From Devosia sp. ZB163 (GTDB lineage: Bacteria; Pseudomonadota; Alphaproteobacteria; Rhizobiales; Devosiaceae), in contig NZ_JAQRMY010000003.1 of assembly GCF_028613635.1 (NCBI RefSeq), positions 384,787 to 448,786 on the forward strand: a stretch of DNA of 64,000 nucleotides, read 5' to 3'. Below the pieces are notes generated by a model that worked only from the letters and a program-made list of their open reading frames with translations, was not told where the DNA came from and searched no databases. This document shows positions 1 through 64,000 of this stretch, in pieces (positions within the stretch are counted from its first letter, which is position 1; each line of letters begins with the position of its first letter). A program made the translations under genes and the position numbers.

Positions 1-1
1 C

Positions 2-628
2 GCACAGGGGGCGCTGCTCGACAACGATCACGGCACCTATCCGTTCGTCACGTCGTCGAACACCGTCGCCGGCCAGGCGTCGGCCGGCTCGGGCCTTGGC
101 CCTACGGCGATCGGCTATGTTCTCGGTATCACAAAGGCTTACACGACGCGCGTGGGCGAGGGGCCGTTCCCGTGCGAGCTCGATGACGAGATCGGACGGC
201 ACCTTTCGACCGTCGGCCGCGAGGTCGGCGTGAACACCGGACGGCCCCGGCGCTGCGGCTGGTTCGATTCCGTACTTGTCCGACAGACCGTGAGAACATC
301 GGGGATAAACGGCATCGCGCTCACCAAACTGGATGTTCTCGATGGCCTCAAAGAGCTCAAAGTATGTGTGGGCTATGAGCTGGACGGTCAAAAAATTGAC
401 TACTTGCCTGCCTCAATGGGGGCACAAGCTGCTGTTAAGCCGATCTACGAAACCCTTGAGGGGTGGTCGGAGACAACAGCTGGGGCAAGAAGCTGGTCTG
501 AACTCCCGGCCCAAGCGGTGAAGTACGTTCGGTACATCGAGGAACTGATCGGGGCACCGGTAGCCATGCTGTCCACGAGCCCCGAACGTCTGGATACCAT
601 TCTGGTGCAGGACCCGTTCCAAGACTGA
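2..628 (+). CDS. purA: Adenylosuccinate synthetase, 3' part (5' end outside window)
   Basis: Adenylosuccinate synthetase makes adenylosuccinate from IMP, aspartate and GTP, the first committed step of AMP synthesis, in the cytoplasm. The open frame enters from the left edge without a start codon, so only about 208 C-terminal residues are seen. The family motifs are clear: [20 protein letters not shown] near the start, [10 protein letters not shown], and the [14 protein letters not shown] block that contributes to the IMP and GTP sites, followed by the usual VGYELDG and CVGY-type C-terminal segments. The frame ends normally at TGA, with no sign of damage. A 48-bp gap separates it from the next gene on the same strand, so the two may be cotranscribed. 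Confidence 0.97.
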
Positions 629-676
629 GAATTTTTCGTTAGAACAGGCCCTAAAATTATGGATGTCGTTTAGCGA

Positions 677-2794
677 ATGGCGGACTACAAAGAGCTGTTG
701 CGCAGGGCCGTAGAGGCGCTGCCCGAGAATAACGGAGCGGCGCGTCGCGCGGTCTACGAGAAGGCACGCGCCGCGCTCGTGGGGCAGTTGCGCGCCATCA
801 ATCCGCCTCTCGCAGCTCGCGACATCACCGCGCACCGTCTCCAGCTCGAAGATTGCATCCGTCAGGTCGAGCAGGAAGCCAGCGAGGCCGTTATCGCCGG
901 CCTCGGCTCGGGCAAGGAAGACAATCCGCCCCCGCCGCCGGTCTATTTCGAGCCCCCGGCCAAGAAGGCTGCGCCCGCCGTGGCGCGTCCTGTCGCCAAG
1001 GCGGCGCCGGCTCCCGTCAAGGAGCCGCCCAGGCCGCTGCCGCCGGGCGGCACGATCGAGGAGATCATCGCTGCGGCCAATGCCGAGCAGACCCAGCCCC
1101 AGGCCGACCAGTCGCGCCAGATCGTGCGCGCCGACGCCAAGCCGATGGGCAAGCCCGTGCCCAAGCTCGTCCCTTCGAGCCGGCCGCAGATTGCCGCTCC
1201 CGTCATCCACGCTGCACACGCAGAGGATGAGGTAGAGGAAGAGGCGCCGCGCGCGCCCGTTCGTCCGAACAGCGGCGGTCGTCCGCTGCCGTCGATCGTC
1301 GCACGCGCCGAAGCCGCCAAGAGCCGTACCGGTAACGCCGCCTTCGGCGCACCCATCGGTGGCCCGGCCCGTGGCCCGGTACTCGAGCCGCGCCGTGACA
1401 TTGCCGCTCCCCGGCTTGAGCCGGCCGCCCGCAACGGTCAGGCAACCGCCCGCCAGCTCGAATCCGACCCGGTTGCCCTGTTCGAGGAGCCGCCGATCGC
1501 TGCCGCCATGTCGGCCGTGCGTGAAGTCGAAGTCGAGCCCGCTCCGGCGGATCCGCAGGGTGCGATCGATCGCGCCATCGCGACGCTCGACCGCGAGGCG
1601 CGTGGCGATGCTGATCTCGACGAGGGCCTGAATGCCTTCGACACCGAGGACGATGGTGACGAGGAGCCCGCGCACGTCAACGGTTTCGCGCCCTCCGTTC
1701 TCAAGGCCGACGCACCTTCGCGCCCGTTGCAGGGCAAGACGGCAAAGGCCACTGATTTCGCCCGCGATGCTCGTGCTCCGCGCAAGCGCGAGGCCGAGCC
1801 CCGGATCCCCCGTGCGCGCCAGGAAGATGACCGGCGCGGCCTCGGGGCCGTGACCATTTTCCTCATCGTGTTTGCGGTCCTGCTCGTTGGCGCCGGTGGC
1901 GCCGGCTTCTGGGCCTGGCGTGAGGGCTTTATCGATCTCGATGCCATGTTCGGGCGTGCGCCCACGACCGAGCAGGTTGCCACCGCTCCGGCTACTCCGG
2001 CCGAGACGACCGCCGAGGGTCCGGCGACGGGGCCGGGCAACACCGATACGCCCGCAGAAGCCGCGGCTCCGAAGGTCGAGCTCGAGCGCCTTGGCGCCGA
2101 TCCTGCCGCTGCTGCCGCGCCTGCTGCCGAAACCGCGGCGCTGCCGCTGGTCGAACCCAGTTCCGAACGGCTCGGGGCCGAGCCCACTCCGGCTGCCGCC
2201 GCCTCTGCCGAGCAGGCGGTCGCGGCCGTCGATCCGGCTAACCTTGCCGGCAGCCAGTCGCTGCTGCTCGAGGCCTCCGACAGCGGTACCACGGGCGCCG
2301 TCCCGTTCTCGGGCACGGTCGAGTGGAGCCAGGGGACCGACGAGATGGGCCTGCCCACTCTGGTCGGCAAGGCAAACATCCCGGCGCGCAACCTCGCCGT
2401 TGACGTGCTCATCCGCAAGAACTCCGACAGCAGCCTGCCGGCCAGCCACCTGATGGAAGTCAACTTCCGGGTGACCGACAGCTTCATCGGCGGTTCGATC
2501 GCGGGGCTCCCGGGCGTTCTGCTCAAGAACGAAGAACTGGTGCAGGGCACGCCGCTGGTCGGTGCTTCGGCCCGGGTCGTCGGCAACTCGTTCCTGTTTG
2601 CGCTCAGTGCCACGCCGGCCGATATCACGGCCAACTCGGCCCTGCTTACCTCGCGCAAGTGGATGGACCTCGCCCTGATCTACGCGACGGGCAAGCGCGC
2701 CATCATCACGCTCGAGAAGGACGCGACCGCAGAGAAGATGTTCGCCGACGTGGTGGCCGAGTGGAACAAGCAGGTCGCCGCACAGGCCAACTGA
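677..2794 (+). CDS. Large single-pass membrane protein, conserved hypothetical
   Basis: I do not recognise a named function. The 705-residue protein has a helical N-terminal segment (about residues 1-75), then roughly 300 residues rich in Pro, Ala and acidic residues that look disordered. A single hydrophobic helix follows at about residues 390-412 (IFLIVFAVLLVGAGGAGFWAW), then a second Ala/Pro/Glu-rich linker. A compact C-terminal domain (about 530-700) with alternating hydrophobic residues could be a beta-rich periplasmic module. Basic residues before the helix suggest the N-terminus is cytoplasmic and the C-domain periplasmic. It follows purA by 48 bp and is closed by a strong terminator. 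Proteins of this layout occur in Hyphomicrobiales, but no role is inferred. Confidence 0.85.
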   Translation: MADYKELLRRAVEALPENNGAARRAVYEKARAALVGQLRAINPPLAARDITAHRLQLEDCIRQVEQEASEAVIAGLGSGKEDNPPPPPVYFEPPAKKAAPAVARPVAKAAPAPVKEPPRPLPPGGTIEEIIAAANAEQTQPQADQSRQIVRADAKPMGKPVPKLVPSSRPQIAAPVIHAAHAEDEVEEEAPRAPVRPNSGGRPLPSIVARAEAAKSRTGNAAFGAPIGGPARGPVLEPRRDIAAPRLEPAARNGQATARQLESDPVALFEEPPIAAAMSAVREVEVEPAPADPQGAIDRAIATLDREARGDADLDEGLNAFDTEDDGDEEPAHVNGFAPSVLKADAPSRPLQGKTAKATDFARDARAPRKREAEPRIPRARQEDDRRGLGAVTIFLIVFAVLLVGAGGAGFWAWREGFIDLDAMFGRAPTTEQVATAPATPAETTAEGPATGPGNTDTPAEAAAPKVELERLGADPAAAAAPAAETAALPLVEPSSERLGAEPTPAAAASAEQAVAAVDPANLAGSQSLLLEASDSGTTGAVPFSGTVEWSQGTDEMGLPTLVGKANIPARNLAVDVLIRKNSDSSLPASHLMEVNFRVTDSFIGGSIAGLPGVLLKNEELVQGTPLVGASARVVGNSFLFALSATPADITANSALLTSRKWMDLALIYATGKRAIITLEKDATAEKMFADVVAEWNKQVAAQAN

Positions 2795-2815
2795 TCGCGT
2801 GAAACAGAATCATCG

Positions 2816-2848
2816 AAACGCCCGGGCCCCAGGTCCGGGCGTTTTTGC
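2816..2848 (+). terminator. Rho-independent terminator after the purA-membrane protein unit
   Basis: A perfect 10-bp stem, AAACGCCCGG with CCGGGCGTTT, encloses a 9-nt loop and runs into a T-rich tail (GTTTTTGCTTT). It lies 22 bp after the stop of the preceding gene. Confidence 0.9.
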
Positions 2849-2884
2849 TTTGTGGGGACCGCTGTTCACCGGCTGTGCCACATC

Positions 2885-2990
2885 GCCCCCTCGCCCCTCT
2901 GGGGAGAGGGCCGGGGTGAGGGGCGCCAAGCGCACCGATGGCGGCCCCTCACCCAGACCTCACGCCTCTGGGAAGAGGCGACGCGCCTTG
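2885..2990. repeat. Intergenic palindromic repeat (CCCCTC...GGGGAGAGGG family)
   Basis: Two inverted units face each other: CCCCTCTGGGGAGAGGG followed by GGGTGAGGGGCGCC, and later GGCGGCCCCTCACCC followed by CGCCTCTGGGAAGAGGCG. A related unit occurs at 54720-54765. Such REP-like palindromes are common between genes in this group of bacteria. The repeat fills most of the 227-bp gap after the terminator; I see no gene here. Confidence 0.75.
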
Positions 2991-3021
2991 CACCGCCATA
3001 CGCCCAACGACTAAAGCTGCT

Positions 3022-3165
3022 TCAACACCCGCGAAAGGCGTCGCGCAGGGCGTCGAGGTCGTCGAAGCCAATATCGCTGAGCCGCGCCGAGAGCCGGACG
3101 GCGCGCTGAACGTTCTCGAACATCTTCCGCCCCTCGGGGGAGCGGGCTGGGCTGGCTTCGGTCAT
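3022..3165 (-). CDS. Possible 47-residue protein at the end of the thiBPQ operon
   Basis: This short frame lies 55 bp after the stop of thiQ on the same strand. It begins MTEASPARSPEGRKMF and ends in FDDLDALRDAFRGC before TGA. Nearly every third codon position is G or C, as in neighbouring genes, and the translation is a plausible amphipathic helical protein. The ribosome binding site is weak. I know of no matching family. It may be a small cotranscribed protein of the thiamine operon or a chance frame. Confidence 0.45.
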   Translation of the reverse strand: MTEASPARSPEGRKMFENVQRAVRLSARLSDIGFDDLDALRDAFRGC

Positions 3166-3220
3166 AGCGCGGGTCCGGTGGAATCGATGGTAAGCCCATG
3201 CCGCCGGCTTGGCGTGCGCC

Positions 3221-3859
3221 TTATGTCTCGAACAGCATTCCGTCGCGCAGCTGGTAGCGCCGCGCTGCCAGTGCCTCGACGTCGTCCACGTGGTGGCTGA
3301 CCAGCAGGGTGATCCAGCCGTGCCGCGCGGTGAGCGCCTTCACCAGCGAGCGGATGGTGGTTCGCGTCTCGTCGTCGAGAGCGGAGAACGGCTCGTCGAG
3401 CAGCAGCACCGGCCGGTCACGGAGCAGGGTGCGGGCGAGCGCGACGCGCTGCCTCTCGCCGCCCGACAGGGTATCGGCCCGTTGCCCGAGCACATCGGGG
3501 AGGCCCACTTCGGTGAGGGCGGCGCTGATGAGCTGGTGCTTTTCGTCCCGCGGCTTGCCGCGGGGCAGGCCGAGTTCGAGGTTGTGGCCGGCAGAGAGGT
3601 GGTCGAACAGGGTCTCGGACTGGAACAGGATGGAGACCGGCCGTTCCTCCGGCTGGAGGCGGAGGAGGTCGATGCCGTCCAGTGTCAGCGTGCCGGCCGA
3701 GGGTTCGAGGAAACCGGCGACGAGGTCCAGCAGCGTCGACTTGCCGGCGCCGCTCTGGCCGCTGATGGCGGTGACCTCGCCCGGACGCGCCGAGAAGCTC
3801 AGGTCGAAGCGGCGGGTCGCGCCGGGATGCGTATAGGTCAGGTGGGAGGCTTCAAGCAT
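3221..3859 (-). CDS. thiQ: Thiamine ABC transporter ATP-binding protein
   Basis: This is the cytoplasmic ATPase that powers import of thiamine and its phosphates through ThiP. The 212-residue protein shows Walker A GQSGAGKST (34-42), the Q-loop glutamine at 80, the signature LSGGERQR (131-138) and Walker B VLLLDEP (151-157), followed by the SALDDETR D-loop region. The size matches ThiQ, which lacks the C-terminal regulatory domain of larger importer ATPases. Its start overlaps the end of thiP by 8 bp, so translation is probably coupled. The assignment as ThiQ rests on the thiB-thiP context and the upstream TPP riboswitch. Confidence 0.93.
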   Translation of the reverse strand: MLEASHLTYTHPGATRRFDLSFSARPGEVTAISGQSGAGKSTLLDLVAGFLEPSAGTLTLDGIDLLRLQPEERPVSILFQSETLFDHLSAGHNLELGLPRGKPRDEKHQLISAALTEVGLPDVLGQRADTLSGGERQRVALARTLLRDRPVLLLDEPFSALDDETRTTIRSLVKALTARHGWITLLVSHHVDDVEALAARRYQLRDGMLFET

Positions 3860-5462
3860 CGGTCAGCTTTCCAACCAGCTTCGGCAACAGCACGAAGGCG
3901 GTGATAGTGAGGACGAGCATCAGCGCGGCGATGGCGGCGGCGTCATTGCTGCGATAGGCGCCGAGGGCCCGGTACATGAGGAGCGGCAGCGTCGCGAAGT
4001 CCTCGGTGCCGAACAGGGCGATGACGCCGAGATCCCCAAGCGAGAAGCAGAAGCTCAGGGCGAGGACGACGCCGATATCGCGTCCGATCAGCGGCCACTC
4101 GACCGCACGGAACTGCTGCCAGCCCGTCAATCCGAGCGAACGGATCAGGCGGCCGCGCTTCTCCGCGATAGCGTCGAGCGGCGGAGCCAGGGTCGCGAGC
4201 GCGAAGGGCAGCGACAGCAGCGCGTTGGCGCAGAGCACCACGACCGGAGCCGCCGTCTCGGGCAGCAGTCCGGCGTTGCGGACGAGGAGGAACGCGCCGA
4301 GCGAGAGAACAACCGCGGGCACCGCGAGGTAGGCGTAGGCAGGAGCGCCGATGCTGATCCGCAGCAGCGGGGCCCGGGTGGCAGCCCGTCCAAGACCCAC
4401 GCCAAGGGCGAGAGTCAGCGTCAGAAGCGCCGATCCGGTGCCGATAGCGAGACTGGTGCCGAGCGCCCGCCAGAAGCTGGCCCGGCTCATCACATCCGCG
4501 ATGCCAGGACCGATACCATCGATCAGGATGGCGACGAGCGGCATGGCGAAACCGACGATACCGAATGCGAGCACCGCCCACTGCAATGCCCGGGTGAGGC
4601 CGTGGTCGCGCCAGCGCGGCGGCGCCGAGGCCCCTGTGCTGGCGGAGACGGGAGCGAAAGCTGCGGCAGCGAGAATGATGCTGCTGCAGATGCCGATCTG
4701 GACCAGCGCCAGCGTCACCGCGCCCTGGAGGTCGAAGTCGAGCCGGACGGCCGCATAGATCGCGACTTCGAGCGTCTGGTTCGCCGGACCGCCGCCGAGG
4801 AGGAGGACGATCGGGAAGCTCGTGAAGGCGAGGAGGAAAATGATGGCGGCGAGACCGGGGAGCGACGAGGCCAGCATCGGCCAGTCGATCACCCGGAAGC
4901 GCGTCCATGGGCTCAGCGCCAGGCTTTGTCCCGTCTTCAGCCGCCGCTCGGGAATGGCGTCGAGCCGCGCGAGGAGGATGCGGGCGGCAAAGGCGCCGTC
5001 GAGGATGACGTGGGCGGCAAGGATGCCGCCGAGGCCGAAGATGGGGACCTCGAACGAGTGACCGGTCAGCGCCAGCGCAGTCTGGTTGATCCAGCCGGAG
5101 CGGCCCCACACGGCGAGCAGTCCGAAAGCGACGATCAGTCCCGGCGTGACGATGGCCGAGGCGAAGAGCCCGACGATCAGGTCGCGGCCAGGGAAGCGCA
5201 GGCGGTTCAGCGCCCAGGCGATCGCCGTGCCGACGAGCAGCGACAGCACGGTGGTGAGCCCGGCCTGGATGCTGGTCATCCCGACGAGATGCAGGACGTC
5301 GACACGGGAGGATTGCGCCGCAGCACCCGCCGCGGTCGTGAAAATCGCGTAGAGCACCGCCACCACCAGAGTGGCGATGGCGGTGGCGATGGCCGCCCCG
5401 GCGAAAAGCCGGAGCGGGCGGTTGGGCAGGGTGCGGCTATTGAAGGGCGGCGAGAGCAGCAT
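3852..5462 (-). CDS. thiP: Thiamine ABC transporter permease
   Basis: This inner-membrane permease forms the channel for thiamine uptake. The protein is about 536 residues with roughly twelve hydrophobic helices in two homologous halves, the fused two-domain layout of ThiP. Each half carries an EAA-type loop for contact with the ATPase, for example in the segments around LALSPWTRFRVIDWPML and SLGLTGWQQFRAVEWPL. The start is uncertain: ATG at 5462 overlaps thiB by 26 bp, ATG at 5480 by 44 bp, and a TTG lies at 5489. None has a strong ribosome binding site, which fits coupling to thiB translation. Confidence 0.93.
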   Translation of the reverse strand: MLLSPPFNSRTLPNRPLRLFAGAAIATAIATLVVAVLYAIFTTAAGAAAQSSRVDVLHLVGMTSIQAGLTTVLSLLVGTAIAWALNRLRFPGRDLIVGLFASAIVTPGLIVAFGLLAVWGRSGWINQTALALTGHSFEVPIFGLGGILAAHVILDGAFAARILLARLDAIPERRLKTGQSLALSPWTRFRVIDWPMLASSLPGLAAIIFLLAFTSFPIVLLLGGGPANQTLEVAIYAAVRLDFDLQGAVTLALVQIGICSSIILAAAAFAPVSASTGASAPPRWRDHGLTRALQWAVLAFGIVGFAMPLVAILIDGIGPGIADVMSRASFWRALGTSLAIGTGSALLTLTLALGVGLGRAATRAPLLRISIGAPAYAYLAVPAVVLSLGAFLLVRNAGLLPETAAPVVVLCANALLSLPFALATLAPPLDAIAEKRGRLIRSLGLTGWQQFRAVEWPLIGRDIGVVLALSFCFSLGDLGVIALFGTEDFATLPLLMYRALGAYRSNDAAAIAALMLVLTITAFVLLPKLVGKLTDA

Positions 5463-6429
5463 CGACCCAGGCCCGACCATTGGCAGCAAGCGTCGCTTCG
5501 TCGATCGGAAGCACCTTGTCGGGCGGCGTGCCGAACGCCGCCGGCAGCTCGTCGCCGATGTCGATGACCGGGTACATCCAGTTGGTGGTCGGGATGATCT
5601 TCTGCGCCTCAGGCGTCATGAGATAGGCGAGGAACGCCTTGCCGAGGTCGGGCTGGTCCGAGCTCTTGAGAATGCCGGCAACCTCGACCTGCGCCACGTA
5701 GCCCTCGGAGAAGGGGGCGTAGGCGTAGTTGTCCTTCTGCTCGGCAATGGCGTGGTAGGCGGGCGAGGTGGTGTAGCTCAGCACCATGTCGGCCTGGCCG
5801 TCGAGGAAGAGGCCATAGGCCTCGCTCCAGCCGCGCGTCATGGTCAGCACATGCGGCTTCAATCCCTTCCAGATCTCGGGGGCGCGATCGCCGTAGGCCG
5901 CTTGAATCCACAGCACGTGGCCGAGGCCGGGAGTGGACGAACGCGGGTCCTGGATCACGACCTTGAAGCTGTCGGGCAGTGCGATCAGTTCCTCGAACGA
6001 GGTCGGCGGATTTGGCGTCTTCGCCTTGTCATAGACATAGGCGAAATAGCCGTAGTCGAAGGGGATGAACTCGGGATCGCTCCAGGGCAGGACGAGGCCT
6101 TCGGGCGTCAGTCCGTGCGGCGCGAAGAGGCCGGTGGCGCGGGCCTCGCCGGAGGTTGCGGTATCGAGGCCGAGGACGACGTCTGCCTTGGTCGCTGTAC
6201 CCTCGAGCTGCACCTTCCTCAAGTTCGAGATCGCGTCCTCGGAGGTCGTGAACGCGATGGTGCAGTTGCAGGTCTTTTCGAAGCCGGCCTTGAGTAGCGG
6301 CCCCGGGCCCCACTCGGAGGCAAAGCCGTCATAGGTGTAGACGTCGAGGACCGGCTTGTCCTCAGCGAGGGCAGGTGAAGCGGTGGCGCAGATAACTGCC
6401 GCCAACGCGAAGAGCTTGAACGAACGCAT
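5437..6429 (-). CDS. thiB: Thiamine-binding periplasmic protein
   Basis: This protein captures thiamine in the periplasm and delivers it to ThiP. From ATG 6429 it has 330 residues with a clear signal peptide (MRSFKLFALAAVICATASPALA). The mature part begins with VLDVYTYDGFASEWGPGP, typical of ThiB, and contains the conserved LGLDTAT and FDYGYFAYVYDK segments. The frame is open up to 6504, but the upstream Met codons lie in or next to the riboswitch. The 6429 start has a good ribosome binding site (GAAGGGAAC) and a proper signal peptide. It is the first gene of thiBPQ, controlled by a TPP riboswitch. Confidence 0.95.
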   Translation of the reverse strand: MRSFKLFALAAVICATASPALAEDKPVLDVYTYDGFASEWGPGPLLKAGFEKTCNCTIAFTTSEDAISNLRKVQLEGTATKADVVLGLDTATSGEARATGLFAPHGLTPEGLVLPWSDPEFIPFDYGYFAYVYDKAKTPNPPTSFEELIALPDSFKVVIQDPRSSTPGLGHVLWIQAAYGDRAPEIWKGLKPHVLTMTRGWSEAYGLFLDGQADMVLSYTTSPAYHAIAEQKDNYAYAPFSEGYVAQVEVAGILKSSDQPDLGKAFLAYLMTPEAQKIIPTTNWMYPVIDIGDELPAAFGTPPDKVLPIDEATLAANGRAWVDAALAALQ

Positions 6430-6507
6430 GTCGTTCCCTTCGGTTTGCGGCCATGTGGATTGAAGGGCACGTGCATGGATCGGACGCCTGGGCGCCCTTG
6501 CCATCTC

Positions 6508-6588
6508 GAACTTCCTCCGCCAGCATGACCTGGTTCAGGTTCAATGGGTAACTCTCAGCTCCGGATCAACCGGAACACCCCAGCGAGA
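6508..6588 (-). ncRNA. TPP riboswitch (THI element) upstream of thiB
   Basis: Read on the minus strand, the leader contains the diagnostic TPP-aptamer blocks in order: GGGGTG, GGAGCTGAGAG followed by TTACCC, GAACCTGAACCAGGTCATGC, and GGCGGAGGAAG. The CTGAGAG and GAACCTGA motifs form the pyrimidine- and pyrophosphate-sensing arms. An inverted repeat, AAGGGC (6463-6468) with GCCCTT (6494-6499), lies between the aptamer and the thiB ribosome binding site. It has no U-run after it, so control is more likely at translation, or by a less canonical terminator. Thiamine pyrophosphate should repress thiBPQ. Confidence 0.95.
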
Positions 6589-6596
6589 CGCCCTGA

Positions 6597-6625
6597 GACA
6601 TAGACAGAGTTTCCCCTCCGTGCAA
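6597..6625 (-). promoter_or_regulatory. Candidate sigma-70 promoter for the thiBPQ leader
   Basis: On the minus strand TTGCAC (6625-6620) is followed by a 17-bp spacer and TATGTC (6602-6597). A start site near 6590 would begin the transcript exactly at the 5' edge of the TPP aptamer. The -35 box overlaps the apparent GTG start of the divergent thiN gene. Confidence 0.6.
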
Positions 6626-7318
6626 GCACATGCCCCTCAGCCTTCCGTCGCTGTGTTCGACGACCTTCTCGTCGTCGTGGGCGGTGGAACTGTCGACAAC
6701 GACCTGATCCAGGAGCTCTACGCCTCGGGCGGGCATCTGGTGGGCGCCGATGGCGGCGCCGACCAGATCGTTGCGGCCGGGCTCAAGCCTGAACTGATCG
6801 TGGGCGATTTCGACTCGCTCAAGAACCCGCACTCGTGGCTGGGCAAGACGCGGCTCATGCAGATCAGCGAGCAGATGACCACCGACTTCGAGAAGGCGCT
6901 CTACTCGACCCGCGCCCCCGTGACGGTGGCGCTGGGCATGACCGGGCGGCGCTTCGACCATACGCTGGCCGCGCTCGACGCGGTCGCCAAGTACGCGCAT
7001 CGCCGCCGCATCGTGCTGGTCGACGAGCAGGACATCGCGCTGGGCCTGACCGAGACGTTTTCGTTCAAGGTCGAGCCGGGCGAGCGCGTGTCGCTCCATC
7101 CGCTGATGCCGGTGACCTTCTGGCGCTCGGACGGGCTCAAGTACCCGCTGGATGCGGTCAAGCTCGCGCCCGGCGTGCGCACCGGAACTTCGAACGAAGC
7201 CCTGAGCGGCCCGTTCACCGTGGTGCCGGAAGAGGGGGTGCATGCGCCCTATCTGCTCATCCTGCCGCGCAAGTACCTGGCGTCGCTGATCGCCAAGCTG
7301 CTGCTCGAAAAGCGGTAG
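6620..7318 (+). CDS. thiN: Thiamine pyrophosphokinase (thiamine diphosphokinase)
   Basis: This enzyme transfers pyrophosphate from ATP to thiamine, making TPP directly from the vitamin imported by the divergent ThiBPQ system. The 232-residue protein carries the family motifs GADGGAD, IVGDFDS, TTDFEKAL (acid-rich catalytic region) and MTGRRFDHTLAAL, then the C-terminal beta domain. The start is GTG at 6620 or GTG at 6653, and neither has a Shine-Dalgarno sequence. The 6620 codon overlaps the -35 box of the thiB promoter, so transcripts may be nearly leaderless. The bacterial symbol thiN is used here by function. Confidence 0.93.
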   Translation: MQAHAPQPSVAVFDDLLVVVGGGTVDNDLIQELYASGGHLVGADGGADQIVAAGLKPELIVGDFDSLKNPHSWLGKTRLMQISEQMTTDFEKALYSTRAPVTVALGMTGRRFDHTLAALDAVAKYAHRRRIVLVDEQDIALGLTETFSFKVEPGERVSLHPLMPVTFWRSDGLKYPLDAVKLAPGVRTGTSNEALSGPFTVVPEEGVHAPYLLILPRKYLASLIAKLLLEKR

Positions 7319-7425
7319 CTGTTCGTCGCGGTCACACTGCAGATGAATCCGGCAAGTAACTGCGGGGCCATCCAAATTCCGCCAACATCGTTCTTCATCC
7401 CCGCCGGCATAACTTGGGGCATATC

Positions 7426-8214
7426 GTGAAAGCATTGTTTTTGGCGCTGGTGCTGGCGCTTGCCGGTGTTTCGGCGGGCCGGGCCGAGGTGGTTTGTACG
7501 CTCATGGTGGATGCGGGCAGCGGTGCGGTCCGCCTGCAGGAGGGCGGCGGGTGCGAGGTGCCAGCCGCGCCGGCCTCGACCTTCAAGGTGCCGCTGGCGG
7601 TGATGGGGTTCGACGCCGGCGTGCTCGCCTCGCGCACCGAGCCGGCCTGGCCGTACAAGGAGGAGTATCGAGCCCAGCGGCCGCGGTGGCGGGTGACCAT
7701 AACGCCCGAGAGCTGGGTGCATGAATCGGTGCTGTGGTACTCGCGCGAGCTGGTGCAGCGCCTGGGGGCCAGCAAGTTCGCCCGCTATGTCGCAGCCTTC
7801 GACTATGGCAATGCCGATGTCAGCGGCGACCCGCGCCGCAACAACGGCCTGACCCATTCGTGGCTCAACTCGTCGCTGAAAATCACGCCGGCCGGGCAGG
7901 TGCAGTTCTTCCGCCGGATGCTGGCGGGCGAGCTACCGGTCACGGCCGAGGCGCATCGGCTGACCATGGACGTCATGCCGAAGTTCCTCGCCGGGCGCTG
8001 GATGGTCTGGGGCAAGACCGGCACGTACTACGAGCGCCACGGCGATGGTTCGACCAACACCAATCGCCAGTACGGCTGGTTCGTGGGCTGGGCGGAGCAG
8101 GGCAAGGAGCGACTGGTCTTTGCCTACCTGATCCACGACACCAAGAAGATCGGCACCCCCGCGGGCCCGCGGGCGCGCGACGCGCTGCTGGCGCGCTTTT
8201 CCAAGCTCGGCTGA
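7426..8214 (+). CDS. Class D (OXA-type) beta-lactamase
   Basis: This is a serine beta-lactamase of the OXA class, exported to the periplasm and expected to hydrolyse penicillin-type substrates. The 262-residue protein has a signal peptide (1-20) and all class D marks: S51-T-F-K54, S101-V-L103 (the SxV motif with Leu in place of Val), Y127-G-N129, a Trp at 146 in the omega-loop-like segment, and K197-T-G199. The start is GTG 7426, preceded by GGGG at a normal distance; an in-frame TTG lies at 7414. It stands alone between thiN and rpoH with a terminator behind it and no mobile DNA nearby, so it looks like an intrinsic chromosomal enzyme. Spectrum cannot be read from sequence. Confidence 0.92.
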   Translation: MKALFLALVLALAGVSAGRAEVVCTLMVDAGSGAVRLQEGGGCEVPAAPASTFKVPLAVMGFDAGVLASRTEPAWPYKEEYRAQRPRWRVTITPESWVHESVLWYSRELVQRLGASKFARYVAAFDYGNADVSGDPRRNNGLTHSWLNSSLKITPAGQVQFFRRMLAGELPVTAEAHRLTMDVMPKFLAGRWMVWGKTGTYYERHGDGSTNTNRQYGWFVGWAEQGKERLVFAYLIHDTKKIGTPAGPRARDALLARFSKLG

Positions 8215-8226
8215 GCCCGGAAACAA

Positions 8227-8250
8227 AAAGGCCGCCCGGAGGCGGCCTTT
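8227..8250. terminator. Bidirectional terminator between the beta-lactamase and rpoH
   Basis: A perfect 10-bp stem, AAAGGCCGCC with GGCGGCCTTT, has a 4-nt loop. It is preceded by an A-run and followed by T-rich sequence, so it can end both converging transcripts. Confidence 0.9.
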
Positions 8251-8270
8251 CTTTATCGTGCTGACAATCG

Positions 8271-9158
8271 CTACAGCGCCGCTTCGCGGGTCTTGGCGTG
8301 GGCGGCCTTCTGAACGGCCTCCTGCACCTTCTCGAACGCGCGCACCTCGATCTGGCGGATGCGCTCGCGGCTGACATTGTATTCCTGAGCCAGCTGTTCG
8401 AGCGTGGCCGGATCGTCGCGCAGGCGGCGGGCCTGGAAGATGGCCTTCTCGCGCTCGTTCAGGTCCTGCATGGCGTTGTTGAGCAACCCCATGCGCTCGC
8501 TGAACTCCTCGGACTCGCCGAGCGTCGTCTCCTGGTCAGGCGAGTCGTCGGTAAGCCAGTCCTGCCACTCGGAGGCGCCTTCGTCGGCGCGCATCGGCGC
8601 GTTGAGCGAAGCGTCGCCGGAGAGCCGCTGGTTCATCGACACGACGTCGGCTTCGGTGACGTTGAGCGTGGTCGCGATCTGCTTGATCTGGTCGGGGTGC
8701 AGGTTGCCGTCATCGAGGGCGGCGATCTGCCCCTTGATCTTGCGCAGGTTGAAGAACAGGCGCTTCTGCGCGGCCGTGGTGCCGATCTTCACGAGGCTCC
8801 ACGAGCGCAGCACATATTCCTGGATGGCAGCGCGAATCCACCACATCGCGTAGGTCGCGAGGCGGAATCCCTTCTCGGGCTCGAAGCGCTTGACCGCGTG
8901 CATGAGGCCGACATTGCCCTCCGAGATCACCTCGGAGATGGGCAGGCCATAGCCACGGTAGCCCATGGCAATCTTGGCCACGAGCCGCAGATGGGACGTG
9001 ATAAGTCTCTGGGCCGCAGAAGGATCCTCATGCTCGCGATAGCGCTTGGCGAGCATGTATTCTTCGTTGGGCTCCAGCATCGGAAACTTGCGAATTTCCT
9101 GGAGATAGCGGCTGAGGCCACCCTCGGCCGACAGCACAGGCAGATTAGTCTGGGCCAT
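8271..9158 (-). CDS. rpoH: RNA polymerase sigma-32 factor (heat shock)
   Basis: RpoH directs RNA polymerase to heat-shock promoters. The 295-residue protein has region 2 (ISEGNVGLMHAVKRFEP, RLATYAMWWIRAAIQEYVLR), the family-specific RpoH box QKRLFFNLR, region 3, and region 4 with the helix-turn-helix TLEQLAQEYNVSRERIRQIE. ATG 9158 is chosen because MAQTNLPVLS is the usual RpoH start and GAGGG lies upstream; the frame extends to 9188. Many alphaproteobacteria have two rpoH genes, and which paralogue this is cannot be told. The leader contains a strong hairpin that may take part in control. Confidence 0.96.
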   Translation of the reverse strand: MAQTNLPVLSAEGGLSRYLQEIRKFPMLEPNEEYMLAKRYREHEDPSAAQRLITSHLRLVAKIAMGYRGYGLPISEVISEGNVGLMHAVKRFEPEKGFRLATYAMWWIRAAIQEYVLRSWSLVKIGTTAAQKRLFFNLRKIKGQIAALDDGNLHPDQIKQIATTLNVTEADVVSMNQRLSGDASLNAPMRADEGASEWQDWLTDDSPDQETTLGESEEFSERMGLLNNAMQDLNEREKAIFQARRLRDDPATLEQLAQEYNVSRERIRQIEVRAFEKVQEAVQKAAHAKTREAAL

Positions 9159-9196
9159 GATGCACCCTCGTCTTTCCCCCGTCGTCACGGGCAGAT

Positions 9197-9267
9197 GTCA
9201 GCCCGCATCCAGTCCGGCATGTGGGCTGACTGTCTTGATTATATAGGTCGAAAACGAGCTTTGATAA
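9197..9267 (-). promoter_or_regulatory. rpoH promoter candidate and 5'-leader hairpin
   Basis: On the minus strand a perfect TATAAT (9243-9238) lies 18 bp after TTATCA (9267-9262). Just inside the predicted transcript GTCAGCCC (9230-9223) pairs with GGGCTGAC (9204-9197) around an 18-nt loop. The stem begins at or next to the predicted 5' end and could protect the mRNA or respond to temperature. The transcript start is inferred. Confidence 0.5.
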
Positions 9268-9337
9268 GACCCACTTCGACCCCACCGGAATGCACGAAGT
9301 CGCATTACGGTTGCATGACATGAACCTTACATTTTCG

Positions 9338-10366
9338 TCAGGTCGGTATCCGGGCGACGACACGGTCGAAGGGCTCGATGGCGTCCTGCAGGGCTTCGAG
9401 GTCCGGCGGCAGGGGAGCCTCGAAGGCCATCTCCTCGCCCGTCGTGGGGTGCTCGAAGCCGAGTTCGGCGGCGTGCAAGGCCTGGCGGCCCAGCGCCACA
9501 ACGGCAGCCTTGGCCGCCTCGGGAAGGCGATTGACCTTGGTGGCAAAGCCGGGGGCATAGAGCTGATCGGCGACCAGGGGATGGCCGATATGGGCCATGT
9601 GGACGCGGATCTGGTGGGTGCGCCCGGTTTCTAGTTCGCAGCGGATGCGCGTGATGTCCCAGCCTTCGTCGCCGTAGCGCGCCTCGACGGCATAGTGGGT
9701 GATGGCCTCCCGGCCGTCGCGGCGCACCGCCTGCTTCAGCCGGTTGCCGGGATCTCGGCCCAACGGGGCCTCGACCGTTCCGGCCGCCTGCTGGGTGCGT
9801 CCCCAGGCATAGGCGATGTAGGCGCGGTGCAGCGGTCCGGTGCGGCCGTGATCGGCGAACTGGGCGGCCAGGTGGTTGTGCGCGGTCTCGGTCTTGGCAG
9901 CGACCATGACCCCCGAGGTGTCCTTGTCGAGCCGGTGGACGATGCCCGGGCGCTTGACGCCGCCGATGCCCTTGAGGCTGTCGCCGCAGTGGTAGAGCAG
10001 GGCGTTGACGAGCGTGCCGTCGGGATTGCCGGCGGCGGGATGGACCACCATGCCCACCGGCTTGTTGATGACGATCAGGTCGTCATCCTCATAGAGAATG
10101 TCGAGCGGGATGTCCTGGGGGACCGGCTCGGCTTCGACCGGCTCGGGGGCGACGAGGAGGATCTCCTCGCCTTCGCGGAGCTTGTATTTTGGCTCCGCGA
10201 CGGGTCGTCCATTGATCGAGACGCTTCCGGCAAGTATCAGGTCCTTGATCCGGTTGCGCGAGAAGACCGGCACAGCCCGGGCCAGCGCCGCATCGAGACG
10301 GCTGCCGGCGTCGGTCGCGTCGACCGTCACCAGCCATTCCTGTTCCTCGCCGGAAAAGTCCTGCAT
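9338..10366 (-). CDS. rluD: RluA-family 23S rRNA pseudouridine synthase (RluD type)
   Basis: This enzyme converts uridines of 23S rRNA to pseudouridine; RluD-type members act on helix 69. The 342-residue protein has an N-terminal S4 RNA-binding domain (about 15-80: RLDAALARAVPVFSRNRIK) and the synthase domain with HRLDKDTSG, in which Asp147 is the catalytic residue. The ELETGRTHQIRVH motif follows. ATG 10366 has an upstream GAGG at the right distance. The start codon shares two bases with the start codon of the divergent gene at 10365. RluD rather than RluC is inferred from the S4 domain, the length and the usual position next to rpoH in this group. Confidence 0.9.
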   Translation of the reverse strand: MQDFSGEEQEWLVTVDATDAGSRLDAALARAVPVFSRNRIKDLILAGSVSINGRPVAEPKYKLREGEEILLVAPEPVEAEPVPQDIPLDILYEDDDLIVINKPVGMVVHPAAGNPDGTLVNALLYHCGDSLKGIGGVKRPGIVHRLDKDTSGVMVAAKTETAHNHLAAQFADHGRTGPLHRAYIAYAWGRTQQAAGTVEAPLGRDPGNRLKQAVRRDGREAITHYAVEARYGDEGWDITRIRCELETGRTHQIRVHMAHIGHPLVADQLYAPGFATKVNRLPEAAKAAVVALGRQALHAAELGFEHPTTGEEMAFEAPLPPDLEALQDAIEPFDRVVARIPT

Positions 10367-10715
10367 GAGCGATCCTCAAGAGAAAGACAAGAACACCGCG
10401 GAGCTGACGCCAGAGGTCAAGACGGTGCTGAACCGCGCCCGGAAGAGCTTCTTCGTGTCTATCGGGCTGCTGGTGGTTGGCCTTATGGCCGTAGGGGCGG
10501 CGCTTGTCTACCGCTCTTCGCAGAACGAAGCCAAGACCGGCGGCGACTATGTGATCACGGCGCTGAAAATTCCCGAGGGCGGGGAAGTCGTCTCGGCGGT
10601 TGCCGCCGACGGGCGCGTGACGGTGACCTACAAGCTCGGGCCGATGACGAGCGTACGCGTGTTCGACGGCAAGTCCGGCGAGATGATCCGCGAAATCCCG
10701 GTGGTCAGCGAGTAG
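10365..10715 (+). CDS. Small single-pass inner-membrane protein, conserved hypothetical
   Basis: This 116-residue protein has a charged N-terminus, one hydrophobic helix at about 29-49 (FFVSIGLLVVGLMAVGAALVY), and a small domain after it (about 62-116). That domain has alternating beta-like segments and ends MIREIPVVSE. The frame is open further upstream inside rluD, but ATG 10365 is the first start outside that gene and gives the expected charged N-terminus. The divergent rluD start codon overlaps it by two bases. The last four codons and the stop are repeated downstream in a 22-bp tandem array. No function is known to me; similar small proteins sit beside rluD in related genomes. Confidence 0.75.
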   Translation: MSDPQEKDKNTAELTPEVKTVLNRARKSFFVSIGLLVVGLMAVGAALVYRSSQNEAKTGGDYVITALKIPEGGEVVSAVAADGRVTVTYKLGPMTSVRVFDGKSGEMIREIPVVSE

Positions 10716-10792
10716 CTTCCCCGAGGTCAGCGAGCAGCTTCCCTGGGGTCAGCGAGTAGCCTCCCTGAGGTCAGCTCAGCGAGCAAGCTGAC
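10703..10792. repeat. 22-bp tandem repeat copying the 3' end of the preceding gene
   Basis: Three copies of a 22-bp unit, GGTCAGCGAGTAGCTTCCCC-GA and variants, start at 10703, 10725 and 10747. A fourth degenerate copy starts at 10769 and ends in an inverted repeat, GTCAGCT (10770-10776) with AGCTGAC (10786-10792). The first copy contains the last codons and stop codon of the upstream gene (GTC AGC GAG TAG). The array lies between converging genes. Confidence 0.85.
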
Positions 10793-10798
10793 GTCCCG

Positions 10799-11986
10799 TC
10801 AGTTGCCGTCCCGCATTTCGCGCAGCGCCTGCAGGCGGTCGGAGACGGTGTTGCCTTCCGGCACATTGCCGTTGCGGACAGCGGGGCCACGCACCGGCGC
10901 CTTGGCTGCGGCCTCCTCGGCATCGACGAACTTCTGCATGCGTGCGGCGAGGCTCTCCTCCTCGTCGATCGGCTCGTTGCCTTCGAGGGCATAGACCAGT
11001 CGGCTGACATCCGAGGCGATGTCGTTGAGCTTCTCGCGCAGGTGCGACTGCTCGATGCGGTCGCTGTCCCAATCGGCCATGACGGTCTGCTCGACGCCGG
11101 CAATCTTCACGCGGAGCTTTTCCATCTCGTCCTCGAGGCTAAGCTTTTCGGCGAGCAGCATGTCGCGCTTCACATCGCCATCCTCGACCAGCTTGGTGGT
11201 TTCGGCGAGGAGGGTCGAAACCCGGCTCTCGGCGTCGGCGATGCGGGCCTCTGCCTCGGCCAGCTCGCTCTGGGTGGCGGTGGCGGAGTCATCGCTGCGG
11301 CTAAGCTGCTGGCGCAGTTCGGCGGCTGCCGACTGGGCGGCGGCGAGGCCCGAGTTGGCGCTCTCGAGCTGGGCGATCAGGTTGCCATTCTGCGTCTCGA
11401 GGAACGAAGCGCGCTTCTTTTCGATCTCGAGGTAGCTCAGGAGTTCGTCGATATCGGCGTTGTAGTCGCCGCTGAGCGTCTTGCCGTCGATCTTGCGGGG
11501 CTTGGGGCCGCTGCCGCGCAGGCTCTCGCGCGCTGCCTCGAGCTGGCTCGATTTCTCGCCGAGCTCGCGATCGCGCATCCTCAGCTTCTGGGCGAGGTCG
11601 GCGCCTTCCTTCTCGAGTTCGAGGATGCGCCGGCGGGCTTCCGCCTCGCGCTCTTCGAGCTCGCGGACGACCTGCAGGTGACTGTCGCGCTCGCCCTTGA
11701 TGCCCCCGAGCTCGTTGCGCTTGCGGTTGATGTCGCGGAGCTGGTCGGCGAGCCGGCGGCGCAGGGCCTCGACGTTCATCTCGAGACGGCGGGTGGAAAG
11801 GGCGAATTCGGCGCGCAACTGATCCTTGTCGGCGCGGAACTCCGCCATGGTCATGGGCGTCGCCGCCTCGATGCGCTTCTTGGTGAGGCGCACGGCGCGG
11901 CGCCAGACGGCAGGCAGGATGATCAATGCCAGGAGCCCGGACATGAGAAGCCCGAGCACGAAGTACATGATGTTCTCAATGACCAT
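10799..11986 (-). CDS. Membrane-anchored long coiled-coil protein
   Basis: I do not recognise a named family. The 395-residue protein starts with one hydrophobic helix (about 7-27), followed by a basic stretch. Residues 45-160 form a strongly heptad-like coiled coil rich in Glu, Arg and Leu, then comes a short break (SGPKPRKIDGKTLSGDYN). A second coiled coil runs about 180-310, with an acidic C-terminal tail. The layout suggests a rod reaching into the cytoplasm from the inner membrane, as in polarity or envelope scaffolds. It lies next to eipA on the same strand, 150 bp downstream, with a strong hairpin between them. A structural role is inference only. Confidence 0.8.
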   Translation of the reverse strand: MVIENIMYFVLGLLMSGLLALIILPAVWRRAVRLTKKRIEAATPMTMAEFRADKDQLRAEFALSTRRLEMNVEALRRRLADQLRDINRKRNELGGIKGERDSHLQVVRELEEREAEARRRILELEKEGADLAQKLRMRDRELGEKSSQLEAARESLRGSGPKPRKIDGKTLSGDYNADIDELLSYLEIEKKRASFLETQNGNLIAQLESANSGLAAAQSAAAELRQQLSRSDDSATATQSELAEAEARIADAESRVSTLLAETTKLVEDGDVKRDMLLAEKLSLEDEMEKLRVKIAGVEQTVMADWDSDRIEQSHLREKLNDIASDVSRLVYALEGNEPIDEEESLAARMQKFVDAEEAAAKAPVRGPAVRNGNVPEGNTVSDRLQALREMRDGN

Positions 11987-12050
11987 TATTCAACTCCGCC
12001 AGCGCACGGGGCGGCCCTGCGCCCTCAGATTAGCGGAAGTCGAGAGCCCG

Positions 12051-12083
12051 GTCACGGCACGGTTCCGTAAACCGGGCCGTGAC
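12051..12083. terminator. Strong two-step hairpin between eipA and the coiled-coil gene
   Basis: GTCACGGC (12051-12058) pairs with GCCGTGAC (12076-12083), and inside it CGGTT pairs with AACCG around a 5-nt loop. There is no U-run on either strand, so it may be a Rho-assisted terminator or an mRNA-stabilising hairpin rather than a classical terminator. Confidence 0.55.
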
Positions 12084-12136
12084 CCACATCTATCTGATGT
12101 ATGCGGAGGCTGAGTGACGCCTGAACCGTCCCGCGG

Positions 12137-12730
12137 TCAGAACGGGTTCCAGGTCGGTTCCTGGGTGAACTTGAGATAGCCCACGTTGACGCCGAGCCGC
12201 GCGCCCACGCCGGAGCGGATCGGGACCATGACGACGTCGCCGTACTTGATCACGGTCATGCCGAGCCCGCCGACCACATAGGCGGAACCGTCGACGCCGG
12301 GGTAGCGGCCATAGACGTCGGAGACCGAGGCGAGGTTGTAGACCAGCATCATGACCTTGGAGCCATCGCCGCCGAAATCGAGCCCGACGGTCGGTCCCTG
12401 CCAGAAGAGGGGGTGTTCGCCCTGGTTGCGCGTGTACATGGTGCCTTCGCCGTAGCGGGCGCCGGCAAAGATAGCGCCCCCGGCTTCCTCGCCCAGCACA
12501 TAGGCATTGGGCAGGCCGAACTGGCTCACTGCCCGCTCGACCAGCGAAGCGAGGCCCTGCGCGACCGAGCCGAAGAATTCATGGCCGGTGTTGACCAGTT
12601 CCTCGCCCGAGAAGGTGTCGGAGAGCGAGCCCTGCTGCTGGGCTTGGGTGAGGGTGGGGGTGAGAACGAGCGTCGCTGCGGTCAGTGCGAGGAACGCAGC
12701 GAGGATCAGGTAGACCATGCGATTGAGCAT
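12137..12730 (-). CDS. eipA: EipA-like envelope integrity protein (DUF1134)
   Basis: DUF1134 proteins such as EipA of Brucella are small periplasmic beta-barrel proteins needed for normal envelope integrity. The 197-residue protein has a signal peptide (about 1-31, ending LTPTLTQAQ). A Gly-rich beta domain follows, with the family features NAYVLGEEAGGAIFAGARYG and GPTVGLDFGGDGSKVMMLVYNL, ending in GVGARLGVNVGYLKFT. It precedes the coiled-coil gene on the same strand. In Brucella eipA is, as I recall, a direct CtrA target, and CtrA-box-like sequences lie upstream here too (12771-12785 and 12871-12889). The symbol is transferred by family. Confidence 0.88.
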   Translation of the reverse strand: MLNRMVYLILAAFLALTAATLVLTPTLTQAQQQGSLSDTFSGEELVNTGHEFFGSVAQGLASLVERAVSQFGLPNAYVLGEEAGGAIFAGARYGEGTMYTRNQGEHPLFWQGPTVGLDFGGDGSKVMMLVYNLASVSDVYGRYPGVDGSAYVVGGLGMTVIKYGDVVMVPIRSGVGARLGVNVGYLKFTQEPTWNPF

Positions 12731-12770
12731 GTGGGCGCTCCCGGGGGGCTTAGTTCGAGCGGCGGACCAT

Positions 12771-12889
12771 TTACGCGGTACTTACCGTGTGACGCTAAGG
12801 TTCAGCGCATCCGGTCTGCCTGAGGGGCCCTCAAGCTAGGCCTTCATGGCGGCAATGATGCGGCAAAAGCGTAAACAAAACTTAACCAT
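12771..12889. promoter_or_regulatory. Candidate CtrA sites upstream of eipA
   Basis: GTAA (12871-12874), seven bases, then TTAA (12882-12885) followed by CCAT forms a CtrA-like box with one mismatch and a perfect TTAACCAT half-site. A weaker TTAC-N7-TTAC lies at 12771-12785, about 40 bp upstream of the eipA start. The better site is inside the 5' coding part of the divergent YHS gene. Confidence 0.45.
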
Positions 12890-13397
12890 AAGCGGGTTTT
12901 TTGCAGCACTAACGGTGCTCTACGCACTGGCCGGTATGCCGGCTGTGGCGGCCTCGCTCGTCAACGCGATCGTCACCGATCCGCTGACCGGGGTGGCGCT
13001 CGAGGGCTACGATCCGGTGAGCTACTTCACCGACCCGGAGCCGGTCGCAGGCTCATCCGAGCATGGCTACGAGTGGGCGGGCGTACACTGGTACTTCAGC
13101 TCGCCCGCCAACCGCGACGTGTTCATGCGGAACCCCGAGATCTATGCGCCTCAGTATGGCGGGCATTGCCTCGTCAGCCTGTCGCGCGGGTTTCTGTCGG
13201 ACGGCAACCCGCGCCTGCATGCAATCAAGGGCGGCAAGCTCTATCTCTTCTACTCGGTGGCCAACCGCGAGGCCTTCTTCCGGAGCCAGGACGGAGTCGT
13301 GGAGAGCGCCGACAGCAACTGGCCGGGGCTCAGGAAAGGGCTGACCGGGGAAGAGGAAAGCACCGTCGACGCCCTGGCGCCGCCGGCAGGACACTAG
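12846..13397 (+). CDS. YHS-domain exported protein
   Basis: YHS domains are short metal-associated modules found in copper-handling enzymes and in exported proteins of unknown role. The 183-residue protein has an N-terminal hydrophobic signal (about 13-35, ending VAAS). It is followed by the domain (about 42-105): DPLTGVALEGYDPVSYF, then WYFSSPANRDVFMRNPEIYAPQYGGHC. The region GGKLYLFYSVANREAFF after it looks like a second related fold half. Start choice among Met 1, 4 and 5 is uncertain. It is divergent from eipA and upstream of chpT, with no clear operon partner. Binding of a metal or cofactor is family knowledge, not visible here. Confidence 0.85.
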   Translation: MAAMMRQKRKQNLTISGFFAALTVLYALAGMPAVAASLVNAIVTDPLTGVALEGYDPVSYFTDPEPVAGSSEHGYEWAGVHWYFSSPANRDVFMRNPEIYAPQYGGHCLVSLSRGFLSDGNPRLHAIKGGKLYLFYSVANREAFFRSQDGVVESADSNWPGLRKGLTGEEESTVDALAPPAGH

Positions 13398-13466
13398 ACC
13401 GCCTAGGGCAGGTAGCCCGTTGCGGGTACTGTTACGCAAACTGATTCGAAGGCAAGGACTCCATCA

Positions 13467-14141
13467 ATGTCGGATATCATCGAGCTCAAGGCGACCGACC
13501 TGGCGGCCATGCTGTGCTCCCGCGTTTGCCATGACCTCATCAATCCGGTGGGCGCGATCGGCAATGGTCTCGAAGTGCTCGCCGATCCGAGCCAGACGGC
13601 GATGGCCGAGGGTGCGCAGGAGCTGATCGCCAATTCGGCCAAGCAGGCCCGCGCCAAGCTCGAGTTCGCCCGGCTCGCCTTTGGCGCCTCCTCGACTGCC
13701 GGCACCGATTTCGACACCCGTGAGTGCGAGCGCGTCGCCCAGCTCTATTTCGAGATCGAGAAGGCCGACCTCGACTGGCAGGTGCCGCTGATCCTCTTGC
13801 CCAAGCACAAGGCCAAGCTGCTGATGAACATGCTGCTCATCGCGGCGATGTCAGTGCCGCGCGGCGGTGTCGTGACGGTCAAGGTCGAAGGGCCGGCCGG
13901 TCAGGAGCGCTTCACGATCACCTCGAAATCCGATCCGGAGAAGCGGCAGAAGACCCTGATGCCGCAAGGCACCGAAGGGCTGCTGGCGGGCAATCCCGAA
14001 GGCGGCGTCGATGCGCGCGGCATCCAGCCGTTCTACACGGGCATCCTCGCCCGCATGACCGACATGGAACTCAAGGTCGGCATCGAGAACGACGTGTTCG
14101 AGTTCACGGCGACGCCCAAGGCCGTAGCGGCGGCGGCCTGA
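13467..14141 (+). CDS. chpT: Histidine phosphotransferase ChpT
   Basis: ChpT passes phosphate from the hybrid kinase CckA to CtrA and CpdR, so it controls the alphaproteobacterial cell cycle. The 224-residue protein has a HisKA-like dimerisation helix with phospho-acceptor His22 in SRVCHDLINPVGAIGNGLE, which matches the HD-x-x-NP pattern of the family. A degenerate ATPase-like domain (about 90-215) lacks a full nucleotide site. A short gap separates it from the YHS gene. Its target gene ctrA lies 2.3 kb downstream on the other strand, as in related genomes. The C-terminus is Ala-rich and unremarkable. Confidence 0.95.
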   Translation: MSDIIELKATDLAAMLCSRVCHDLINPVGAIGNGLEVLADPSQTAMAEGAQELIANSAKQARAKLEFARLAFGASSTAGTDFDTRECERVAQLYFEIEKADLDWQVPLILLPKHKAKLLMNMLLIAAMSVPRGGVVTVKVEGPAGQERFTITSKSDPEKRQKTLMPQGTEGLLAGNPEGGVDARGIQPFYTGILARMTDMELKVGIENDVFEFTATPKAVAAAA

Positions 14142-14330
14142 CGGCCGCCACTGGGTCCGGCGTCAGCGAAGTCGACGTACTCGACCCGCAGGTCGCCTGC
14201 GCTGCCGGAGACCGACGCGGGCCTGAGGCCCGTTCGGCGGGAAAAATAAGGACATAGCTGCCCAGGAAATGGGCAGCCGACAATGGCCAGCCGTTCGGAA
14301 TGGTGGCTGCCGCGCAAGCGCGCAGCGGCC

Positions 14331-15428
14331 TCAGCTGATCTCCGGCATCGGGCGAGTCCCCGACAGCAGCAAGGTCAGTTCGGCCTGCCGCCGCGTGCCG
14401 GTCTTGTTCAGTACCGCGTTGAGCTGGTTGCGGATCGTCGCCGGCGACAGGTTCAGCAGTTCGGCGAGGCCCTCGACGTTGAGACCGGACGCGATGCCGC
14501 GCGCCACCTTGGCCTCGGCCGGCGTCAGGTCGAAGAGCCCGGTGAGGATATGGGTGAGCGGCGCCTCGGGCATGGTGACCGGGGTGACCACGATCAGGCC
14601 CTCGGCGCGGGTGAAGACGTCACCGGCGGCGCGGCGGATCGGCACCAGGTGGACGACCAGGGCGGACTCGGCCTCGGTCGCGCGCACCGGTATGGAGCGG
14701 ATGATGGGGTTGAGCTCGTAGCGCAACTGCCCCATGGCGGCGGCCACCAGTTTCTGCGCGTCGGTATCGGCAAAGGCGAGCCCGCCATGGGCGGTGAAGA
14801 CGATCCGCGGCGCCAGTTCCTCGAACGGGGAGTTGACCGCGAGGAGCTTGCCCATCCGGCCAACGACGGCGCAGGGCAAGCCGACGTGCTGCAGTGCTTC
14901 TGCCTGGCTCGAGGCGGCCCGCATGCCCAGGCGGTGCGACACCAGGGCGGCCCGGGCGAGGTGCGGGCGATATCCGTCGAGCAGGCCCATGATCTCGCGG
15001 CTGAAAGGGTCCGCCCCGCGCCGACGGGCGAAATCGAAGACAATGAGGTCGCCGGTCGGCGTGGGAACGGCCGTGCCGGCCGTCCAGTCGAAGCCATGCT
15101 TGCGCACGAACGAGGTGTAGATGGGGTCGGCATCGAGTTCGGCCGCCGTACAGAGCTCGAGGTCGGTCGAGAAGGCGCTGGGGTAGCGTTCGAGCGAGCG
15201 CGCGAAACGGACGTTGGGATACTCGCGGCCGTTGGCGACATAGTCGGCATAGCCGTCGCGATAGGCCTCCGTCGCGATGTAGCGGCCATAACCGTCGTTG
15301 TCGGCTGAGAGCAGGGCGGCCGCATCGGCGCCGGCGAGCAGGTTGAGGCGCTCAAGTACGCGCGGCCAGAGCTCGGGTATGGCGGCCGCCTCGTAGATGG
15401 AGTCTGGCAGACTGTCCGGCTCGTTCAC
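14331..15428 (-). CDS. LuxR-type helix-turn-helix transcriptional regulator
   Basis: This 365-residue regulator has a long N-terminal sensory region (about 1-270) with PAS-like alternation and no recognised ligand site. It ends with a LuxR/GerE helix-turn-helix: FDLTPAEAKVARGIASGLN, then LAELLNLSPATIRNQLNAVLNKTG. The conserved Glu, Gly, Ser and Leu of the GerE motif are present. GTG 15428 is preferred over the start at 15551 because GGAGAG lies 7 bases upstream and the extra N-terminus does not look coding. It lies alone between chpT and a CheY-like gene. Its regulon is unknown. Confidence 0.85.
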   Translation of the reverse strand: MNEPDSLPDSIYEAAAIPELWPRVLERLNLLAGADAAALLSADNDGYGRYIATEAYRDGYADYVANGREYPNVRFARSLERYPSAFSTDLELCTAAELDADPIYTSFVRKHGFDWTAGTAVPTPTGDLIVFDFARRRGADPFSREIMGLLDGYRPHLARAALVSHRLGMRAASSQAEALQHVGLPCAVVGRMGKLLAVNSPFEELAPRIVFTAHGGLAFADTDAQKLVAAAMGQLRYELNPIIRSIPVRATEAESALVVHLVPIRRAAGDVFTRAEGLIVVTPVTMPEAPLTHILTGLFDLTPAEAKVARGIASGLNVEGLAELLNLSPATIRNQLNAVLNKTGTRRQAELTLLLSGTRPMPEIS

Positions 15429-15858
15429 CGCAGTCTCTCCACATGTTGTCGAGAGCGCGGCTGGGTCGAGTAAGTCACGTATGAGCCCCTGGATACGCAC
15501 GATAAGATTAAGTTCGAATTCAGTAGTAACACGGATGCCGCTATCCGACAAACCGCGTTCCGAACGAATTGGTGCGTACTCGGTTGCCCCCGAACACCCC
15601 CGTCATTGCGTCGCGCATCTTCATTCAGTCGACGCGAAAACATCGCGGGAGGCGAATCTAGTGGATTTCGCACGCCGTGCCGACAAAAATGTTGGTCAGG
15701 TGCCGTCTGTTGCCAAAAAAGTTCGTGAACAGACGGTCGAGTGGCGTTGCGATCACGCAGTGCCATTCGCCGCATCCGTAATTGGGCGCTAACCATTCAT
15801 AGGCAGATTTGAAGGATAGGAGATGCGAGCGGCCACCCGCCGCCGTCGGAGAAGCGTC
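15429..15858. other. 430-bp gap between the LuxR-type gene and the response regulator
   Basis: The part from 15460 to 15560 is richer in A and T than its surroundings and probably holds the promoter of the LuxR-type gene. A possible 43-residue frame (GTG 15661 to TAA 15792, GGGAGG upstream) is seen but its codon use is mixed, so I do not call it. Near the right end, GTAA (15778-15781), seven bases and CTAACCAT form a CtrA-like site in front of the response regulator. Confidence 0.5.
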
Positions 15859-16239
15859 ATGAAGTCCTGCCTGGTGGTCGATGATTCCAGCGTGGTCCGG
15901 AAAGTCGCGCGCCGTATCCTCGAGGATCTCGACTTCATCGTCGACGAGGCCGAGGACGGGCAGGAAGCCTTCGACAAGTGCCGTCAGGAGATGCCCGACG
16001 CAATCCTTCTTGACTGGCAGATGCCGATCATGAGCGGGCTCGAGTTCCTCAAGCTGCTGCGCGGCTATGTCGGTGGGCATGTCCCCCGCGTCGTCTACAT
16101 GGTCACCGAGAACGACATCGGCCAGATCGCGATCGCGCTGAAGGCGGGCGTCGACGACTACATGATGAAGCCGTTCGAGCGCGACCACCTCGAGTCCAAG
16201 TTCACCGAGATGCAGAAGGGGCGCGTTAGCGTCGCTTGA
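15859..16239 (+). CDS. CheY-like single-domain response regulator
   Basis: This 126-residue protein is a lone receiver domain with no output domain. The acidic pair D8-D9, phospho-acceptor D52 (ILLDWQMP), the switch Thr in MVTEND and the conserved Lys in MMKPF are all present. ATG 15859 is preferred because GGAGAAG precedes it and the family starts MKSCLVVDDS; the frame extends to 15823 with an Arg-rich tail that looks non-coding. It lies between chpT and ctrA, beside the flagellar genes, and a CtrA-like site is upstream. It could act in motility or as an extra phosphate sink in the ChpT relay. It does not look like CpdR. Confidence 0.92.
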   Translation: MKSCLVVDDSSVVRKVARRILEDLDFIVDEAEDGQEAFDKCRQEMPDAILLDWQMPIMSGLEFLKLLRGYVGGHVPRVVYMVTENDIGQIAIALKAGVDDYMMKPFERDHLESKFTEMQKGRVSVA

Positions 16240-16320
16240 GCGTAGGCGGCTTACAACGCCGTTCGCTCAGTTGCCTGCCCACCACGGTCGTTTCCCGATC
16301 CCATTGCCGAAACACCCAGC

Positions 16321-16409
16321 CGTCAGTCCCGCGGAAGCGGGAACCTGGTGCGGTATCCTGGGTGCTGGCGGGTGTTGCAGGCATCCCCCTTGGTTTAGCG
16401 GGAATGACG
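16321..16409. repeat. 89-bp element with 12-bp imperfect terminal inverted repeats
   Basis: The left end reads CGTCAGTCCCGC and the right end is the complement of CGTCATTCCCGC. The left end continues as a small hairpin, CCCGCGGAAGCGGG. It belongs to the same broad class as the GTCATCCC palindromes at 31436 and 44695. It sits between converging genes. Confidence 0.65.
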
Positions 16410-16424
16410 ACGGGGGTTGGTGCC

Positions 16425-16458
16425 CAAAACAGAAACCCCGCGCCTCTCGGCACGGGGT
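16425..16458 (-). terminator. Terminator of ctrA
   Basis: On the minus strand ACCCCGTGC pairs with GCGCGGGGT (one wobble position) around CGAGAG, and TTCTGTTTT follows. It lies about 30 bp after the ctrA stop. Confidence 0.8.
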
Positions 16459-16487
16459 CTCAGGTCCGCCGCAAGCAGACGTAGAAA

Positions 16488-17198
<711 letters not shown>

Positions 17199-17591
17199 GC
17201 CGTCAATCCCCTTAAACCGTTCCTGCTGGAACCATGGATGAAGCGCCCTGCGCCTTCACCCTTAACCGAACCCTACTGGATATGACCCAAACCTAAGCGC
17301 AATTAGTTAACAAAGTTTAATTCTGATCCGCAAGATGCAAACCTTATCTCGCTAACGATATATTAAATCGTTGAAAATGCTGAATAATTTGGCGCTCCGT
17401 AACTTAATTTTTTAGGTTAAGAAAGCTCTTCAATCGACTCTCGTGACTCATGGAAACCGGGCCCCGGATGTGGAAATCCCGGAGGGGCGCAAAATGGGCG
17501 GAGGTCGGATGAGAACGCCATGGTTAACGCTTTTTGCTTAACGTTCGGTTACCCTCAAAACCTAGCGATTCGTTAGCCCCGATCGAGGTCT
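17199..17591. promoter_or_regulatory. ctrA-fliI divergent control region with CtrA-like and GANTC sites
   Basis: This 393-bp stretch is unusually AT-rich. CTAA-N7-TTAA (17352-17366) differs from the CtrA consensus at one base. Other TTAA half-sites are at 17262, 17307, 17317, 17404, 17417, 17524 and 17538; the last two are direct TTAACG repeats 14 bp apart. Three GANTC sites, the CcrM methylation sequence, are at 17436-17440, 17445-17449 and 17567-17571. In Caulobacter the ctrA promoter is controlled by both CcrM methylation and CtrA itself. The same logic is inferred here for ctrA, with CtrA control of fliI. Confidence 0.75.
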
Positions 17592-18932
17592 ATGCAGTCC
17601 CTAAAAGCCTCAATCGATGCCATCGAGGACGTGGAAGTCTTCGGACGGGTGAAAACCGTGCAGGGTCTGCTCGTCGAGATCGTCGGGCCGGTGCGCGAGC
17701 TTCGCGTCGGCGGGCGGGTGGAGATCGAAACCAGCGCTGGAGCCATGCTCGGGGCCGAGATCATCGGCTTCCGCGACGGCCATGCGCTCTGCCTCCCGTT
17801 CGGGGCTCTCACGGGCGTGCGGCTGGGGTGCCGGGCGCTGTTCAAGAAGCATGACGGGGCCGTGCAGCCCTCCGAGCACTGGCTCGGACGGGTGATCAAC
17901 GCCGATGGCCAGCCCATCGACGGCAAGGGTCCGCTGCTGGCGGGAACCACGGCCTACCCCCTGCGCCAGGTGCCGCTGCCGGCGCACGAGAGGGTGCGCG
18001 TGGGTGACCCGCTCGACATGGGGGTGAGGACGCTCAACACCTTCACCACCATGTGCGAAGGCCAGCGCATGGGTATCTTCGCCGGTTCGGGCGTGGGCAA
18101 ATCGGTACTGATGTCGATGCTGGCGCGTAATGCGCAGGTCGACGTGGCGGTGATCGGGCTCATCGGCGAGCGCGGCCGCGAGGTGCAGGAGTTCGTCACC
18201 GACTATCTGGGCGAAGTCGGCATCCAGCAGGCGGTGGTCGTCGTCGCGACGAGCGACGAGGCGGCGCTGATGCGCCGGCAGGCGGCCTATCTTACTCTGG
18301 CGCTTTCGGAATTCTTCCGCGACCAGGGCAAGCGCGTGCTGTGCATGATGGACAGCCTCACCCGTTTTGCGCAGGCGCAGCGCGAGATCGGGCTGGCGAT
18401 CGGCGAGCCGCCAACCGCCAAGGGTTACCCCCCGACAGTGTTCACCGAGCTGCCGCGGCTGCTCGAGCGGGCAGGACCTGGGTTAAAGGACTCAGGCTCC
18501 ATTACCGGACTGTTTACCGTTTTGGTGGAAGGTGATGACCACAATGAGCCCATTGCGGACGCCGTACGCGGCATCCTCGACGGGCACATCGTAATGGAGC
18601 GCTCGATCGCGGAACGGGGAAGATACCCGGCGGTCAACGTGCTCCGGTCCATCTCGCGTACCATGCCGGGATGCGTGCCGGTGAATATCCGGCCCATGCT
18701 GCAGAAGGCGCGAGAGCTCATGTCGACATTTGCCGACATGGAGGAACTGATCCGGCTGGGGGCATACCGCAAGGGATCGGATCCGGGTGTGGACCGTGCC
18801 ATCGCAATCAACCCGGCGCTGGAGTCGTTTCTCACCCAGCAGCGGGAAGAGCGCACCTCGATCGCCGACGGCTATGTGATGCTGCAGGCAATCCTGGACA
18901 AGGTGGGCGGGGAATCCGCACCAGTGAAGTGA
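17592..18932 (+). CDS. fliI: Flagellar export ATPase FliI
   Basis: FliI is the ATPase of the flagellar type III export apparatus at the cytoplasmic base of the flagellum. The 446-residue protein has an N-terminal beta-barrel domain and an F1-beta-like catalytic domain. It shows Walker [12 protein letters not shown] (161-171), the ERGREVQEF catalytic glutamate region, [19 protein letters not shown] and [14 protein letters not shown], all typical of FliI. GAGG lies just before ATG 17592. fliJ follows 29 bp downstream in the same unit. CtrA sites upstream suggest control with other early flagellar genes. Confidence 0.97.
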
Positions 18933-18961
18933 ATGACTTGAGTGTGTAAGGAGTACAAGTC

Positions 18962-19375
18962 ATGAAGTCGCGCAGCGAAAGCCTGATCCGGCTCAAGAAG
19001 TTTCAGGTGGACGAGAAGCGCCGGCAGCTGACGCAGATCGAGATGATGATCGCCGATTTCGAGCGCATGGCGTCCGAACTGGACCAGCAGATCGAGATCG
19101 AGCAGCAGAAGACCGGTATCTCGGACGTCGCCCATTTCGCCTATTCGACCTTTGCCAAGGCCGCCATCGCGCGCCGTGACAACCTGCTTGCCTCGGCCCG
19201 CGACATGAAGGGCCAGCTCGAGGCCGCCCAGGATGCGCTGGCCGAAGCGGTGGAAGACCTCAAGAAGGTCGAACTGCTCGATCAGCGCGAGCACAGCCGC
19301 GAGGCTGCGGCGGAGGCGAAGGCCGAGCAGTCCGAATACGACGAGATTGGCCGTCTGCGCCACATCCGGCGGTAG
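18962..19375 (+). CDS. fliJ: FliJ-like flagellar export chaperone
   Basis: FliJ is a small coiled-coil protein that works with FliI and FlhA in flagellar export. The 137-residue protein is almost entirely helical with heptads (LIRLKKFQVDEKRRQL, then EMMIADFERMASELDQQIEI) and a charged C-terminus. A good AAGGAG motif lies 9 bases before the start. FliJ sequences are poorly conserved, so the call rests on length, coiled coil, and position directly after fliI. A strong terminator ends the unit. Confidence 0.88.
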   Translation: MKSRSESLIRLKKFQVDEKRRQLTQIEMMIADFERMASELDQQIEIEQQKTGISDVAHFAYSTFAKAAIARRDNLLASARDMKGQLEAAQDALAEAVEDLKKVELLDQREHSREAAAEAKAEQSEYDEIGRLRHIRR

Positions 19376-19397
19376 TCAAAGCCAGCCGTGAACAGGG

Positions 19398-19427
19398 AAA
19401 GGCCCGCTTGCGCGGGCCTTTGGCGTT
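19398..19427 (+). terminator. Terminator of fliI-fliJ
   Basis: AAAGGCCCGC (19398-19407) pairs perfectly with GCGGGCCTTT (19412-19421) around a 4-nt loop. Both sides are A- or T-bearing, so it may also serve the converging PRC-barrel gene. Confidence 0.85.
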
Positions 19428-19433
19428 TGTACC

Positions 19434-19916
19434 TCAGTTTGCAGGAACTGTTGCGCCGTCCGCCGCCGGGGCGCCGGCGTCGGTCGTCTCGAACCCGGGG
19501 GCGGCTTCGAGGGCCTCCTTGGTGGTGGGGAGGACGAAGCGCTCCGTGCCATCCTCGGCCGTGACCCACTCGAGCTCGGCGTAGTTCACCGCGACGTTCT
19601 TCTCGCCGATGCCGAGGAAACCACCGACACCGATGACAACGGCGCCGATCTGGCCGTTCTCGCCGACCACCAGGTTGTTGACGTCGCCGATATGCTCGGC
19701 GTCGGCCGCGGTGGAGGAATAGACCTGCTTGCCGATGATCTCGGTGGCGAGGTTATCCTTGTCGGTGACGGTGTATCCGGTCGCGAGGATGGAGGTCGGA
19801 GCGGTCACCGCGGTCGTCGCCGCCGGAGCCTCGGTGGTGGCCGGCGTATCCTGGGCCATGGCGCCAGTCGTCAGCAGGGCGGCAAGCGCGGTCGTGGTCA
19901 GCAATGTGCGGAACAT
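19434..19916 (-). CDS. Exported PRC-barrel domain protein
   Basis: PRC-barrel domains are small beta barrels found in photosynthetic reaction centre H subunits, RimM and many stress-related exported proteins. From ATG 19916 the 160-residue protein has a signal peptide (about 1-22, ending GAMAQ) and a Thr/Ala/Pro-rich linker. The barrel follows (about 50-135), with EIIGKQVYSSTAADAEHIGDV and IGAVVIGVGGFLGIGEKNVA. The frame is open to 19988, but GAGAGG precedes 19916 and only this start gives a signal peptide. It lies alone between terminators. Function is unknown; related genes are often induced by stress. Confidence 0.85.
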   Translation of the reverse strand: MFRTLLTTTALAALLTTGAMAQDTPATTEAPAATTAVTAPTSILATGYTVTDKDNLATEIIGKQVYSSTAADAEHIGDVNNLVVGENGQIGAVVIGVGGFLGIGEKNVAVNYAELEWVTAEDGTERFVLPTTKEALEAAPGFETTDAGAPAADGATVPAN

Positions 19917-20202
19917 TGTATCGTCCTCTCGTTCGTGTCTGTCAAAAACAAGGCCGTGCGGCACACGCTTGGCTGTTGCGTGCTGCACGGCCCGATGCAG
20001 ACTGAACGTGACGGAGTGCGAGTTGTTCCCCGTCGCGGACGGTCAAAAGGCCGGCCCCGTTTTCCGAGGTCCGGCCTTTCACGCCTCCCAGCGTGGGTGT
20101 GAGGCGGCATGTCGCCTCTCATCACTACAAATAACGCAAAATTGTCGGCAACGGGCGGATCGCCGGGTTAACGGGTGAACGAGCCGTTAACGGGCGGGCC
20201 GA
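19917..20202. other. 286-bp gap with terminator-like hairpin at 20046-20079
   Basis: AAAGGCCGG (20046-20054) pairs with CCGGCCTTT (20071-20079), with T-bearing ends on both strands; it can end the acetyltransferase transcript on the minus strand. A second weaker stem, GCCTC with GAGGC, follows near 20083-20105. The rest should hold the PRC-barrel promoter. I see no gene. Confidence 0.6.
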
Positions 20203-20640
20203 TCAGTAGGTCTTCATCGACCGGTGCAGGATCCCCGAACCGTCGTCGAAAGGCTCGCCGAAGGCCGCAAAGCCGAGCTTTTCGTACACTGCCAGCTTGT
20301 CGTGCTGGGCGGCGAGATAGAAGCGGGCTCCGCCTCTCGCCCGCACCAGTTCCATCGCGTGGTGGAGAAGCCTCGTCGAAATGCCGTGGCCGCGCCAGTG
20401 CCGGGCGACGACCACGCGGCCGATCTTGGCGTGCTCCGGCGTGTCGATGATCCTCAAGGTGCCGACGACGGCGCCTGCCGCGATTGCGACCACATGGGTC
20501 GCGGTCAGGTCGTCCGCGTCGAACTCCTCGGATTCCGGGATGCGCTGCTCGAGGATGAACACCTCCCGCCGGAGCGCGAAGGCGGCGTTCGCGAGTGGGG
20601 AGAACACGGGAACCGTGAGGATTGTGATGTCGTCGGCCAT
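20203..20640 (-). CDS. GNAT-family N-acetyltransferase
   Basis: This 145-residue enzyme is expected to acetylate a small molecule or protein amine with acetyl-CoA. The GNAT core is seen: ALRREVFILEQRIP near the N-terminus, beta strands VVAIAAGAVVGTLRI, motif A in GRVVVARHWRGHGISTRLL (the RxxGxG-type pyrophosphate loop is HWRGHG), and YEKLGF near the end. The N-terminal FALRREVFILEQ resembles the ElaA-like branch. No operon partner is obvious; the metallopeptidase gene upstream on the same strand ends 40 bp before it. Substrate unknown. Confidence 0.85.
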   Translation of the reverse strand: MADDITILTVPVFSPLANAAFALRREVFILEQRIPESEEFDADDLTATHVVAIAAGAVVGTLRIIDTPEHAKIGRVVVARHWRGHGISTRLLHHAMELVRARGGARFYLAAQHDKLAVYEKLGFAAFGEPFDDGSGILHRSMKTY

Positions 20641-20679
20641 GGCCGGGAGACAATCATATCGATGGCGCCGGCGCTACGG

Positions 20680-21801
20680 TCACTGCGTGATGGGAACGTT
20701 GATCGGGATCGGCCCCGAGGGCCCGGGGACGGTCCACAGCGATGTCCCCGCTTCATGGATGATGCGGAGCACGAAGCCGAGCTTGTCGATCACCTCAGGC
20801 GTCAGGACGAACGGATAGGCGTCGTGCTGGCCGACCGCGCGATTGAGGTTGTTGATCAGCGAGGACAGCGGGACCCAGTTCTCGACCAGCTCGGCGATGT
20901 CAGGCTCGTCATAGGGCTGGTAGTCGAGGTCGACGGTGAGCTGGCCGGACTTGTCCACCTTGGGCTTCAGCTGCACGCCGAACGCCGCCGCCATTTCCGT
21001 AGTGTCCACCAGATGGAGATAGTGTGCAAAGGTCTCGGCGAAGTCCTCCCAGGGGTGGGCGGTGGCATAGGCCGAGATGTAGCGCTGCTGCCATTCGGCG
21101 GGCGCTCCGCGCTCGTAATAGTCCTTCAGCCCGTCCGCATAGCTCGGATCGTTCTCGTCGCCGAACAGACGCCTGAACTCGGCGTGGGAGGGGCGGCCGT
21201 TGACGAGGACGCTCCAGTAGTAGTGGCCGATCTCGTGGCGGAAGTGGCCGAGCAGGGTCCGGTACGGCTCCTTGAACTGCGTACGCCGATACTCGCGCGC
21301 CGCATCGTCCGCTTCCTTCAGCGCAATCGTGATGATGCCGCTCGCATGTCCGGTGAGGACCGGCGTCGACGACAAGTCCTCGTTGGGAAAGCGGAAGCCG
21401 AGGCCATGCACCGGATCCTCGACACGATTGGCGAGCGGCAGGTGCAGCCGCAGCAGCGAATACACGAGCCGCTTCTTGGCCCGCTCGATGGATTGCCAGC
21501 GCATGAGGTCGACCGGCTGGTCGATGTCGGGCACCAGCTCGTTGTGCCGGCAGGCACGACAGTAGGGGCCCGCGCCCGGTGAATGGATGATGAGCCAGTT
21601 GCAGGCGCCATGGGCGGCATTGGCGCAGAAGACGAACTGCATGTTGTCGACGAAGGGTGCCGTCCATACGTCGGGACCGCCTTCGAGCGAGAGCATGCGG
21701 TTCAGCAGCGGCGCATAGCCAAGCCGCCGGCCGCAGCGTTCGCAGCGGGTGTTCTCGAAGTAGAGCAGGTTGCCGCAGTGATCGCAGCGGAAGAGCTTCA
21801 T
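20680..21801 (-). CDS. Putative zinc metallopeptidase with N-terminal zinc ribbons
   Basis: This 373-residue protein matches the putative zinc-binding metallopeptidase family. The N-terminus has CDHCG and CERCG (residues 6-23), a rubredoxin-like zinc ribbon, and a second Cys group near 59-84 (FCANAAHGAC, then CRAC). The core has the HExxH motif H189-E-I-G-H193 in GHFRHEIGHYYW and a downstream Glu/His-rich helix (WEDFAETFAHYLHL). It has no signal peptide, so it is probably cytoplasmic. The open frame runs to 22611, but ATG 21801 gives the conserved MKLFRCDHCG start and avoids the divergent gene. The substrate is unknown. Confidence 0.88.
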   Translation of the reverse strand: MKLFRCDHCGNLLYFENTRCERCGRRLGYAPLLNRMLSLEGGPDVWTAPFVDNMQFVFCANAAHGACNWLIIHSPGAGPYCRACRHNELVPDIDQPVDLMRWQSIERAKKRLVYSLLRLHLPLANRVEDPVHGLGFRFPNEDLSSTPVLTGHASGIITIALKEADDAAREYRRTQFKEPYRTLLGHFRHEIGHYYWSVLVNGRPSHAEFRRLFGDENDPSYADGLKDYYERGAPAEWQQRYISAYATAHPWEDFAETFAHYLHLVDTTEMAAAFGVQLKPKVDKSGQLTVDLDYQPYDEPDIAELVENWVPLSSLINNLNRAVGQHDAYPFVLTPEVIDKLGFVLRIIHEAGTSLWTVPGPSGPIPINVPITQ

Positions 21802-21912
21802 GGCCGGAGTCCGGGACGCCCGCTGACAATGCCTCATGGTGTTGGACAGTTCCTGTGCGGGAGGCCGAAAAATTAAGGCTAAACCGGCAGGATCGGCCGC
21901 GAGAGGGCCCGG

Positions 21913-22965
21913 ATGCACACCAGACTCGAACAGCTCCCGCAGCCGATGCGATGGGCGCCCGTCGCCGTCGCGGCTGCCGCAATCCTGCTGCTGCTCTGGC
22001 TGCTGGCCATGCCGGGGTCGGCGCCGGATGCAGGGGCGGCCGCGGTGCCCGGGGAGGGCGACCTCGTCAGCTACCAGCGCATCGTCGAGCGGATGAAGTC
22101 CGGGGCCGACTACTATGACGCGGCCCACGGGGTGCTGGTGGCGGACGGCTACGGCACTCGCTCGGTGTTCAACTGGCGGACGCCGGCCTGGCCGATGCTG
22201 CTCTCGACGCTTCCCCTGGCGGCGGTTCAGGGCCTCGTCGGGGCACTGGCGGTTGCAGGGCTGGCCCTGACCTACTGGGTCCTGCGCCGCGATGCCGGCG
22301 TCGCGGTCGCGGCGCTCGGGCTCGTTGCCGTCGGCGGCAGCCTCGGAGCGATCGTCTCGCCGGCCAGCCTCTATTTCTCGGAAGTCCCGGCGGGCACGCT
22401 GATCCTGCTGTCGGTGGTGGCCTATGCCAATGGCTGGCGCCGGGGCGGGCTCGTCGCGGCTCTTGCGGCGCTGTTCCTGCGCGAGTTCGCCGCGCCCTAT
22501 GTCGTGATTGCCGCCATCCTCGCCCTGCGCGAGCGGCGCTGGGGCGAGGTCGCAGGCTGGACCGCGGGCGCGATCGCGTACGCCGCCTATTTCGGCTGGC
22601 ACTGGTGGCAAGTTACCCAGCAGCTTGGGCCGATGGATCGTGCCGACCCCGAGAGCTGGCTGCAGTTCGGCGGCATCGGGTTCGTGCTGAAGACCGTGGG
22701 CTTCAATGGCCTGTGGAGCCTCGGCCCCGAGTGGCTCGCGGCAATCTTCCTCCCGCTCGGGCTGCTGGGGCTCTGGGCCTGGCGCGGCGGCACGCTGGCG
22801 CTCGCCGCGGTCGTGGCCTATGCCGTGCTGTTCGCGGCGGTGGGCAAGCCATTCAACTCCTATTGGGGGGCAGTCTACACGCCGCTGCTGATGCTAGGAG
22901 TGGGGTGGGGGATCGGCGCGCTTGCCGGCCTCAGACCCAGGTTGACCGAGAGCCCGCAGCCGTGA
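21913..22965 (+). CDS. Polytopic membrane protein, glycosyltransferase-C-like
   Basis: This 350-residue protein has a helix at about 15-33, a periplasmic loop with DLVSYQRIVERMKSGADYYD, and then about seven to eight further hydrophobic helices. The loop with acidic residues and the segment SVFNWRTPAWPMLLSTLP after the first helix resemble GT-C membrane glycosyltransferases that use lipid-linked sugars. No diagnostic catalytic motif is certain. It overlaps the following small gene by GTGA. It is divergent from the metallopeptidase gene with a 111-bp gap. The glycosyltransferase role is inference from topology. Confidence 0.75.
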   Translation: MHTRLEQLPQPMRWAPVAVAAAAILLLLWLLAMPGSAPDAGAAAVPGEGDLVSYQRIVERMKSGADYYDAAHGVLVADGYGTRSVFNWRTPAWPMLLSTLPLAAVQGLVGALAVAGLALTYWVLRRDAGVAVAALGLVAVGGSLGAIVSPASLYFSEVPAGTLILLSVVAYANGWRRGGLVAALAALFLREFAAPYVVIAAILALRERRWGEVAGWTAGAIAYAAYFGWHWWQVTQQLGPMDRADPESWLQFGGIGFVLKTVGFNGLWSLGPEWLAAIFLPLGLLGLWAWRGGTLALAAVVAYAVLFAAVGKPFNSYWGAVYTPLLMLGVGWGIGALAGLRPRLTESPQP

Positions 22966-23162
22966 CCAAACGCATGTCGAAGACCCTCGCCACCGAGATC
23001 GCGGACCGGACGCTCAAGGTGGTAAACCCGGCAAACCGGCCGCTCGCCCTCGGCGAGGCACTCCGTCGGCACGGCTTCGGCTCCGCCATCCTGCCGCCGG
23101 ACGGGCTGCCTGCGGACCGGGCGGCGCTGGTCGCGTGGCTGCTGGCGACCTACGCCGACTGA
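22962..23162 (+). CDS. Small conserved-looking hypothetical protein
   Basis: This 66-residue frame starts with GTG, whose bases overlap the TGA of the membrane protein gene (GTGA), a classic coupled start; an ATG lies at 22974. The product, beginning TKRMSKTLATEIADRTLK and ending AALVAWLLATYAD, is short, with a helical C-terminus and no membrane helix. Codon use matches the neighbours. The coupling suggests it works with the membrane protein. No family is recognised. Confidence 0.6.
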   Translation: MTKRMSKTLATEIADRTLKVVNPANRPLALGEALRRHGFGSAILPPDGLPADRAALVAWLLATYAD

Positions 23163-23179
23163 CCGCGGCGCTTCGGGAG

Positions 23180-25312
23180 CTAGATGCTCCCGATCGTCTT
23201 CAGCCGCACGCGCGGATGCACTTCGTTCTGGCTCATGACCACCGTCTGCGGGCGGAAGCGCTCGATGATGGCGCGGACATGCGGGCGGATACCTGGCGAG
23301 GTGATAAGCACCGGGATCTCGCCCATCTGGGCCGCGTTCTCGAAACCCTGCTGGATGCCGACGATGAACTGCTGCAGGCGCGAAGGTGCCATGGCGAGGT
23401 GGCGCTCGTTGCCATCCCCGATCATGGCCTCGGCGAAATCGCGCTCCCACTGCGGTGACAGCGTCAGCAGCGGCAGGTTGCCGTCTGGCCCGAGGTTAGC
23501 GGCGCAGAGCTGGCGCGACAGGCGCGAGCGGACGTGCTCGGCGATCGACTGGGCCGTGCGGCCCGGGCCGGCGATCTCGGCGATGCCCTCGAGGATGGTG
23601 GGCAGGTCGCGGATCGAGATGCGTTCGGTGAGCAGGGTCTGCAGCACGCGCTGGATGCCCGACACCGAGATCTGGCCGGGCACGATGTCCTCGACGAGCT
23701 TCTGCTGGTCCTTGGGCAGGCCCGAAAGCAGCGACTGGACGTTGGCGTAGCTCAGGAGGTCCGAGACGTTGGCCTTCAGCACCTCGGTGAGGTGGGTCGA
23801 GATAACCGTCGAGGGATCGATGATCGAATAGCCGCGCAGCTCCGCCTCGTCGCGCAGGGCCGGCTCGATCCAGGTGGCGGGCAGGCCGAAGGTCGGCTCG
23901 GTGGTGTGGATGCCGGGCAGGTTGATCTCCTTGCCCATCGGGTCCATCACCATCAGCTGGTGCGCGAAGATCTGGCCGCGGCCGGCATCGACCTCCTTGA
24001 TCTTGACCCTGTAGTCGTTGGGCTCGAGCTGCATGTTGTCGAGGATGCGGACCGGCGGCATGATGAAGCCGAGTTCGGTCGCGAGCTGGCGCCGCAGCGC
24101 CTTGATCTGCTCTGTGAGCCGGTCGGTGCCGGTGTCGTCTTCCTTGACCAGCGACAAGAGGCCATAGCCCAGCTCGAGCTTGAGTTCGTCGATGCGCAGG
24201 CTGTCGGTGATCGGCGCTTCCTCGGACGGCTTCAGCTGCTGCGCCTCGGCCATGGCGGTCTCGATGATCGCCTTGTCGGCAGCGACGGATTTCCGCTTGC
24301 CGGACTTGAAGGCGAGCCAGCCGACGCCACCGGCGAGGGCGAGGAACGGGATGATCGGCATGCCAGGCAGCAGGGCGAGGCCGCCGATGACGGCCGCCGA
24401 CATGCCGAGGGCCTTCGGATAGTGGGTGAACTGGGTGACCAGCGCCTTGTCGGCCGAGCCGGTGACGCCGGACTTCGACACGAGGATACCGGCGGCGGTC
24501 GAAACGATGAGCGCCGGGATCTGGCTGACGAGGCCGTCGCCGATGGTAAGCAGGGTGTAGACGCCGCCAGCTTCCTGGAAGCTCAGGCCTTCCTGCAGCA
24601 TGCCGATGACCATGCCGGCGATGATGTTGATGAAGGTGATGAGCAGGCCCGCGATGGCGTCGCCGCGCACGAACTTGCTCGCACCGTCCATGTTGCCGAA
24701 GAAGGCGCTCTCGGCTTCGAGATTGGCGCGGCGTGTCTTGGCGGTCGTCTCGTCGATGAGCCCGGCCGACAGGTCGGCGTCGATGGCCATCTGCTTGCCC
24801 GGCATCGCGTCGAGGTTGAAGCGCGCCGCGACTTCGGCAATGCGGCCCGAACCCTTGGTGATGACGATGAAGTTCACGATCAGGAGGATCGCGAAGACGA
24901 CCACGCCGATGACGAAGTTGCCGCGCGTGACGAACTGGCCGAAGGCCTCGATGACGTGGCCGGCGGCATCGGTGCCGTTATGGCCCTCCGACAGAATCAG
25001 TCGGGTGGTCGCGAGGTTGAGTGCCAGGCGGAGCAGCGCCGAGATCAGCAGCACCGTCGGGAAGGACGAGAACTCGAGCGGCGTCTGAATGAACAGCGCC
25101 GTCATCAGGATCAGGACCGAGAACACGATCGAGATGGCAAGCAGCAGGTCGAGCAGCAGCGGCGGCAGCGGCACGATCAGGACGAGGATGATCCCCATCA
25201 CGCCTGCGGCAAGACCGATCTCGGACGTGCCGATCGCCTTCATCAACCCCTTCAGTGAGAAGGCAGGGAGCTTCATGCCACGGTCGGGGCCGGGGGCGGA
25301 AAGATCAGCCAC
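23180..25312 (-). CDS. flhA: Flagellar export gate protein FlhA
   Basis: FlhA forms the nonameric export gate of the flagellar type III system. The 710-residue protein has about eight N-terminal membrane helices (residues 25-330) with the FHIPEP-family signature RFNLDAMPGKQMAIDADL, and a large cytoplasmic domain (about 360-700) that binds FliI, FliJ and substrate chaperones. GTG 25312 is used; ATG 25276 is an alternative, and neither has a strong ribosome site. It lies after flbD in the fliF-fliG-fliH-fliN-flbD-flhA row, with an inverted repeat between flbD and flhA. Confidence 0.97.
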   Translation of the reverse strand: MADLSAPGPDRGMKLPAFSLKGLMKAIGTSEIGLAAGVMGIILVLIVPLPPLLLDLLLAISIVFSVLILMTALFIQTPLEFSSFPTVLLISALLRLALNLATTRLILSEGHNGTDAAGHVIEAFGQFVTRGNFVIGVVVFAILLIVNFIVITKGSGRIAEVAARFNLDAMPGKQMAIDADLSAGLIDETTAKTRRANLEAESAFFGNMDGASKFVRGDAIAGLLITFINIIAGMVIGMLQEGLSFQEAGGVYTLLTIGDGLVSQIPALIVSTAAGILVSKSGVTGSADKALVTQFTHYPKALGMSAAVIGGLALLPGMPIIPFLALAGGVGWLAFKSGKRKSVAADKAIIETAMAEAQQLKPSEEAPITDSLRIDELKLELGYGLLSLVKEDDTGTDRLTEQIKALRRQLATELGFIMPPVRILDNMQLEPNDYRVKIKEVDAGRGQIFAHQLMVMDPMGKEINLPGIHTTEPTFGLPATWIEPALRDEAELRGYSIIDPSTVISTHLTEVLKANVSDLLSYANVQSLLSGLPKDQQKLVEDIVPGQISVSGIQRVLQTLLTERISIRDLPTILEGIAEIAGPGRTAQSIAEHVRSRLSRQLCAANLGPDGNLPLLTLSPQWERDFAEAMIGDGNERHLAMAPSRLQQFIVGIQQGFENAAQMGEIPVLITSPGIRPHVRAIIERFRPQTVVMSQNEVHPRVRLKTIGSI

Positions 25313-25340
25313 GGACGGCCTCGAAAGTCAGTGCCTCAAG

Positions 25341-25467
25341 GTACTCCCCACCCTGTCCCTCCCCCGCAAGGGGGGAGGTGACCTGCGCTCGCAAGTCGTC
25401 GCGGGCCACGGGCAGGTGTGATGACGTCTCCCTCCCCCTTGCGGGGAAGGAACAGGGGTGGGGGTAC
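25341..25467. repeat. Inverted-repeat element between flbD and flhA
   Basis: GTACTCCCCACCCTGTCCCT with CCCCCGCAAGGGGGGAGG (25341-25378) is repeated in inverted form at 25428-25467. Each arm also carries an internal CCCC-GCAAG-GGGG palindrome. It shares the CTCCCTCCCC core with the element at 54538-54706. It may end or separate expression of flhA from the upstream genes. Confidence 0.8.
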
Positions 25468-25492
25468 GTTTCGAGCACCAGACTATCCATCC

Positions 25493-26863
<1,371 letters not shown>

Positions 26864-26872
26864 GGTGCGCTC

Positions 26873-27202
26873 CTACGCTGCCTTGATAATTTCAGTCATG
26901 GTGACGCCGAGCCGGTTCTCGACGAGGATGATCTCGCCGCGCGCGACCAGTCGGTCGTTGACGTAGATCTCGACGGCTTCGCCCACCTGGCGATCGAGCT
27001 CGACGACGCTGCCGACATCCATCTTGAGCAGGTTGGCAACGGGGACCTTGGCGCGCCCGAGGACGACCGAGATGCGGACGGGGACGTCGAAGACCGCTTC
27101 GAGGTCGGCGGCCGTCTTCTCGCCGGCGGCCATCTGGCCGTCGCGGCCCGGGGCCGTCATTTCCTCGAACTCGACCCCGGGGTTAATGCCGCCGGTGCTC
27201 AT
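26873..27202 (-). CDS. fliN: Flagellar motor switch protein FliN
   Basis: FliN forms the lower C-ring of the flagellar switch. The 109-residue protein has a short variable N-terminus and a SpoA domain: VPVRISVVLGRAKVPVANLL, then LDRQVGEAVEIYVNDRLVARGEIILVEN split over the conserved fold, ending in GVTMTEII. ATG 27202 overlaps the fliH stop (ATGA), showing coupled translation. The longer open frame to 27481 is out-of-frame overlap with fliH and is not used. Confidence 0.95.
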   Translation of the reverse strand: MSTGGINPGVEFEEMTAPGRDGQMAAGEKTAADLEAVFDVPVRISVVLGRAKVPVANLLKMDVGSVVELDRQVGEAVEIYVNDRLVARGEIILVENRLGVTMTEIIKAA

Positions 27203-27837
27203 TGTTCGGTCTCCTGGTTGCGGATGCCGCGGGCGGCAAAGTATTCGGCGATCTTCAAGTCGATCTCGGTGCTGAGTTTGCGGATGTCGCGAACCACCCC
27301 GCCATCGGCCCATTCGATGCGCGCATCGCCGATGGCGACATCGGGGTCGCCGAGGACGACGAGGCGGCCGGTGAAGCCGGAAGTGGTCATCTTGCCGGTG
27401 GCGATATCGCGCACGGCGTCGGCAAGCATGGGCTCGCAGCGGATGACGAGATGGGGCACGCCGTCGAGCGTCGCCATGCACTCGGCAACCAGGGTCTCGA
27501 TCTCGACGGTCGGTTCGCGGGCGATGAGGCCGCCGGCAAGCTTGCGCGCAATCGAGAGCGAGAGCTCCACGCCGTCGGCGACGGCCTGCTTGCGGGCATC
27601 GTCCATGGCGGCGGCCATGGCGGCGACGCGCGATCCGAGAGCTTCGGCTGCGGCGGCCTGGGCCTTGGCGGCATTGGCGAGGGCGGTGCGCTCACCTTCG
27701 GCCCTGCCGGCGGCGACGCCTTCGGCGCGCGCGGCGGCCAGCAGCTCGACCATGGCGGTCTCGGGGACCATCGAGTGGCTGTCCTCGTTGCGGCCGAGGT
27801 CGAGGTCGAAGGTGAAACGGGCGGGAGAGGCGGTCAT
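27199..27837 (-). CDS. fliH: FliH-like flagellar export ATPase regulator (FlbE)
   Basis: FliH holds and regulates the FliI ATPase at the export gate. The 212-residue protein has an Ala/Glu-rich helical N-terminal half (about 25-95), where AARAEGVAAGRAEGERTALA fits the family, and a V-ATPase-E-like C-terminal domain ending in VRDIRKLSTEIDLKIAEYFA. FliH proteins are poorly conserved; the call leans on length, helices and position between fliG and fliN, where Caulobacter has flbE. Start and stop codons overlap with fliG and fliN. Confidence 0.88.
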   Translation of the reverse strand: MTASPARFTFDLDLGRNEDSHSMVPETAMVELLAAARAEGVAAGRAEGERTALANAAKAQAAAAEALGSRVAAMAAAMDDARKQAVADGVELSLSIARKLAGGLIAREPTVEIETLVAECMATLDGVPHLVIRCEPMLADAVRDIATGKMTTSGFTGRLVVLGDPDVAIGDARIEWADGGVVRDIRKLSTEIDLKIAEYFAARGIRNQETEQ

Positions 27838-28913
27838 CAGCCGATCATCTCCTCATCGGCCTTGCCCTTGGTGATGACGATCTCGCCCCGGGCGGCGAGG
27901 TCCTTGGCGGTGGCGACCATGCGGCCCTGCGCCTCGTCCACGTCCTTGAGGCGCACCGGGCCCATGGCCTGCATGTCTTCCTTGAGCATCTTGCCGGCGC
28001 GAGCCGACATGTTGGCGAAGAACACGTCCTTGACCATGTCGTTGGCGCCCTTGAGCGCAAGCGCCAGCTCCTTCTTGTCGAGCTTCTGGACCAGGGTCTG
28101 GATGGCGCCGGCTTCGAGGCGGGCCAGGTCCTCGAAGGTGAACATCAGGGCCTTGATGCGATCGGAGCCGTCGCGGTCGCGGTCCTCGAGCGTCGTCAGG
28201 AAGCGTGCTTCGGTCTGGCGGTCGAAGGCGTTGAAGATCTCGGCCATCTGCTCGTGGCTGTCGCGGCGCTTGGTGGTCGAGAGCGTCGACATGAACTCGG
28301 TGCGCAGCGTCGTCTCGATCTTCTCGAGGATTTCCTTCTGCACCGGGTCGAGCGCCAGCATGCGCTGGACCACTTCCATCGCCAGCTCCTCGGGCAGCGA
28401 GGCCAGCACCTTGGCGGCGTGGTCGGTGGCGAGCTTGGAGAGGACGACGGCGATGGTCTGCGGGTACTCGTTCTTGAGGTAGCTCGCGAGCACGTCTTCC
28501 TGAACGTTCGAGAGCTTCTCCCACATGTTGCGGCCGGCCGGCCCGCGGATCTCCTCCATGATGGAATCGACCCGGTCCGCCGGCAGGAACGAGAGCAGCA
28601 GGCGCTCGGTGGTATCGGTGTTGCCCGAGAGCGAGCCGTTCGAAGAGATCGTTGTCACGAACTCGATGAACAGTGTGTCGAGCATCTCCTGGGTGATGGG
28701 GCCGAGCTTGACCATGGCGCGGGAGAGCTGGCGGATCTCCATCTCGTCCAGCTCCTCGAGGATCGGCTTGCCGAAATCCGGACCGAGCGCCAGCAGCAGG
28801 ACGGCGGCCTTCTCGTCGCCCTTGAGGGTGCGCTGCTTGGCATCGGCGCCGACCACCAGCTGGGTGGTGAGCGCCTGTTGAGTATCGTTTTGTGCGAGGG
28901 AGTTGGGGGGCAT
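27837..28913 (-). CDS. fliG: Flagellar motor switch protein FliG
   Basis: FliG is the rotor protein on the cytoplasmic face of the MS ring that meets the stator. The 358-residue protein has the three FliG domains: N-terminal ([21 protein letters not shown]), middle ([23 protein letters not shown], including the EHPQ-like YPQT site) and C-terminal torque helix with charged residues ([20 protein letters not shown]). It starts 11 bp after fliF and its last base overlaps the first of fliH, so the operon is tightly coupled. Confidence 0.97.
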
Positions 28914-28924
28914 CTAGTTCATCC

Positions 28925-30595
28925 TCACGCGGCGCTGGCGAGCCAGTCGCGCACGATCAGCGCGGCCTGCTTGGGATGCTCTTCGACGAGGTTGCCGACG
29001 GTGCGAAGCGTGTTGGCCTGGGTTTCACCCATCGACTTGGCGTTCTTCATCCAGGCGGGGTCGCGCGGCGTGCTGGGGCCGTCCTCGTCCTCGAACTCGC
29101 CGTTGAGGCTGGGAAGCGATGAGGGGGAGCCATCGGGGCCGAAGCCGCCGGCGCCGGGAATGGCGCCAAGCTCGGCGCTCGGCGGCAGGGCCAGGGTCTT
29201 GGGCTCGGGCGCCAGCACGCGCTTCAGCAGCGGACGCAGCACGAAGAAGACCAGCGCCAGCGCGATCAGCAGCGTAACCGCCATCTCGGCGCCGTTCATC
29301 AGGTCGTCGCGGGTGAAGTCGAAGAGGCCGGCTTCCGCGGTGCCCACGGCCGCGAGCTCCGGGCGATCGGCGAACTGCAGGTTCGCGACTTCCACCTGGT
29401 CGCCGCGGCCTTCGCTGTAGCCGGAGGCCGACTTCACCAGCGCGATGATCTGGTCGATCTCGGCCTGCGAGCGCGGCGTGTAGGTGGAGGTGCCGCTGGC
29501 GTCGGCAACATAGGTGCCATCGACCACGACCGCGATCGAGAGCCGCTTGATGCCGCCGGCTTCGGTCATCTCGGTCTGGGTGACCTTGGAGATTTCGAAG
29601 TTCGTCGTCTCTTCGGTGGTGGTCGAGTCTTCGGCGGCGCCGCTGGCCGAGCCGGTATTGGTCGAGGCGCCGGGAAGCTCGTTCGAGACGCTGACCTGGC
29701 CGCTGTTGCCGTTGGTGGACGAGTTGGCGAGGTCGCGCGTCTGGGTCGAGCGGACGACCTGGCTGTTCGGGTCGAACGTCTCCGACGTCTTGCTCAACCG
29801 GTTGAGGTCGAGCTCGGCGTTCACCTGCACGCGGGCGCGGCCGGGTCCAACGACATTGGCGAGCAGGTCCTCGAGGCGGGCGCGGAGGCGATTCTCGAGA
29901 TTGAGCGTGCGCTCCTCGGTCTCGCCGGCGATCATGTCTTCCGCGCCGTTCCCGGCGCCGGAGGCGAGGAGGCGACCGGTGTCGTCGACCACCGATACGC
30001 GCGAGGGGGTCAGTCCTTCGATGGCGGACGCGGCGAGGTGCTGGATGGCCCGAATCTCTCCGGCGCTCAGTTCGCCGCGGACGGAGAGGACGATCGAAGC
30101 CGTGGGGTCCTTCTGCTCGCGGCTGAACAGGGCCCGCTCGGGCAGCACGAGGTGGACACGGGCGCTCTTGATGCGGGCGAGGGATGAGATGGTGCGGGCG
30201 AGCTCGCCCTCGAGCGCGCGGACGTTATTGATGTTCTGAACGAAGCTCGTCGCGCCCAGTGTCGACTGCTGGTCGAAGATCTCGTAGCCGACCTGGCCGC
30301 GGGTGGGCAGGCCGTCCTGGGCGAGCGACATGCGAATCGTGGTGATCTGGTCGCGCGGCACCAGTATGGTGTCGCCCTCACCACGGATTTCGTAGGTGAC
30401 GTTCTGGGTCTGCAGCTCGCTGACGATTGCCGCCGAGTCCTCGAAGGACAGCCCTGAGTAGAGCGGCGCCAGCGGAGGGGTCGAAGCGCGCATGATGAGG
30501 AAGGCGAAAAAGCCCAGCATCACCACAGCGATCACGCCCATGGCGGCGACCCGCGCCAAACCAAGGCGGTTGAAGAACGTTACCAACCCGTCCAC
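28925..30595 (-). CDS. fliF: Flagellar MS-ring protein FliF
   Basis: FliF builds the membrane and supramembrane ring on which the flagellum is assembled. The 556-residue protein has two membrane helices (about 20-42 and 435-455) flanking a periplasmic region with ring-building motifs (LYSGLSFEDSAAIVSELQ, GYEIFDQQSTLGATSFVQNI, ALEGELARTISSLARIKSAR). Its C-terminal cytoplasmic tail binds FliG. GTG 30595 is the start. It leads the fliFGHN-flbD operon, and a CtrA-like box lies 75-90 bp upstream. Confidence 0.97.
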   Translation of the reverse strand: MDGLVTFFNRLGLARVAAMGVIAVVMLGFFAFLIMRASTPPLAPLYSGLSFEDSAAIVSELQTQNVTYEIRGEGDTILVPRDQITTIRMSLAQDGLPTRGQVGYEIFDQQSTLGATSFVQNINNVRALEGELARTISSLARIKSARVHLVLPERALFSREQKDPTASIVLSVRGELSAGEIRAIQHLAASAIEGLTPSRVSVVDDTGRLLASGAGNGAEDMIAGETEERTLNLENRLRARLEDLLANVVGPGRARVQVNAELDLNRLSKTSETFDPNSQVVRSTQTRDLANSSTNGNSGQVSVSNELPGASTNTGSASGAAEDSTTTEETTNFEISKVTQTEMTEAGGIKRLSIAVVVDGTYVADASGTSTYTPRSQAEIDQIIALVKSASGYSEGRGDQVEVANLQFADRPELAAVGTAEAGLFDFTRDDLMNGAEMAVTLLIALALVFFVLRPLLKRVLAPEPKTLALPPSAELGAIPGAGGFGPDGSPSSLPSLNGEFEDEDGPSTPRDPAWMKNAKSMGETQANTLRTVGNLVEEHPKQAALIVRDWLASAA

Positions 30596-30669
30596 GCGGG
30601 ATCACCCCTACCTAGTCGTGGGTGCGCGTGAACGCACCGAGCCCATAGGCAAAAATTACCGACCTGATG

Positions 30670-30685
30670 GTAAACAAGGCGTTAA
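30670..30685 (-). promoter_or_regulatory. CtrA-like box upstream of fliF
   Basis: On the minus strand TTAA (30685-30682), seven bases, and TTTAC (30674-30670) match TTAA-N7-TTAAC with one mismatch. It lies in the 153-bp gap between fliF and the divergent glutathione transferase gene. Confidence 0.65.
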
Positions 30686-30748
30686 CTCGGTATCGCAAAA
30701 TGCGAAAAGCGGCAGGGTTTGCCCAGTGACAGTTAAGGAGAAGTGAGT

Positions 30749-31375
30749 ATGGGGGACCTTCGAATCCTGGGACGGGTTACGTCGATCAACATGCGCAAGG
30801 TGTTGTGGACGGCGGACCTTATCGGCACCGAGTACGTGACGGAGCTCTGGGGGCTGCCCCACCGCGACCCGCATGAGCCGGAATACCTGGCGCTCAACCC
30901 CAATGCGCTGGTGCCCGTCATCATCGACGACGGGTTCGTCCTGTGGGAGAGCAACGCCATCATGCGTTATCTCGCCGACACGCGGCGAAGCGGGCTCTGG
31001 CCGGTCGGCGCCAAGGAGCGGGCACTGGTCGACCAGTGGCTGACCTGGCAGGTGGCCGAACTCAATGCGCAATGGGGCTATGCCGTGCAGGCGCTGATGC
31101 GCCGCAACCCCGCCTTCACCGACGAGGGGCGGATCGCCGAGTCGATCAGGAAGTGGACGGCGGCGATGCAGATTCTCGAGAACCAGTTGATCAAGGGCGG
31201 CGGATATGTCGCCAACCACCGGATGAGCATCGCGGACCTCGCGGTGGCCCTATCGGCGCACCGCTGGTTTTCGACCCCGTTCGAGCACCCGGACTTTCCG
31301 GCGATCAGGGACCACTACGAAAAGCTGAAGGCGACGCCCGAAGGGCAGAAGTACATGAGCGCGGAAACGCCGTAG
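30749..31375 (+). CDS. Glutathione S-transferase family protein
   Basis: This 208-residue cytoplasmic protein has a thioredoxin-like N-terminal domain (about 1-80) with GRVTSINMRKVLWTADLIG, the cis-proline segment NALVPVI and the WESNAIMRYL motif that binds the gamma-glutamyl part of glutathione. A helical C-terminal domain with MSIADLAVAL follows. The N-terminal SxNxxK pattern fits the theta- or beta-like bacterial enzymes. ATG 30749 is used because AAGGAG lies 8 bases upstream; a GTG 6 bp earlier would be too close. The substrate is unknown. It shares its promoter gap with fliF. Confidence 0.9.
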   Translation: MGDLRILGRVTSINMRKVLWTADLIGTEYVTELWGLPHRDPHEPEYLALNPNALVPVIIDDGFVLWESNAIMRYLADTRRSGLWPVGAKERALVDQWLTWQVAELNAQWGYAVQALMRRNPAFTDEGRIAESIRKWTAAMQILENQLIKGGGYVANHRMSIADLAVALSAHRWFSTPFEHPDFPAIRDHYEKLKATPEGQKYMSAETP

Positions 31376-31435
31376 CCGCCAAGCTCGCGGGTTGTCGCCC
31401 CGGCGGAAAGCACCGCACTCGCCACTCCATCCACC

Positions 31436-31465
31436 GTCATCCCCGGGCTTGACCCGGGGACCCAG
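31436..31465. repeat. Dispersed GTCATCCCC palindrome
   Basis: GTCATCCCCGGGCTTGACCC followed by GGGGACCCAG contains the stem CCCCGGG-CTTGA-CCCGGGG. It resembles the units at 16321 and 44695 and is a dispersed intergenic repeat of this type of genome. Confidence 0.75.
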
Positions 31466-31532
31466 CGATCTCTCAGCGCACTCCGCCGCTCATCACCGGG
31501 CACCGATCGCGAAAAGCCCGCCCAAAGCAACA

Positions 31533-31560
31533 AGCCCGCCGCGGCCTTGCCGGGCGGGCT
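31533..31560. terminator. Terminator between the glutathione transferase and sciP
   Basis: AGCCCGCC (31533-31540) pairs with GGCGGGCT (31553-31560). On the minus strand it is followed by TTGTTGCTTT, which suits sciP termination. Confidence 0.75.
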
Positions 31561-31581
31561 CGAAACTCATGGGCGAAGGGC

Positions 31582-31860
31582 TCAGCCTTCGCGGTAGTGC
31601 TGAATCCAGGTCGTACGGAGCCCGGCAAGGCCATGCTTGTCGATGGCGGCCTGCCAATTGAGGAACTCGTCGACGGACAGCGTATAACGTTGACAGGCCT
31701 CCTCGAGGCTCAGCAGCCCTCCGCGAACGGCGGCGACGACCTCAGCCTTGCGGCGGATGACCCAGCGGCGGGTGTCCTTGGGGGGTAGGTCCGCAATCGT
31801 CAACGGACTCCCATCCGGACCGATTACGTACTTTACACGGGGACGCATTTGGACGGTCAT
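31582..31860 (-). CDS. sciP: CtrA inhibitor SciP (DUF1153)
   Basis: SciP binds CtrA at its promoters and blocks activation, limiting CtrA output in G1 in Caulobacter. The 92-residue protein contains the DUF1153 helix-turn-helix fold: YVIGPDGSPLTIADLPP, RRWVIRRKAEVVAAVRGGLL and LEEACQRYTLSVDEFLNWQ. ATG 31860 is used; GTG 31869 is possible. CtrA-like boxes lie upstream, as expected if CtrA turns on its own inhibitor. With chpT and ctrA in the same window, most of the CtrA output loop is present. Confidence 0.95.
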   Translation of the reverse strand: MTVQMRPRVKYVIGPDGSPLTIADLPPKDTRRWVIRRKAEVVAAVRGGLLSLEEACQRYTLSVDEFLNWQAAIDKHGLAGLRTTWIQHYREG

Positions 31861-31910
31861 TGTACTCACTTACTCAACCTGACCACGCCGCAGAAGCTAC
31901 CGGATCGCGC

Positions 31911-31947
31911 TTAAAATTCGCCTAAGGCATTACTTAAAATGCGTTAA
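31911..31947 (-). promoter_or_regulatory. CtrA-like sites upstream of sciP
   Basis: TTAA-N7-CTAA lies at 31911-31925 (one mismatch), and a TTAA-N6-TTAA palindrome (CTTAAAATGCGTTAAG) at 31934-31947. Both are 50-90 bp upstream of sciP, in the gap shared with the divergent oxidase-like gene. Confidence 0.6.
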
Positions 31948-32083
31948 GAGCGGATGCCCTGTGGATATGCGGTCGCTTGTGAAGTCGAGGTAGGCGAGAG
32001 GTAGTTCCTGCGCAAGATTTGGTCGCAAGTTGTATCGAATGTGACGGGTCGGGGTGCCAGTCGACTGTTGAAAGGGGCTCTGC

Positions 32084-32635
32084 ATGGCCAAGGACTTTCC
32101 CGCGCTGAACGCGCACCACCGCGACTTCATCGGCCGCCAGCATTTCTTCTTCACCGCGACGGCGGCGGCGGGCGCGCGCATCAATATCTCGCCGCGCTCG
32201 ACTGACCTGTTTCGGGTCATGGGCGACAATTCGGCCTGCTACCTCGATCGCACCGGGAGCGGCAACGAGACCGCGGCGCACCTCAAGGCGGACGGTCGGA
32301 TGACGATCATGTTCTGTGCCGTTGACGGGCCGCCGCTGATCCTGAGGCTCTACGGACGCGGGCGGATTATCCCGCGGGGTGGCGAAGAATATGCGCGCCT
32401 GCTGGCCGAGCAGTTCGCCGGCACCGAGCCGCTCGGCGCACGGCAGATCACCTGGCTCGACTTCGACCTGGTGAAGACCTCATGCGGCTACGGTGTGCCG
32501 CTGATGGACTATGTCGGGGAGCGTGACACCATGGATCGCTGGGCCGAGGCCAAGGGGCCGCAGGGGATCGTCGACTACTGGGCCGAAAAGAACATGGTCA
32601 GCCAGGATGGGCTGCCGACGGGGTTCGGGGAGTAG
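32084..32635 (+). CDS. Pyridoxamine 5'-phosphate oxidase-family flavin protein
   Basis: This 183-residue protein has the split-barrel FMN-binding fold: FIGRQHFFFTATAAAGARINISPRS is split over the first strands, then SACYLDRTGSGNET, RMTIMFCAVDGPPLILRLYG, and a C-terminal helix. The length and the RTGSGNET segment fit the general pyridoxamine phosphate oxidase-related family rather than PdxH. It probably binds FMN or F420-like cofactor; the substrate is unknown. It stands alone, divergent from sciP. Confidence 0.85.
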   Translation: MAKDFPALNAHHRDFIGRQHFFFTATAAAGARINISPRSTDLFRVMGDNSACYLDRTGSGNETAAHLKADGRMTIMFCAVDGPPLILRLYGRGRIIPRGGEEYARLLAEQFAGTEPLGARQITWLDFDLVKTSCGYGVPLMDYVGERDTMDRWAEAKGPQGIVDYWAEKNMVSQDGLPTGFGE

Positions 32636-32703
32636 GGGCCGGTCTCCTCCCTTCTGGGAGGTTCTTCTCCTTCTGGAGAAACTGACCAGCGACCGAGAAC
32701 GGG

Positions 32704-33393
32704 CTAGGCCGGCGTCTCGGCCGGTTTGTCGTCCGCCGCCGTCTTGGCGCGTACCGAAAGGATGGCCGACATGTTGATGCGGGCGCCGCCGACGATGAGC
32801 ACCGGTTCGGATCCCGTAAAATCGATGCCGGTGACTTCGCCGGTCATCTCGGTGGCGACGCCGACCAGCTTGCCGGTCGCGGTGTCGCGCGCCTCGATGC
32901 TGACAGTATAGCTGCCGTCGGGCTTCTCCTTGCCGTCATTGCCGATGCCGTCCCAGGTGAAGACGCTCTCGCCCTTATTCACCGTGCCGGTCTTGGTGTA
33001 GACGACGTTGCCCTTGGCATCCTTCACCGTGGCGACGATGTCGGCCTTGCTGTCGACGGCGAAGTGCCAGGTCGCCTTGCCGTCCACCAGCTCGGCCTTC
33101 GTGCCGGACGCGGTGACGATCTTGCCGACGTAGCTCACGGCCTGCGAGTTGTTGGCGGTCTGGGTCGAGGTCATCATGGCCTCGAGGAATTCGTTCGTCT
33201 TGAGCTGCTGCTCGACGCCGGTGAACTGCACCAGCTGCTGGGTGAACTGGTTGGTATCGAGCGGATCGAGCGGGTTCTGGTTCCTGAGCTGCGTGGTGAG
33301 CAGTTGCAGGAACGTGTCGAAGTTCTGCGCGATGGTCTGGCGGCTCGTCGAGGCGGCGCTACCGCCAGGGGAACCGACTCCGGAAACGGCCAT
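32704..33393 (-). CDS. flgD: Flagellar hook scaffold protein FlgD
   Basis: FlgD caps the growing hook so that FlgE subunits assemble. The 229-residue protein has the conserved N-terminal segment NFDTFLQLLTTQLRNQNPLD followed by QFTQQLVQFTGVEQQLKTN, then the FlgD Tudor-like and Ig-like domains (about 90-200) with WDGIGNDG. AGAGGAGA lies just before the start. It follows fliK on the same strand, with a strong hairpin in the 86-bp gap between them. Confidence 0.95.
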   Translation of the reverse strand: MAVSGVGSPGGSAASTSRQTIAQNFDTFLQLLTTQLRNQNPLDPLDTNQFTQQLVQFTGVEQQLKTNEFLEAMMTSTQTANNSQAVSYVGKIVTASGTKAELVDGKATWHFAVDSKADIVATVKDAKGNVVYTKTGTVNKGESVFTWDGIGNDGKEKPDGSYTVSIEARDTATGKLVGVATEMTGEVTGIDFTGSEPVLIVGGARINMSAILSVRAKTAADDKPAETPA

Positions 33394-33408
33394 CTTTGTC
33401 TCCTCTGG

Positions 33409-33451
33409 GCGGGATCAGGAAAAGTTGCAGACTTTTCCGGTTCGATCCCGC
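33409..33451 (-). repeat. Nested hairpin just upstream of flgD
   Basis: GCGGGATC (33409-33416) pairs with GATCCCGC (33444-33451), and inside it GGAAAAGT pairs with ACTTTTCC around TGCAG. On the mRNA the hairpin sits just before the flgD ribosome binding site. It has no U-tail, so an RNA-processing or stabilising role is more likely than termination. Confidence 0.65.
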
Positions 33452-33479
33452 GACAAGCAAAAAGCTAGGGCAGCACGCC

Positions 33480-35267
33480 CTAGACGAACAGGTTGACGCC
33501 GCCGGCCGAAGCCGTGCCGCGGTAGGTGGATGTAGCGATCTCGGATGCCAGGGGCTCTTCGCCGCCCAGGCCGGAGCCGTTGCCGGCAAAGCCCGGCTGC
33601 TGGCCTTGGCCCTCGCCCATGCCACCCTGGCCGGCGAAGGGGTTCTGGCGCAGCGAGAACTCGAGGTTGGTCTTGCTGGCATCGAGGCCCGCCTGCTGCA
33701 GGGCCTGCTGCAGGGCGCGCTGGTCGCGCTGCATGAGATCGAGCGTTTCGGGGCGTTCGACTGTCATGCGCGCGTTGACCGTGCCGGACTTGTCGACCTC
33801 GAGCTTCACGTCGATACGGCCAAGATCGGGCGGATCGAGCCTGATCTGGAACCGCGAGTTGCCGGCCTCGAACTGGCGCACGACCTCGAAGGCCACCTGC
33901 GGCAGGTTCACCTGCTGGAGCGGCGTCTGGTAGGCGGCATGGACAGTACGGGCGGCTTGCACCGCGGCGGGCTGGGTCGGCTGGGCGGCGGTGCTCGAAG
34001 CATCTGCGGCAGTCGACTGCGGTGTCGAAGCCTGAGCGGGCGCCGGGGCGGGCTTGGCTTCGGCCGTGTCCGGCTTCTCCGGTCGGGCCGTGGTCGACGC
34101 CGCGACGGGGCGGGCGATCTCGGGCTCGGTGGCTTCGAGCTTGGGCGCCGGATCCGACACGGCGGGAGCGGCGGCAACCGGCTCATCCTTTTTCGCCGGG
34201 GCAATGACGGCCTGGGGCAGTTCGAGCGACGGCGCAGCAAAGGTCTTGGCTTCCACCGTCTTGGTGGCGGTGGGCTTCGGCGCAGCGAGGGCCTCGAGGA
34301 TCCGCCCGAGCTCAGGCTCGGCTCCGGCATCATCGAGCCCGAGGGCGGTTACGAGTTCGTCTGGCAGGGTGCCCGACTTCAGCGTCTCGGCCAGCGCGTC
34401 GAGCTTCTTGGCGAGCTCGGGGTCCTGGGCAGCCAGCTTTTCGCTGAGCTTGCCGATGTAGAGCCCCATCTGACGCAGGGCCGGCGGCGCCTCATCGAGC
34501 GTCGTCGCACCCTTGGCCGGCGCCGGCGCAGCGGCGGTGCCCGGGGGTTCCTCGGCAGCGGCCGGATCGACACCGGCCACGAGCCTGGCGAACTCGGCGG
34601 GTATCTCGGGCAGATCGGCGGCTGGCGCAGGCGGCGCCGGCTGGGGCGCAGTCGCGGCGGCCTCTGGCCGATCAGTGGTTGGCGAAGCAGCGGTCGGCGG
34701 TGCCGGTGCGGGCGGCGGGGCTTCCGTTACACTCGGCAGCACGCCCTCGCCGCTCGCGAGCGCGCTGATGCGCGGGTCGACGCTGGGCGGCGGGCTGACG
34801 GTGCCGAGGTAGATGGCGAGGGCGTCCATCGCCTCGTTGAGCTTTTTCTCCAGCGCCGGGTCGACGGGCTGGCCGGACTCGACCGCATCGCTCAGCGCAA
34901 CGAGAGCGTCCCCGAGGTCCTTGAGCAGCGACTTGCCCTGCGTCTTCTGCAGGTCCTTGAGCTGGGTGCCGACGGCCGTCGATGCTTCTGCCGAGTTCTC
35001 GGCATCATCGACCTCGTCCGGCTGGCCGTCCTTCTCGGGTTCCTTGGCAGGGGAGGTGGCTTCCGCTGCAAGGGTCTGGATCAATGCGCCGAACTCGACC
35101 GAGGTGATCTTGTCGGTTGCGGCCTCGTCCGGCGTCTGGCCGGGAGCGAGCATGGCGAGGAGCGCTGCGAAGAGACCCTCGGATGCCCCCTCATCGGCGG
35201 CAGCCGTCGTCCCTCCGGTAACCAGACCGGGAGTAGTCGCAGGTGCAAATCCGACCGTAACCGTCAC
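33480..35267 (-). CDS. fliK: Flagellar hook-length control protein FliK
   Basis: FliK measures hook length and switches the export gate to filament proteins. The protein is about 595 residues from GTG 35267. Its long N-terminal and middle parts are rich in Ala, Pro, Glu and Thr, and the conserved C-terminal domain (about 460-560) contains FQIRLDPPDLGRIDVKLEV and RALQQALQQAGLDAS. GTG 35267 has GAGG at a good distance; a TTG at 35309 would add 14 unusual residues. The repetitive middle part is normal for FliK. It precedes flgD on the same strand. Confidence 0.92.
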   Translation of the reverse strand: MTVTVGFAPATTPGLVTGGTTAAADEGASEGLFAALLAMLAPGQTPDEAATDKITSVEFGALIQTLAAEATSPAKEPEKDGQPDEVDDAENSAEASTAVGTQLKDLQKTQGKSLLKDLGDALVALSDAVESGQPVDPALEKKLNEAMDALAIYLGTVSPPPSVDPRISALASGEGVLPSVTEAPPPAPAPPTAASPTTDRPEAAATAPQPAPPAPAADLPEIPAEFARLVAGVDPAAAEEPPGTAAAPAPAKGATTLDEAPPALRQMGLYIGKLSEKLAAQDPELAKKLDALAETLKSGTLPDELVTALGLDDAGAEPELGRILEALAAPKPTATKTVEAKTFAAPSLELPQAVIAPAKKDEPVAAAPAVSDPAPKLEATEPEIARPVAASTTARPEKPDTAEAKPAPAPAQASTPQSTAADASSTAAQPTQPAAVQAARTVHAAYQTPLQQVNLPQVAFEVVRQFEAGNSRFQIRLDPPDLGRIDVKLEVDKSGTVNARMTVERPETLDLMQRDQRALQQALQQAGLDASKTNLEFSLRQNPFAGQGGMGEGQGQQPGFAGNGSGLGGEEPLASEIATSTYRGTASAGGVNLFV

Positions 35268-35492
35268 GAACGCCTCGCGGGACACAATGCTCCAGCCAGA
35301 GCAATGCAAGGCGCGTGCCGGATGGAAGAGTTATGTATTTCAATCGGTTAAAGCTGGATCAGCGCCGACCGGATCGGCAAAGCCTGCGCGGGGCGGCAAA
35401 ATGTGCCCAGCAGCCTGTCGCTTGCTCCCGCGGCCGTTCCCTCTTATACCGCGCCGCATCCGTCGGACCTTGAACCCTTCTGGATGAGAGAT

Positions 35493-36644
35493 ATGGACCT
35501 GAATTCGCTTGATCTGCCCAAGCGTCCCGAGGACACGCGCGTCGTCGTCGCGATGTCGGGGGGCGTCGATAGCTCCGTAGTCGCCGGGCTGCTGGCCCGC
35601 CAGGGCTACGATGTCGTGGGCGTCACCCTCCAGCTTTACGACCACGGCGAAGCGACGCACCGCAAGGGCGCGTGCTGCGCCGGGCAGGATATCCATGACG
35701 CGCGGCGGGTGGCGCAGGCGCTTGATATCCCGCACTACGTGCTCGACTACGAAGAGCGCTTCAAGAACTCGGTGATGAAGCCGTTCGCCAACGCCTACCG
35801 GCAGGGCGAGACGCCGGTGCCGTGCATCGCGTGCAACCAGAGCGTCAAGTTCGTCGACCTGATGGAAGTCGCCAAGGACCTCGGCGCCGACGTGCTGGCG
35901 ACCGGTCACTATGTGCAGAGCAAGCTCGTCGACGGCCGCCGCCGGCTGTTCCGGCCGGTCGATGACAGCCGCGACCAGAGCTATTTCCTCTTCGCCACGA
36001 CGCAGGATCAGCTCGACTTCCTGCGCTTCCCGCTCGGTGGCATGACCAAGCCGGCGGTACGCGAACTCGCCCGCGAGTTCGGGCTCGAGGTCGCCGAAAA
36101 GCACGACAGCCAGGACATCTGCTTCGTGCCGCAGGGCAAGTACACGGACGTGATCCGCAAGATGCACCCCGAGGCGCTCGAGAAGGGCGAGATCGTCCAT
36201 CTCGACGGGCGCGTGCTCGGGCAGCATGACGGGATCATCAACTACACGATCGGCCAGCGTAAGGGTCTCGGCGTCGCCGCGGGCGAGCCGCTCTACGTGG
36301 TCAAGCTCGACCACCGCACGGGCCGGGTCATCGTCGGCCCGCGCGAAGCGCTCATGACCAGGACGGTGCGCCTCCGGGACGTGAACTGGCTCGGCGATCG
36401 CGCGCTGGAGTCGCTTGCCTCGGGCAACGGCATGCCGGTCGAAGTGAAGGTCCGTTCGACCCGGCCGCCGCAGGCCGGCGCCGTGCACATGGAAGATGGG
36501 CAGGTTTTCGTGACTTTGTTCGCGGGCGAATATGGAATTTCACCAGGCCAAGCCTGCGTGTTCTATGCCGATCCAACGGACACGACCGAGGTCCTGGGCG
36601 GCGGCTTCATCGCCGAAGCCGTGCCAAGGGCGCTGGTGGCGTAG
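35493..36644 (+). CDS. mnmA: tRNA-specific 2-thiouridylase MnmA
   Basis: MnmA adds sulfur to U34 of tRNAs for Lys, Glu and Gln. The 383-residue protein has the PP-loop AMSGGVDSS, the catalytic Cys pair in PCIACNQ and [10 protein letters not shown], and the tRNA-binding middle domain with [11 protein letters not shown] 35493 gives the usual short N-terminus; the frame extends to 35403, where the translation looks non-coding. It stands alone, divergent from fliK. Confidence 0.95.
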
Positions 36645-36646
36645 CC

Positions 36647-36853
36647 TCAGTTCCCGGCCGGCGCCGGCTCGGCCGGTGCCTCTGTCCCGGCCTTGGCGGC
36701 CTGCGTAGCCTCCTTCAGCTCCTGGTAGTTCGTGAGACCACCGAACAGGGCGGAGATGAAGTAAACCACGAGCAATCCGCCAAGAACCAGCAGCACGACG
36801 CGGCTCGAGTTGAGCTTCCAGGGGCTCTGAGGCTTGTTCGCGTCTTCGCTCAT
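36647..36853 (-). CDS. Small single-pass membrane protein
   Basis: This 68-residue protein has a polar N-terminus, one hydrophobic helix (about 19-41: VVLLVLGGLLVVYFISALFGG) and an Ala/Pro/Glu tail. It lies 2 bp from the mnmA stop, converging with it, and is divergent from the sigma factor gene. Codon use fits the neighbours. No family is recognised. Confidence 0.65.
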   Translation of the reverse strand: MSEDANKPQSPWKLNSSRVVLLVLGGLLVVYFISALFGGLTNYQELKEATQAAKAGTEAPAEPAPAGN

Positions 36854-37036
36854 GGCGGTGGGGTACGCCTTGCGCGGGCCCGGTGCAAGGCGGAGGGTTG
36901 TCGCGGGGCCTTCGCGAAAAAGTGCACCGCCAACCCAAGGATCAGCTGGCGTTCATCGTCTCACTTCTAGAGTGCCGCGCGAAAGCTCCTGAAGGTGCTG
37001 AGATCCTTGACGTCTGAGTTCATCGACACCGGGGTG

Positions 37037-37564
37037 ATGGATGCCCCAACCGCCGACGAGGCGCTGATCGCTCGCGCGGTTGGCGGCGATCGCGTTGCCT
37101 TTGGCGAACTGATCGAGCGGCACTACGACTTCGTCTTCCGCACCGCCTGCAAATGGTGCGGCAAGGTGTCGGACGCCGAGGACGTGGCGCAGGAGGTCTG
37201 CATCAAGCTTGCCTCGACGCTGCGGAGCTTCGATGGTCGCTCGGCGTTCACCAGCTGGCTCTACCGCATCACGCTCAATGCGGTGCGCGACATGCAGCGG
37301 GCGCGTACCAGGCACGGGCGTCGCCTCGACCGCTATGCCGAGGTGGCGCCGGACGAATACCTGCCCGAGCAGGAAGATGCCGCCGCAAGCCGCGAACTGT
37401 GGGAGGCGGTCCGCCGCCTGCCCGAGCAACAGCGCGACGCGGTGCTGCTGATCTACTCCGAGGGGATGAGCCACGCCGAGGCCGGCGCGGTCATGGGCTG
37501 CAAGGAGGCAACCGTTTCGTGGCACGTCCACGAGGCCAGGAAGACGCTGAGGGGGCTCCTATGA
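37037..37564 (+). CDS. ECF-family RNA polymerase sigma factor
   Basis: This 175-residue protein has sigma region 2 (FGELIERHYDFVFRTACKWC, then DAEDVAQEVCIKL and FTSWLYRITLNAVRD) and region 4 with the helix-turn-helix MSHAEAGAVMGCKEATVSWHV. ATG 37037 is the conventional start; GTG 36995 is an alternative, and neither has a strong ribosome site. Its stop overlaps the ATG of the von Willebrand gene (ATGA), so the two products are probably made in a fixed ratio. No classical anti-sigma gene is adjacent. Confidence 0.93.
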   Translation: MDAPTADEALIARAVGGDRVAFGELIERHYDFVFRTACKWCGKVSDAEDVAQEVCIKLASTLRSFDGRSAFTSWLYRITLNAVRDMQRARTRHGRRLDRYAEVAPDEYLPEQEDAAASRELWEAVRRLPEQQRDAVLLIYSEGMSHAEAGAVMGCKEATVSWHVHEARKTLRGLL

Positions 37565-39726
37565 GCAACCACATGAACGACAAGCTCAATTCCCTGCGCG
37601 GCGCGCCGACGCCCGGCCCATCCGAGGCGGCGCGACGCCGTGCGCTCGATGCGGCAATGCTCGCGTTCGATGCCGAGCAGGAGAAGACCAGGAATCCTGC
37701 CCAAGGAAATCCGTTGATCGAACGTCTCAGGTCCATTCTCGCCAATGCGAAAGGGATCTGGACCATGGACAACCGCCTCTCCTACGGCCTCGGCACTGCG
37801 GCCGTTGCACTGCTGCTTCTGCCGCTCGGCTACCAGCTCTACACGTCGACGGCGATCACGCCCATGGGCGTGCCGCCGGTGGTGGTCAGCACCACTGACG
37901 CGGACAGGCCGGTGGCACAGCCCGAGCCGGCGCCGTTGGAAATCGGTCGTGCCGACGAGCTGAAGAAAGAAGCGGCCGGCAACGCGGCTGCCGCGACCGC
38001 TGCGCAGGAAGTTCCGGCAGCTGTCGGGGCCGATGCCAGCACTTCAAACCTTGCGGCAGCCATGCCGGAAGGCGAGGCCGACCTTGCGCTGCGCGACGAA
38101 GCTGCACCGCAGAGCAGCATGGCCATGGATGCTTCACCGCCAATGGTGGCGCCGGCGCCGATGGCCGAGATGCGGATGGCAGCTCCCAAGCAGATGGCCG
38201 CGCCCGGCGTGTTGCAGGTCGAGTCGTTCGCCTCGACCCCAGCTCCGATGACGAGGCAGGAAAGGATCGTGGTCCTGCCCACTGAGCCGAGCGGCGACGC
38301 GTTCACCGGGTTCACGGAGTCGCCGGTCAAGGTGGTGAAGACCGATCCGGTCTCAACCTTCTCGATCGACGTCGACACGGCCTCCTACGGCTATGTGCGG
38401 CGCTCGCTGACCGAGGGCTGGGTGCCGGAGCCCGATACGGTGCGGCTCGAGGAGCTGATTAACTACTTCGACTACAACTACCCGCTGCCGACCGACGCTG
38501 CGGCGCCGTTCAAGCCGACATTCTCGGTGTATCCGACGCCGTGGAACGGCAAGACGCAGATCGTCCAGATCGGCATCAAGGGCTACGTCCCGCCGGTCAC
38601 CGAAGACAAGGCGTCGAACCTCGTGTTCCTGATCGACACCTCTGGGTCGATGGACGAGCCGGACAAGCTGCCGCTGCTGAAGCGGGCGTTTGCTCTCCTG
38701 GTCGAGCAGCTCGGCGCCAACGACACGATCTCGATCGTTGCCTATGCCGGCTCGGCCGGCGTGGTGCTGGAGCCGACCAAGGGCAGCGAGAAGGCCAAGA
38801 TCCTTGGGGCGCTCGAGAACCTATCGGCGGGCGGCTCGACTGCGGGCGCGGAGGGGATCGAGCTCGCGTATCGGCTGGCCGAGCAGAGCAAGGTGTCCGG
38901 CGGCGTCAACCGGGTGATCCTCGCGACCGACGGCGATTTCAATGTCGGCATCGACGATCCGGAAGACCTCAAGACCTTCATCAAGGGCAAGCGCGACACC
39001 GGCGTGTTCCTGTCGGTGCTCGGCTTCGGCCAGGGGAACCTGGGCGACGACACGATGCAGGCGCTGGCGCAGAACGGTAACGGCAATGCCAGTTACATCG
39101 ACAGCTTCAAGGAAGCGCAGAAGGTGCTGGTCGAGGATGCCGGTGGCACGCTCGAAACCATTGCCAAGGACGTGAAGATCCAGGTCGAGTTCAACCCGGC
39201 GGTGGTCAGCGAGTACCGGCTGATCGGCTACGAAACACGGGCGCTGAACCGCGAGGACTTCAACAACGACAAGGTCGATGCCGGCGAGATCGGGGCCGGG
39301 ACTACGGTCACCGCGCTCTACGAGATCACCCCAGTCGGCTCGGGCGCCGAGTTCAGTGACCCGCTGCGCTACGAACAGGGTGGAACGGCCGGTGCCGCGG
39401 CCGTGCCCGCCAGTACAGGCGAGATCGGCTATCTCAAGCTACGCTACAAGTTGCCCGAGGGTGACAGCTCAACGCTGGTCGAGCAGCCGATCGGCCGGGA
39501 CCTCGCGGTGACTGACCTCGGCCAGGTCTCGGACGACTACCGCTTCGCCGCCGCGGTCGCCGCCTTCGGGCAGAAGCTCAAGGGCTCGAACTATGGCGAG
39601 ATGAGCTGGAACGACATCCGCACCCTTGCCCAGGGTGCTCGCGGTGCCGACGAAAAGGGCTACCGGGCCGAGTTCATGCAGTTGGTGGACATGGCCAAGG
39701 TCCTCGCGCCGGATGACCGGCAGTAA
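37561..39726 (+). CDS. YfbK-type von Willebrand factor A protein with N-terminal membrane helix
   Basis: The 721-residue protein has a cytoplasmic-looking N-terminus (1-75), one membrane helix (about 77-95), a long Ala/Pro/Met-rich linker, and the YfbK-family module. The module comprises TFSIDVDTASYGYVRRSL with RLEELINYFDYNYP, a vWA domain with the metal-site motif DTSGSMD and TDGDFNVG, and the C-terminal YfbK domain. The last part faces the periplasm if the N-terminus is inside. ATG 37561 overlaps the sigma stop. The short N-terminal domain on the cytoplasmic side could bind the sigma factor, making this a membrane-bound anti-sigma; that is inference. Confidence 0.9.
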   Translation: MSNHMNDKLNSLRGAPTPGPSEAARRRALDAAMLAFDAEQEKTRNPAQGNPLIERLRSILANAKGIWTMDNRLSYGLGTAAVALLLLPLGYQLYTSTAITPMGVPPVVVSTTDADRPVAQPEPAPLEIGRADELKKEAAGNAAAATAAQEVPAAVGADASTSNLAAAMPEGEADLALRDEAAPQSSMAMDASPPMVAPAPMAEMRMAAPKQMAAPGVLQVESFASTPAPMTRQERIVVLPTEPSGDAFTGFTESPVKVVKTDPVSTFSIDVDTASYGYVRRSLTEGWVPEPDTVRLEELINYFDYNYPLPTDAAAPFKPTFSVYPTPWNGKTQIVQIGIKGYVPPVTEDKASNLVFLIDTSGSMDEPDKLPLLKRAFALLVEQLGANDTISIVAYAGSAGVVLEPTKGSEKAKILGALENLSAGGSTAGAEGIELAYRLAEQSKVSGGVNRVILATDGDFNVGIDDPEDLKTFIKGKRDTGVFLSVLGFGQGNLGDDTMQALAQNGNGNASYIDSFKEAQKVLVEDAGGTLETIAKDVKIQVEFNPAVVSEYRLIGYETRALNREDFNNDKVDAGEIGAGTTVTALYEITPVGSGAEFSDPLRYEQGGTAGAAAVPASTGEIGYLKLRYKLPEGDSSTLVEQPIGRDLAVTDLGQVSDDYRFAAAVAAFGQKLKGSNYGEMSWNDIRTLAQGARGADEKGYRAEFMQLVDMAKVLAPDDRQ

Positions 39727-39770
39727 CAAGCGTTGGCCGTCAGCCAGGGTGGTTTGTGAGCAGCGAGGTC

Positions 39771-39802
39771 GCACCGCCACAACTTCGCAGTTGTGGCGGT
39801 GC
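39771..39802. terminator. Perfect 13-bp hairpin between converging genes
   Basis: GCACCGCCACAAC (39771-39783) pairs perfectly with GTTGTGGCGGTGC (39790-39802) around TTCGCA. No U-run follows on either strand. It separates the von Willebrand gene from the converging dioxygenase gene. Confidence 0.7.
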
Positions 39803-39810
39803 ATGGATGA

Positions 39811-40764
39811 CTAGGCCAACGGCTTCAGGCCTGCCTCGATTTCGGTCCGACGACCTTCGAGGAAGGGCGGGAGCGCGAGACGTTCGCCCAGGGTCTCGAG
39901 GGGCTCGTCGGCGGTGAAGCCTGGGCCGTCCGTGGCGATCTCGAACAGGATCCCGTTCGGCTCGCGGAAGTAGAGCGACTTGAAGTAGAAGCGCTCGACC
40001 TCGCCGGAACTGCGGATGCCGAACTCGGCAGTGCGCTTCACCCACTCGTCGAATTCGCCCTTGTTGGGGGTGCGGAAGGCGACATGGTGGACGCCGCCGG
40101 CGCCCTGGCGGGCCATCGGCAGGTCGGGGTTCACCTCGACATGAAGCTCGGACGGTGCGCCACCGGGGCCCATTTCGAAGACGTGGATCTCGCCGCTCTT
40201 CTCACGCGCCGGGTAGGAGCGGACCTCGCGCATGTTCATGACGCGGGTCAGCACCGGCTCGGTGCGGCGCAGGTCGGGGACAGCCAGGGTGATAGGGCCG
40301 AGGCCAAGAATCTGGCGTTGGGCGGGGATGGGGCTCTGGTCCCAGGGATGGCCGTCGGCTGCCTTGGGGTCGGCAACGAGGCGGAAGCGCTGGCCTTCGA
40401 AGTCCTCGAAGTCGAGCGACAGGTGGCCGGCACGTTCCTTGATGTTGCCCGACGCGATGTCCTGCTCGGCCAAATGCTCCTTCCACCACTGGAGATCGGA
40501 TTCGGAGCGGACGCGCAGGCCAGTGCGGGAGACCTCGTGATTGCCGCGCTTGGCCGGGGCTGCGGGCCAATCGAAGAAGGTCAGGTCAGCGCCCGGGGAG
40601 GCGACCGCGTCGCCATAGAACAGGTGATAGGCGCTGACGTCGTCCTGGTTCACCGTCTTCTTGATGAGCCGTAGGCCCAGGGTACGGGTGTAGAAATCGA
40701 CATTGCGCTGCGCCTGCGCCGTGATGGCGGTGAGGTGGTGGATGCCGGTGAGCTCGAGGGTCAT
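39811..40764 (-). CDS. Ring-cleaving dioxygenase / glyoxalase-fold protein
   Basis: This 317-residue protein has two vicinal-oxygen-chelate (glyoxalase) domains: GIHHLTAITAQAQRNVDFY at the start and GVHHVAFRTPNKGEFDEW in the second half, with a C-terminal Glu in the segment RFYFKSLYFREPNGILFEI. The His-His-Glu set for a divalent metal is thus visible. This matches the PcpA/MhqO-like family that cleaves hydroquinones or detoxifies quinones. AGGGAGGT precedes ATG 40764; the longer frame to 40836 is not used. No pathway neighbours are present, so the substrate is open. Confidence 0.85.
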   Translation of the reverse strand: MTLELTGIHHLTAITAQAQRNVDFYTRTLGLRLIKKTVNQDDVSAYHLFYGDAVASPGADLTFFDWPAAPAKRGNHEVSRTGLRVRSESDLQWWKEHLAEQDIASGNIKERAGHLSLDFEDFEGQRFRLVADPKAADGHPWDQSPIPAQRQILGLGPITLAVPDLRRTEPVLTRVMNMREVRSYPAREKSGEIHVFEMGPGGAPSELHVEVNPDLPMARQGAGGVHHVAFRTPNKGEFDEWVKRTAEFGIRSSGEVERFYFKSLYFREPNGILFEIATDGPGFTADEPLETLGERLALPPFLEGRRTEIEAGLKPLA

Positions 40765-40893
40765 CGTGACCTCCCTGGGTTGATCGTTGCCCATACTTAG
40801 TCGCCACGGGCGGCGGAACAGAGCCCCGCGGAGCATGACGCGCCGTCAACGCAGAGTGAACAATCGTCGTTCCAATGGGAGGCACAAACGAAA

Positions 40894-40916
40894 ATGGGGC
40901 ACCTCGAGTGCCCCAT
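40894..40916 (-). terminator. Terminator of efp
   Basis: On the minus strand ATGGGGCAC pairs with GTGCCCCAT around a 5-nt loop and TTTTCGTTTG follows, 45 bp after the efp stop. Confidence 0.85.
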
Positions 40917-40960
40917 CCGGTATTCACTGGGTCCGTATCGGACCGCTTTTGCAGGACCGA

Positions 40961-41533
40961 TCAGTCCTTGGCGCGCTCGACGTAGCTGCCGTCTTCGGTC
41001 ATCACGACGACGCGGGTGCCGACACCGATGTGCGGCGGGACCATGGTCTTGACGCCGTTGTTGAGCGTCGCGGGCTTAAACGAGGAAGAGGCGGTCTGGC
41101 CCTTCACCACCGGCTCGGTATCGACGATCTCGAGGGTGACGCGCTGGGGCAGTTCGATCGACAGGGCGACGCCTTCGAAGGTACGGATGTAGACTTCCAT
41201 ACCGTCGACGAGATAGGCGGCCTGGTCGCCGATGACGTCGTCCCGTACGGCGATCTGCTCGTAGGTGGTGGGCTCCATGAAGTGGAAGCCTTCGCCGTCG
41301 TGGTAGAGGAACTGGTAGGCGCGCTCGTCGACGTCGGCCTTCTCGACCATCTCGACCGTACGCCAGCTGGCGGCGACTTTCACGCCATCCGAGATGCGGC
41401 GCATGTCGACCTTGGTCACCGAGTTGCCCTTGCCGGGATGGATATTTTCGGCGACCAGCACGATGTAGAGCTTGCCGTCGTCGTGCTCCACAACGTTGCC
41501 CTTGCGCAGCGACGAGGCGATGACCTTGACCAT
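40961..41533 (-). CDS. efp: Elongation factor P
   Basis: EF-P rescues ribosomes stalled at proline stretches. The 190-residue protein has the KOW-like N-terminal domain with the modified loop HPGKGNS, where Lys35 is the expected site for beta-lysylation, and two OB domains ending in [22 protein letters not shown] precedes ATG 41533; the longer frame to 41689 is not used. The modifying enzymes epmA and epmB are divergent across a 140-bp gap, so the locus is a complete EF-P modification set except for the hydroxylase EpmC, which is not seen. Confidence 0.95.
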
Positions 41534-41673
41534 TAGTTCTTCCTTGTTCAACGGTTGGCGAGGGCCTAGAGAGCGGCAGCAAAAGGCCGGGCCGAACGCG
41601 CTAATCTGATGTATCGGTGCCGCCGATACCCTAATTCCGCGAAAACCGCCAGTCCCGAGCCGAAAGACGCGCC

Positions 41674-42744
41674 TTGCCCGCTCCCTCATCAGTCCCGCCG
41701 GTCTCCCCGTGGTGGACGCCCTCGGTGCATGCCGACCGGCGCCCGGTGCTGCTGGCGCGCAACCGGATCGAACTGGCGGTACGCAAGTACCTGGCCGAAC
41801 GGGATTTTCTGATGGTCGATCCGCCGGGATTGCAGCGCAGCCCGGGCAACGAAACCCACCTCCATGCCTTTGCCACGACGGCCATCGGCAATGACGGGGT
41901 GGGTGAGACGCTCTATCTCCATACCTCGCCGGAATTCTCGATGAAGAAGCTCCTGGCGGCGGGGGAGCGGCGGATCGCGAGCCTCGGGCATGTCTGGCGG
42001 AATCGGGAGCGGAGTGCGCTGCACCATCCCGAGTTCACGATGCTGGAGTGGTATCGGGCGGGGGAGCCGTATGACGCGGTGATCGCCGACTGCGTGGCGC
42101 TGCTGCGGATCGCGGCGGAGACGGCCGGGGTGACGGCGCTGCGGTTCCGGGGGCGGGAGTGCGATCCGTTTGCGGAGCCGGAGCGGCTGGGAGTTGTCGA
42201 GGCATTTCAACGGTTTGCGGGGATCGACCTGTTCGCGACGATGGATGCGGATGGGGTGACCGACGCGGAGGCTCTGGCTGCCGAGATGCGGCGGGTGGGG
42301 CTGGAGGTGCCGCGGGAGTACACCTGGTCGTACCTGTTCAGCCGCGTGCTAGTGGAAAAAGTCGAGCCAAATCTGGGGCTTGGGCGGGTGACGGTGCTGG
42401 ATAGGTATCCGGCGGCGGAGGCCGCACTTGCTCGTCGCACGGCGGGCGACCGGCGGCTGGCGGAGCGGTTCGAGCTCTATGCGTGCGGGGTGGAACTGGC
42501 GAACGGGTTCGGCGAACTCACGGATGCGCCCGAGCAGCGGCGGCGGTTTGCCGATGAGATGAACGAGAAACAGCGGCTTTATGGCGAGCGTTATCCGATC
42601 GATGAAGAGTTGCTGGCAGCGCTGCCGCTGATGGATGACACCAGTGGTGTGGCACTCGGGTTTGACCGGCTGGTAATGCTGGCGGTCGGCGCACGGCGGA
42701 TAGAAGACGTGCTGTGGGTGCCGGTGGTCGGAGGCGACAGATGA
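41674..42744 (+). CDS. epmA: EF-P lysyltransferase EpmA (GenX/PoxA)
   Basis: EpmA resembles a class II lysyl-tRNA synthetase without the anticodon domain and attaches beta-lysine to EF-P. The 356-residue protein shows class II motif 2 ([21 protein letters not shown]) split over the site, and motif 3 around [12 protein letters not shown], with [16 protein letters not shown] between. TTG 41674 is chosen because it keeps the conserved WW-P segment near the N-terminus; GTG 41725 would remove it. It shares an ATGA overlap with epmB. Confidence 0.93.
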
Positions 42745-43808
42745 AGCAGGATCGCGCGATACGGACGGCCAAGGAGCTGGTGTCAGCGGGGCTGCTGGAT
42801 GCCGGGCGGCTTGATGATGCCGAGGCGGTAGCCAAGCAGTATGCCATTGCCATCACGCCGACGGTGGCGGGGCTGATCGATCGGGAGGATCCGGCTGATC
42901 CGATTGCGCGGCAGTTCGTGCCGGACCTGGCTGAGCTGGCGACGACGCCGGAGGAGCGGGCGGACCCGATCGGGGATCAGACTCACTCGCCGGTTGAGGG
43001 TATCGTCCACCGTTATCCCGACAGAGTTCTGCTCAAAGCAGTGCATGTTTGCCCGGTGTATTGCCGCTTCTGTTTCCGGCGCGAGATGGTGGGGCCGGAG
43101 GGGCTCGGGACGCTGTCGCCGGAGGCGATGGACAGGGCTATCGGCTACATCGAGACGCATCCCGAGATCTGGGAAGTGATCCTCACGGGCGGCGATCCCC
43201 TGGTGCTGTCGGCGCGGCGGCTTGCCGAGATGATGGCGCGGCTCGCGCATATCCCGCATGTGAAGATCGTGCGCTTCCACACGCGTGTGCCGGTGGTCGA
43301 GCCGGAGCGGGTGGACGACAAGCTGATCGCGGCGCTGAAGGCGAGCGGCAAGACGACGTACCTCGCGCTCCACGCCAACCACCCGCGTGAGCTCACGGAG
43401 GCGGCCCGCGCTGCCTGCGGGCGGCTGGCGGATGCGGGCGTCGTGCTGCTGAGCCAGTCGGTGCTGCTGCGTGGCATCAACGACGATGCCGATGTGCTCG
43501 CGGCGCTGATGCGCGGGTTCGTCGAGGCGCGGGTGAAGCCCTACTACCTGCACCATCCCGATCTGGCTCCGGGGACGGCGCATTTCCGGCTCTCGATCGC
43601 CGAAGGGCAGGCGCTGGTCGCGGCGCTGCGTGGGCGGGTGTCGGGGCTGTGCCAGCCGACCTATGTGCTCGATATCCCGGGTGGCTACGGCAAGGCGCCG
43701 ATCGCTGCGAGCAATGCCGAGGCGACCGGTGAGGGGACCTACGCAGTGTCGGACTGGCAGGGCGGGGTGCACCAGTATCCACCGGCCGGGAGCAACGAGG
43801 CGCCATGA
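42741..43808 (+). CDS. epmB: EF-P beta-lysylation protein EpmB (lysine 2,3-aminomutase family)
   Basis: EpmB is a radical SAM, PLP-dependent enzyme that turns alpha-lysine into beta-lysine for EpmA. The 355-residue protein has the iron-sulfur motif C104-x3-C108-x2-C111 (HVCPVYCRFCFR), the SAM-site GGDPL, and a C-terminal PLP-lysine region near LDIPGGYGKAPI. ATG 42741 overlaps the epmA stop; its own stop overlaps the ATG of the CBM9-like gene. The whole row is thus translationally coupled. Confidence 0.93.
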   Translation: MKQDRAIRTAKELVSAGLLDAGRLDDAEAVAKQYAIAITPTVAGLIDREDPADPIARQFVPDLAELATTPEERADPIGDQTHSPVEGIVHRYPDRVLLKAVHVCPVYCRFCFRREMVGPEGLGTLSPEAMDRAIGYIETHPEIWEVILTGGDPLVLSARRLAEMMARLAHIPHVKIVRFHTRVPVVEPERVDDKLIAALKASGKTTYLALHANHPRELTEAARAACGRLADAGVVLLSQSVLLRGINDDADVLAALMRGFVEARVKPYYLHHPDLAPGTAHFRLSIAEGQALVAALRGRVSGLCQPTYVLDIPGGYGKAPIAASNAEATGEGTYAVSDWQGGVHQYPPAGSNEAP

Positions 43809-44638
43809 GCGACAAACGCTGGCCATTCCCGTGGCCCGAGGACAGCATCGCACACTACACGGCCTATCGGGTGCCCGAGCCGCCGGCGATCGACGGCAGG
43901 CTCGACGAGGCAGCCTGGGGGCTGGCGCCGCGTTCGCCGCGGTTTGTCGACCTGATCACCGGCAAGCCGACGGTGCACGACACGCGGGCTGCGGTGCTGT
44001 GGGACGACACCCATCTCTATGTCGGGTTCTGGGTGGAGGAGCCGTTCGTCGAGGCGAAGCTGACCGAGCGGGACTCGCTGATCTGGAGCGAGAACGACAT
44101 CGAGGTATTCGTCGCGGGCGCCGACGCCTATTACGAGCTCGAGCTCAATGCGCTGGGGACGATCTACGAGGCCCTGTTCGTGTGGGAAGACGCCTACGAG
44201 CGGGCCGGCTTCAGCAAGGCGCCGGAGTTTTCACGAACGGCGCCGGGGGCAAAGCCGTGGAACGGGGTGGGGTTCGACAAGCACCCGCGCGGGCCGCGGC
44301 TGGGGCTGTTCAACTGGGATATGCCGGGGCTGCGGGCTGCCGCTGCCGTAGACGGGACGATCAACGACAATGCCGACCGCGACCGCGGCTGGACGGCCGA
44401 GATCGCCATTCCGTGGGCCAGCATGGGGTGGCTTGCGACCGACGGACGGGCGCTGCCGCCGCGCGACGGCGACACCTGGCGGATGGATTTCTCGCGCTTC
44501 AACACCTATCGCGGGGCAAAGCCCGCCGAGGATTCCGGCGGCTGGGCGTGGAGCGCGCACGGGGTGTGGGATTCGCACGTGCCCGAGCTGTTCCCGCATG
44601 TGCATTTTTCGACGAAGGTGGTCGGCGGGGAGGGGTAG
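43805..44638 (+). CDS. CBM9-like carbohydrate-binding protein
   Basis: This 277-residue protein has the family-9 carbohydrate-binding fold from its start: PPAIDGRLDEAAWGLAPRSP, AAVLWDDTHLYVGFWVEEP, and a paired Trp region LIWSENDIEVFVAG. The second half has GWTAEIAIPWASMG and WRMDFSRFN. It has no signal peptide, no hydrolase catalytic domain, and no membrane helix, so it is probably cytoplasmic. Its ATG overlaps the epmB stop. Why a sugar-binding-type protein is coupled to EF-P modification genes is not known. Confidence 0.85.
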   Translation: MSDKRWPFPWPEDSIAHYTAYRVPEPPAIDGRLDEAAWGLAPRSPRFVDLITGKPTVHDTRAAVLWDDTHLYVGFWVEEPFVEAKLTERDSLIWSENDIEVFVAGADAYYELELNALGTIYEALFVWEDAYERAGFSKAPEFSRTAPGAKPWNGVGFDKHPRGPRLGLFNWDMPGLRAAAAVDGTINDNADRDRGWTAEIAIPWASMGWLATDGRALPPRDGDTWRMDFSRFNTYRGAKPAEDSGGWAWSAHGVWDSHVPELFPHVHFSTKVVGGEG

Positions 44639-44694
44639 GGCCGCACACGTCTACGTCGGTGGATATGTCGGGAGCAGCGCTCGGCAACCCACTC

Positions 44695-44778
44695 GATGTC
44701 ATCCCAGCGAAAGCTCGGACCCATCTATCCGCTGGTGCGGGCTGGGAGTTGGGTCCCAGCTTTCGCTGGGATGACATC
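44695..44778. repeat. Inverted-repeat element with 29-bp arms
   Basis: The left arm (44695-44723, GATGTCATCCCAGCGAAAGC then TCGGACCCA) and the right arm (44750-44778) are inverted copies differing at one base, with a 26-bp loop. It belongs to the GTCATCCC family of this window and lies between converging genes, where it may also end transcription. Confidence 0.9.
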
Positions 44779-44816
44779 CGGTGGCGTGGTGTGCTCCGGT
44801 TATCCCCTGACGCCGC

Positions 44817-45776
44817 TCAGTTCCCCCAATAGTTCGGGTCGAGCAGCTTGCCGTGGGCCCAGGCTTCGATCAGGGCGCCGGCGATGGCGCCGGGGCGGGG
44901 GCGGTTGATATCGGGGTGGGTGCCAGCGAGGATATCGAGCACTTCGGCACGGCTGACCCAGCGGGCGTCGGAGAGTTCGACCGGATCGATGGTGATGGCT
45001 TCACTCAAGGCATCGCCCTGGCAGCCGAACATCAGCGACATCGGGAACGGCCAGGGCTGCGAGGAGACATAGCGCACCGGGCCGACCTTGATGGCGCTCT
45101 CCTCCAGCGTCTCGCGGCGGACGGCGGCCTCGATGGTCTCGCCCGGTTCGACGAAGCCGGCGAGCAGCGAATACATGCGCTCGGGCCAGCTCGGGCTGCG
45201 GCCGAGCAGCAGCAGGTCGCCGCGGGTGATGGCCATGATCACCACGGGGTCGGTGCGGGGGAAATGCTGGGTGCCGCATTGCGGGCACTTGCGGACCCAG
45301 CCGCTGCTCTCGACGCCACTCGGCGCGCCGCAATTGGCGCAGAAGCGGTGGGTGGAGTGCCAGCTGATCAGTGCGCGACCGGTGGCGACGGTCTCGCCCT
45401 CCAGCCGCGTCAGCGTCGGCATCAGGCCGCGGATCTCCATGAACTTCATGTCCGGGAAGCCGGGGTGGATCTGCTGGGTCTGGTCGATGAACTGACCGAT
45501 GGTGGTGGCGTCCTCGGGCGGCGACCAGAGCGGCAGGTCGGCCGCAAAGCGTGGGCCGTCGGGGGTCAGGCCGACGAAGAGCGGCGCTTCGCGGCTATCG
45601 GAGAGGGCGGGGTGATCGAGCGGCACGGCGGCGGGGCGGCCATCGGCATCGGCGAGGAGCTTGCCGCGCCAGAGCACCAGCGTACGGGCCCGGGCGTCAT
45701 CACGCGCCTCGGTGGTGGTGCGCAGGTGCGCGACGCGATCGAGCTCGCCCGGCTTGAATGCAAATGAGTAGTCCAC
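44817..45776 (-). CDS. nudC: NAD(+) diphosphatase NudC (Nudix hydrolase)
   Basis: NudC cleaves NADH and NAD to nucleotides and can remove NAD caps from RNA. The 319-residue protein has an N-terminal domain, a zinc ribbon (CANCG at about 146-150, CPQCG at about 163-167) and a Nudix box GFVEPGETIEAAVRRETLEE with Ser in the last position. The family-specific SQPWPFPMSLM motif follows. It stands alone, with a promoter in the 163-bp gap upstream. Confidence 0.95.
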   Translation of the reverse strand: MDYSFAFKPGELDRVAHLRTTTEARDDARARTLVLWRGKLLADADGRPAAVPLDHPALSDSREAPLFVGLTPDGPRFAADLPLWSPPEDATTIGQFIDQTQQIHPGFPDMKFMEIRGLMPTLTRLEGETVATGRALISWHSTHRFCANCGAPSGVESSGWVRKCPQCGTQHFPRTDPVVIMAITRGDLLLLGRSPSWPERMYSLLAGFVEPGETIEAAVRRETLEESAIKVGPVRYVSSQPWPFPMSLMFGCQGDALSEAITIDPVELSDARWVSRAEVLDILAGTHPDINRPRPGAIAGALIEAWAHGKLLDPNYWGN

Positions 45777-45914
45777 GACCCGCCCCTCCAGATGGTCGGG
45801 AGGGTGTAGGGGGATGCGGGGCGAGCCGCAAGCGGGTGCCGTGTCAGAAATTCCACTTCATACCCGTGCTGATGCCGCCGTCGGCGGGTCATCGAGCATC
45901 CGGGCGGGGGGAGA

Positions 45915-45945
45915 TTGTAGGATCGCCTGCCCGACGACCCTACAA
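45915..45945 (-). terminator. Hairpin overlapping the stop codon of the SIS gene
   Basis: TTGTAGG (45915-45921) pairs with CCTACAA (45939-45945), extended by an inner TCG-CGA pair. The stop codon of the SIS gene (45940-45942) lies in the stem. No U-run follows, so termination is only probable. Confidence 0.55.
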
Positions 45946-46680
45946 CCCCCTGATCCGCGATTGCCACCGGCGGATCATTTCTTCTGCAGCCGCTTCCGCG
46001 CCCTGCATGTTGGCACTCTGGTAGACATCGACTTCCACGCCGCCAGCCGCGAGCTTGTCGACGGCTTCGGCGACGACGGTATTGAGGATGAAGACCCCGG
46101 CAATGGTCGAGGTCGGTCCCATGCGTCGCTCGTGGCCGACGACGAGGGCGGCATCGCCATACTCGCCGCCGTTGTCGAGCACGAGGTCGGTCACCTGATA
46201 GAGGAGCTTGCCCGAGCCGTGCCGGGAGGTGATGGCGGCGGCGTGGCGCATCGAGGTGAGCGCGATCGTCGTGGCGCCGCGCGCCCTGCAGGCGAGAGCC
46301 ATCTCGATGGGGTAGGCGTTGCGGCCGGAATTGGAGGCGATGAAGACGACGTCGCCGGGCCCGACGGGGTAGTCGGCCAGGACGCGCTCGGCGCGGCCTT
46401 CCTCCCGTTCGAGCAGGGTGGAGCGTTCGGCTCCCAGGTGCAGCATGAGGTCGGGATCGAGGATGGCCTGGGCAGCGGCGATACCGCCGGCGCGGTAGAA
46501 GACTTCTTCGGCGATCAGGTGCGAATGTCCGGAGCCGGCCACGTAGATGAGCCGGTCGGCGGCGAGCGCGGCGGCGACGGCGTCGCGGGCAGCGTCGAGC
46601 GAGGCGACCTGCTCTGTCAGCACGCGGTCGATGATGCCGACAACCTGGTTGCGGTAGCGCTGGCGGGGGGTGTCGATCAT
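45940..46680 (-). CDS. SIS-domain phosphosugar-binding protein
   Basis: SIS domains bind phosphorylated sugars in isomerases, deaminases and regulators. The 246-residue protein has the two SIS features VAGSGHSHLIAEEVFYRAGG and FIASNSGRNAYPIEMALACR, and a C-terminal VEVDVYQSANMQGAEAAAEE helix. It fits the uncharacterised SIS family often found beside sugar ABC transporters. ATG 46680 starts 4 bp after the GntR stop, so the two are an operon. Given the neighbouring GH84 gene, an amino-sugar phosphate is a plausible ligand. Confidence 0.88.
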   Translation of the reverse strand: MIDTPRQRYRNQVVGIIDRVLTEQVASLDAARDAVAAALAADRLIYVAGSGHSHLIAEEVFYRAGGIAAAQAILDPDLMLHLGAERSTLLEREEGRAERVLADYPVGPGDVVFIASNSGRNAYPIEMALACRARGATTIALTSMRHAAAITSRHGSGKLLYQVTDLVLDNGGEYGDAALVVGHERRMGPTSTIAGVFILNTVVAEAVDKLAAGGVEVDVYQSANMQGAEAAAEEMIRRWQSRIRGL

Positions 46681-46684
46681 GACG

Positions 46685-47419
46685 TTAGCCCCTGATTTCG
46701 CCGACATACTTGTAACGGTCCCCGCGGTACCAGGTCATTGCATCCTCGACGACCGTGCCGGTCTGGCCATAGCCGAGCTGCGCGACCTCGAGCACGGCGG
46801 CGCCCGGGCGGATGCCCAGGTGGGCGGCGAGCGCTTCGTCTGCCTCGGTGGCAGAAAGGCTCTGCAGCACGCGGTGGGGGCGGGCGTTGCGCGCATCCAT
46901 CCGCTCGTAGAGGGAGCCCGAGCCGTCGTAATCGGCGCCGACGGCCTCGACCGGAACCACGGCGCGCTCCAGCGCGATTGCCTCGCCGCCGGCGAGGCGC
47001 AGGCGAACGAGCGTGAGGATGGGCGAGCCAAGCGGCAGGCCCGTGCGGAAAGCGGCATCGGCGCCGATCCGGCCGATGGAGCACTCGAGCACCCGGGACG
47101 TCGGTTCGAGCCCGCGCAGGCGCATGTCTTCGGTGAAGCCGGAGAGGCGCGAAAGGGCCTTGGGGATACGACCGACAACCACAGTGCCGGCGCCCGGCCG
47201 CGTGGCGACGATGCCCTGTTGTGCGAGCTCCTTCAGCCCCTGCCGGAGAGTGGAACGCGACACGTTCAGTTCATCGGCCATCTCGCGCTCAGAAGGGAGC
47301 GATTCGCCGGGCGCAATGGCGCCCGAGTCGAGCACGGCGGTCAGCGCATGGCGTAGCCGCTCGCCCAGAGGGCCGTGCTGTGCCGCCATCCTTTCGAGTA
47401 CCGCTGCGTAGAAGTCCAA
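46685..47419 (-). CDS. GntR-family regulator with UTRA effector domain (NagR/DasR-like)
   Basis: The protein has a GntR winged helix (about 20-85: ESLPSEREMADELNVSRSTL, GIVATRPGAGTVV) and a UTRA ligand domain (about 95-240). HutC-subfamily members such as NagR and DasR sense amino-sugar phosphates. The start is uncertain: TTG 47419 has GGAGG 4 bases upstream, while GTG 47434 has none. It is divergent from the transporter-GH84 operon, and a NagR/DasR-type palindrome lies between them. It probably represses both arms until the imported sugar is processed. Confidence 0.9.
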   Translation of the reverse strand: MDFYAAVLERMAAQHGPLGERLRHALTAVLDSGAIAPGESLPSEREMADELNVSRSTLRQGLKELAQQGIVATRPGAGTVVVGRIPKALSRLSGFTEDMRLRGLEPTSRVLECSIGRIGADAAFRTGLPLGSPILTLVRLRLAGGEAIALERAVVPVEAVGADYDGSGSLYERMDARNARPHRVLQSLSATEADEALAAHLGIRPGAAVLEVAQLGYGQTGTVVEDAMTWYRGDRYKYVGEIRG

Positions 47420-47458
47420 GAGTCCTCCGGACACTGGTTGGGTGCCTGATCTTTTGGC

Positions 47459-47559
47459 AACTGGTATGATTTTGGATTGGTGTTTGCAAGCCTGTTGCGC
47501 GGAATGTCGCTGTTATTATCGGTGCTAGACAAACTGGTTTAAACCAATAACATACCAGT
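47459..47559. promoter_or_regulatory. NagR/DasR-like operator palindrome between GntR and the transporter operon
   Basis: ACTGGTTTAAACCAAT (47533-47548) holds the 12-bp perfect palindrome TGGTTTAAACCA and resembles the ACTGGTCTAGACCA-type operator of NagR/DasR regulators. The half AACTGGTATG at 47459-47468 recurs inverted (CATACCAGTT) at 47550-47559. A TATTAT box at 47514-47519 places the palindrome where it would block transcription of the plus-strand operon. Confidence 0.7.
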
Positions 47560-47615
47560 TTGGCAGGGGAGATAGCTGCCGAGGGATTTGGGGCGAAAAC
47601 AGGGTGTTACCTAGG

Positions 47616-48881
47616 ATGGCCAAGAGATTCACGCTGGCGACAGCCACCGCATTGCTGCTGCTGACCACGGCGGCGATCGCGCAGACCGAGGTGCGGTTCA
47701 CGCACTCCATTACCGGCGGCGCGAGCCGCGAGGCGCTCGATGCGATCATTGCCGATTTCGAGGCGGCCAACCCCGACATCAAGATCAAGGAAATCGTCTT
47801 CGACGACGATCAGTATTCCAACCAGGGCCTGATCACGCAGCTCAAGAGCAACGAGGTCCCGGACATCTTCTTCGAATGGGCCGGCTATCCGGTGCAGCGC
47901 GATGTCGAGGCGGGTTATGCCTATGACCTCAGCGAAGCCATGGCCACCGACGGCTGGAAGGAAAGCTTCTCCGACGCGGTGTGGACTGATGGCGCCGGGA
48001 CCATGGTCGACGGCAAGCCGTACCTCGTGCCGCTGTCGCTCGATCTGACCAACACCATCTGGTACAACAAGAAGATCTTCGCCGAGCACAACCTGACGCC
48101 GCCCAGGACCTGGGACGAGTTCGTCGCGCTCAACAAGACGCTGGCCGAGGCTGGCGAGACGCCGATCGTCGAGGGCAACAACGAATTCTGGCCGCTGGGC
48201 AACTGGGCCGGCCACATCGCCGCCATGGTGGTTCCGCCCGACGCCTATGTCGCCGCCTTCAAGCAGGAAGCGCCGTTCAATACGCCGGAGTTCGAGAAGG
48301 CGCTGAACCTGCTCGTCGGCCTGCACGAGGTCGGTGCGTTCAACAAGGACATGCAGGCGCTGGGCGCCGATCCGGCGATGGCGACGTTCTTCCAGGAAGG
48401 TGCCGTGATGCACCCGATCGGATCGTGGCTGGTGTCGGAGACGGGCAACCTCGCCGACGAAGGCTTCGAATACAGCCAGTTCAACACGCCGCCGATCGAT
48501 CCGGCTCACCCGCTGGCCAACAGCGTCATCGGCACGATCACCGGGCTCGTCGTCCACAAGAACGCGCAGCATCCGGCTGAGGCGATCAAGTTCCTCAAGT
48601 TCCTCACCTCCGAAGCCAGCCAGGTCAAGTGGGCCGAGAGCGGGCAGATGAGCCCGGTGCAAGGCGTGAGCGACAAGGCCAAGCTCGACGAGCAGACGCA
48701 GGCGATGCTGGCGCTGATGAGCGGCGCTTCGGGCATCGTGCCGCCGCCGGACAACAAGTACCCGGTGCCGGTCGCCGAGGCCTTCTACCAGGCCGCCGCG
48801 TTTGCGGCGTCGGGCGAAAAGAGCGCCAAGGACGCGCTGGTCTGGCTCGACGAGACGCTTGCCGCGATGGGCAAGCAGTAA
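47616..48881 (+). CDS. Sugar ABC transporter substrate-binding protein (CUT1 type)
   Basis: This periplasmic protein of 421 residues has a signal peptide (about 1-22, ending TAAIAQ) and the family-1 extracellular solute-binding fold: FTHSITGGASREALDAII, IFFEWAGYPVQRDVEAGYA, NTIWYNKKIFAEHNLTPP. Its first place in an operon with two permeases and a GH84 hexosaminidase suggests a GlcNAc-containing sugar as ligand. ATG 47616 is used; the ribosome site is weak, and a GTG lies at 47604. Expression is probably controlled by the GntR protein. Confidence 0.93.
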   Translation: MAKRFTLATATALLLLTTAAIAQTEVRFTHSITGGASREALDAIIADFEAANPDIKIKEIVFDDDQYSNQGLITQLKSNEVPDIFFEWAGYPVQRDVEAGYAYDLSEAMATDGWKESFSDAVWTDGAGTMVDGKPYLVPLSLDLTNTIWYNKKIFAEHNLTPPRTWDEFVALNKTLAEAGETPIVEGNNEFWPLGNWAGHIAAMVVPPDAYVAAFKQEAPFNTPEFEKALNLLVGLHEVGAFNKDMQALGADPAMATFFQEGAVMHPIGSWLVSETGNLADEGFEYSQFNTPPIDPAHPLANSVIGTITGLVVHKNAQHPAEAIKFLKFLTSEASQVKWAESGQMSPVQGVSDKAKLDEQTQAMLALMSGASGIVPPPDNKYPVPVAEAFYQAAAFAASGEKSAKDALVWLDETLAAMGKQ

Positions 48882-48895
48882 GCCGGCGCCGTATT

Positions 48896-49789
48896 TTGCA
48901 AGACCGTTCGGCCCCAATCAGCACCGGCGCCGCGAACATGTTGTTCGCGGCGCCAGCGATGCTCCTGTTCGCGACCTTCGTGCTGCTGCCGCTGGGCGCG
49001 TCGGTCTATTATGCTTTCACGTTCTGGGACGGGTTCAGCGCGCCGCGGTGGGCCGGGTTCGCCAACTTCGCCCGGGCGCTGACCGATCCGACGTTCCTCA
49101 TGTCGTTCGTCCACGTCGTCTTCTACATCGCCGCGACGCTCATCTTCGAGGTGACGTTCGGGCTGGTGATGGCGGTGCTGCTGAACTCGGACCGGCGTGG
49201 CTTTTCGCTGATGCGCGGGATGTTCTTCGCGCCGGTGGTGCTCTCGATGTCGGCGGCGGGCGTGTTGTGGAAGTTCGTGCTCGACTACCGCACCGGGCTG
49301 CTCAACTCGACGCTGAGGTCGGTGGGGCTGGGTGACTGGGCGCAGCCGTGGCTGGCGCAGCCGGAGACGGCGCTGCTCTTCATCTGCATCGTCTCGGGCT
49401 GGAAATATGCCGGTTTCTACATGGTGATCTTCTTTGCGGCGCTCAGGCGCATTCCGCGCAACCTCTACGAGGCGGCGCGGCTCGATGGGGCCAATGGCGT
49501 GCAGCAGTTCACCGCGATCACGCTGCCGATGCTGAAACAGAACGTCATCGTCTGCATCCTCCTCGCGGTGACCGGCGGCTTTGCCGGGTTCGACCTGTTC
49601 TTCACCATGACTAACGGGCAGCCGTTCGGGGCGACGGAAGTCCCGGCGACCTGGATCATCAAGCAGGCCTTCGACCAGAACCAGATCGGCTATGGCGTGG
49701 CGCTCACGGTGGTGCTGACGGTGGTCGTGTCGCTGATCTCGATCGCGTACCTCAAGATTTCGGAGCGCGGCAATGTCACGCGCTACTGA
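48896..49789 (+). CDS. Sugar ABC transporter permease, MalF type
   Basis: This 297-residue inner-membrane protein has about six helices and the EAA loop ARLDGANGVQQFTAITLPML, which contacts the ATPase. The start is uncertain: TTG 48896 gives a normal-length N-terminus, ATG 48938 is 14 codons later, and neither has a good ribosome site. It lies 14 bp after the binding-protein gene and overlaps the next permease by 17 bp. No ATPase gene follows, so it must share one encoded elsewhere. Confidence 0.92.
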   Translation: MQDRSAPISTGAANMLFAAPAMLLFATFVLLPLGASVYYAFTFWDGFSAPRWAGFANFARALTDPTFLMSFVHVVFYIAATLIFEVTFGLVMAVLLNSDRRGFSLMRGMFFAPVVLSMSAAGVLWKFVLDYRTGLLNSTLRSVGLGDWAQPWLAQPETALLFICIVSGWKYAGFYMVIFFAALRRIPRNLYEAARLDGANGVQQFTAITLPMLKQNVIVCILLAVTGGFAGFDLFFTMTNGQPFGATEVPATWIIKQAFDQNQIGYGVALTVVLTVVVSLISIAYLKISERGNVTRY

Positions 49790-50612
49790 ACGGCGACGCA
49801 ACGCAGCCGAGTGGCTGCAGTTCGGCACCGCCGGCGTCATCGTGCTGGTGATGTTCTATCCGGCGATCTGGATGGTCTATTCGTCGTTCAAGTCGAACCG
49901 CGAGATCTTCCGGGCGCCGTTCGCCCTGCCGTCGCAGTGGCGCTGGGAGAACCTCATCGAAGCCTGGAATGTCGGCGGGCTCGGGACGCTCTACCTCAAC
50001 TCGGTGTTCGTGACGCTCGTTGCCGTCAGCATGTGCGTGCTGTTCGCGACGGCGGCGGCGTTCGCGTTCACGCGGCTCGAGTTTCCGGGGCGGAAGCTCA
50101 TGTACCGGATCCTGCTGATCGGGTTGCTGCTGCCGCCGCCTTCGGTCGCGATCGCGCTGTTCACGCAGTTGCGCGACATGCACCTGCTCAACACGCCGTG
50201 GGCGCTGATCCTGCCCGGGGCGGCGTGGCAGCTGGCGTTCACCGTGTTCCTGATGCGGGCCTATTTCATCTCGATCCGACCCGACATGGAGGAAGCGGCG
50301 CGGCTCGATGGCGCCAACACCTGGGAGATCTTCTGGCACGTGTCGGTGCCGATGGTCTGGCCGGCCATGCTGACGATGGTGGTGCTCAACACGATCAGCG
50401 TCTGGAACGAGCTGCTGTTCGCGCTGCTGTTCATCACCGACGACGCGCAGCGCACCCTGCCGGTCGGGCTGGTGCGATTCTCGGGTTACCACAGCACCGA
50501 CTATTCGCTGGTGTTCGCGGCGCTGACCATCACCACGGTGCCGATCCTCATCCTCTACTTCATCCTGCAACGGCATGTGATCGCCGGGCTGACCGCAACA
50601 GCGATGGACTGA
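49773..50612 (+). CDS. Sugar ABC transporter permease, MalG type
   Basis: This 279-residue protein has about six membrane helices and the EAA loop EAARLDGANTWEIFWHVSVP, the MalG partner of the preceding permease. It overlaps that gene by 17 bp and is followed by the GH84 gene after 3 bp. All are read in one direction, so one mRNA probably carries transport and cleavage together. Confidence 0.95.
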   Translation: MSRATERRRNAAEWLQFGTAGVIVLVMFYPAIWMVYSSFKSNREIFRAPFALPSQWRWENLIEAWNVGGLGTLYLNSVFVTLVAVSMCVLFATAAAFAFTRLEFPGRKLMYRILLIGLLLPPPSVAIALFTQLRDMHLLNTPWALILPGAAWQLAFTVFLMRAYFISIRPDMEEAARLDGANTWEIFWHVSVPMVWPAMLTMVVLNTISVWNELLFALLFITDDAQRTLPVGLVRFSGYHSTDYSLVFAALTITTVPILILYFILQRHVIAGLTATAMD

Positions 50613-50615
50613 CCC

Positions 50616-52097
50616 ATGGGAACTGTTCACGACTTTCCGAATGTCACGGCATCGCCGCCCGGCCTTTCCGGCTGGTCGCTCGAGGTGCTGCTGGATCAAC
50701 CCGAGCGGCGAGGCAGCGGGGCCGTCAAGGCGACGCCGGCGTTTCTTTCGGGCGTGATCGAGGGCTTCTACGGCCGCGCCTGGACGCATCCGCAGCGGGT
50801 CGAGATGCTCGACTGGATCGCCAATGCCGGGATGAACAGCTTCGTCTACGGACCCAAGGACGACATCAAGATCCGAGCGCGCTGGCGCGAACTCTACAAC
50901 GCGGCGGAAGCCGCAGCACTCCGGGAGCTGGTCGAGGCGGCACGTGCGCGCAAGCTCAACTTCATGGTGGCGATCGCCCCATGTCTCGATGTCGTCTATT
51001 CGGACGCAAGCGACCTCGAGGCGCTGAAGCGCAGGCTCGACCAGCTCCTGGACCTCGGCATCACGCATTTCGCACTGCTGTTCGACGACATCCCGCCGAC
51101 CATGATGCCGAGCGACGAGAGGGCCTTCCCGTCGTTCGCGGCGGCGCAGAGCTATTTCGCCAACGAGGCGTTCCGGCATGTGCGGGCGCGGGCGCCACAG
51201 GCGACGGTGCTGTTCTGCCCGACCGAGTATTGCGGGGCGTTCGCAGGGCACGACGTGCCGGGCTCGAAGTATCTCAATACCATCGGCGCCGAGCTCGATC
51301 CCGAGATCGGGGTGTTCTGGACGGGGCCGGATATCGTCTCGAAGACGATCAGCGCCGAGAGCCTGCGCGAGGTCGGCCGGGTGCTGAGGCGCAAGCCCGT
51401 GATCTGGGAGAACTTCCACGCCAACGACTACGACATCCGCCGCATCTATGCGGGCCCGCTCGGCGGGCGGCATGCCGACATCCTGCCGCTGATCGGCGGG
51501 ATCATCACCAACCCCAACAACGAGTTCGAGGCGAACTTCGTGCCGGTGCAATCGACCGGGGCGTTCGCGTCCGGCTCGCATGACGAGGCGGCGGTATTCG
51601 CGGTGGCGCTGAAGGCCTGGCAGCCGCGGTTCCGGCTGGCCTTCACCGGGCAGACCGAGACGCTGACTGAGGAGGAAATCCGGCTGCTCTGCGAGCTGTT
51701 CTACCAGCCGTTCCGGTGCGGGCCGCAGGTCGAGGGGCTGCTGCAGACGGCGCGCCGGCTGATGAGCGAGTGGCGGCCGGACGTGCGCAGCGAGAGCTGG
51801 CAGCAGGGACACGACGCGCTGGTGGGGCTGCGCGACCGCGTTCGCGAGCTGTTCAACCGCATGACCGAACTCGAGAACCGCGACCTGTTCTATGCCTTCC
51901 ACCCCTATCTATGGGAGGCGCGGGAGGAGATGACGCATCTGGTCACCTATCTCGACTGGCTGGCGGGCGATCCGCCTGATCATGCCGAGTTTCCCGATCG
52001 CGACCGAATCTATAACTTCTACCGCCTTGGGTTCACCGTCGCCGTGCAGGAGCTGCTGCCGCGCGATGCGCGAGGGCGATATAGGCATGGACGTTGA
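50616..52097 (+). CDS. GH84 beta-N-acetylglucosaminidase resembling human O-GlcNAcase
   Basis: GH84 enzymes remove beta-linked GlcNAc with help from the substrate acetamido group. The 493-residue protein has the GVIEGFYGRAW opening (46-56), the YGPKDD loop (78-83), the catalytic Asp pair D157-D158 in HFALLFDDIP, and later FCPTEYCG, FWTGPDIVSK, VIWENFHANDYD and TNPNNEFEAN. I recall most of these in nearly the same form from the catalytic domain of human O-GlcNAcase. There is no signal peptide, so it should act in the cytoplasm on imported or internal substrates. A helical C-terminal region (about 340-480) follows. Its stop overlaps the next gene, a GNAT that resembles the other half of human O-GlcNAcase. 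Confidence 0.95.
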   Translation: MGTVHDFPNVTASPPGLSGWSLEVLLDQPERRGSGAVKATPAFLSGVIEGFYGRAWTHPQRVEMLDWIANAGMNSFVYGPKDDIKIRARWRELYNAAEAAALRELVEAARARKLNFMVAIAPCLDVVYSDASDLEALKRRLDQLLDLGITHFALLFDDIPPTMMPSDERAFPSFAAAQSYFANEAFRHVRARAPQATVLFCPTEYCGAFAGHDVPGSKYLNTIGAELDPEIGVFWTGPDIVSKTISAESLREVGRVLRRKPVIWENFHANDYDIRRIYAGPLGGRHADILPLIGGIITNPNNEFEANFVPVQSTGAFASGSHDEAAVFAVALKAWQPRFRLAFTGQTETLTEEEIRLLCELFYQPFRCGPQVEGLLQTARRLMSEWRPDVRSESWQQGHDALVGLRDRVRELFNRMTELENRDLFYAFHPYLWEAREEMTHLVTYLDWLAGDPPDHAEFPDRDRIYNFYRLGFTVAVQELLPRDARGRYRHGR

Positions 52098-52719
52098 TCT
52101 TGGTGACGGCTACCGGCTGAGGAACGCGACTGAAGCGGACCGGCCGGCGCTGGAGATGGTCTGTCTCAAGACGGGCGACTCCGGGAAGGACGCGACGGCG
52201 CGGGAAGACGATCCCCGGCTGCTCGGGCTGATCTATGCCGTGCCCTACCAGGTATTCGCGCCCGAGTTCGCCTTCGTCATCGACGGGCCGGACGGGGTCG
52301 TCGGCTATGTGCTGGGGGTGAGCGACACCGAGGCCTACGACAAGTGGGCGACGGAGGAGTGGTTCCCCGAGGTGGCGCGGACGCTCGACGATCCTGGGCC
52401 GGACAAGGCGAAGTGGCAGGGCAGCGACTGGGCCCGCCGCGCCATCCACTACCCGAGCTTCACGCATCTGGAGGCGCTGCGTCCCTATCCGGCGCACGGG
52501 CATATCGACCTGCTGGAGACGGTGCAGGGCAGGGGCTTCGGGCGCAAGGCGCTGGATCACCTGACGGCGGCGATCGCCGCGTCCGGCGCCAAGGGACTGC
52601 ACCTGGCGGTCAGCCCGACCAATACGGGCGCGCTGGCGTTCTACGAACGGGTCGGGTTCAGGCGGCTGACGGGCGGGGATGTTCCGCGCGGTGCGGTGTA
52701 CATGGTGAAGGAGCTCTAG
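52087..52719 (+). CDS. GNAT protein resembling the O-GlcNAcase pseudo-acetyltransferase domain
   Basis: The 210-residue protein starts with GYRLRNATEADRPALEMVCL and has DPRLLGLIYAVPYQVFAPE, FAFVIDGPDGVVGYVLGVSD, HIDLLETVQGRGFGRKALDHL and LAVSPTNTGALAFYERVGF. This order matches the acetyltransferase-like domain at the C-terminus of animal O-GlcNAcase and its known bacterial relatives. Unlike the human domain, motif A is intact here (Q147-GRG-FG), so acetyl-CoA binding is plausible. ATG 52087 overlaps the GH84 gene by 11 bp. Activity and substrate are unknown. Confidence 0.9.
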   Translation: MDVDLGDGYRLRNATEADRPALEMVCLKTGDSGKDATAREDDPRLLGLIYAVPYQVFAPEFAFVIDGPDGVVGYVLGVSDTEAYDKWATEEWFPEVARTLDDPGPDKAKWQGSDWARRAIHYPSFTHLEALRPYPAHGHIDLLETVQGRGFGRKALDHLTAAIAASGAKGLHLAVSPTNTGALAFYERVGFRRLTGGDVPRGAVYMVKEL

Positions 52720-52732
52720 GAGCTCCTTCTGC

Positions 52733-53509
52733 CTATGGCCTGTCCGGCATGATGCGGAAGTCGGCGCCTTCGGGCAGCAGTTGGCCGCCGTCGACGACGA
52801 TGGTGGTGCCGGTGATGTAGGCCGCTTCGTCCGAGGCGAGGAACAGGAAGGCGTTGGCGACGTCGCGCGAGCTGCCGAGGCGGCCGAGCGGGATGGCGTC
52901 CTCCATGCCCTTGATGAACTCGGGCGAGCGATGGAACTGCATGGCCTCGGTCATGATGTTGCCGGGCTCGACGCCGTTGACGGTGATGCCGTAGCCGGAG
53001 AACTCGAGGGCGGCGGCGCGGATCAGGCCGTTGATGCCGGCCTTGGTGGCCGAGTAGTGGCCGTGGCCGGGGCTCGTGACGTGCGGCCCGGTGATCGACG
53101 AGGTGAAGAGGATGCGGCCCGAGCGCTGGCGCTTCATCGGCTCGAGGGCGGCGCGGGCGGCGATGAAGCTGCCGCGCAGGTTCACGCCCATGACGCGATC
53201 CCAGTCGTCGACCGAGGTGTCTTCGAGCAGCTGCCAGGGATAGATGCCGGCGTTCTGGACCATGATGTCGAGCCGGCCGAAACGCTCGACGGCGAGGGCG
53301 ACGGCGGCTTCGGCGTCGGCGAGCTTCGAGATATCGACATAGGCGAAGGTGGCGCCGAGTTCGGCGGCGGTGGCGGCACCGGCCTCGCGCTCGGTATCGG
53401 CGACGATCACGCGGGCGCCTTCCTCGACGAAGCGGAGGGCGGTGGCCTTGCCGATGCCGCGCGCCGCGCCGATGACGATGGCGACCTTGCCTTCAAGACG
53501 TCCGGTCAT
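52733..53509 (-). CDS. Short-chain dehydrogenase/reductase (SDR)
   Basis: This 258-residue protein is a classical SDR: GAARGIGKA nucleotide motif, NAG in the fourth strand, the catalytic Ser and Tyr-x3-Lys in SSITG and YSATKAG, and a C-terminal VDGG. An Asp after the second strand (VIVADTE) favours NAD(H). ATG 53509 overlaps the permease stop (ATGA), and the gene ends the sugar-transport operon on this strand. It probably oxidises the imported sugar or polyol. Confidence 0.92.
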   Translation of the reverse strand: MTGRLEGKVAIVIGAARGIGKATALRFVEEGARVIVADTEREAGAATAAELGATFAYVDISKLADAEAAVALAVERFGRLDIMVQNAGIYPWQLLEDTSVDDWDRVMGVNLRGSFIAARAALEPMKRQRSGRILFTSSITGPHVTSPGHGHYSATKAGINGLIRAAALEFSGYGITVNGVEPGNIMTEAMQFHRSPEFIKGMEDAIPLGRLGSSRDVANAFLFLASDEAAYITGTTIVVDGGQLLPEGADFRIMPDRP

Positions 53510-54501
53510 GCGAGTTTCTGCCTCAGTCTGAGTTTCAGGGCATCGAGCAGCACCGCGGCGAGGACGAGCAGGCCATGGATCACCTGGGTGAAATTGGCCT
53601 GGACCCCCATCAGGTTGATGGCGGTGTTGATCGAGGAAAGAAGGAGCACGCCGGCATAGACGCCGGGCAGGGCGCCGACGCCGCCCTTGAGGCTCACGCC
53701 GCCGATGACGACGGCGGCGAAGGCGTTGAACAGCATGCCGGTGCCGAGGTTGGCGGTGGCGCCGGAGGTGCGGATGGCGAGCAGCCAGCCCGAGAGGCCG
53801 GCGATGGCGCCGGCGAGGATGAAGGTGATGACGAGGATGCGGTTCACCTTGATGCCGGCGCGATAGGTGGCGTTCTCGTTGCCACCGATCATGATGAGAT
53901 GGCGGCCGAACGGGGTCTTGGCCATCACGAACGAGAAAGCCACGAAGCAGAAGATGGCGATCCACGCGGTCAGCGGCAGGCCGAGCAGGCGCTGGATGCC
54001 GAACCAGCGGATGGCGGGGGCGAGGTCCTGGGCCGAGCGCCCGCCCGACACGGCGAGCACGATGCCGCGCACCCAGATGTAGCTCGCCAGCGTGACGATG
54101 AAGGCGTTCATCCGCAGCTTGACGATGAGGAAGCCGTTGATGGCGCCGACGATGCCGCCGGCCAGCATGCCGAGGAACAGCGAGACCGGGACCATGATCC
54201 AGGCGGGCTCGAGCGTGATGCCCATGCCGATGCCGGCCGAGCAGAAGAGAATGCCCACAGTCATGGCGCTGAGCGCGGCGACGGACTCGACCGAGAGGTC
54301 CATGTGTCCGGCGATGATGACGAGCGCGAGCCCGATCGACATGACGCCGAGGACGCTCGAGGCCTCGATGATGTTGGCGAATATGCCGAGCTGGAAGTAG
54401 TTCGGGATGAACAGCGAGAATGCCGCAAGGATGGCGAGCAGCATGAACCAGACGAGGTTATCGAGGATGAACTCGAGAGTGCGGCGGGTGCGTGGGGTCA
54501 T
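53506..54501 (-). CDS. Sugar ABC transporter permease (RbsC/FrcC type, CUT2)
   Basis: This 331-residue inner-membrane protein has about nine to ten hydrophobic helices and the CUT2 permease marks GHMDLSVESVAALSAM and GGNENATYRAGIKVNR. It lies between the binding-protein gene and the SDR gene. A 280-bp repeat-filled gap separates it from the binding-protein gene, so its expression may be lower. It should work with the ATPase and binding protein upstream. Confidence 0.94.
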   Translation of the reverse strand: MTPRTRRTLEFILDNLVWFMLLAILAAFSLFIPNYFQLGIFANIIEASSVLGVMSIGLALVIIAGHMDLSVESVAALSAMTVGILFCSAGIGMGITLEPAWIMVPVSLFLGMLAGGIVGAINGFLIVKLRMNAFIVTLASYIWVRGIVLAVSGGRSAQDLAPAIRWFGIQRLLGLPLTAWIAIFCFVAFSFVMAKTPFGRHLIMIGGNENATYRAGIKVNRILVITFILAGAIAGLSGWLLAIRTSGATANLGTGMLFNAFAAVVIGGVSLKGGVGALPGVYAGVLLLSSINTAINLMGVQANFTQVIHGLLVLAAVLLDALKLRLRQKLA

Positions 54502-54537
54502 GCTCGTGGATGGCTCGGTTGCGATGTCTCAGTCGGT

Positions 54538-54706
54538 CTCCCTCCCCTTGATGGGGAGGGGTAGCGTAGCTTGGTCGCATCGCGACCTAGCGAAGCTGGG
54601 TGGGGTGGGCGGCAGGTCGGATCGAGTGTGAGTCTACCCCCACCCTAGTTCCGCTACGTCGCTACCGCTCCCAGCTCCACTACCCTCCCCACAAGGGGGA
54701 GGGAGG
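54538..54706. repeat. Long inverted-repeat element inside the sugar transport operon
   Basis: The left arm, CTCCCTCCCCTTGATGGGGA followed by GGGGTAGCG, is repeated in inverted form near 54670-54706 (ACTACCCTCCCCACAAGGGG then GAGGGAG). It is a large version of the CTCCCTCCCC element at 25341-25467. It lies between the permease and the binding-protein gene. Confidence 0.8.
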
Positions 54707-54719
54707 GGCGGTGTGCTTG

Positions 54720-54765
54720 GCGCCCCCTCACCCTGACCCTCTCCCCCAAGGGGAGAGGGGACGAT
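54720..54765. repeat. CCCTCACCC...GGGGAGAGGG palindrome
   Basis: GCGCCCCCTCACCCTGACCC then TCTCCCCCAAGGGGAGAGGG forms a short palindrome of the same family as 2885-2990. With the element to its left it fills the 280-bp gap; I see no gene there. Confidence 0.75.
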
Positions 54766-54781
54766 GTGGCACCAGCAGTGG

Positions 54782-55822
54782 CTACTCGATCGACTTCACC
54801 GTGTCGGTCGGCGGCTTGAGGTTGCCCCAGAACTTGGGGTCATCGACGTTGGATTTGTCGATGGCGGCGCCCGGGAGCTTGATGTTGGGGCCCCAGGCTT
54901 CGGTGGTGACGGTGCCGTCGAGGCCGATGATGTCGTACTGGCCGGGTGCGATCTCGGCCTTGTTGACGATCTTGTCCATGAAGGCGGCGACGGCGGCGGC
55001 CTGGGCGTAGAGCGGCTGCTCGACTTCGACGTTGAGCCAGCCCTTGCGGATCAGGTCGAGGCCGACCGGGGCGCCGTTCGAGCTCATCAGCATGATGTCG
55101 CCAGGCTGCTTGCCGGCCGCTTCGAGCGCGGCGACGACCGCGACCGAGAGGTGGGCGGCGTGGCTGAAGATGAGGTCGATGTCGGGATTGGCGACGAGCT
55201 GGTCAGCGGCGATGGTGCCGGCGTTGCTGGCTTCCCACTGCATGGCCGGCACGGAGATGATCTTCACGTCCGGGAACGCGGCCATCTTCTCCTCGAAGCC
55301 CTTCTGGATGTCGAGCGTGTACGGGTCGCCCGGATCGCCGAGGATCTGCAGGATCTTGCCCTTGGGCGAGCCGTGCTTCGCAGTCAGCAGCTTTTCGGCC
55401 TGCTCGGCGGCGATGTAGCCAATCTCGACGGTGCCGGCGACCGAAGTGAAGGCCGAGGGGGTCGAGGTGATCTGGCGGTCAAACTCGACCACCGGGATGC
55501 CGGCGGCCATTGCCGCCTCGATCGAGGGCTTGAGGGCGTTGAAGTCGACGGCGGCGAGGACGATCGCAGCGGGCTTGAGCGCGATGACGTCGTTCATCTG
55601 GCTCTGCTGCATGTCGGTCTTGTTGTCGGCGTTGAGCGTCTTCACCTCGTAGCCGACCTGCTTGAGGAAGGTCTCGAGGGCCGAGACCGAGCCGGTCTGG
55701 AATTCGTCGAGCAGCGTCGGCACGAGGTAGTAGACCGTGCCCTTGGTCTGGGCGAAGGCCGGCGTCAGCATGGCAAAGGCCACCGCCAGAACGCCGAAGA
55801 CGGATAGGAGTATTCGCTTCAT
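54782..55822 (-). CDS. Sugar ABC transporter substrate-binding protein (RbsB/FrcB type)
   Basis: This 346-residue periplasmic protein has a signal peptide (about 1-24, ending TPAFAQ) and the type-I periplasmic binding fold of ribose- or fructose-like importers: [49 protein letters not shown]. It lies after the ATPase gene, with a 40-bp gap and a good ribosome site. The ligand cannot be told from sequence; the ROK regulator and SDR suggest a monosaccharide or polyol. Confidence 0.93.
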
Positions 55823-55862
55823 TTCGTTCGCTCCTGTTTGCCGGATTCCCTGTTACTGCCCC

Positions 55863-56633
55863 TCAGCCTGCCGCTCCGGCAGCGGCGAGGGTTTCCCCGG
55901 TGATCATCCTGACCACCGCATCGGGGCTCGTATCCTTTCGGGCAACGTCGCCGGCCACGACGCCCTGGCGGATCACCACGATCCGGTCGGCGACCTGGAA
56001 GGCCTGCTGCATGATGTGGGTGATGATGACGACGCCGATGCCCTGGTTGGCGACGGCGCGGATCATGTCGAGGCCGCGGCGCGTCTGTTCGACGCCGAGG
56101 GCGGCGAAGGGCTCGTCGAGCAGGACGAGCTTGCCGCCCCAGTGGACGAACCGGTTGAGCTCGATGGCCTGGCGCTGGCCGCCCGAGAGATGCTCGACCT
56201 TGGTGCGCAGCGAGGGGATCCTCGTTCCGGCATTGGCGAGCGCCTTGGCCACCACGGCCTCCATGGCCTTCTCGTCGAGGACGGGGATGCCGAGCACCCG
56301 GCGCGTCAGTTCGCGGCCCATGAAGAAGTTGGCGACGACGTCGACATTGGTGGCGAGCGAGAGGTCCTGGTAGACGGTCTCGATACCCGCCGCCTTGGCC
56401 TCGGCCGGCGATTTGGCGAGGAACTCGCGGCCCTCGAAGAGCATGCGGCCGGAGGTGGGTTCGAGGCCGCCCGAAATGATCTTCACCAGCGTCGACTTGC
56501 CGGCGCCGTTGTCGCCGAGGAGCGCCACTACCTCGCCCTTGCCGATGGTAAAGCTGATGCCTTTCAGCGCTTCGATGGCGCCGAAGTTCTTCCGGATATC
56601 CTCGAGGACGAGCAGGGGCGCGAAGCTGGTCAT
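55863..56633 (-). CDS. Sugar ABC transporter ATP-binding protein, single-domain (FrcA type)
   Basis: This 256-residue ATPase has one nucleotide-binding domain: Walker A GDNGAGKST, signature HLSGGQRQA and Walker B KLVLLDEPFAALG. Most CUT2 importers have a double-length ATPase; the single domain is like FrcA of rhizobia. The start overlaps the ROK regulator stop by ATGA. It probably energises the RbsC-type permease downstream. Confidence 0.94.
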   Translation of the reverse strand: MTSFAPLLVLEDIRKNFGAIEALKGISFTIGKGEVVALLGDNGAGKSTLVKIISGGLEPTSGRMLFEGREFLAKSPAEAKAAGIETVYQDLSLATNVDVVANFFMGRELTRRVLGIPVLDEKAMEAVVAKALANAGTRIPSLRTKVEHLSGGQRQAIELNRFVHWGGKLVLLDEPFAALGVEQTRRGLDMIRAVANQGIGVVIITHIMQQAFQVADRIVVIRQGVVAGDVARKDTSPDAVVRMITGETLAAAGAAG

Positions 56634-57778
56634 GCGGCGATGCCCTTTGTCTGGTCGCGGCCTGGTGCGAAGAGTTGGCCGAAGCGGGGGGAGAGGACGC
56701 CGGTGACGGCGAGCGCAGCGGCGCCGCGCAGCACGGTGTGCGGGCCGCCCTTCGAAACGATGAGCCGCGGCACCTTGCGGTCGCTGCGGGCGGAGACGGA
56801 GTTGGGCAGATCGGTTGCGGCGCGCACCAGTTCGTCGACGAGGCCGGCATGGGCGAGGCCGCCCAGGATCACCGTTTCCGGATCGAACAGGTTCTCGATG
56901 GTGATGAGCGCGGCGTGCAGCAGCGGGCGGATCTCGTTGACCCAGTCGGCCTCGCCGAGCCCGCGGCGGGCGAAGGCATCGAGCGAGATGTAGCGCTCGA
57001 GGCAGCCGCGATTACCGCAGGGGCAGAGTTCGCCGCCTGGGACCAAGGGGATATGGCTGATCTCGCTGGCATTGCCCCAGGCGCCGCGCAGCGCCACGCC
57101 ATCATGCACCATGATGCCGCCGAGCCCGACGCCGATGAACAGGTAGTAGAAATCGGCGAACTCGGCGCCCCGGCCGTAGAGCCGCTCGCCGAGCGCGGCG
57201 GCAGCCATGTCGGACTCGATGAAGGCGGGCAGCCCGGTGACTTCGGCAAGCCGCTCACGCAGCTGCACGTTGCCCCAGCCGACCATGGTGGTGGGGCCGA
57301 CGAAGCTCATCGACGCGACACCGAACGGGCCGGGCAGCGACAGGCCGACGCCGAGCATGCGGGCGCCGTGCCGCATTGCGCGCAGCTCGTCGACCATGGC
57401 GCGGATCAGGGTGAAGGCCTCGTCCGGCGTGGCGCGGGTGGCGCTGCGATGCGTGCTGCCGATGACGTCGCCGGCGAGGTTGATCAGTGCCGCATCGATG
57501 CCCAGCGGGGTGATGTAGACGCCGATGGCGTAGCCACCCTCGGGATTGATGCGCAGCGTCGTGGGTGGCAGGCCGCGGCCGCGCGGTTCCTCGCGATTGG
57601 CGAGGATATAGCCCTGTTCCTCGAGCTCGCGGATGATGGTGGAGACGGTCTGGACAGTGAGCCCGACCTCGGCTGCGATGCGGCCGCGCGTGGTGGGGCC
57701 ACCCGAGCGGATCGCTTCGAGCACGATGCGCCGGTTGTATGGCCGGCCGAATTCCTGGTTCGTCCCTCTCAGGCCCAA
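56630..57778 (-). CDS. ROK-family transcriptional regulator
   Basis: ROK repressors join a winged helix to a sugar-kinase-like domain. The 382-residue protein has the helix-turn-helix at about 25-60 (TTRGRIAAEVGLTVQTVSTI) and the ROK domain with the zinc motif CPCGNRGCLE (near 240). TTG 57778 is used because GGGAGG lies 6 bases upstream. It leads the ATPase-binding protein-permease-SDR row and probably represses it until the sugar binds. The 140-bp gap upstream should hold the operon promoter. Confidence 0.93.
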   Translation of the reverse strand: MGLRGTNQEFGRPYNRRIVLEAIRSGGPTTRGRIAAEVGLTVQTVSTIIRELEEQGYILANREEPRGRGLPPTTLRINPEGGYAIGVYITPLGIDAALINLAGDVIGSTHRSATRATPDEAFTLIRAMVDELRAMRHGARMLGVGLSLPGPFGVASMSFVGPTTMVGWGNVQLRERLAEVTGLPAFIESDMAAAALGERLYGRGAEFADFYYLFIGVGLGGIMVHDGVALRGAWGNASEISHIPLVPGGELCPCGNRGCLERYISLDAFARRGLGEADWVNEIRPLLHAALITIENLFDPETVILGGLAHAGLVDELVRAATDLPNSVSARSDRKVPRLIVSKGGPHTVLRGAAALAVTGVLSPRFGQLFAPGRDQTKGIAA

Positions 57779-57918
57779 GGCGTCCCTCCCGAGCGGGGGC
57801 AGACTGAACCCGCGGATTTATTAAGTCAAATGGAATTCAAAAATGGCCCGCGACTGCGATGCTGGGTTGCAGGCGACAGTGCTTGCGTACGCCTTCGGAA
57901 CGTGGCGATTAGTCGGTC

Positions 57919-58515
57919 ATGCCGGCAGCAGACCTCTCGATCCTCGTCATCGACGAAAACCGCATCCGCGCCACGATCATCGAGGAGGGGCTGCGCGAGG
58001 CGGGGCATACGCGCGTCACCGTGGTGCACGAGATCAACGAGGTGGCGCGCGTGATCGAGCGCGAGGCGCCCGACGTGGTGGTGATCGACCTCGAGAACCC
58101 CAATCGCGACCGGCTCGAACATTTCTTCACGCTGAGCCGCGCGCTCAAGAAGCCGATCGCCATGTTCGTCGACCGGTCCGACTCCGCCCAGATCGAGGCG
58201 GCAGTCGAGGCGGGGGTTTCCGCCTATGTCGTCGACGGCCTGAAGAAGGAGCGGGTGAAGCCCATCCTCGACATGGCCGTCAGCCGCTTCAATGCCTTCG
58301 CCCGGCTCACGCGCGAGCTGGAGCAGGCGCGCAGCGAGCTCGAGGATCGCAAGGTCATCGAGCAGGCCAAGGCGATCCTGATCAGGACGCGCGGGCTGCA
58401 GGAGGCCGAGGCCTATGCGCTGCTGCGCAAGACGGCCATGAACCAGGGCCGCCGCATCATCGAAATTGCCCAGAACCTCGTTACGGCCGACAGCCTGCTC
58501 GGCCCGAAGGAATAA
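57919..58515 (+). CDS. nasT: ANTAR-domain nitrate response antiterminator NasT
   Basis: NasT is an RNA-binding antiterminator that allows transcription of nitrate assimilation genes. The 198-residue protein has a receiver-like N-terminal domain (D12, Asp in VVVIDLENP, Lys-poor C-side) and a C-terminal ANTAR domain (about 130-190) with the helix VIEQAKAILIRTRGLQEAEAY split at the usual Ala and Leu positions. The sensor nasS follows 3 bp downstream. Confidence 0.93.
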   Translation: MPAADLSILVIDENRIRATIIEEGLREAGHTRVTVVHEINEVARVIEREAPDVVVIDLENPNRDRLEHFFTLSRALKKPIAMFVDRSDSAQIEAAVEAGVSAYVVDGLKKERVKPILDMAVSRFNAFARLTRELEQARSELEDRKVIEQAKAILIRTRGLQEAEAYALLRKTAMNQGRRIIEIAQNLVTADSLLGPKE

Positions 58516-58518
58516 GCC

Positions 58519-59727
58519 ATGTCCCTTACGCCACTGACCGCCGGTTTCCTGCCCCTCTTCGACAGCGTGCTGCTGGTACTGGCGCGGGAGAAGGGGTTTG
58601 CGGCAAACGAGGGGATGGACCTGCTGCTGATGCGCGAGACCTCCTGGGCGAACATTCGTGACCGGGCGGCGCTGGGGCATTTCGATTTCGCCCAGATGCT
58701 GGCGCCCATGCCGATCGCGGCGACGCTGGGGCTCAACCCGCTGTCGGCGCCGATGATCGCGCCGATGACGCTGGGGCTGGGCGGCAACGGCGTGACGGTG
58801 AGCGCCGACCTCTGGGCGCGGATGGCCGAAGCGGGAGCGCCGGCGACGCTCGAGGCGGGGCCGGTGGGAGCCGCGCTGGCGAAAGTGGTGCGTTCGCATG
58901 AACGCAAGCTGCGCTTCGGCGTGGTGCACCAGACCTCGCCGCACAATTACGAGTTGCGCTACTGGCTGTCGGCGAGCGGCATCGTGCCAGACCGGGACGT
59001 CGAGATCGTGGTGCTGCCGCCGCCCTACCTGCCGGACGCGCTGGGGGCAGGCGGGATCGACGGCTATTGCGTGGGCGAGCCCTGGAACACGGTGGGGGTG
59101 AAGCGCGAAGGCGGACACATCGCGACGGTGAAGGCTGCCATCTGGCGCAACAGCCCGGACAAGGTGATCGGCATGCGGGCGGCCTGGGCGGAGGCCAACA
59201 GCGAACTCGTCGCCGGGTTGATCCGTGCTGTGCATCACGCGGCGCGCTGGTGCGGCGAGCCGGCCAACCATGCGGAGGCGGCCGCGATCCTGTCGGCGCC
59301 GCAGTACCTGGACCTGCCGGGGGAGGTGATCAGCCCCTCGCTTACCGGCCGGTTCGATGTCGGTGCCGGCGTGGCGGTGACCGTGCCGAACAGCTTCGTG
59401 CCCTATGCGGGGGCGGCCAACTTCCCGTGGACCAGCCAGGCGCTGTGGTTCTACAGCCAGATGGTGCGCTGGGGCGAGGTCGAGCACAGCGCCGATCGGG
59501 CGCGGGCGGCGGCGGCGACGTTCCGGCCGGATGTGTACCGCTCGGCGCTGGTCCCGCTTGGGGTGCCGACACCGGTGGCCGACAGCAAGATCGAGGGGCT
59601 GTTGGCGGAGCCGACCGAGGTGGCGGCGACGGGCGGGACGCTGGTCATCGGGCCGGATGGGTTCTTCGACGGGCAGGTGTTCGATCCGGCGGCGTTGGAT
59701 GCGTACATCGCGGCGCAGCGCCGGTAG
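58519..59727 (+). CDS. nasS: Nitrate/nitrite sensor NasS (NrtA/CmpA family)
   Basis: NasS binds NasT without nitrate and frees it when nitrate is present. The 402-residue protein belongs to the NrtA/CmpA substrate-binding fold (TAGFLPLFDSVLLVLAREKG, DFAQMLAPMPIAATLG, IDGYCVGEPWNTVGV) but has no signal peptide, which separates cytoplasmic NasS from the periplasmic transporter proteins. It starts 3 bp after nasT. No nitrate transporter or reductase gene follows in the window; the next gene is unrelated. Confidence 0.92.
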   Translation: MSLTPLTAGFLPLFDSVLLVLAREKGFAANEGMDLLLMRETSWANIRDRAALGHFDFAQMLAPMPIAATLGLNPLSAPMIAPMTLGLGGNGVTVSADLWARMAEAGAPATLEAGPVGAALAKVVRSHERKLRFGVVHQTSPHNYELRYWLSASGIVPDRDVEIVVLPPPYLPDALGAGGIDGYCVGEPWNTVGVKREGGHIATVKAAIWRNSPDKVIGMRAAWAEANSELVAGLIRAVHHAARWCGEPANHAEAAAILSAPQYLDLPGEVISPSLTGRFDVGAGVAVTVPNSFVPYAGAANFPWTSQALWFYSQMVRWGEVEHSADRARAAAATFRPDVYRSALVPLGVPTPVADSKIEGLLAEPTEVAATGGTLVIGPDGFFDGQVFDPAALDAYIAAQRR

Positions 59728-59855
59728 CGGCGTCCCGGCTCGGGGCGGCCGGGTGACGCTTCGTTAAGCTACTGACAGGCCTTCATTCATTTGTTGTTCA
59801 GGCCCGTTCATCTTAGGGTAGGACAGCGTCCAGGACAGATTCAGGGGTGAGGGTT

Positions 59856-62800
59856 ATGAAGCGGCTTGTTCGGTCCGCCTTTTGGCTTGTGGCGACCGCG
59901 TTTCTCTCCCTCAGTCCGGTAGCGGCCCAGGAGCGCAGCATCACGCTGCTGCCCGGGACGGACCTGCCCGGCTTCGACTATTCGGTGAAGAAGGACGTAT
60001 CGCTCGACGCCTGCGAGGCGGCGTGCACGGAGGACCGGCTGTGCCGGGCCTTCACCTTCAACGAGAGCGCCAAGTGGTGCTTCCTCAAGGGCGATGTCGG
60101 CACCGAGGCGGCCTTCGAGGGCGCGACCTCGGGTCGTGTCGAGTTCACGCCGACGCGTGACGAAATCAACCAGCAGCGGCTGGGGGAGCTGCCGTTCCCG
60201 GCGCAGGACCTGCTCGACTCGGCGCGCTACTACGCCAATGGCCTGCCGCAGACCGATGCGCCCCCGCCGGGCGTAACCTATGACGACCTGGTCGCTTCGG
60301 GCGACGAGGCATCGGCACAGTCGAATCCGTCCGCGGCGATGGTGTCGTACCGCCAGGCGCTGGCGATCAACCGCAACGATCCGGCGCTGTGGCTGAAGCT
60401 TGCGGCCGAGGGCGAAGCGCGGGCCGATATCGAGGCGGCGGCTGGCAACGGCACGTATGATCTGGCGGTGAACGGCTCGTACGCGGCGCTCAATGCCTTT
60501 ATGCTGTCCGAGACGCCGCAGGAGAAGGCGGCAGCGCTCGGGGTGCTGGGCAAGGCGCTCGAACGGCGCGAGATGTGGCGCGAGTCGATCGCTGCTTATC
60601 GCGCCAGCGTCGGGCTCATCGACGATACCGTGCTGCAGGCCCGTCTCGACAAGGTGGTGGCTGAGCACGGCTTCCGCGTGACCTCGAACCAGGTGGATGC
60701 CGAGGCGGCCGAGCCGCGGATCTGCGCGGTATTCTCCGATCCGCTGCCGGCCGGTGACACGGACCTGTCGAGCTATGTCGTGGTCGACAACGCGCCGACC
60801 GTCGCCATCGAGAGCGACCAGAGCCAGATCTGCGTGACCGGCGTCGAGCACGGCCGGCGCTACCATATCCGGCTGCGTGCCGGGCTGCCCTCGGCCAATG
60901 GCGAGCAGCTGCGTTCGGACGTGGAGCTCGATCTCTATGTGCCCGATCGCGCGCCTTTCGTCGGCTTTGCCAACAACGCATACGTCATGCCGGCCGGGCT
61001 CGGTGGCGGGCTGCCGATCACCTCGATCAATGCCAAGAGCGCCGACGTAGTGATCTACCGGATCGGCGATCGCAACATTGCGACGGCTGTGCGCAACGGC
61101 ATCTTCCAGCGCACGCTCGACGGCTATTCGGCCGAGGACGTGGCCAACAGCTATGGCGAGAAGACCTGGGAGGGGTCGGTCGACCTCGCGCAGGGCGCGC
61201 CCAATGCGATGACGGTGACGGCCATTCCGGTCAGCGAGGCGATCCAGCAGCTGCAGCCGGGTGCCTACGTGGTGACCGCCAAGGTGAGCAGCAGCCAGCA
61301 GGAATACTGGCGCGAGATGGCGACGCAGTGGTTCATCGTCACCGATCTCGGGCTGACGACGGTGTCGGGAGACGACGGCGTCCATGCCTTCGTGCGCTCG
61401 CTGACGAGCGCGCAGCCGGTGGCGAATGCCAAGGTCCGGCTCGTTGCGGTGAACAACGAGATCCTCGGCGAAGCGACGACCGACGCCGAAGGGCGGGCCG
61501 ACTTTGCGCCGGGCCTCGCCCGCGGCGAGGGCGGACGTGCGCCGCAGCTGGTCGTGGCCGAGACGGGTGGTGGCGACTACGCCTTCCTCGATGTGTCGAA
61601 GTCGGCGTTCGACCTCACCGATCGCGGCGTCGAAGGGCGTCCGTCACCCGGGCCGCTCGATGTCTTCGCGACCACCGAGCGCGGTGTATACCGGCCGGGC
61701 GAGACCGTGTTCCTGACGGCGATCCTGCGCGACATCAAGGCCAAGGCGGTCACGGACCTGCCGTTGACCATGCAGGTGCAGCGGCCGGACGCGGTGATCG
61801 ACGAGACGCAGGTGATCAATGACGGTGGCGCGGGCGGCTATTTCCAGGCCATCGACCTTGCGCCCGAGGCGATGCGCGGCTCGTGGTCGATCCGGCTCTA
61901 TGCCGATCCCAAGGCTTCGGCGCTGACCACGGTCGGCTTCCTCGTCGAGGACTTCGAGCCGGAGCGCCTGGCCTTCGAGATCAGTGCTGCGGACGAGCCG
62001 ATCGTCACCGGCGAGGTGACCCCGGTCACGGTTGCAGCCAAGTATCTCTATGGCGCGACGGCGCCGGATCTTGCGATCGAGGCCGACGCAGTGCTGCGTC
62101 CGGTGAGCTCGCTGCCGGGCTTTGCGGGCTATACGTTCGGCCGGCTCGATGATCCGTTCCAGACGTCGCGTGAGCCGCTGGGCGTGGTCGGTACGACCGA
62201 TGCGGACGGCAATGCCACTGCCGAAGTGGTGGTGAGCGAGCCGCAGGCGACGACCAAGCCGCTCGAGGCCCAGCTCATCATGCGGCTGGTCGACTCCAAT
62301 GGCCGCGCCGTCGAGCGCAGCCTCAGCCGACCGGTGCTGGCGACGACCGATCGTATCGGCGTCAAGCCGCGCTTCGAGTCGGCGGACGGGCTGACCGAGG
62401 GCAGCCAGGCGGTCTTTGACGTGATCGCGGTGGCGCCTGACGGCGCCCAGATCGACAAGGCCGGGCTCGAGTGGAGCCTGTCGCGCGTCGAGACCAACTA
62501 CCAGTGGTATCGCAACAGCGGCGTGTGGAAGTGGGAAGCCATCACCACGACGCGCGAGGTGGCGAACGGGACGGTGGACACGACCGCTTCCGGGCCCGCG
62601 GCCATCTCCGCGGCTGTCGACTGGGGTCTCTACCGGCTCGAAGTGTCGAGCACGGGCGAGGGCGCCACGTCGACGAGCTACGAGTTCTATGCGGGCTACT
62701 ACTACCCGCAGGTGGGTTCGGACACGCCGGATACGCTGTCGGTTGCGCTCGACAAGCCGGCCTATCGCTCGGGCGAGACGGCGGTGCTGAAACTCGATCC

Positions 62801-64000
62801 GCAGTTTGCGGGCACTGCGCTGGTGATGGTGGTCGACGACCGCATCATCGACATGAAGGCGGTCGAAGTGCCGGAGGGCGGGGCCTCGGTCGAGCTGCCG
62901 GTCACCGATGACTGGGGGCCGGGCGCCTATGTGACGGCCATGCTCTACCGGCCGGCGAGCGCTGAAGCCAAGCGCATGCCGGCGCGGGCGCTCGGTGTCG
63001 CCTTTGCCGATGTGGATCCGGGTGACCTCAAGCTCGACATGGCGCTCGAGGCCCCTGAGACGGCATTGCCGCGGCAGGCCTTCAGCACCACGGTGAAGCT
63101 GGCCAACGTGCAGCCGGGCGACAAGGCCTATGTGGCCGTCGCGGCGGTGGACCTCGGCATCCTCAACCTCACCAAGTTCCAGGTGCCGGATCCCGACGGC
63201 TACTTCTTCGGCCAGCGCCAGCTCGGCATGGAGTTCCGCGACCTCTACGGCCAGTTGATCGATCCGATGCAGGGCACGCCCGGCGCGTTGCGCGTCGGTG
63301 GTGACGAAGGCGCGTCGCGCCTCGGCACGCCGCCGGCGACGACCGTACTGGTGGCGCTCCATTCGGGCATCGTGGAAGTTGGTCCGGACGGCACGGCCAC
63401 AGTCAGCTTCGACATGCCGGACTTCAACGGCACCGTCCGGCTGATGGCCATGGCCTGGTCGGCGAAGGCCGTCGGCCATGCTTCGGCCGACGTTGTCGTC
63501 CGTGATCCGGTGGTGGTGAACCTGAGCCCGCCGCGGTTCCTCCGCTATGGGGATACGTCGCGGCTGCTCGTCGAGGTGACCAATATCGCCGGCCAACCGG
63601 GCACCTATACGGTGTCGCTCGATACCGGGGAGGGGCTCTCGACGGATGCGCTTGAGAGCACGATCGAGCTTGGCGTCGGCGACAGGGCGGGGCTCGACCT
63701 CAAGCTCACCGGCACGGGGATCGGCGACAACAAGCTCACCGTGACCGTGCGGGCGCCGAACGGCGATGCGCAGGTGAAGGAACTGACGCTCGGCGTCCGC
63801 GCGGCAAGTGCCCCGCAGACGACGAGCCAGCTGATCCCGCTCGCCGTGGGCGAGACAGTGACGCTCGACGGCAGCCTGTTCGACGGCATGGTGCCGCACA
63901 CAGGCGAAGTAACGCTGGCGCTGGGCCCGATCGCACGTCTCGACGTGCCGGGCATCCTGCTGGCGCTCGACCGTTACCCCTATGGCTGTGCCGAGCAGAT
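59856..64000 (+). CDS. Alpha-2-macroglobulin family protein with PAN domain (3' end outside window)
   Basis: Bacterial alpha-2-macroglobulins are large envelope proteins thought to trap attacking proteases. About 1,381 residues are visible from ATG 59856, which has GAGGG upstream. A signal peptide (1-24, ending PVAAQ) is followed by a PAN/apple domain with Cys53, 57, 63 and 75, then many macroglobulin beta domains. The last visible residues are RYPYGCAEQ, the thioester motif, with Cys1378 (codon 63987-63989). The frame leaves the window 2 bases into the next codon. A peptidoglycan synthase gene (pbpC) often follows in other bacteria, but cannot be seen here. Confidence 0.93.
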   Translation, partial: MKRLVRSAFWLVATAFLSLSPVAAQERSITLLPGTDLPGFDYSVKKDVSLDACEAACTEDRLCRAFTFNESAKWCFLKGDVGTEAAFEGATSGRVEFTPTRDEINQQRLGELPFPAQDLLDSARYYANGLPQTDAPPPGVTYDDLVASGDEASAQSNPSAAMVSYRQALAINRNDPALWLKLAAEGEARADIEAAAGNGTYDLAVNGSYAALNAFMLSETPQEKAAALGVLGKALERREMWRESIAAYRASVGLIDDTVLQARLDKVVAEHGFRVTSNQVDAEAAEPRICAVFSDPLPAGDTDLSSYVVVDNAPTVAIESDQSQICVTGVEHGRRYHIRLRAGLPSANGEQLRSDVELDLYVPDRAPFVGFANNAYVMPAGLGGGLPITSINAKSADVVIYRIGDRNIATAVRNGIFQRTLDGYSAEDVANSYGEKTWEGSVDLAQGAPNAMTVTAIPVSEAIQQLQPGAYVVTAKVSSSQQEYWREMATQWFIVTDLGLTTVSGDDGVHAFVRSLTSAQPVANAKVRLVAVNNEILGEATTDAEGRADFAPGLARGEGGRAPQLVVAETGGGDYAFLDVSKSAFDLTDRGVEGRPSPGPLDVFATTERGVYRPGETVFLTAILRDIKAKAVTDLPLTMQVQRPDAVIDETQVINDGGAGGYFQAIDLAPEAMRGSWSIRLYADPKASALTTVGFLVEDFEPERLAFEISAADEPIVTGEVTPVTVAAKYLYGATAPDLAIEADAVLRPVSSLPGFAGYTFGRLDDPFQTSREPLGVVGTTDADGNATAEVVVSEPQATTKPLEAQLIMRLVDSNGRAVERSLSRPVLATTDRIGVKPRFESADGLTEGSQAVFDVIAVAPDGAQIDKAGLEWSLSRVETNYQWYRNSGVWKWEAITTTREVANGTVDTTASGPAAISAAVDWGLYRLEVSSTGEGATSTSYEFYAGYYYPQVGSDTPDTLSVALDKPAYRSGETAVLKLDPQFAGTALVMVVDDRIIDMKAVEVPEGGASVELPVTDDWGPGAYVTAMLYRPASAEAKRMPARALGVAFADVDPGDLKLDMALEAPETALPRQAFSTTVKLANVQPGDKAYVAVAAVDLGILNLTKFQVPDPDGYFFGQRQLGMEFRDLYGQLIDPMQGTPGALRVGGDEGASRLGTPPATTVLVALHSGIVEVGPDGTATVSFDMPDFNGTVRLMAMAWSAKAVGHASADVVVRDPVVVNLSPPRFLRYGDTSRLLVEVTNIAGQPGTYTVSLDTGEGLSTDALESTIELGVGDRAGLDLKLTGTGIGDNKLTVTVRAPNGDAQVKELTLGVRAASAPQTTSQLIPLAVGETVTLDGSLFDGMVPHTGEVTLALGPIARLDVPGILLALDRYPYGCAEQ

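Follow-up and report, generated by a model that had tools for sequence, protein, structure and literature searches.

The two halves of O-GlcNAcase as overlapping genes in Devosia: a recurrent GH84-acetyltransferase pair in a candidate amino-sugar salvage locus

In Devosia sp. ZB163 the two halves of animal O-GlcNAcase (OGA) are separate genes that overlap by 11 bp, and the same linkage recurs across Alphaproteobacteria, Verrucomicrobiota and a third phylum. This recurrence is new here. So is the observation that the surrounding locus is one for sugar uptake and shows amino-sugar features, in Oceanicola as well as in Devosia. The overlapping two-gene arrangement itself was published in 2013 for Oceanicola granulosus, and the Devosia pair is a further case. 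Judging from sequence and from analogy, there is about an even chance that the pair belongs to an operon for amino-sugar salvage, in which the acetyltransferase would N-acetylate glucosamine or glucosaminides for the GH84 enzyme.

The gene pair and its neighbours

The DNA analysed (the window) is a stretch of 64,000 nucleotides. Its relevant features are:

45940..46707, minus strand: SIS-domain phosphosugar protein, 255 aa; NCBIfam PRK02947, 276.5 bits (cut-off 135); Pfam SIS_2
46685..47434, minus strand: GntR/UTRA regulator, divergent from the transporter; Pfam GntR and UTRA, both over cut-off
47604..48881, plus strand: sugar ABC transporter solute-binding protein; Pfam SBP_bac_1
48896..49789, plus strand: ABC transporter permease 1; Pfam BPD_transp_1; start set by eye from relatives, the frame being open from 48629
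49773..50612, plus strand: ABC transporter permease 2; Pfam BPD_transp_1
50616..52097, plus strand: GH84 beta-N-acetylglucosaminidase, O-GlcNAcase type, 493 aa; PF07555, E 1.4e-76
52087..52097, plus strand: 11 bp shared by GH84 and GNAT; 52097 is the last base of the GH84 stop codon
52087..52719, plus strand: GNAT acetyltransferase of the OgpAT / O-GlcNAcase C-domain family, 210 aa, starting with ATG at 52087

The two open frames bear out the initial annotation, which had described the halves of O-GlcNAcase as separate, overlapping genes. The SIS gene was compared with NCBIfam and Pfam models only. The top NCBIfam model for the solute-binding protein is NgcE (GlcNAc/diacetylchitobiose binding); the score of 72.7 bits falls short of the model's cut-off, 399.65, and no assignment was made. 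The gene next after the GNAT is an SDR on the opposite strand. It opens a stretch (52733-57778, all opposite to the GNAT) that also holds ribose-type ABC transporter genes and a ROK regulator. A ROK gene also lies near the GNAT in several Mesorhizobium loci whose stretches are without GH84 (e.g., L092, L093 and L103).

The closest solved relative of the window GH84 is 11lh/7khs (OgOGA; 536.6 bits), the letters of which are those of the O. granulosus GH84 in locus L101. Human OGA follows at about 313-322 bits, with both the catalytic domain and the stalk aligned; residues 347-485 match the C-terminal helical stalk of the human enzyme. Scores are lower for 5diy, which we take to be the T. terrenum enzyme (168.5 bits), for BT_4395 (about 140-142) and for the NagJ entries (about 122-133). 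D157 and D158 align with human D174 and D175, and both Asp are kept in 67/67 rows, the window included. No signal peptide is seen by eye.

The GNAT matches three generic Pfam GNAT models. In a phmmer search against solved structures, 3zj0 (OgpAT) is matched at 5.6e-69, 4bmh (SsAT) at 2.1e-29 and human OGA at 2.2e-7 (9qen residues 589-772). A profile of 18 family members aligns over its whole length with residues 711-916 of human OGA (about 1e-24; 89-90 bits). It scores 66-70 bits with the Trichoplax OGA domain, whereas other GNATs reach at most 37.5 bits through the C-terminal motif alone. Homology with the O-GlcNAcase C-domain, as claimed for this gene from the outset, is upheld, and the three segments quoted in support align with the human domain in the claimed order in both the phmmer and the profile comparison. 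The suggested structure prediction agrees. An AlphaFold2 model (mean pLDDT 95.5) is closest to OgpAT (3zj0; Z 30.4, 201 residues, rmsd 1.7), then to SsAT (4bmh; Z 27.9) and the Trichoplax OGA domain (6r45; Z 23.6), with the next match at 16.5.

The acetyl-CoA P-loop of the window GNAT is Q147-G-R-G-F-G152 (motif [QR]xxGx[GA]). This motif is at the aligned position in 83/89 rows and absent in human, Trichoplax, L008, L011, L012 and L023; in three relatives of the Devosia type the P-loop is changed to RGRKIG or RGRQIG. Two histidines, H137 and H139, are invariant in 18/18 aligned GNATs. Both are kept in 87/89 rows, the human domain having neither and Trichoplax lacking one. The named-genome scan sought YP[AS]H[GLA]HI[DN]L, which makes the histidines in those rows partly a matter of construction; this does not apply to the 18 aligned rows. 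Both Rao et al. (PMC3814719) and He et al. (PMC3919268) considered these histidines for catalysis. Because P-loop and histidines are retained in nearly all rows, the bacterial GNAT looks like a working enzyme.

How does the window compare with the known case? According to Rao et al. (2013; PMC3814719), the O. granulosus acetyltransferase frame lies directly downstream of OgOGA and shares 30% identity with its human counterpart; the authors stress how closely the arrangement resembles the order of domains in the human protein, and give the biological functions as unknown. The same two families occur there in the same order with the same 11-bp overlap (L101), at 54% identity to the window for GH84 and 59% for the GNAT, and regulator, SIS and solute-binding genes flank the pair as they do in the window. 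The difference lies downstream. In O. granulosus a NagK-like frame (46% identical to the gene of genome G022) directly follows OgpAT, whereas the window has the opposite-strand SDR. SsAT of Streptomyces sviceus belongs to the same GNAT family, but it branches with GNATs that do not adjoin GH84.

Distribution of the linkage

The initial annotation had proposed a survey of adjacency. In a local sample of 61 genomes (the strain itself and relatives; close GNAT defined as E below 1e-60), GH84 is present in 14 and a close GNAT in 18, and all 14 bearers of GH84 are among the 18. The two genes are adjacent in 13 of the 14, own genome included. One of these adjacencies (G014) is seen on a contig that bears only the end of GH84. 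In G016 the genes are on separate contigs. GH84 was not detected in the other four of the 18 (G005, G007, G024 and G035).

A wider scan, of named genomes, gave at least 580 GNAT relatives; the 80 best of them are here called the 80 named loci. A same-strand GH84 lies upstream of the GNAT in 24 of these, six in Alphaproteobacteria and 18 in Verrucomicrobiota, counting L112, a MAG whose GH84 branches with them. The gap between the genes is 814 bp in L142 and below 200 bp in all of the other 23. No fusion was found among these 24 bacterial pairs. Two GH84 frames of 907 aa (L185 and L189) were considered as extended proteins and rejected, the extra length being upstream read-through before the normal start. 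No GH84 is present in 54 of the best 80.

The initial annotation suggested that the two proteins act together. The GNAT start codon falls within the end of GH84 in 15 named pairs out of the 22 measured (ten by 4 bp, four by 11 bp and one by 8 bp), and Oceanicola (L101), L087, L091 and L104 place it at the offset seen in the window. Perhaps the GNAT acts on GH84 itself, either as a partner subunit in a complex or as a modifier that acetylates it, and this contact became fixed by fusion in animals; the animal domain is reported to regulate the catalytic core (PMC12494797). However, the GNAT occurs without detected GH84 in 4/18 close genomes and in most of the named loci, its cofactor site is intact, and the O. 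granulosus GH84 and GNAT were crystallised separately (PMC3814719). A partnership of this kind is decidedly unlikely.

In the third phylum, that of L125 (Trueperaceae), GH84 is found in 11/111 genomes. The GNAT is adjacent in four and elsewhere in the genome in three (G961, G1036 and G1049); it was not found in the remaining four (G955, G978, G1031 and G1053), the GH84 of G1053 being cut by the contig end. Some GNAT at E<=1e-15 is present in 78/111 genomes. L125 itself belongs to a genome without detected GH84, and carries upstream of its GNAT a 143-aa frame (L125:6550-6981) that resembles the GH84 C-terminal stalk alone. It is possibly a GH84 stripped of its catalytic domain. The frame before it looks phosphotriesterase-like by eye.

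GH84 is rare in Pseudomonadota (10/398 genomes; 8/289 in the class, one of them weak). In the sample of 398, a GNAT accompanies GH84 within the stretch in two cases, the window and L243, and these are also the two GH84s of the O-GlcNAcase type. In 194 Verrucomicrobiota genomes drawn around G377, which was picked for having the pair, GH84 occurs in 39 and the GNAT in 17 at E<=1e-15, and G377 alone has both. The other 193 include 38 with GH84, 16 with the GNAT and none with both. A general GH84-GNAT link is therefore unsupported. Of the GH84s from this sample that entered the trees, all but that of G377 fall outside the O-GlcNAcase type, and it is this type that the GNAT link concerns. Most GH84 rows were reached via the GNAT, a bias that the Verrucomicrobiota, Pseudomonadota and third-phylum samples correct only in part.

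The initial annotation had also described the opposite outcome: a generic acetyltransferase, adjacent to GH84 in this genome alone. What was found is a recurring linkage and a GNAT whose nearest relatives are OgpAT, SsAT and OGA C-domains.

Amino-sugar genes around the pair

An SIS relative is present in 15/22 relative loci (window included) and in 12 of the 80 named loci. A NagK-like gene follows the GNAT in G022 (L059), L097 and the Verrucomicrobia locus L118, its best model being NF046058 at a score under that model's cut-off. In L118 the GH84, GNAT, kinase and SIS genes are found together with transporter genes, the latter assigned by clustering; of the whole set, just the regulator is missing. 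In L117, L123, L133 and L134 (Verrucomicrobia or allied) the first or the second gene downstream of the GNAT encodes a PTS IIC protein. The PTS IIC cluster is found in 16/80 named loci, with one member over the cut-off of the lactose/cellobiose-family model TIGR00410.

Plasmids offer further cases. On a Falsirhodobacter plasmid, a far GNAT relative (36.8%) directly precedes nagB and a NagA-like gene, with a NagK-like kinase in the cluster. Seven plasmid GNAT loci out of 31 records, this one included, were looked at. A BadF/NagK-like kinase is present in two of the seven; one has nagA 3 kb off, one has ROK and Gfo/Idh genes only and three have none of these. Two loci of one genus (L056 and L058) show the GNAT beside GntR and SIS genes, an M20-peptidase-like gene and, by eye, a dipeptide-type transporter; GH84 is absent from both.

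Marker genes (GH84, SIS, NagK, NagA or NagB) were counted with sources taken from foreground loci (the window, L059, L097, L118 and L157) and the plasmid records L079, L084 and L085. At least one marker is present in 29/80 named loci and in 15/22 relative loci (window included; 22 of 24, two on short contigs being omitted, and mostly of one genus), against 1/40 control stretches, which are hand-chosen round positions, mostly in Alphaproteobacteria and none in Actinomycetota. Leaving GH84 out gives 12/80, 15/22 and 1/40. The counts are the same with self-matches barred and relatives trimmed to 7 kb. At least five named genomes recur among the relatives; without them 25/75 named loci have a marker, and eight a non-GH84 marker. 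No marker is present in 51 of the best 80 named loci, including 23 of the 24 actinobacterial ones, with L157 the sole exception. nagA is found in 35/37 genomes of the family irrespective of GH84.

These counts bear on the possibility of chance or general clustering with no functional link. GNATs are abundant, and the Verrucomicrobiota sample is without co-occurrence outside G377. However, adjacency in 13/14 local bearers of GH84, in 24/80 named loci and in four third-phylum genomes, set beside a single marker in 40 control stretches, makes coincidence scarcely credible.

What if the GNAT detoxifies or modifies some other amine that is imported by the same transporter, and owes its place in the operon to this? 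Its divergence is fast (56-62% identity, against 84-89% for GH84, in 5/6 genome comparisons), it is accompanied by different transporters, and a small-molecule pocket has been described for SsAT (PMC3919268). Recurrent pairing with GH84 and amino-sugar genes across several phyla speaks against this possibility, which is unlikely but to be taken seriously.

A further idea is that bacteria of this kind cycle protein O-GlcNAc, with the GH84 as a true O-GlcNAcase. A GT41-family (OGT-like) frame does exist elsewhere in the genome (G000:C3:982-2031). However, over 430 kb of the contig separate it from the locus, and a match is also obtained in Caulobacter, where GT41 serves flagellin glycosylation. 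The locus itself holds transport and sugar genes. Nothing found links it to protein O-GlcNAc and, on gene content, the neighbours point to sugar salvage; O-GlcNAc cycling is highly improbable.

A proposed role in amino-sugar salvage

For the salvage operon, the following route can be envisaged. The ABC transporter would import a small glycoside bearing glucosamine or GlcNAc. The GNAT would N-acetylate glucosamine or glucosaminides, and so supply the 2-acetamido group that GH84 requires. GH84 would then cleave off the terminal beta-GlcNAc in the cytosol. The chemistry behind this proposal is that the 2-acetamido group of the substrate takes part in GH84 catalysis, as stated for human OGA (PMC10636738). 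Since this group serves as the nucleophile, a free-amine sugar is not a GH84 substrate, and a glucosamine N-acetyltransferase would therefore make free-amine glycosides cleavable. The analysis shows gene content and its conservation, the fold, and the retention of cofactor motif and catalytic residues; we infer the sugar specificity, the order of the steps and the function of the SIS protein, with neighbourhood and precedent as the guides to the GNAT acceptor. One known SIS-gene function, that of the GlcNAc-6P dehydratase NagS, is described as confined to Streptomycetaceae (PMC12680351).

The precedent is fungal. RmNag of Rhizomucor, in which a GH3 domain is joined to a GNAT, N-acetylates GlcN to (GlcN)5, and acetylation is required before (GlcN)2 is cleaved (PMC4680927). 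For the bacterial family, the OgpAT acceptor was unidentified in 2013 (PMC3814719, section 3.2). SsAT has a tunnel-like pocket, for which a small polar acceptor was suggested and peptides were not excluded (He et al., PMC3919268). No proposal of an amino-sugar acceptor was found in the literature searched, which mostly comprised papers outside subscription.

Some observations do not fit the salvage reading well: the GNAT without GH84 in 4/18 close genomes, the 51/80 named loci without a marker, the mixed plasmid loci, the missing co-occurrence in Verrucomicrobiota outside G377, the company that the GNAT keeps in L056 and L058, the changed P-loop of three Devosia-type relatives, the presence of nagA irrespective of GH84, and the NagK-like and NgcE matches under their cut-offs. 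Nevertheless, a recurring sugar-salvage locus would suggest concrete acceptors, GlcN and (GlcN)n, for proteins that have already been crystallised. It would also suggest a concrete ancestral role for the tail of animal O-GlcNAcase.

Origin of the animal enzyme

Human OGA shares the GH84 domain and stalk with the window protein, and human and Trichoplax OGA both end in a GNAT-like fold. They differ in being one chain, in having lost the P-loop (both) and the histidines (human both, Trichoplax one), and in acting on protein. On the salvage reading, two such genes appear to have been joined in animal O-GlcNAcase, the acetyltransferase half having lost its cofactor site.

Trees were built after near-duplicates had been dropped by hand, leaving 65 and 67 GH84 rows and 89 GNAT rows (of 115); human is the sole eukaryote in the GH84 trees. 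In the 65-row tree human OGA falls within a 38-row clade of GNAT-linked or GNAT-holding bacteria (98/87). With less biased rows (67), it falls in a group of 44 (99/97), seven of them without an adjacent GNAT, and stands next to Verrucomicrobiota rows (95/91). The initial annotation suggested that the two genes may show the state before fusion. This idea is supported in so far as the human enzyme groups with the GNAT-linked type. However, AU tests do not reject trees in which human is sister to the bacterial rows of this type, 43 in all (p 0.29), or lies outside the three linked clades (p 0.30; groups named after the tree was seen). On sequence, then, the human GH84 domain belongs to the often-GNAT-linked type, and may have arisen within it or beside it. 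In the 89-row GNAT tree the animal domains join four linked third-phylum GNATs (95/79), on very long branches that make this position untrustworthy.

A bolder scenario can be put forward. Perhaps GH84 and a glucosaminide N-acetyltransferase were acquired together from a bacterial amino-sugar salvage operon and then fused, so that the animal pseudo-acetyltransferase would be the inactive remnant of an enzyme that acetylated sugars rather than histones. This is possible, if doubtful. The structure papers argue against histone acetyltransferase activity of the human domain. In the Trichoplax work oga is described as metazoan-specific among eukaryotes (PMC4424335), which, together with the wide spread of the GNAT in bacteria, fits acquisition.

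Fungi have reached a similar combination. Rhizomucor RmNag and Candida Ngs1 also join an N-acetylglucosaminidase-type domain to a GNAT, but the former domain is GH3 and not GH84 (PMC4680927, PMC5063960), and Ngs1 senses GlcNAc and is required for the acetylation of histones (PMC5063960). The GNAT family profile was searched against the PDB, and entry 4ZM6, presumably the RmNag structure, is not among the matches listed (60 of 72). For this reason the RmNag pairing is probably a separate, convergent one.

Within the operon the two genes have not changed at the same pace. The GNAT is the most divergent of the matched genes in 6/6 comparisons of the window with G001, G003, G011, G012, G015 and G017 (56-70% identity, against 78-89% for GH84). 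The trees also disagree, with the window grouping with L003 for the GNAT (99/98) and with L005 and L004 for GH84 (100/89). Divergence and conflict together may be a sign of allele exchange, or of fast change, inside the operon.
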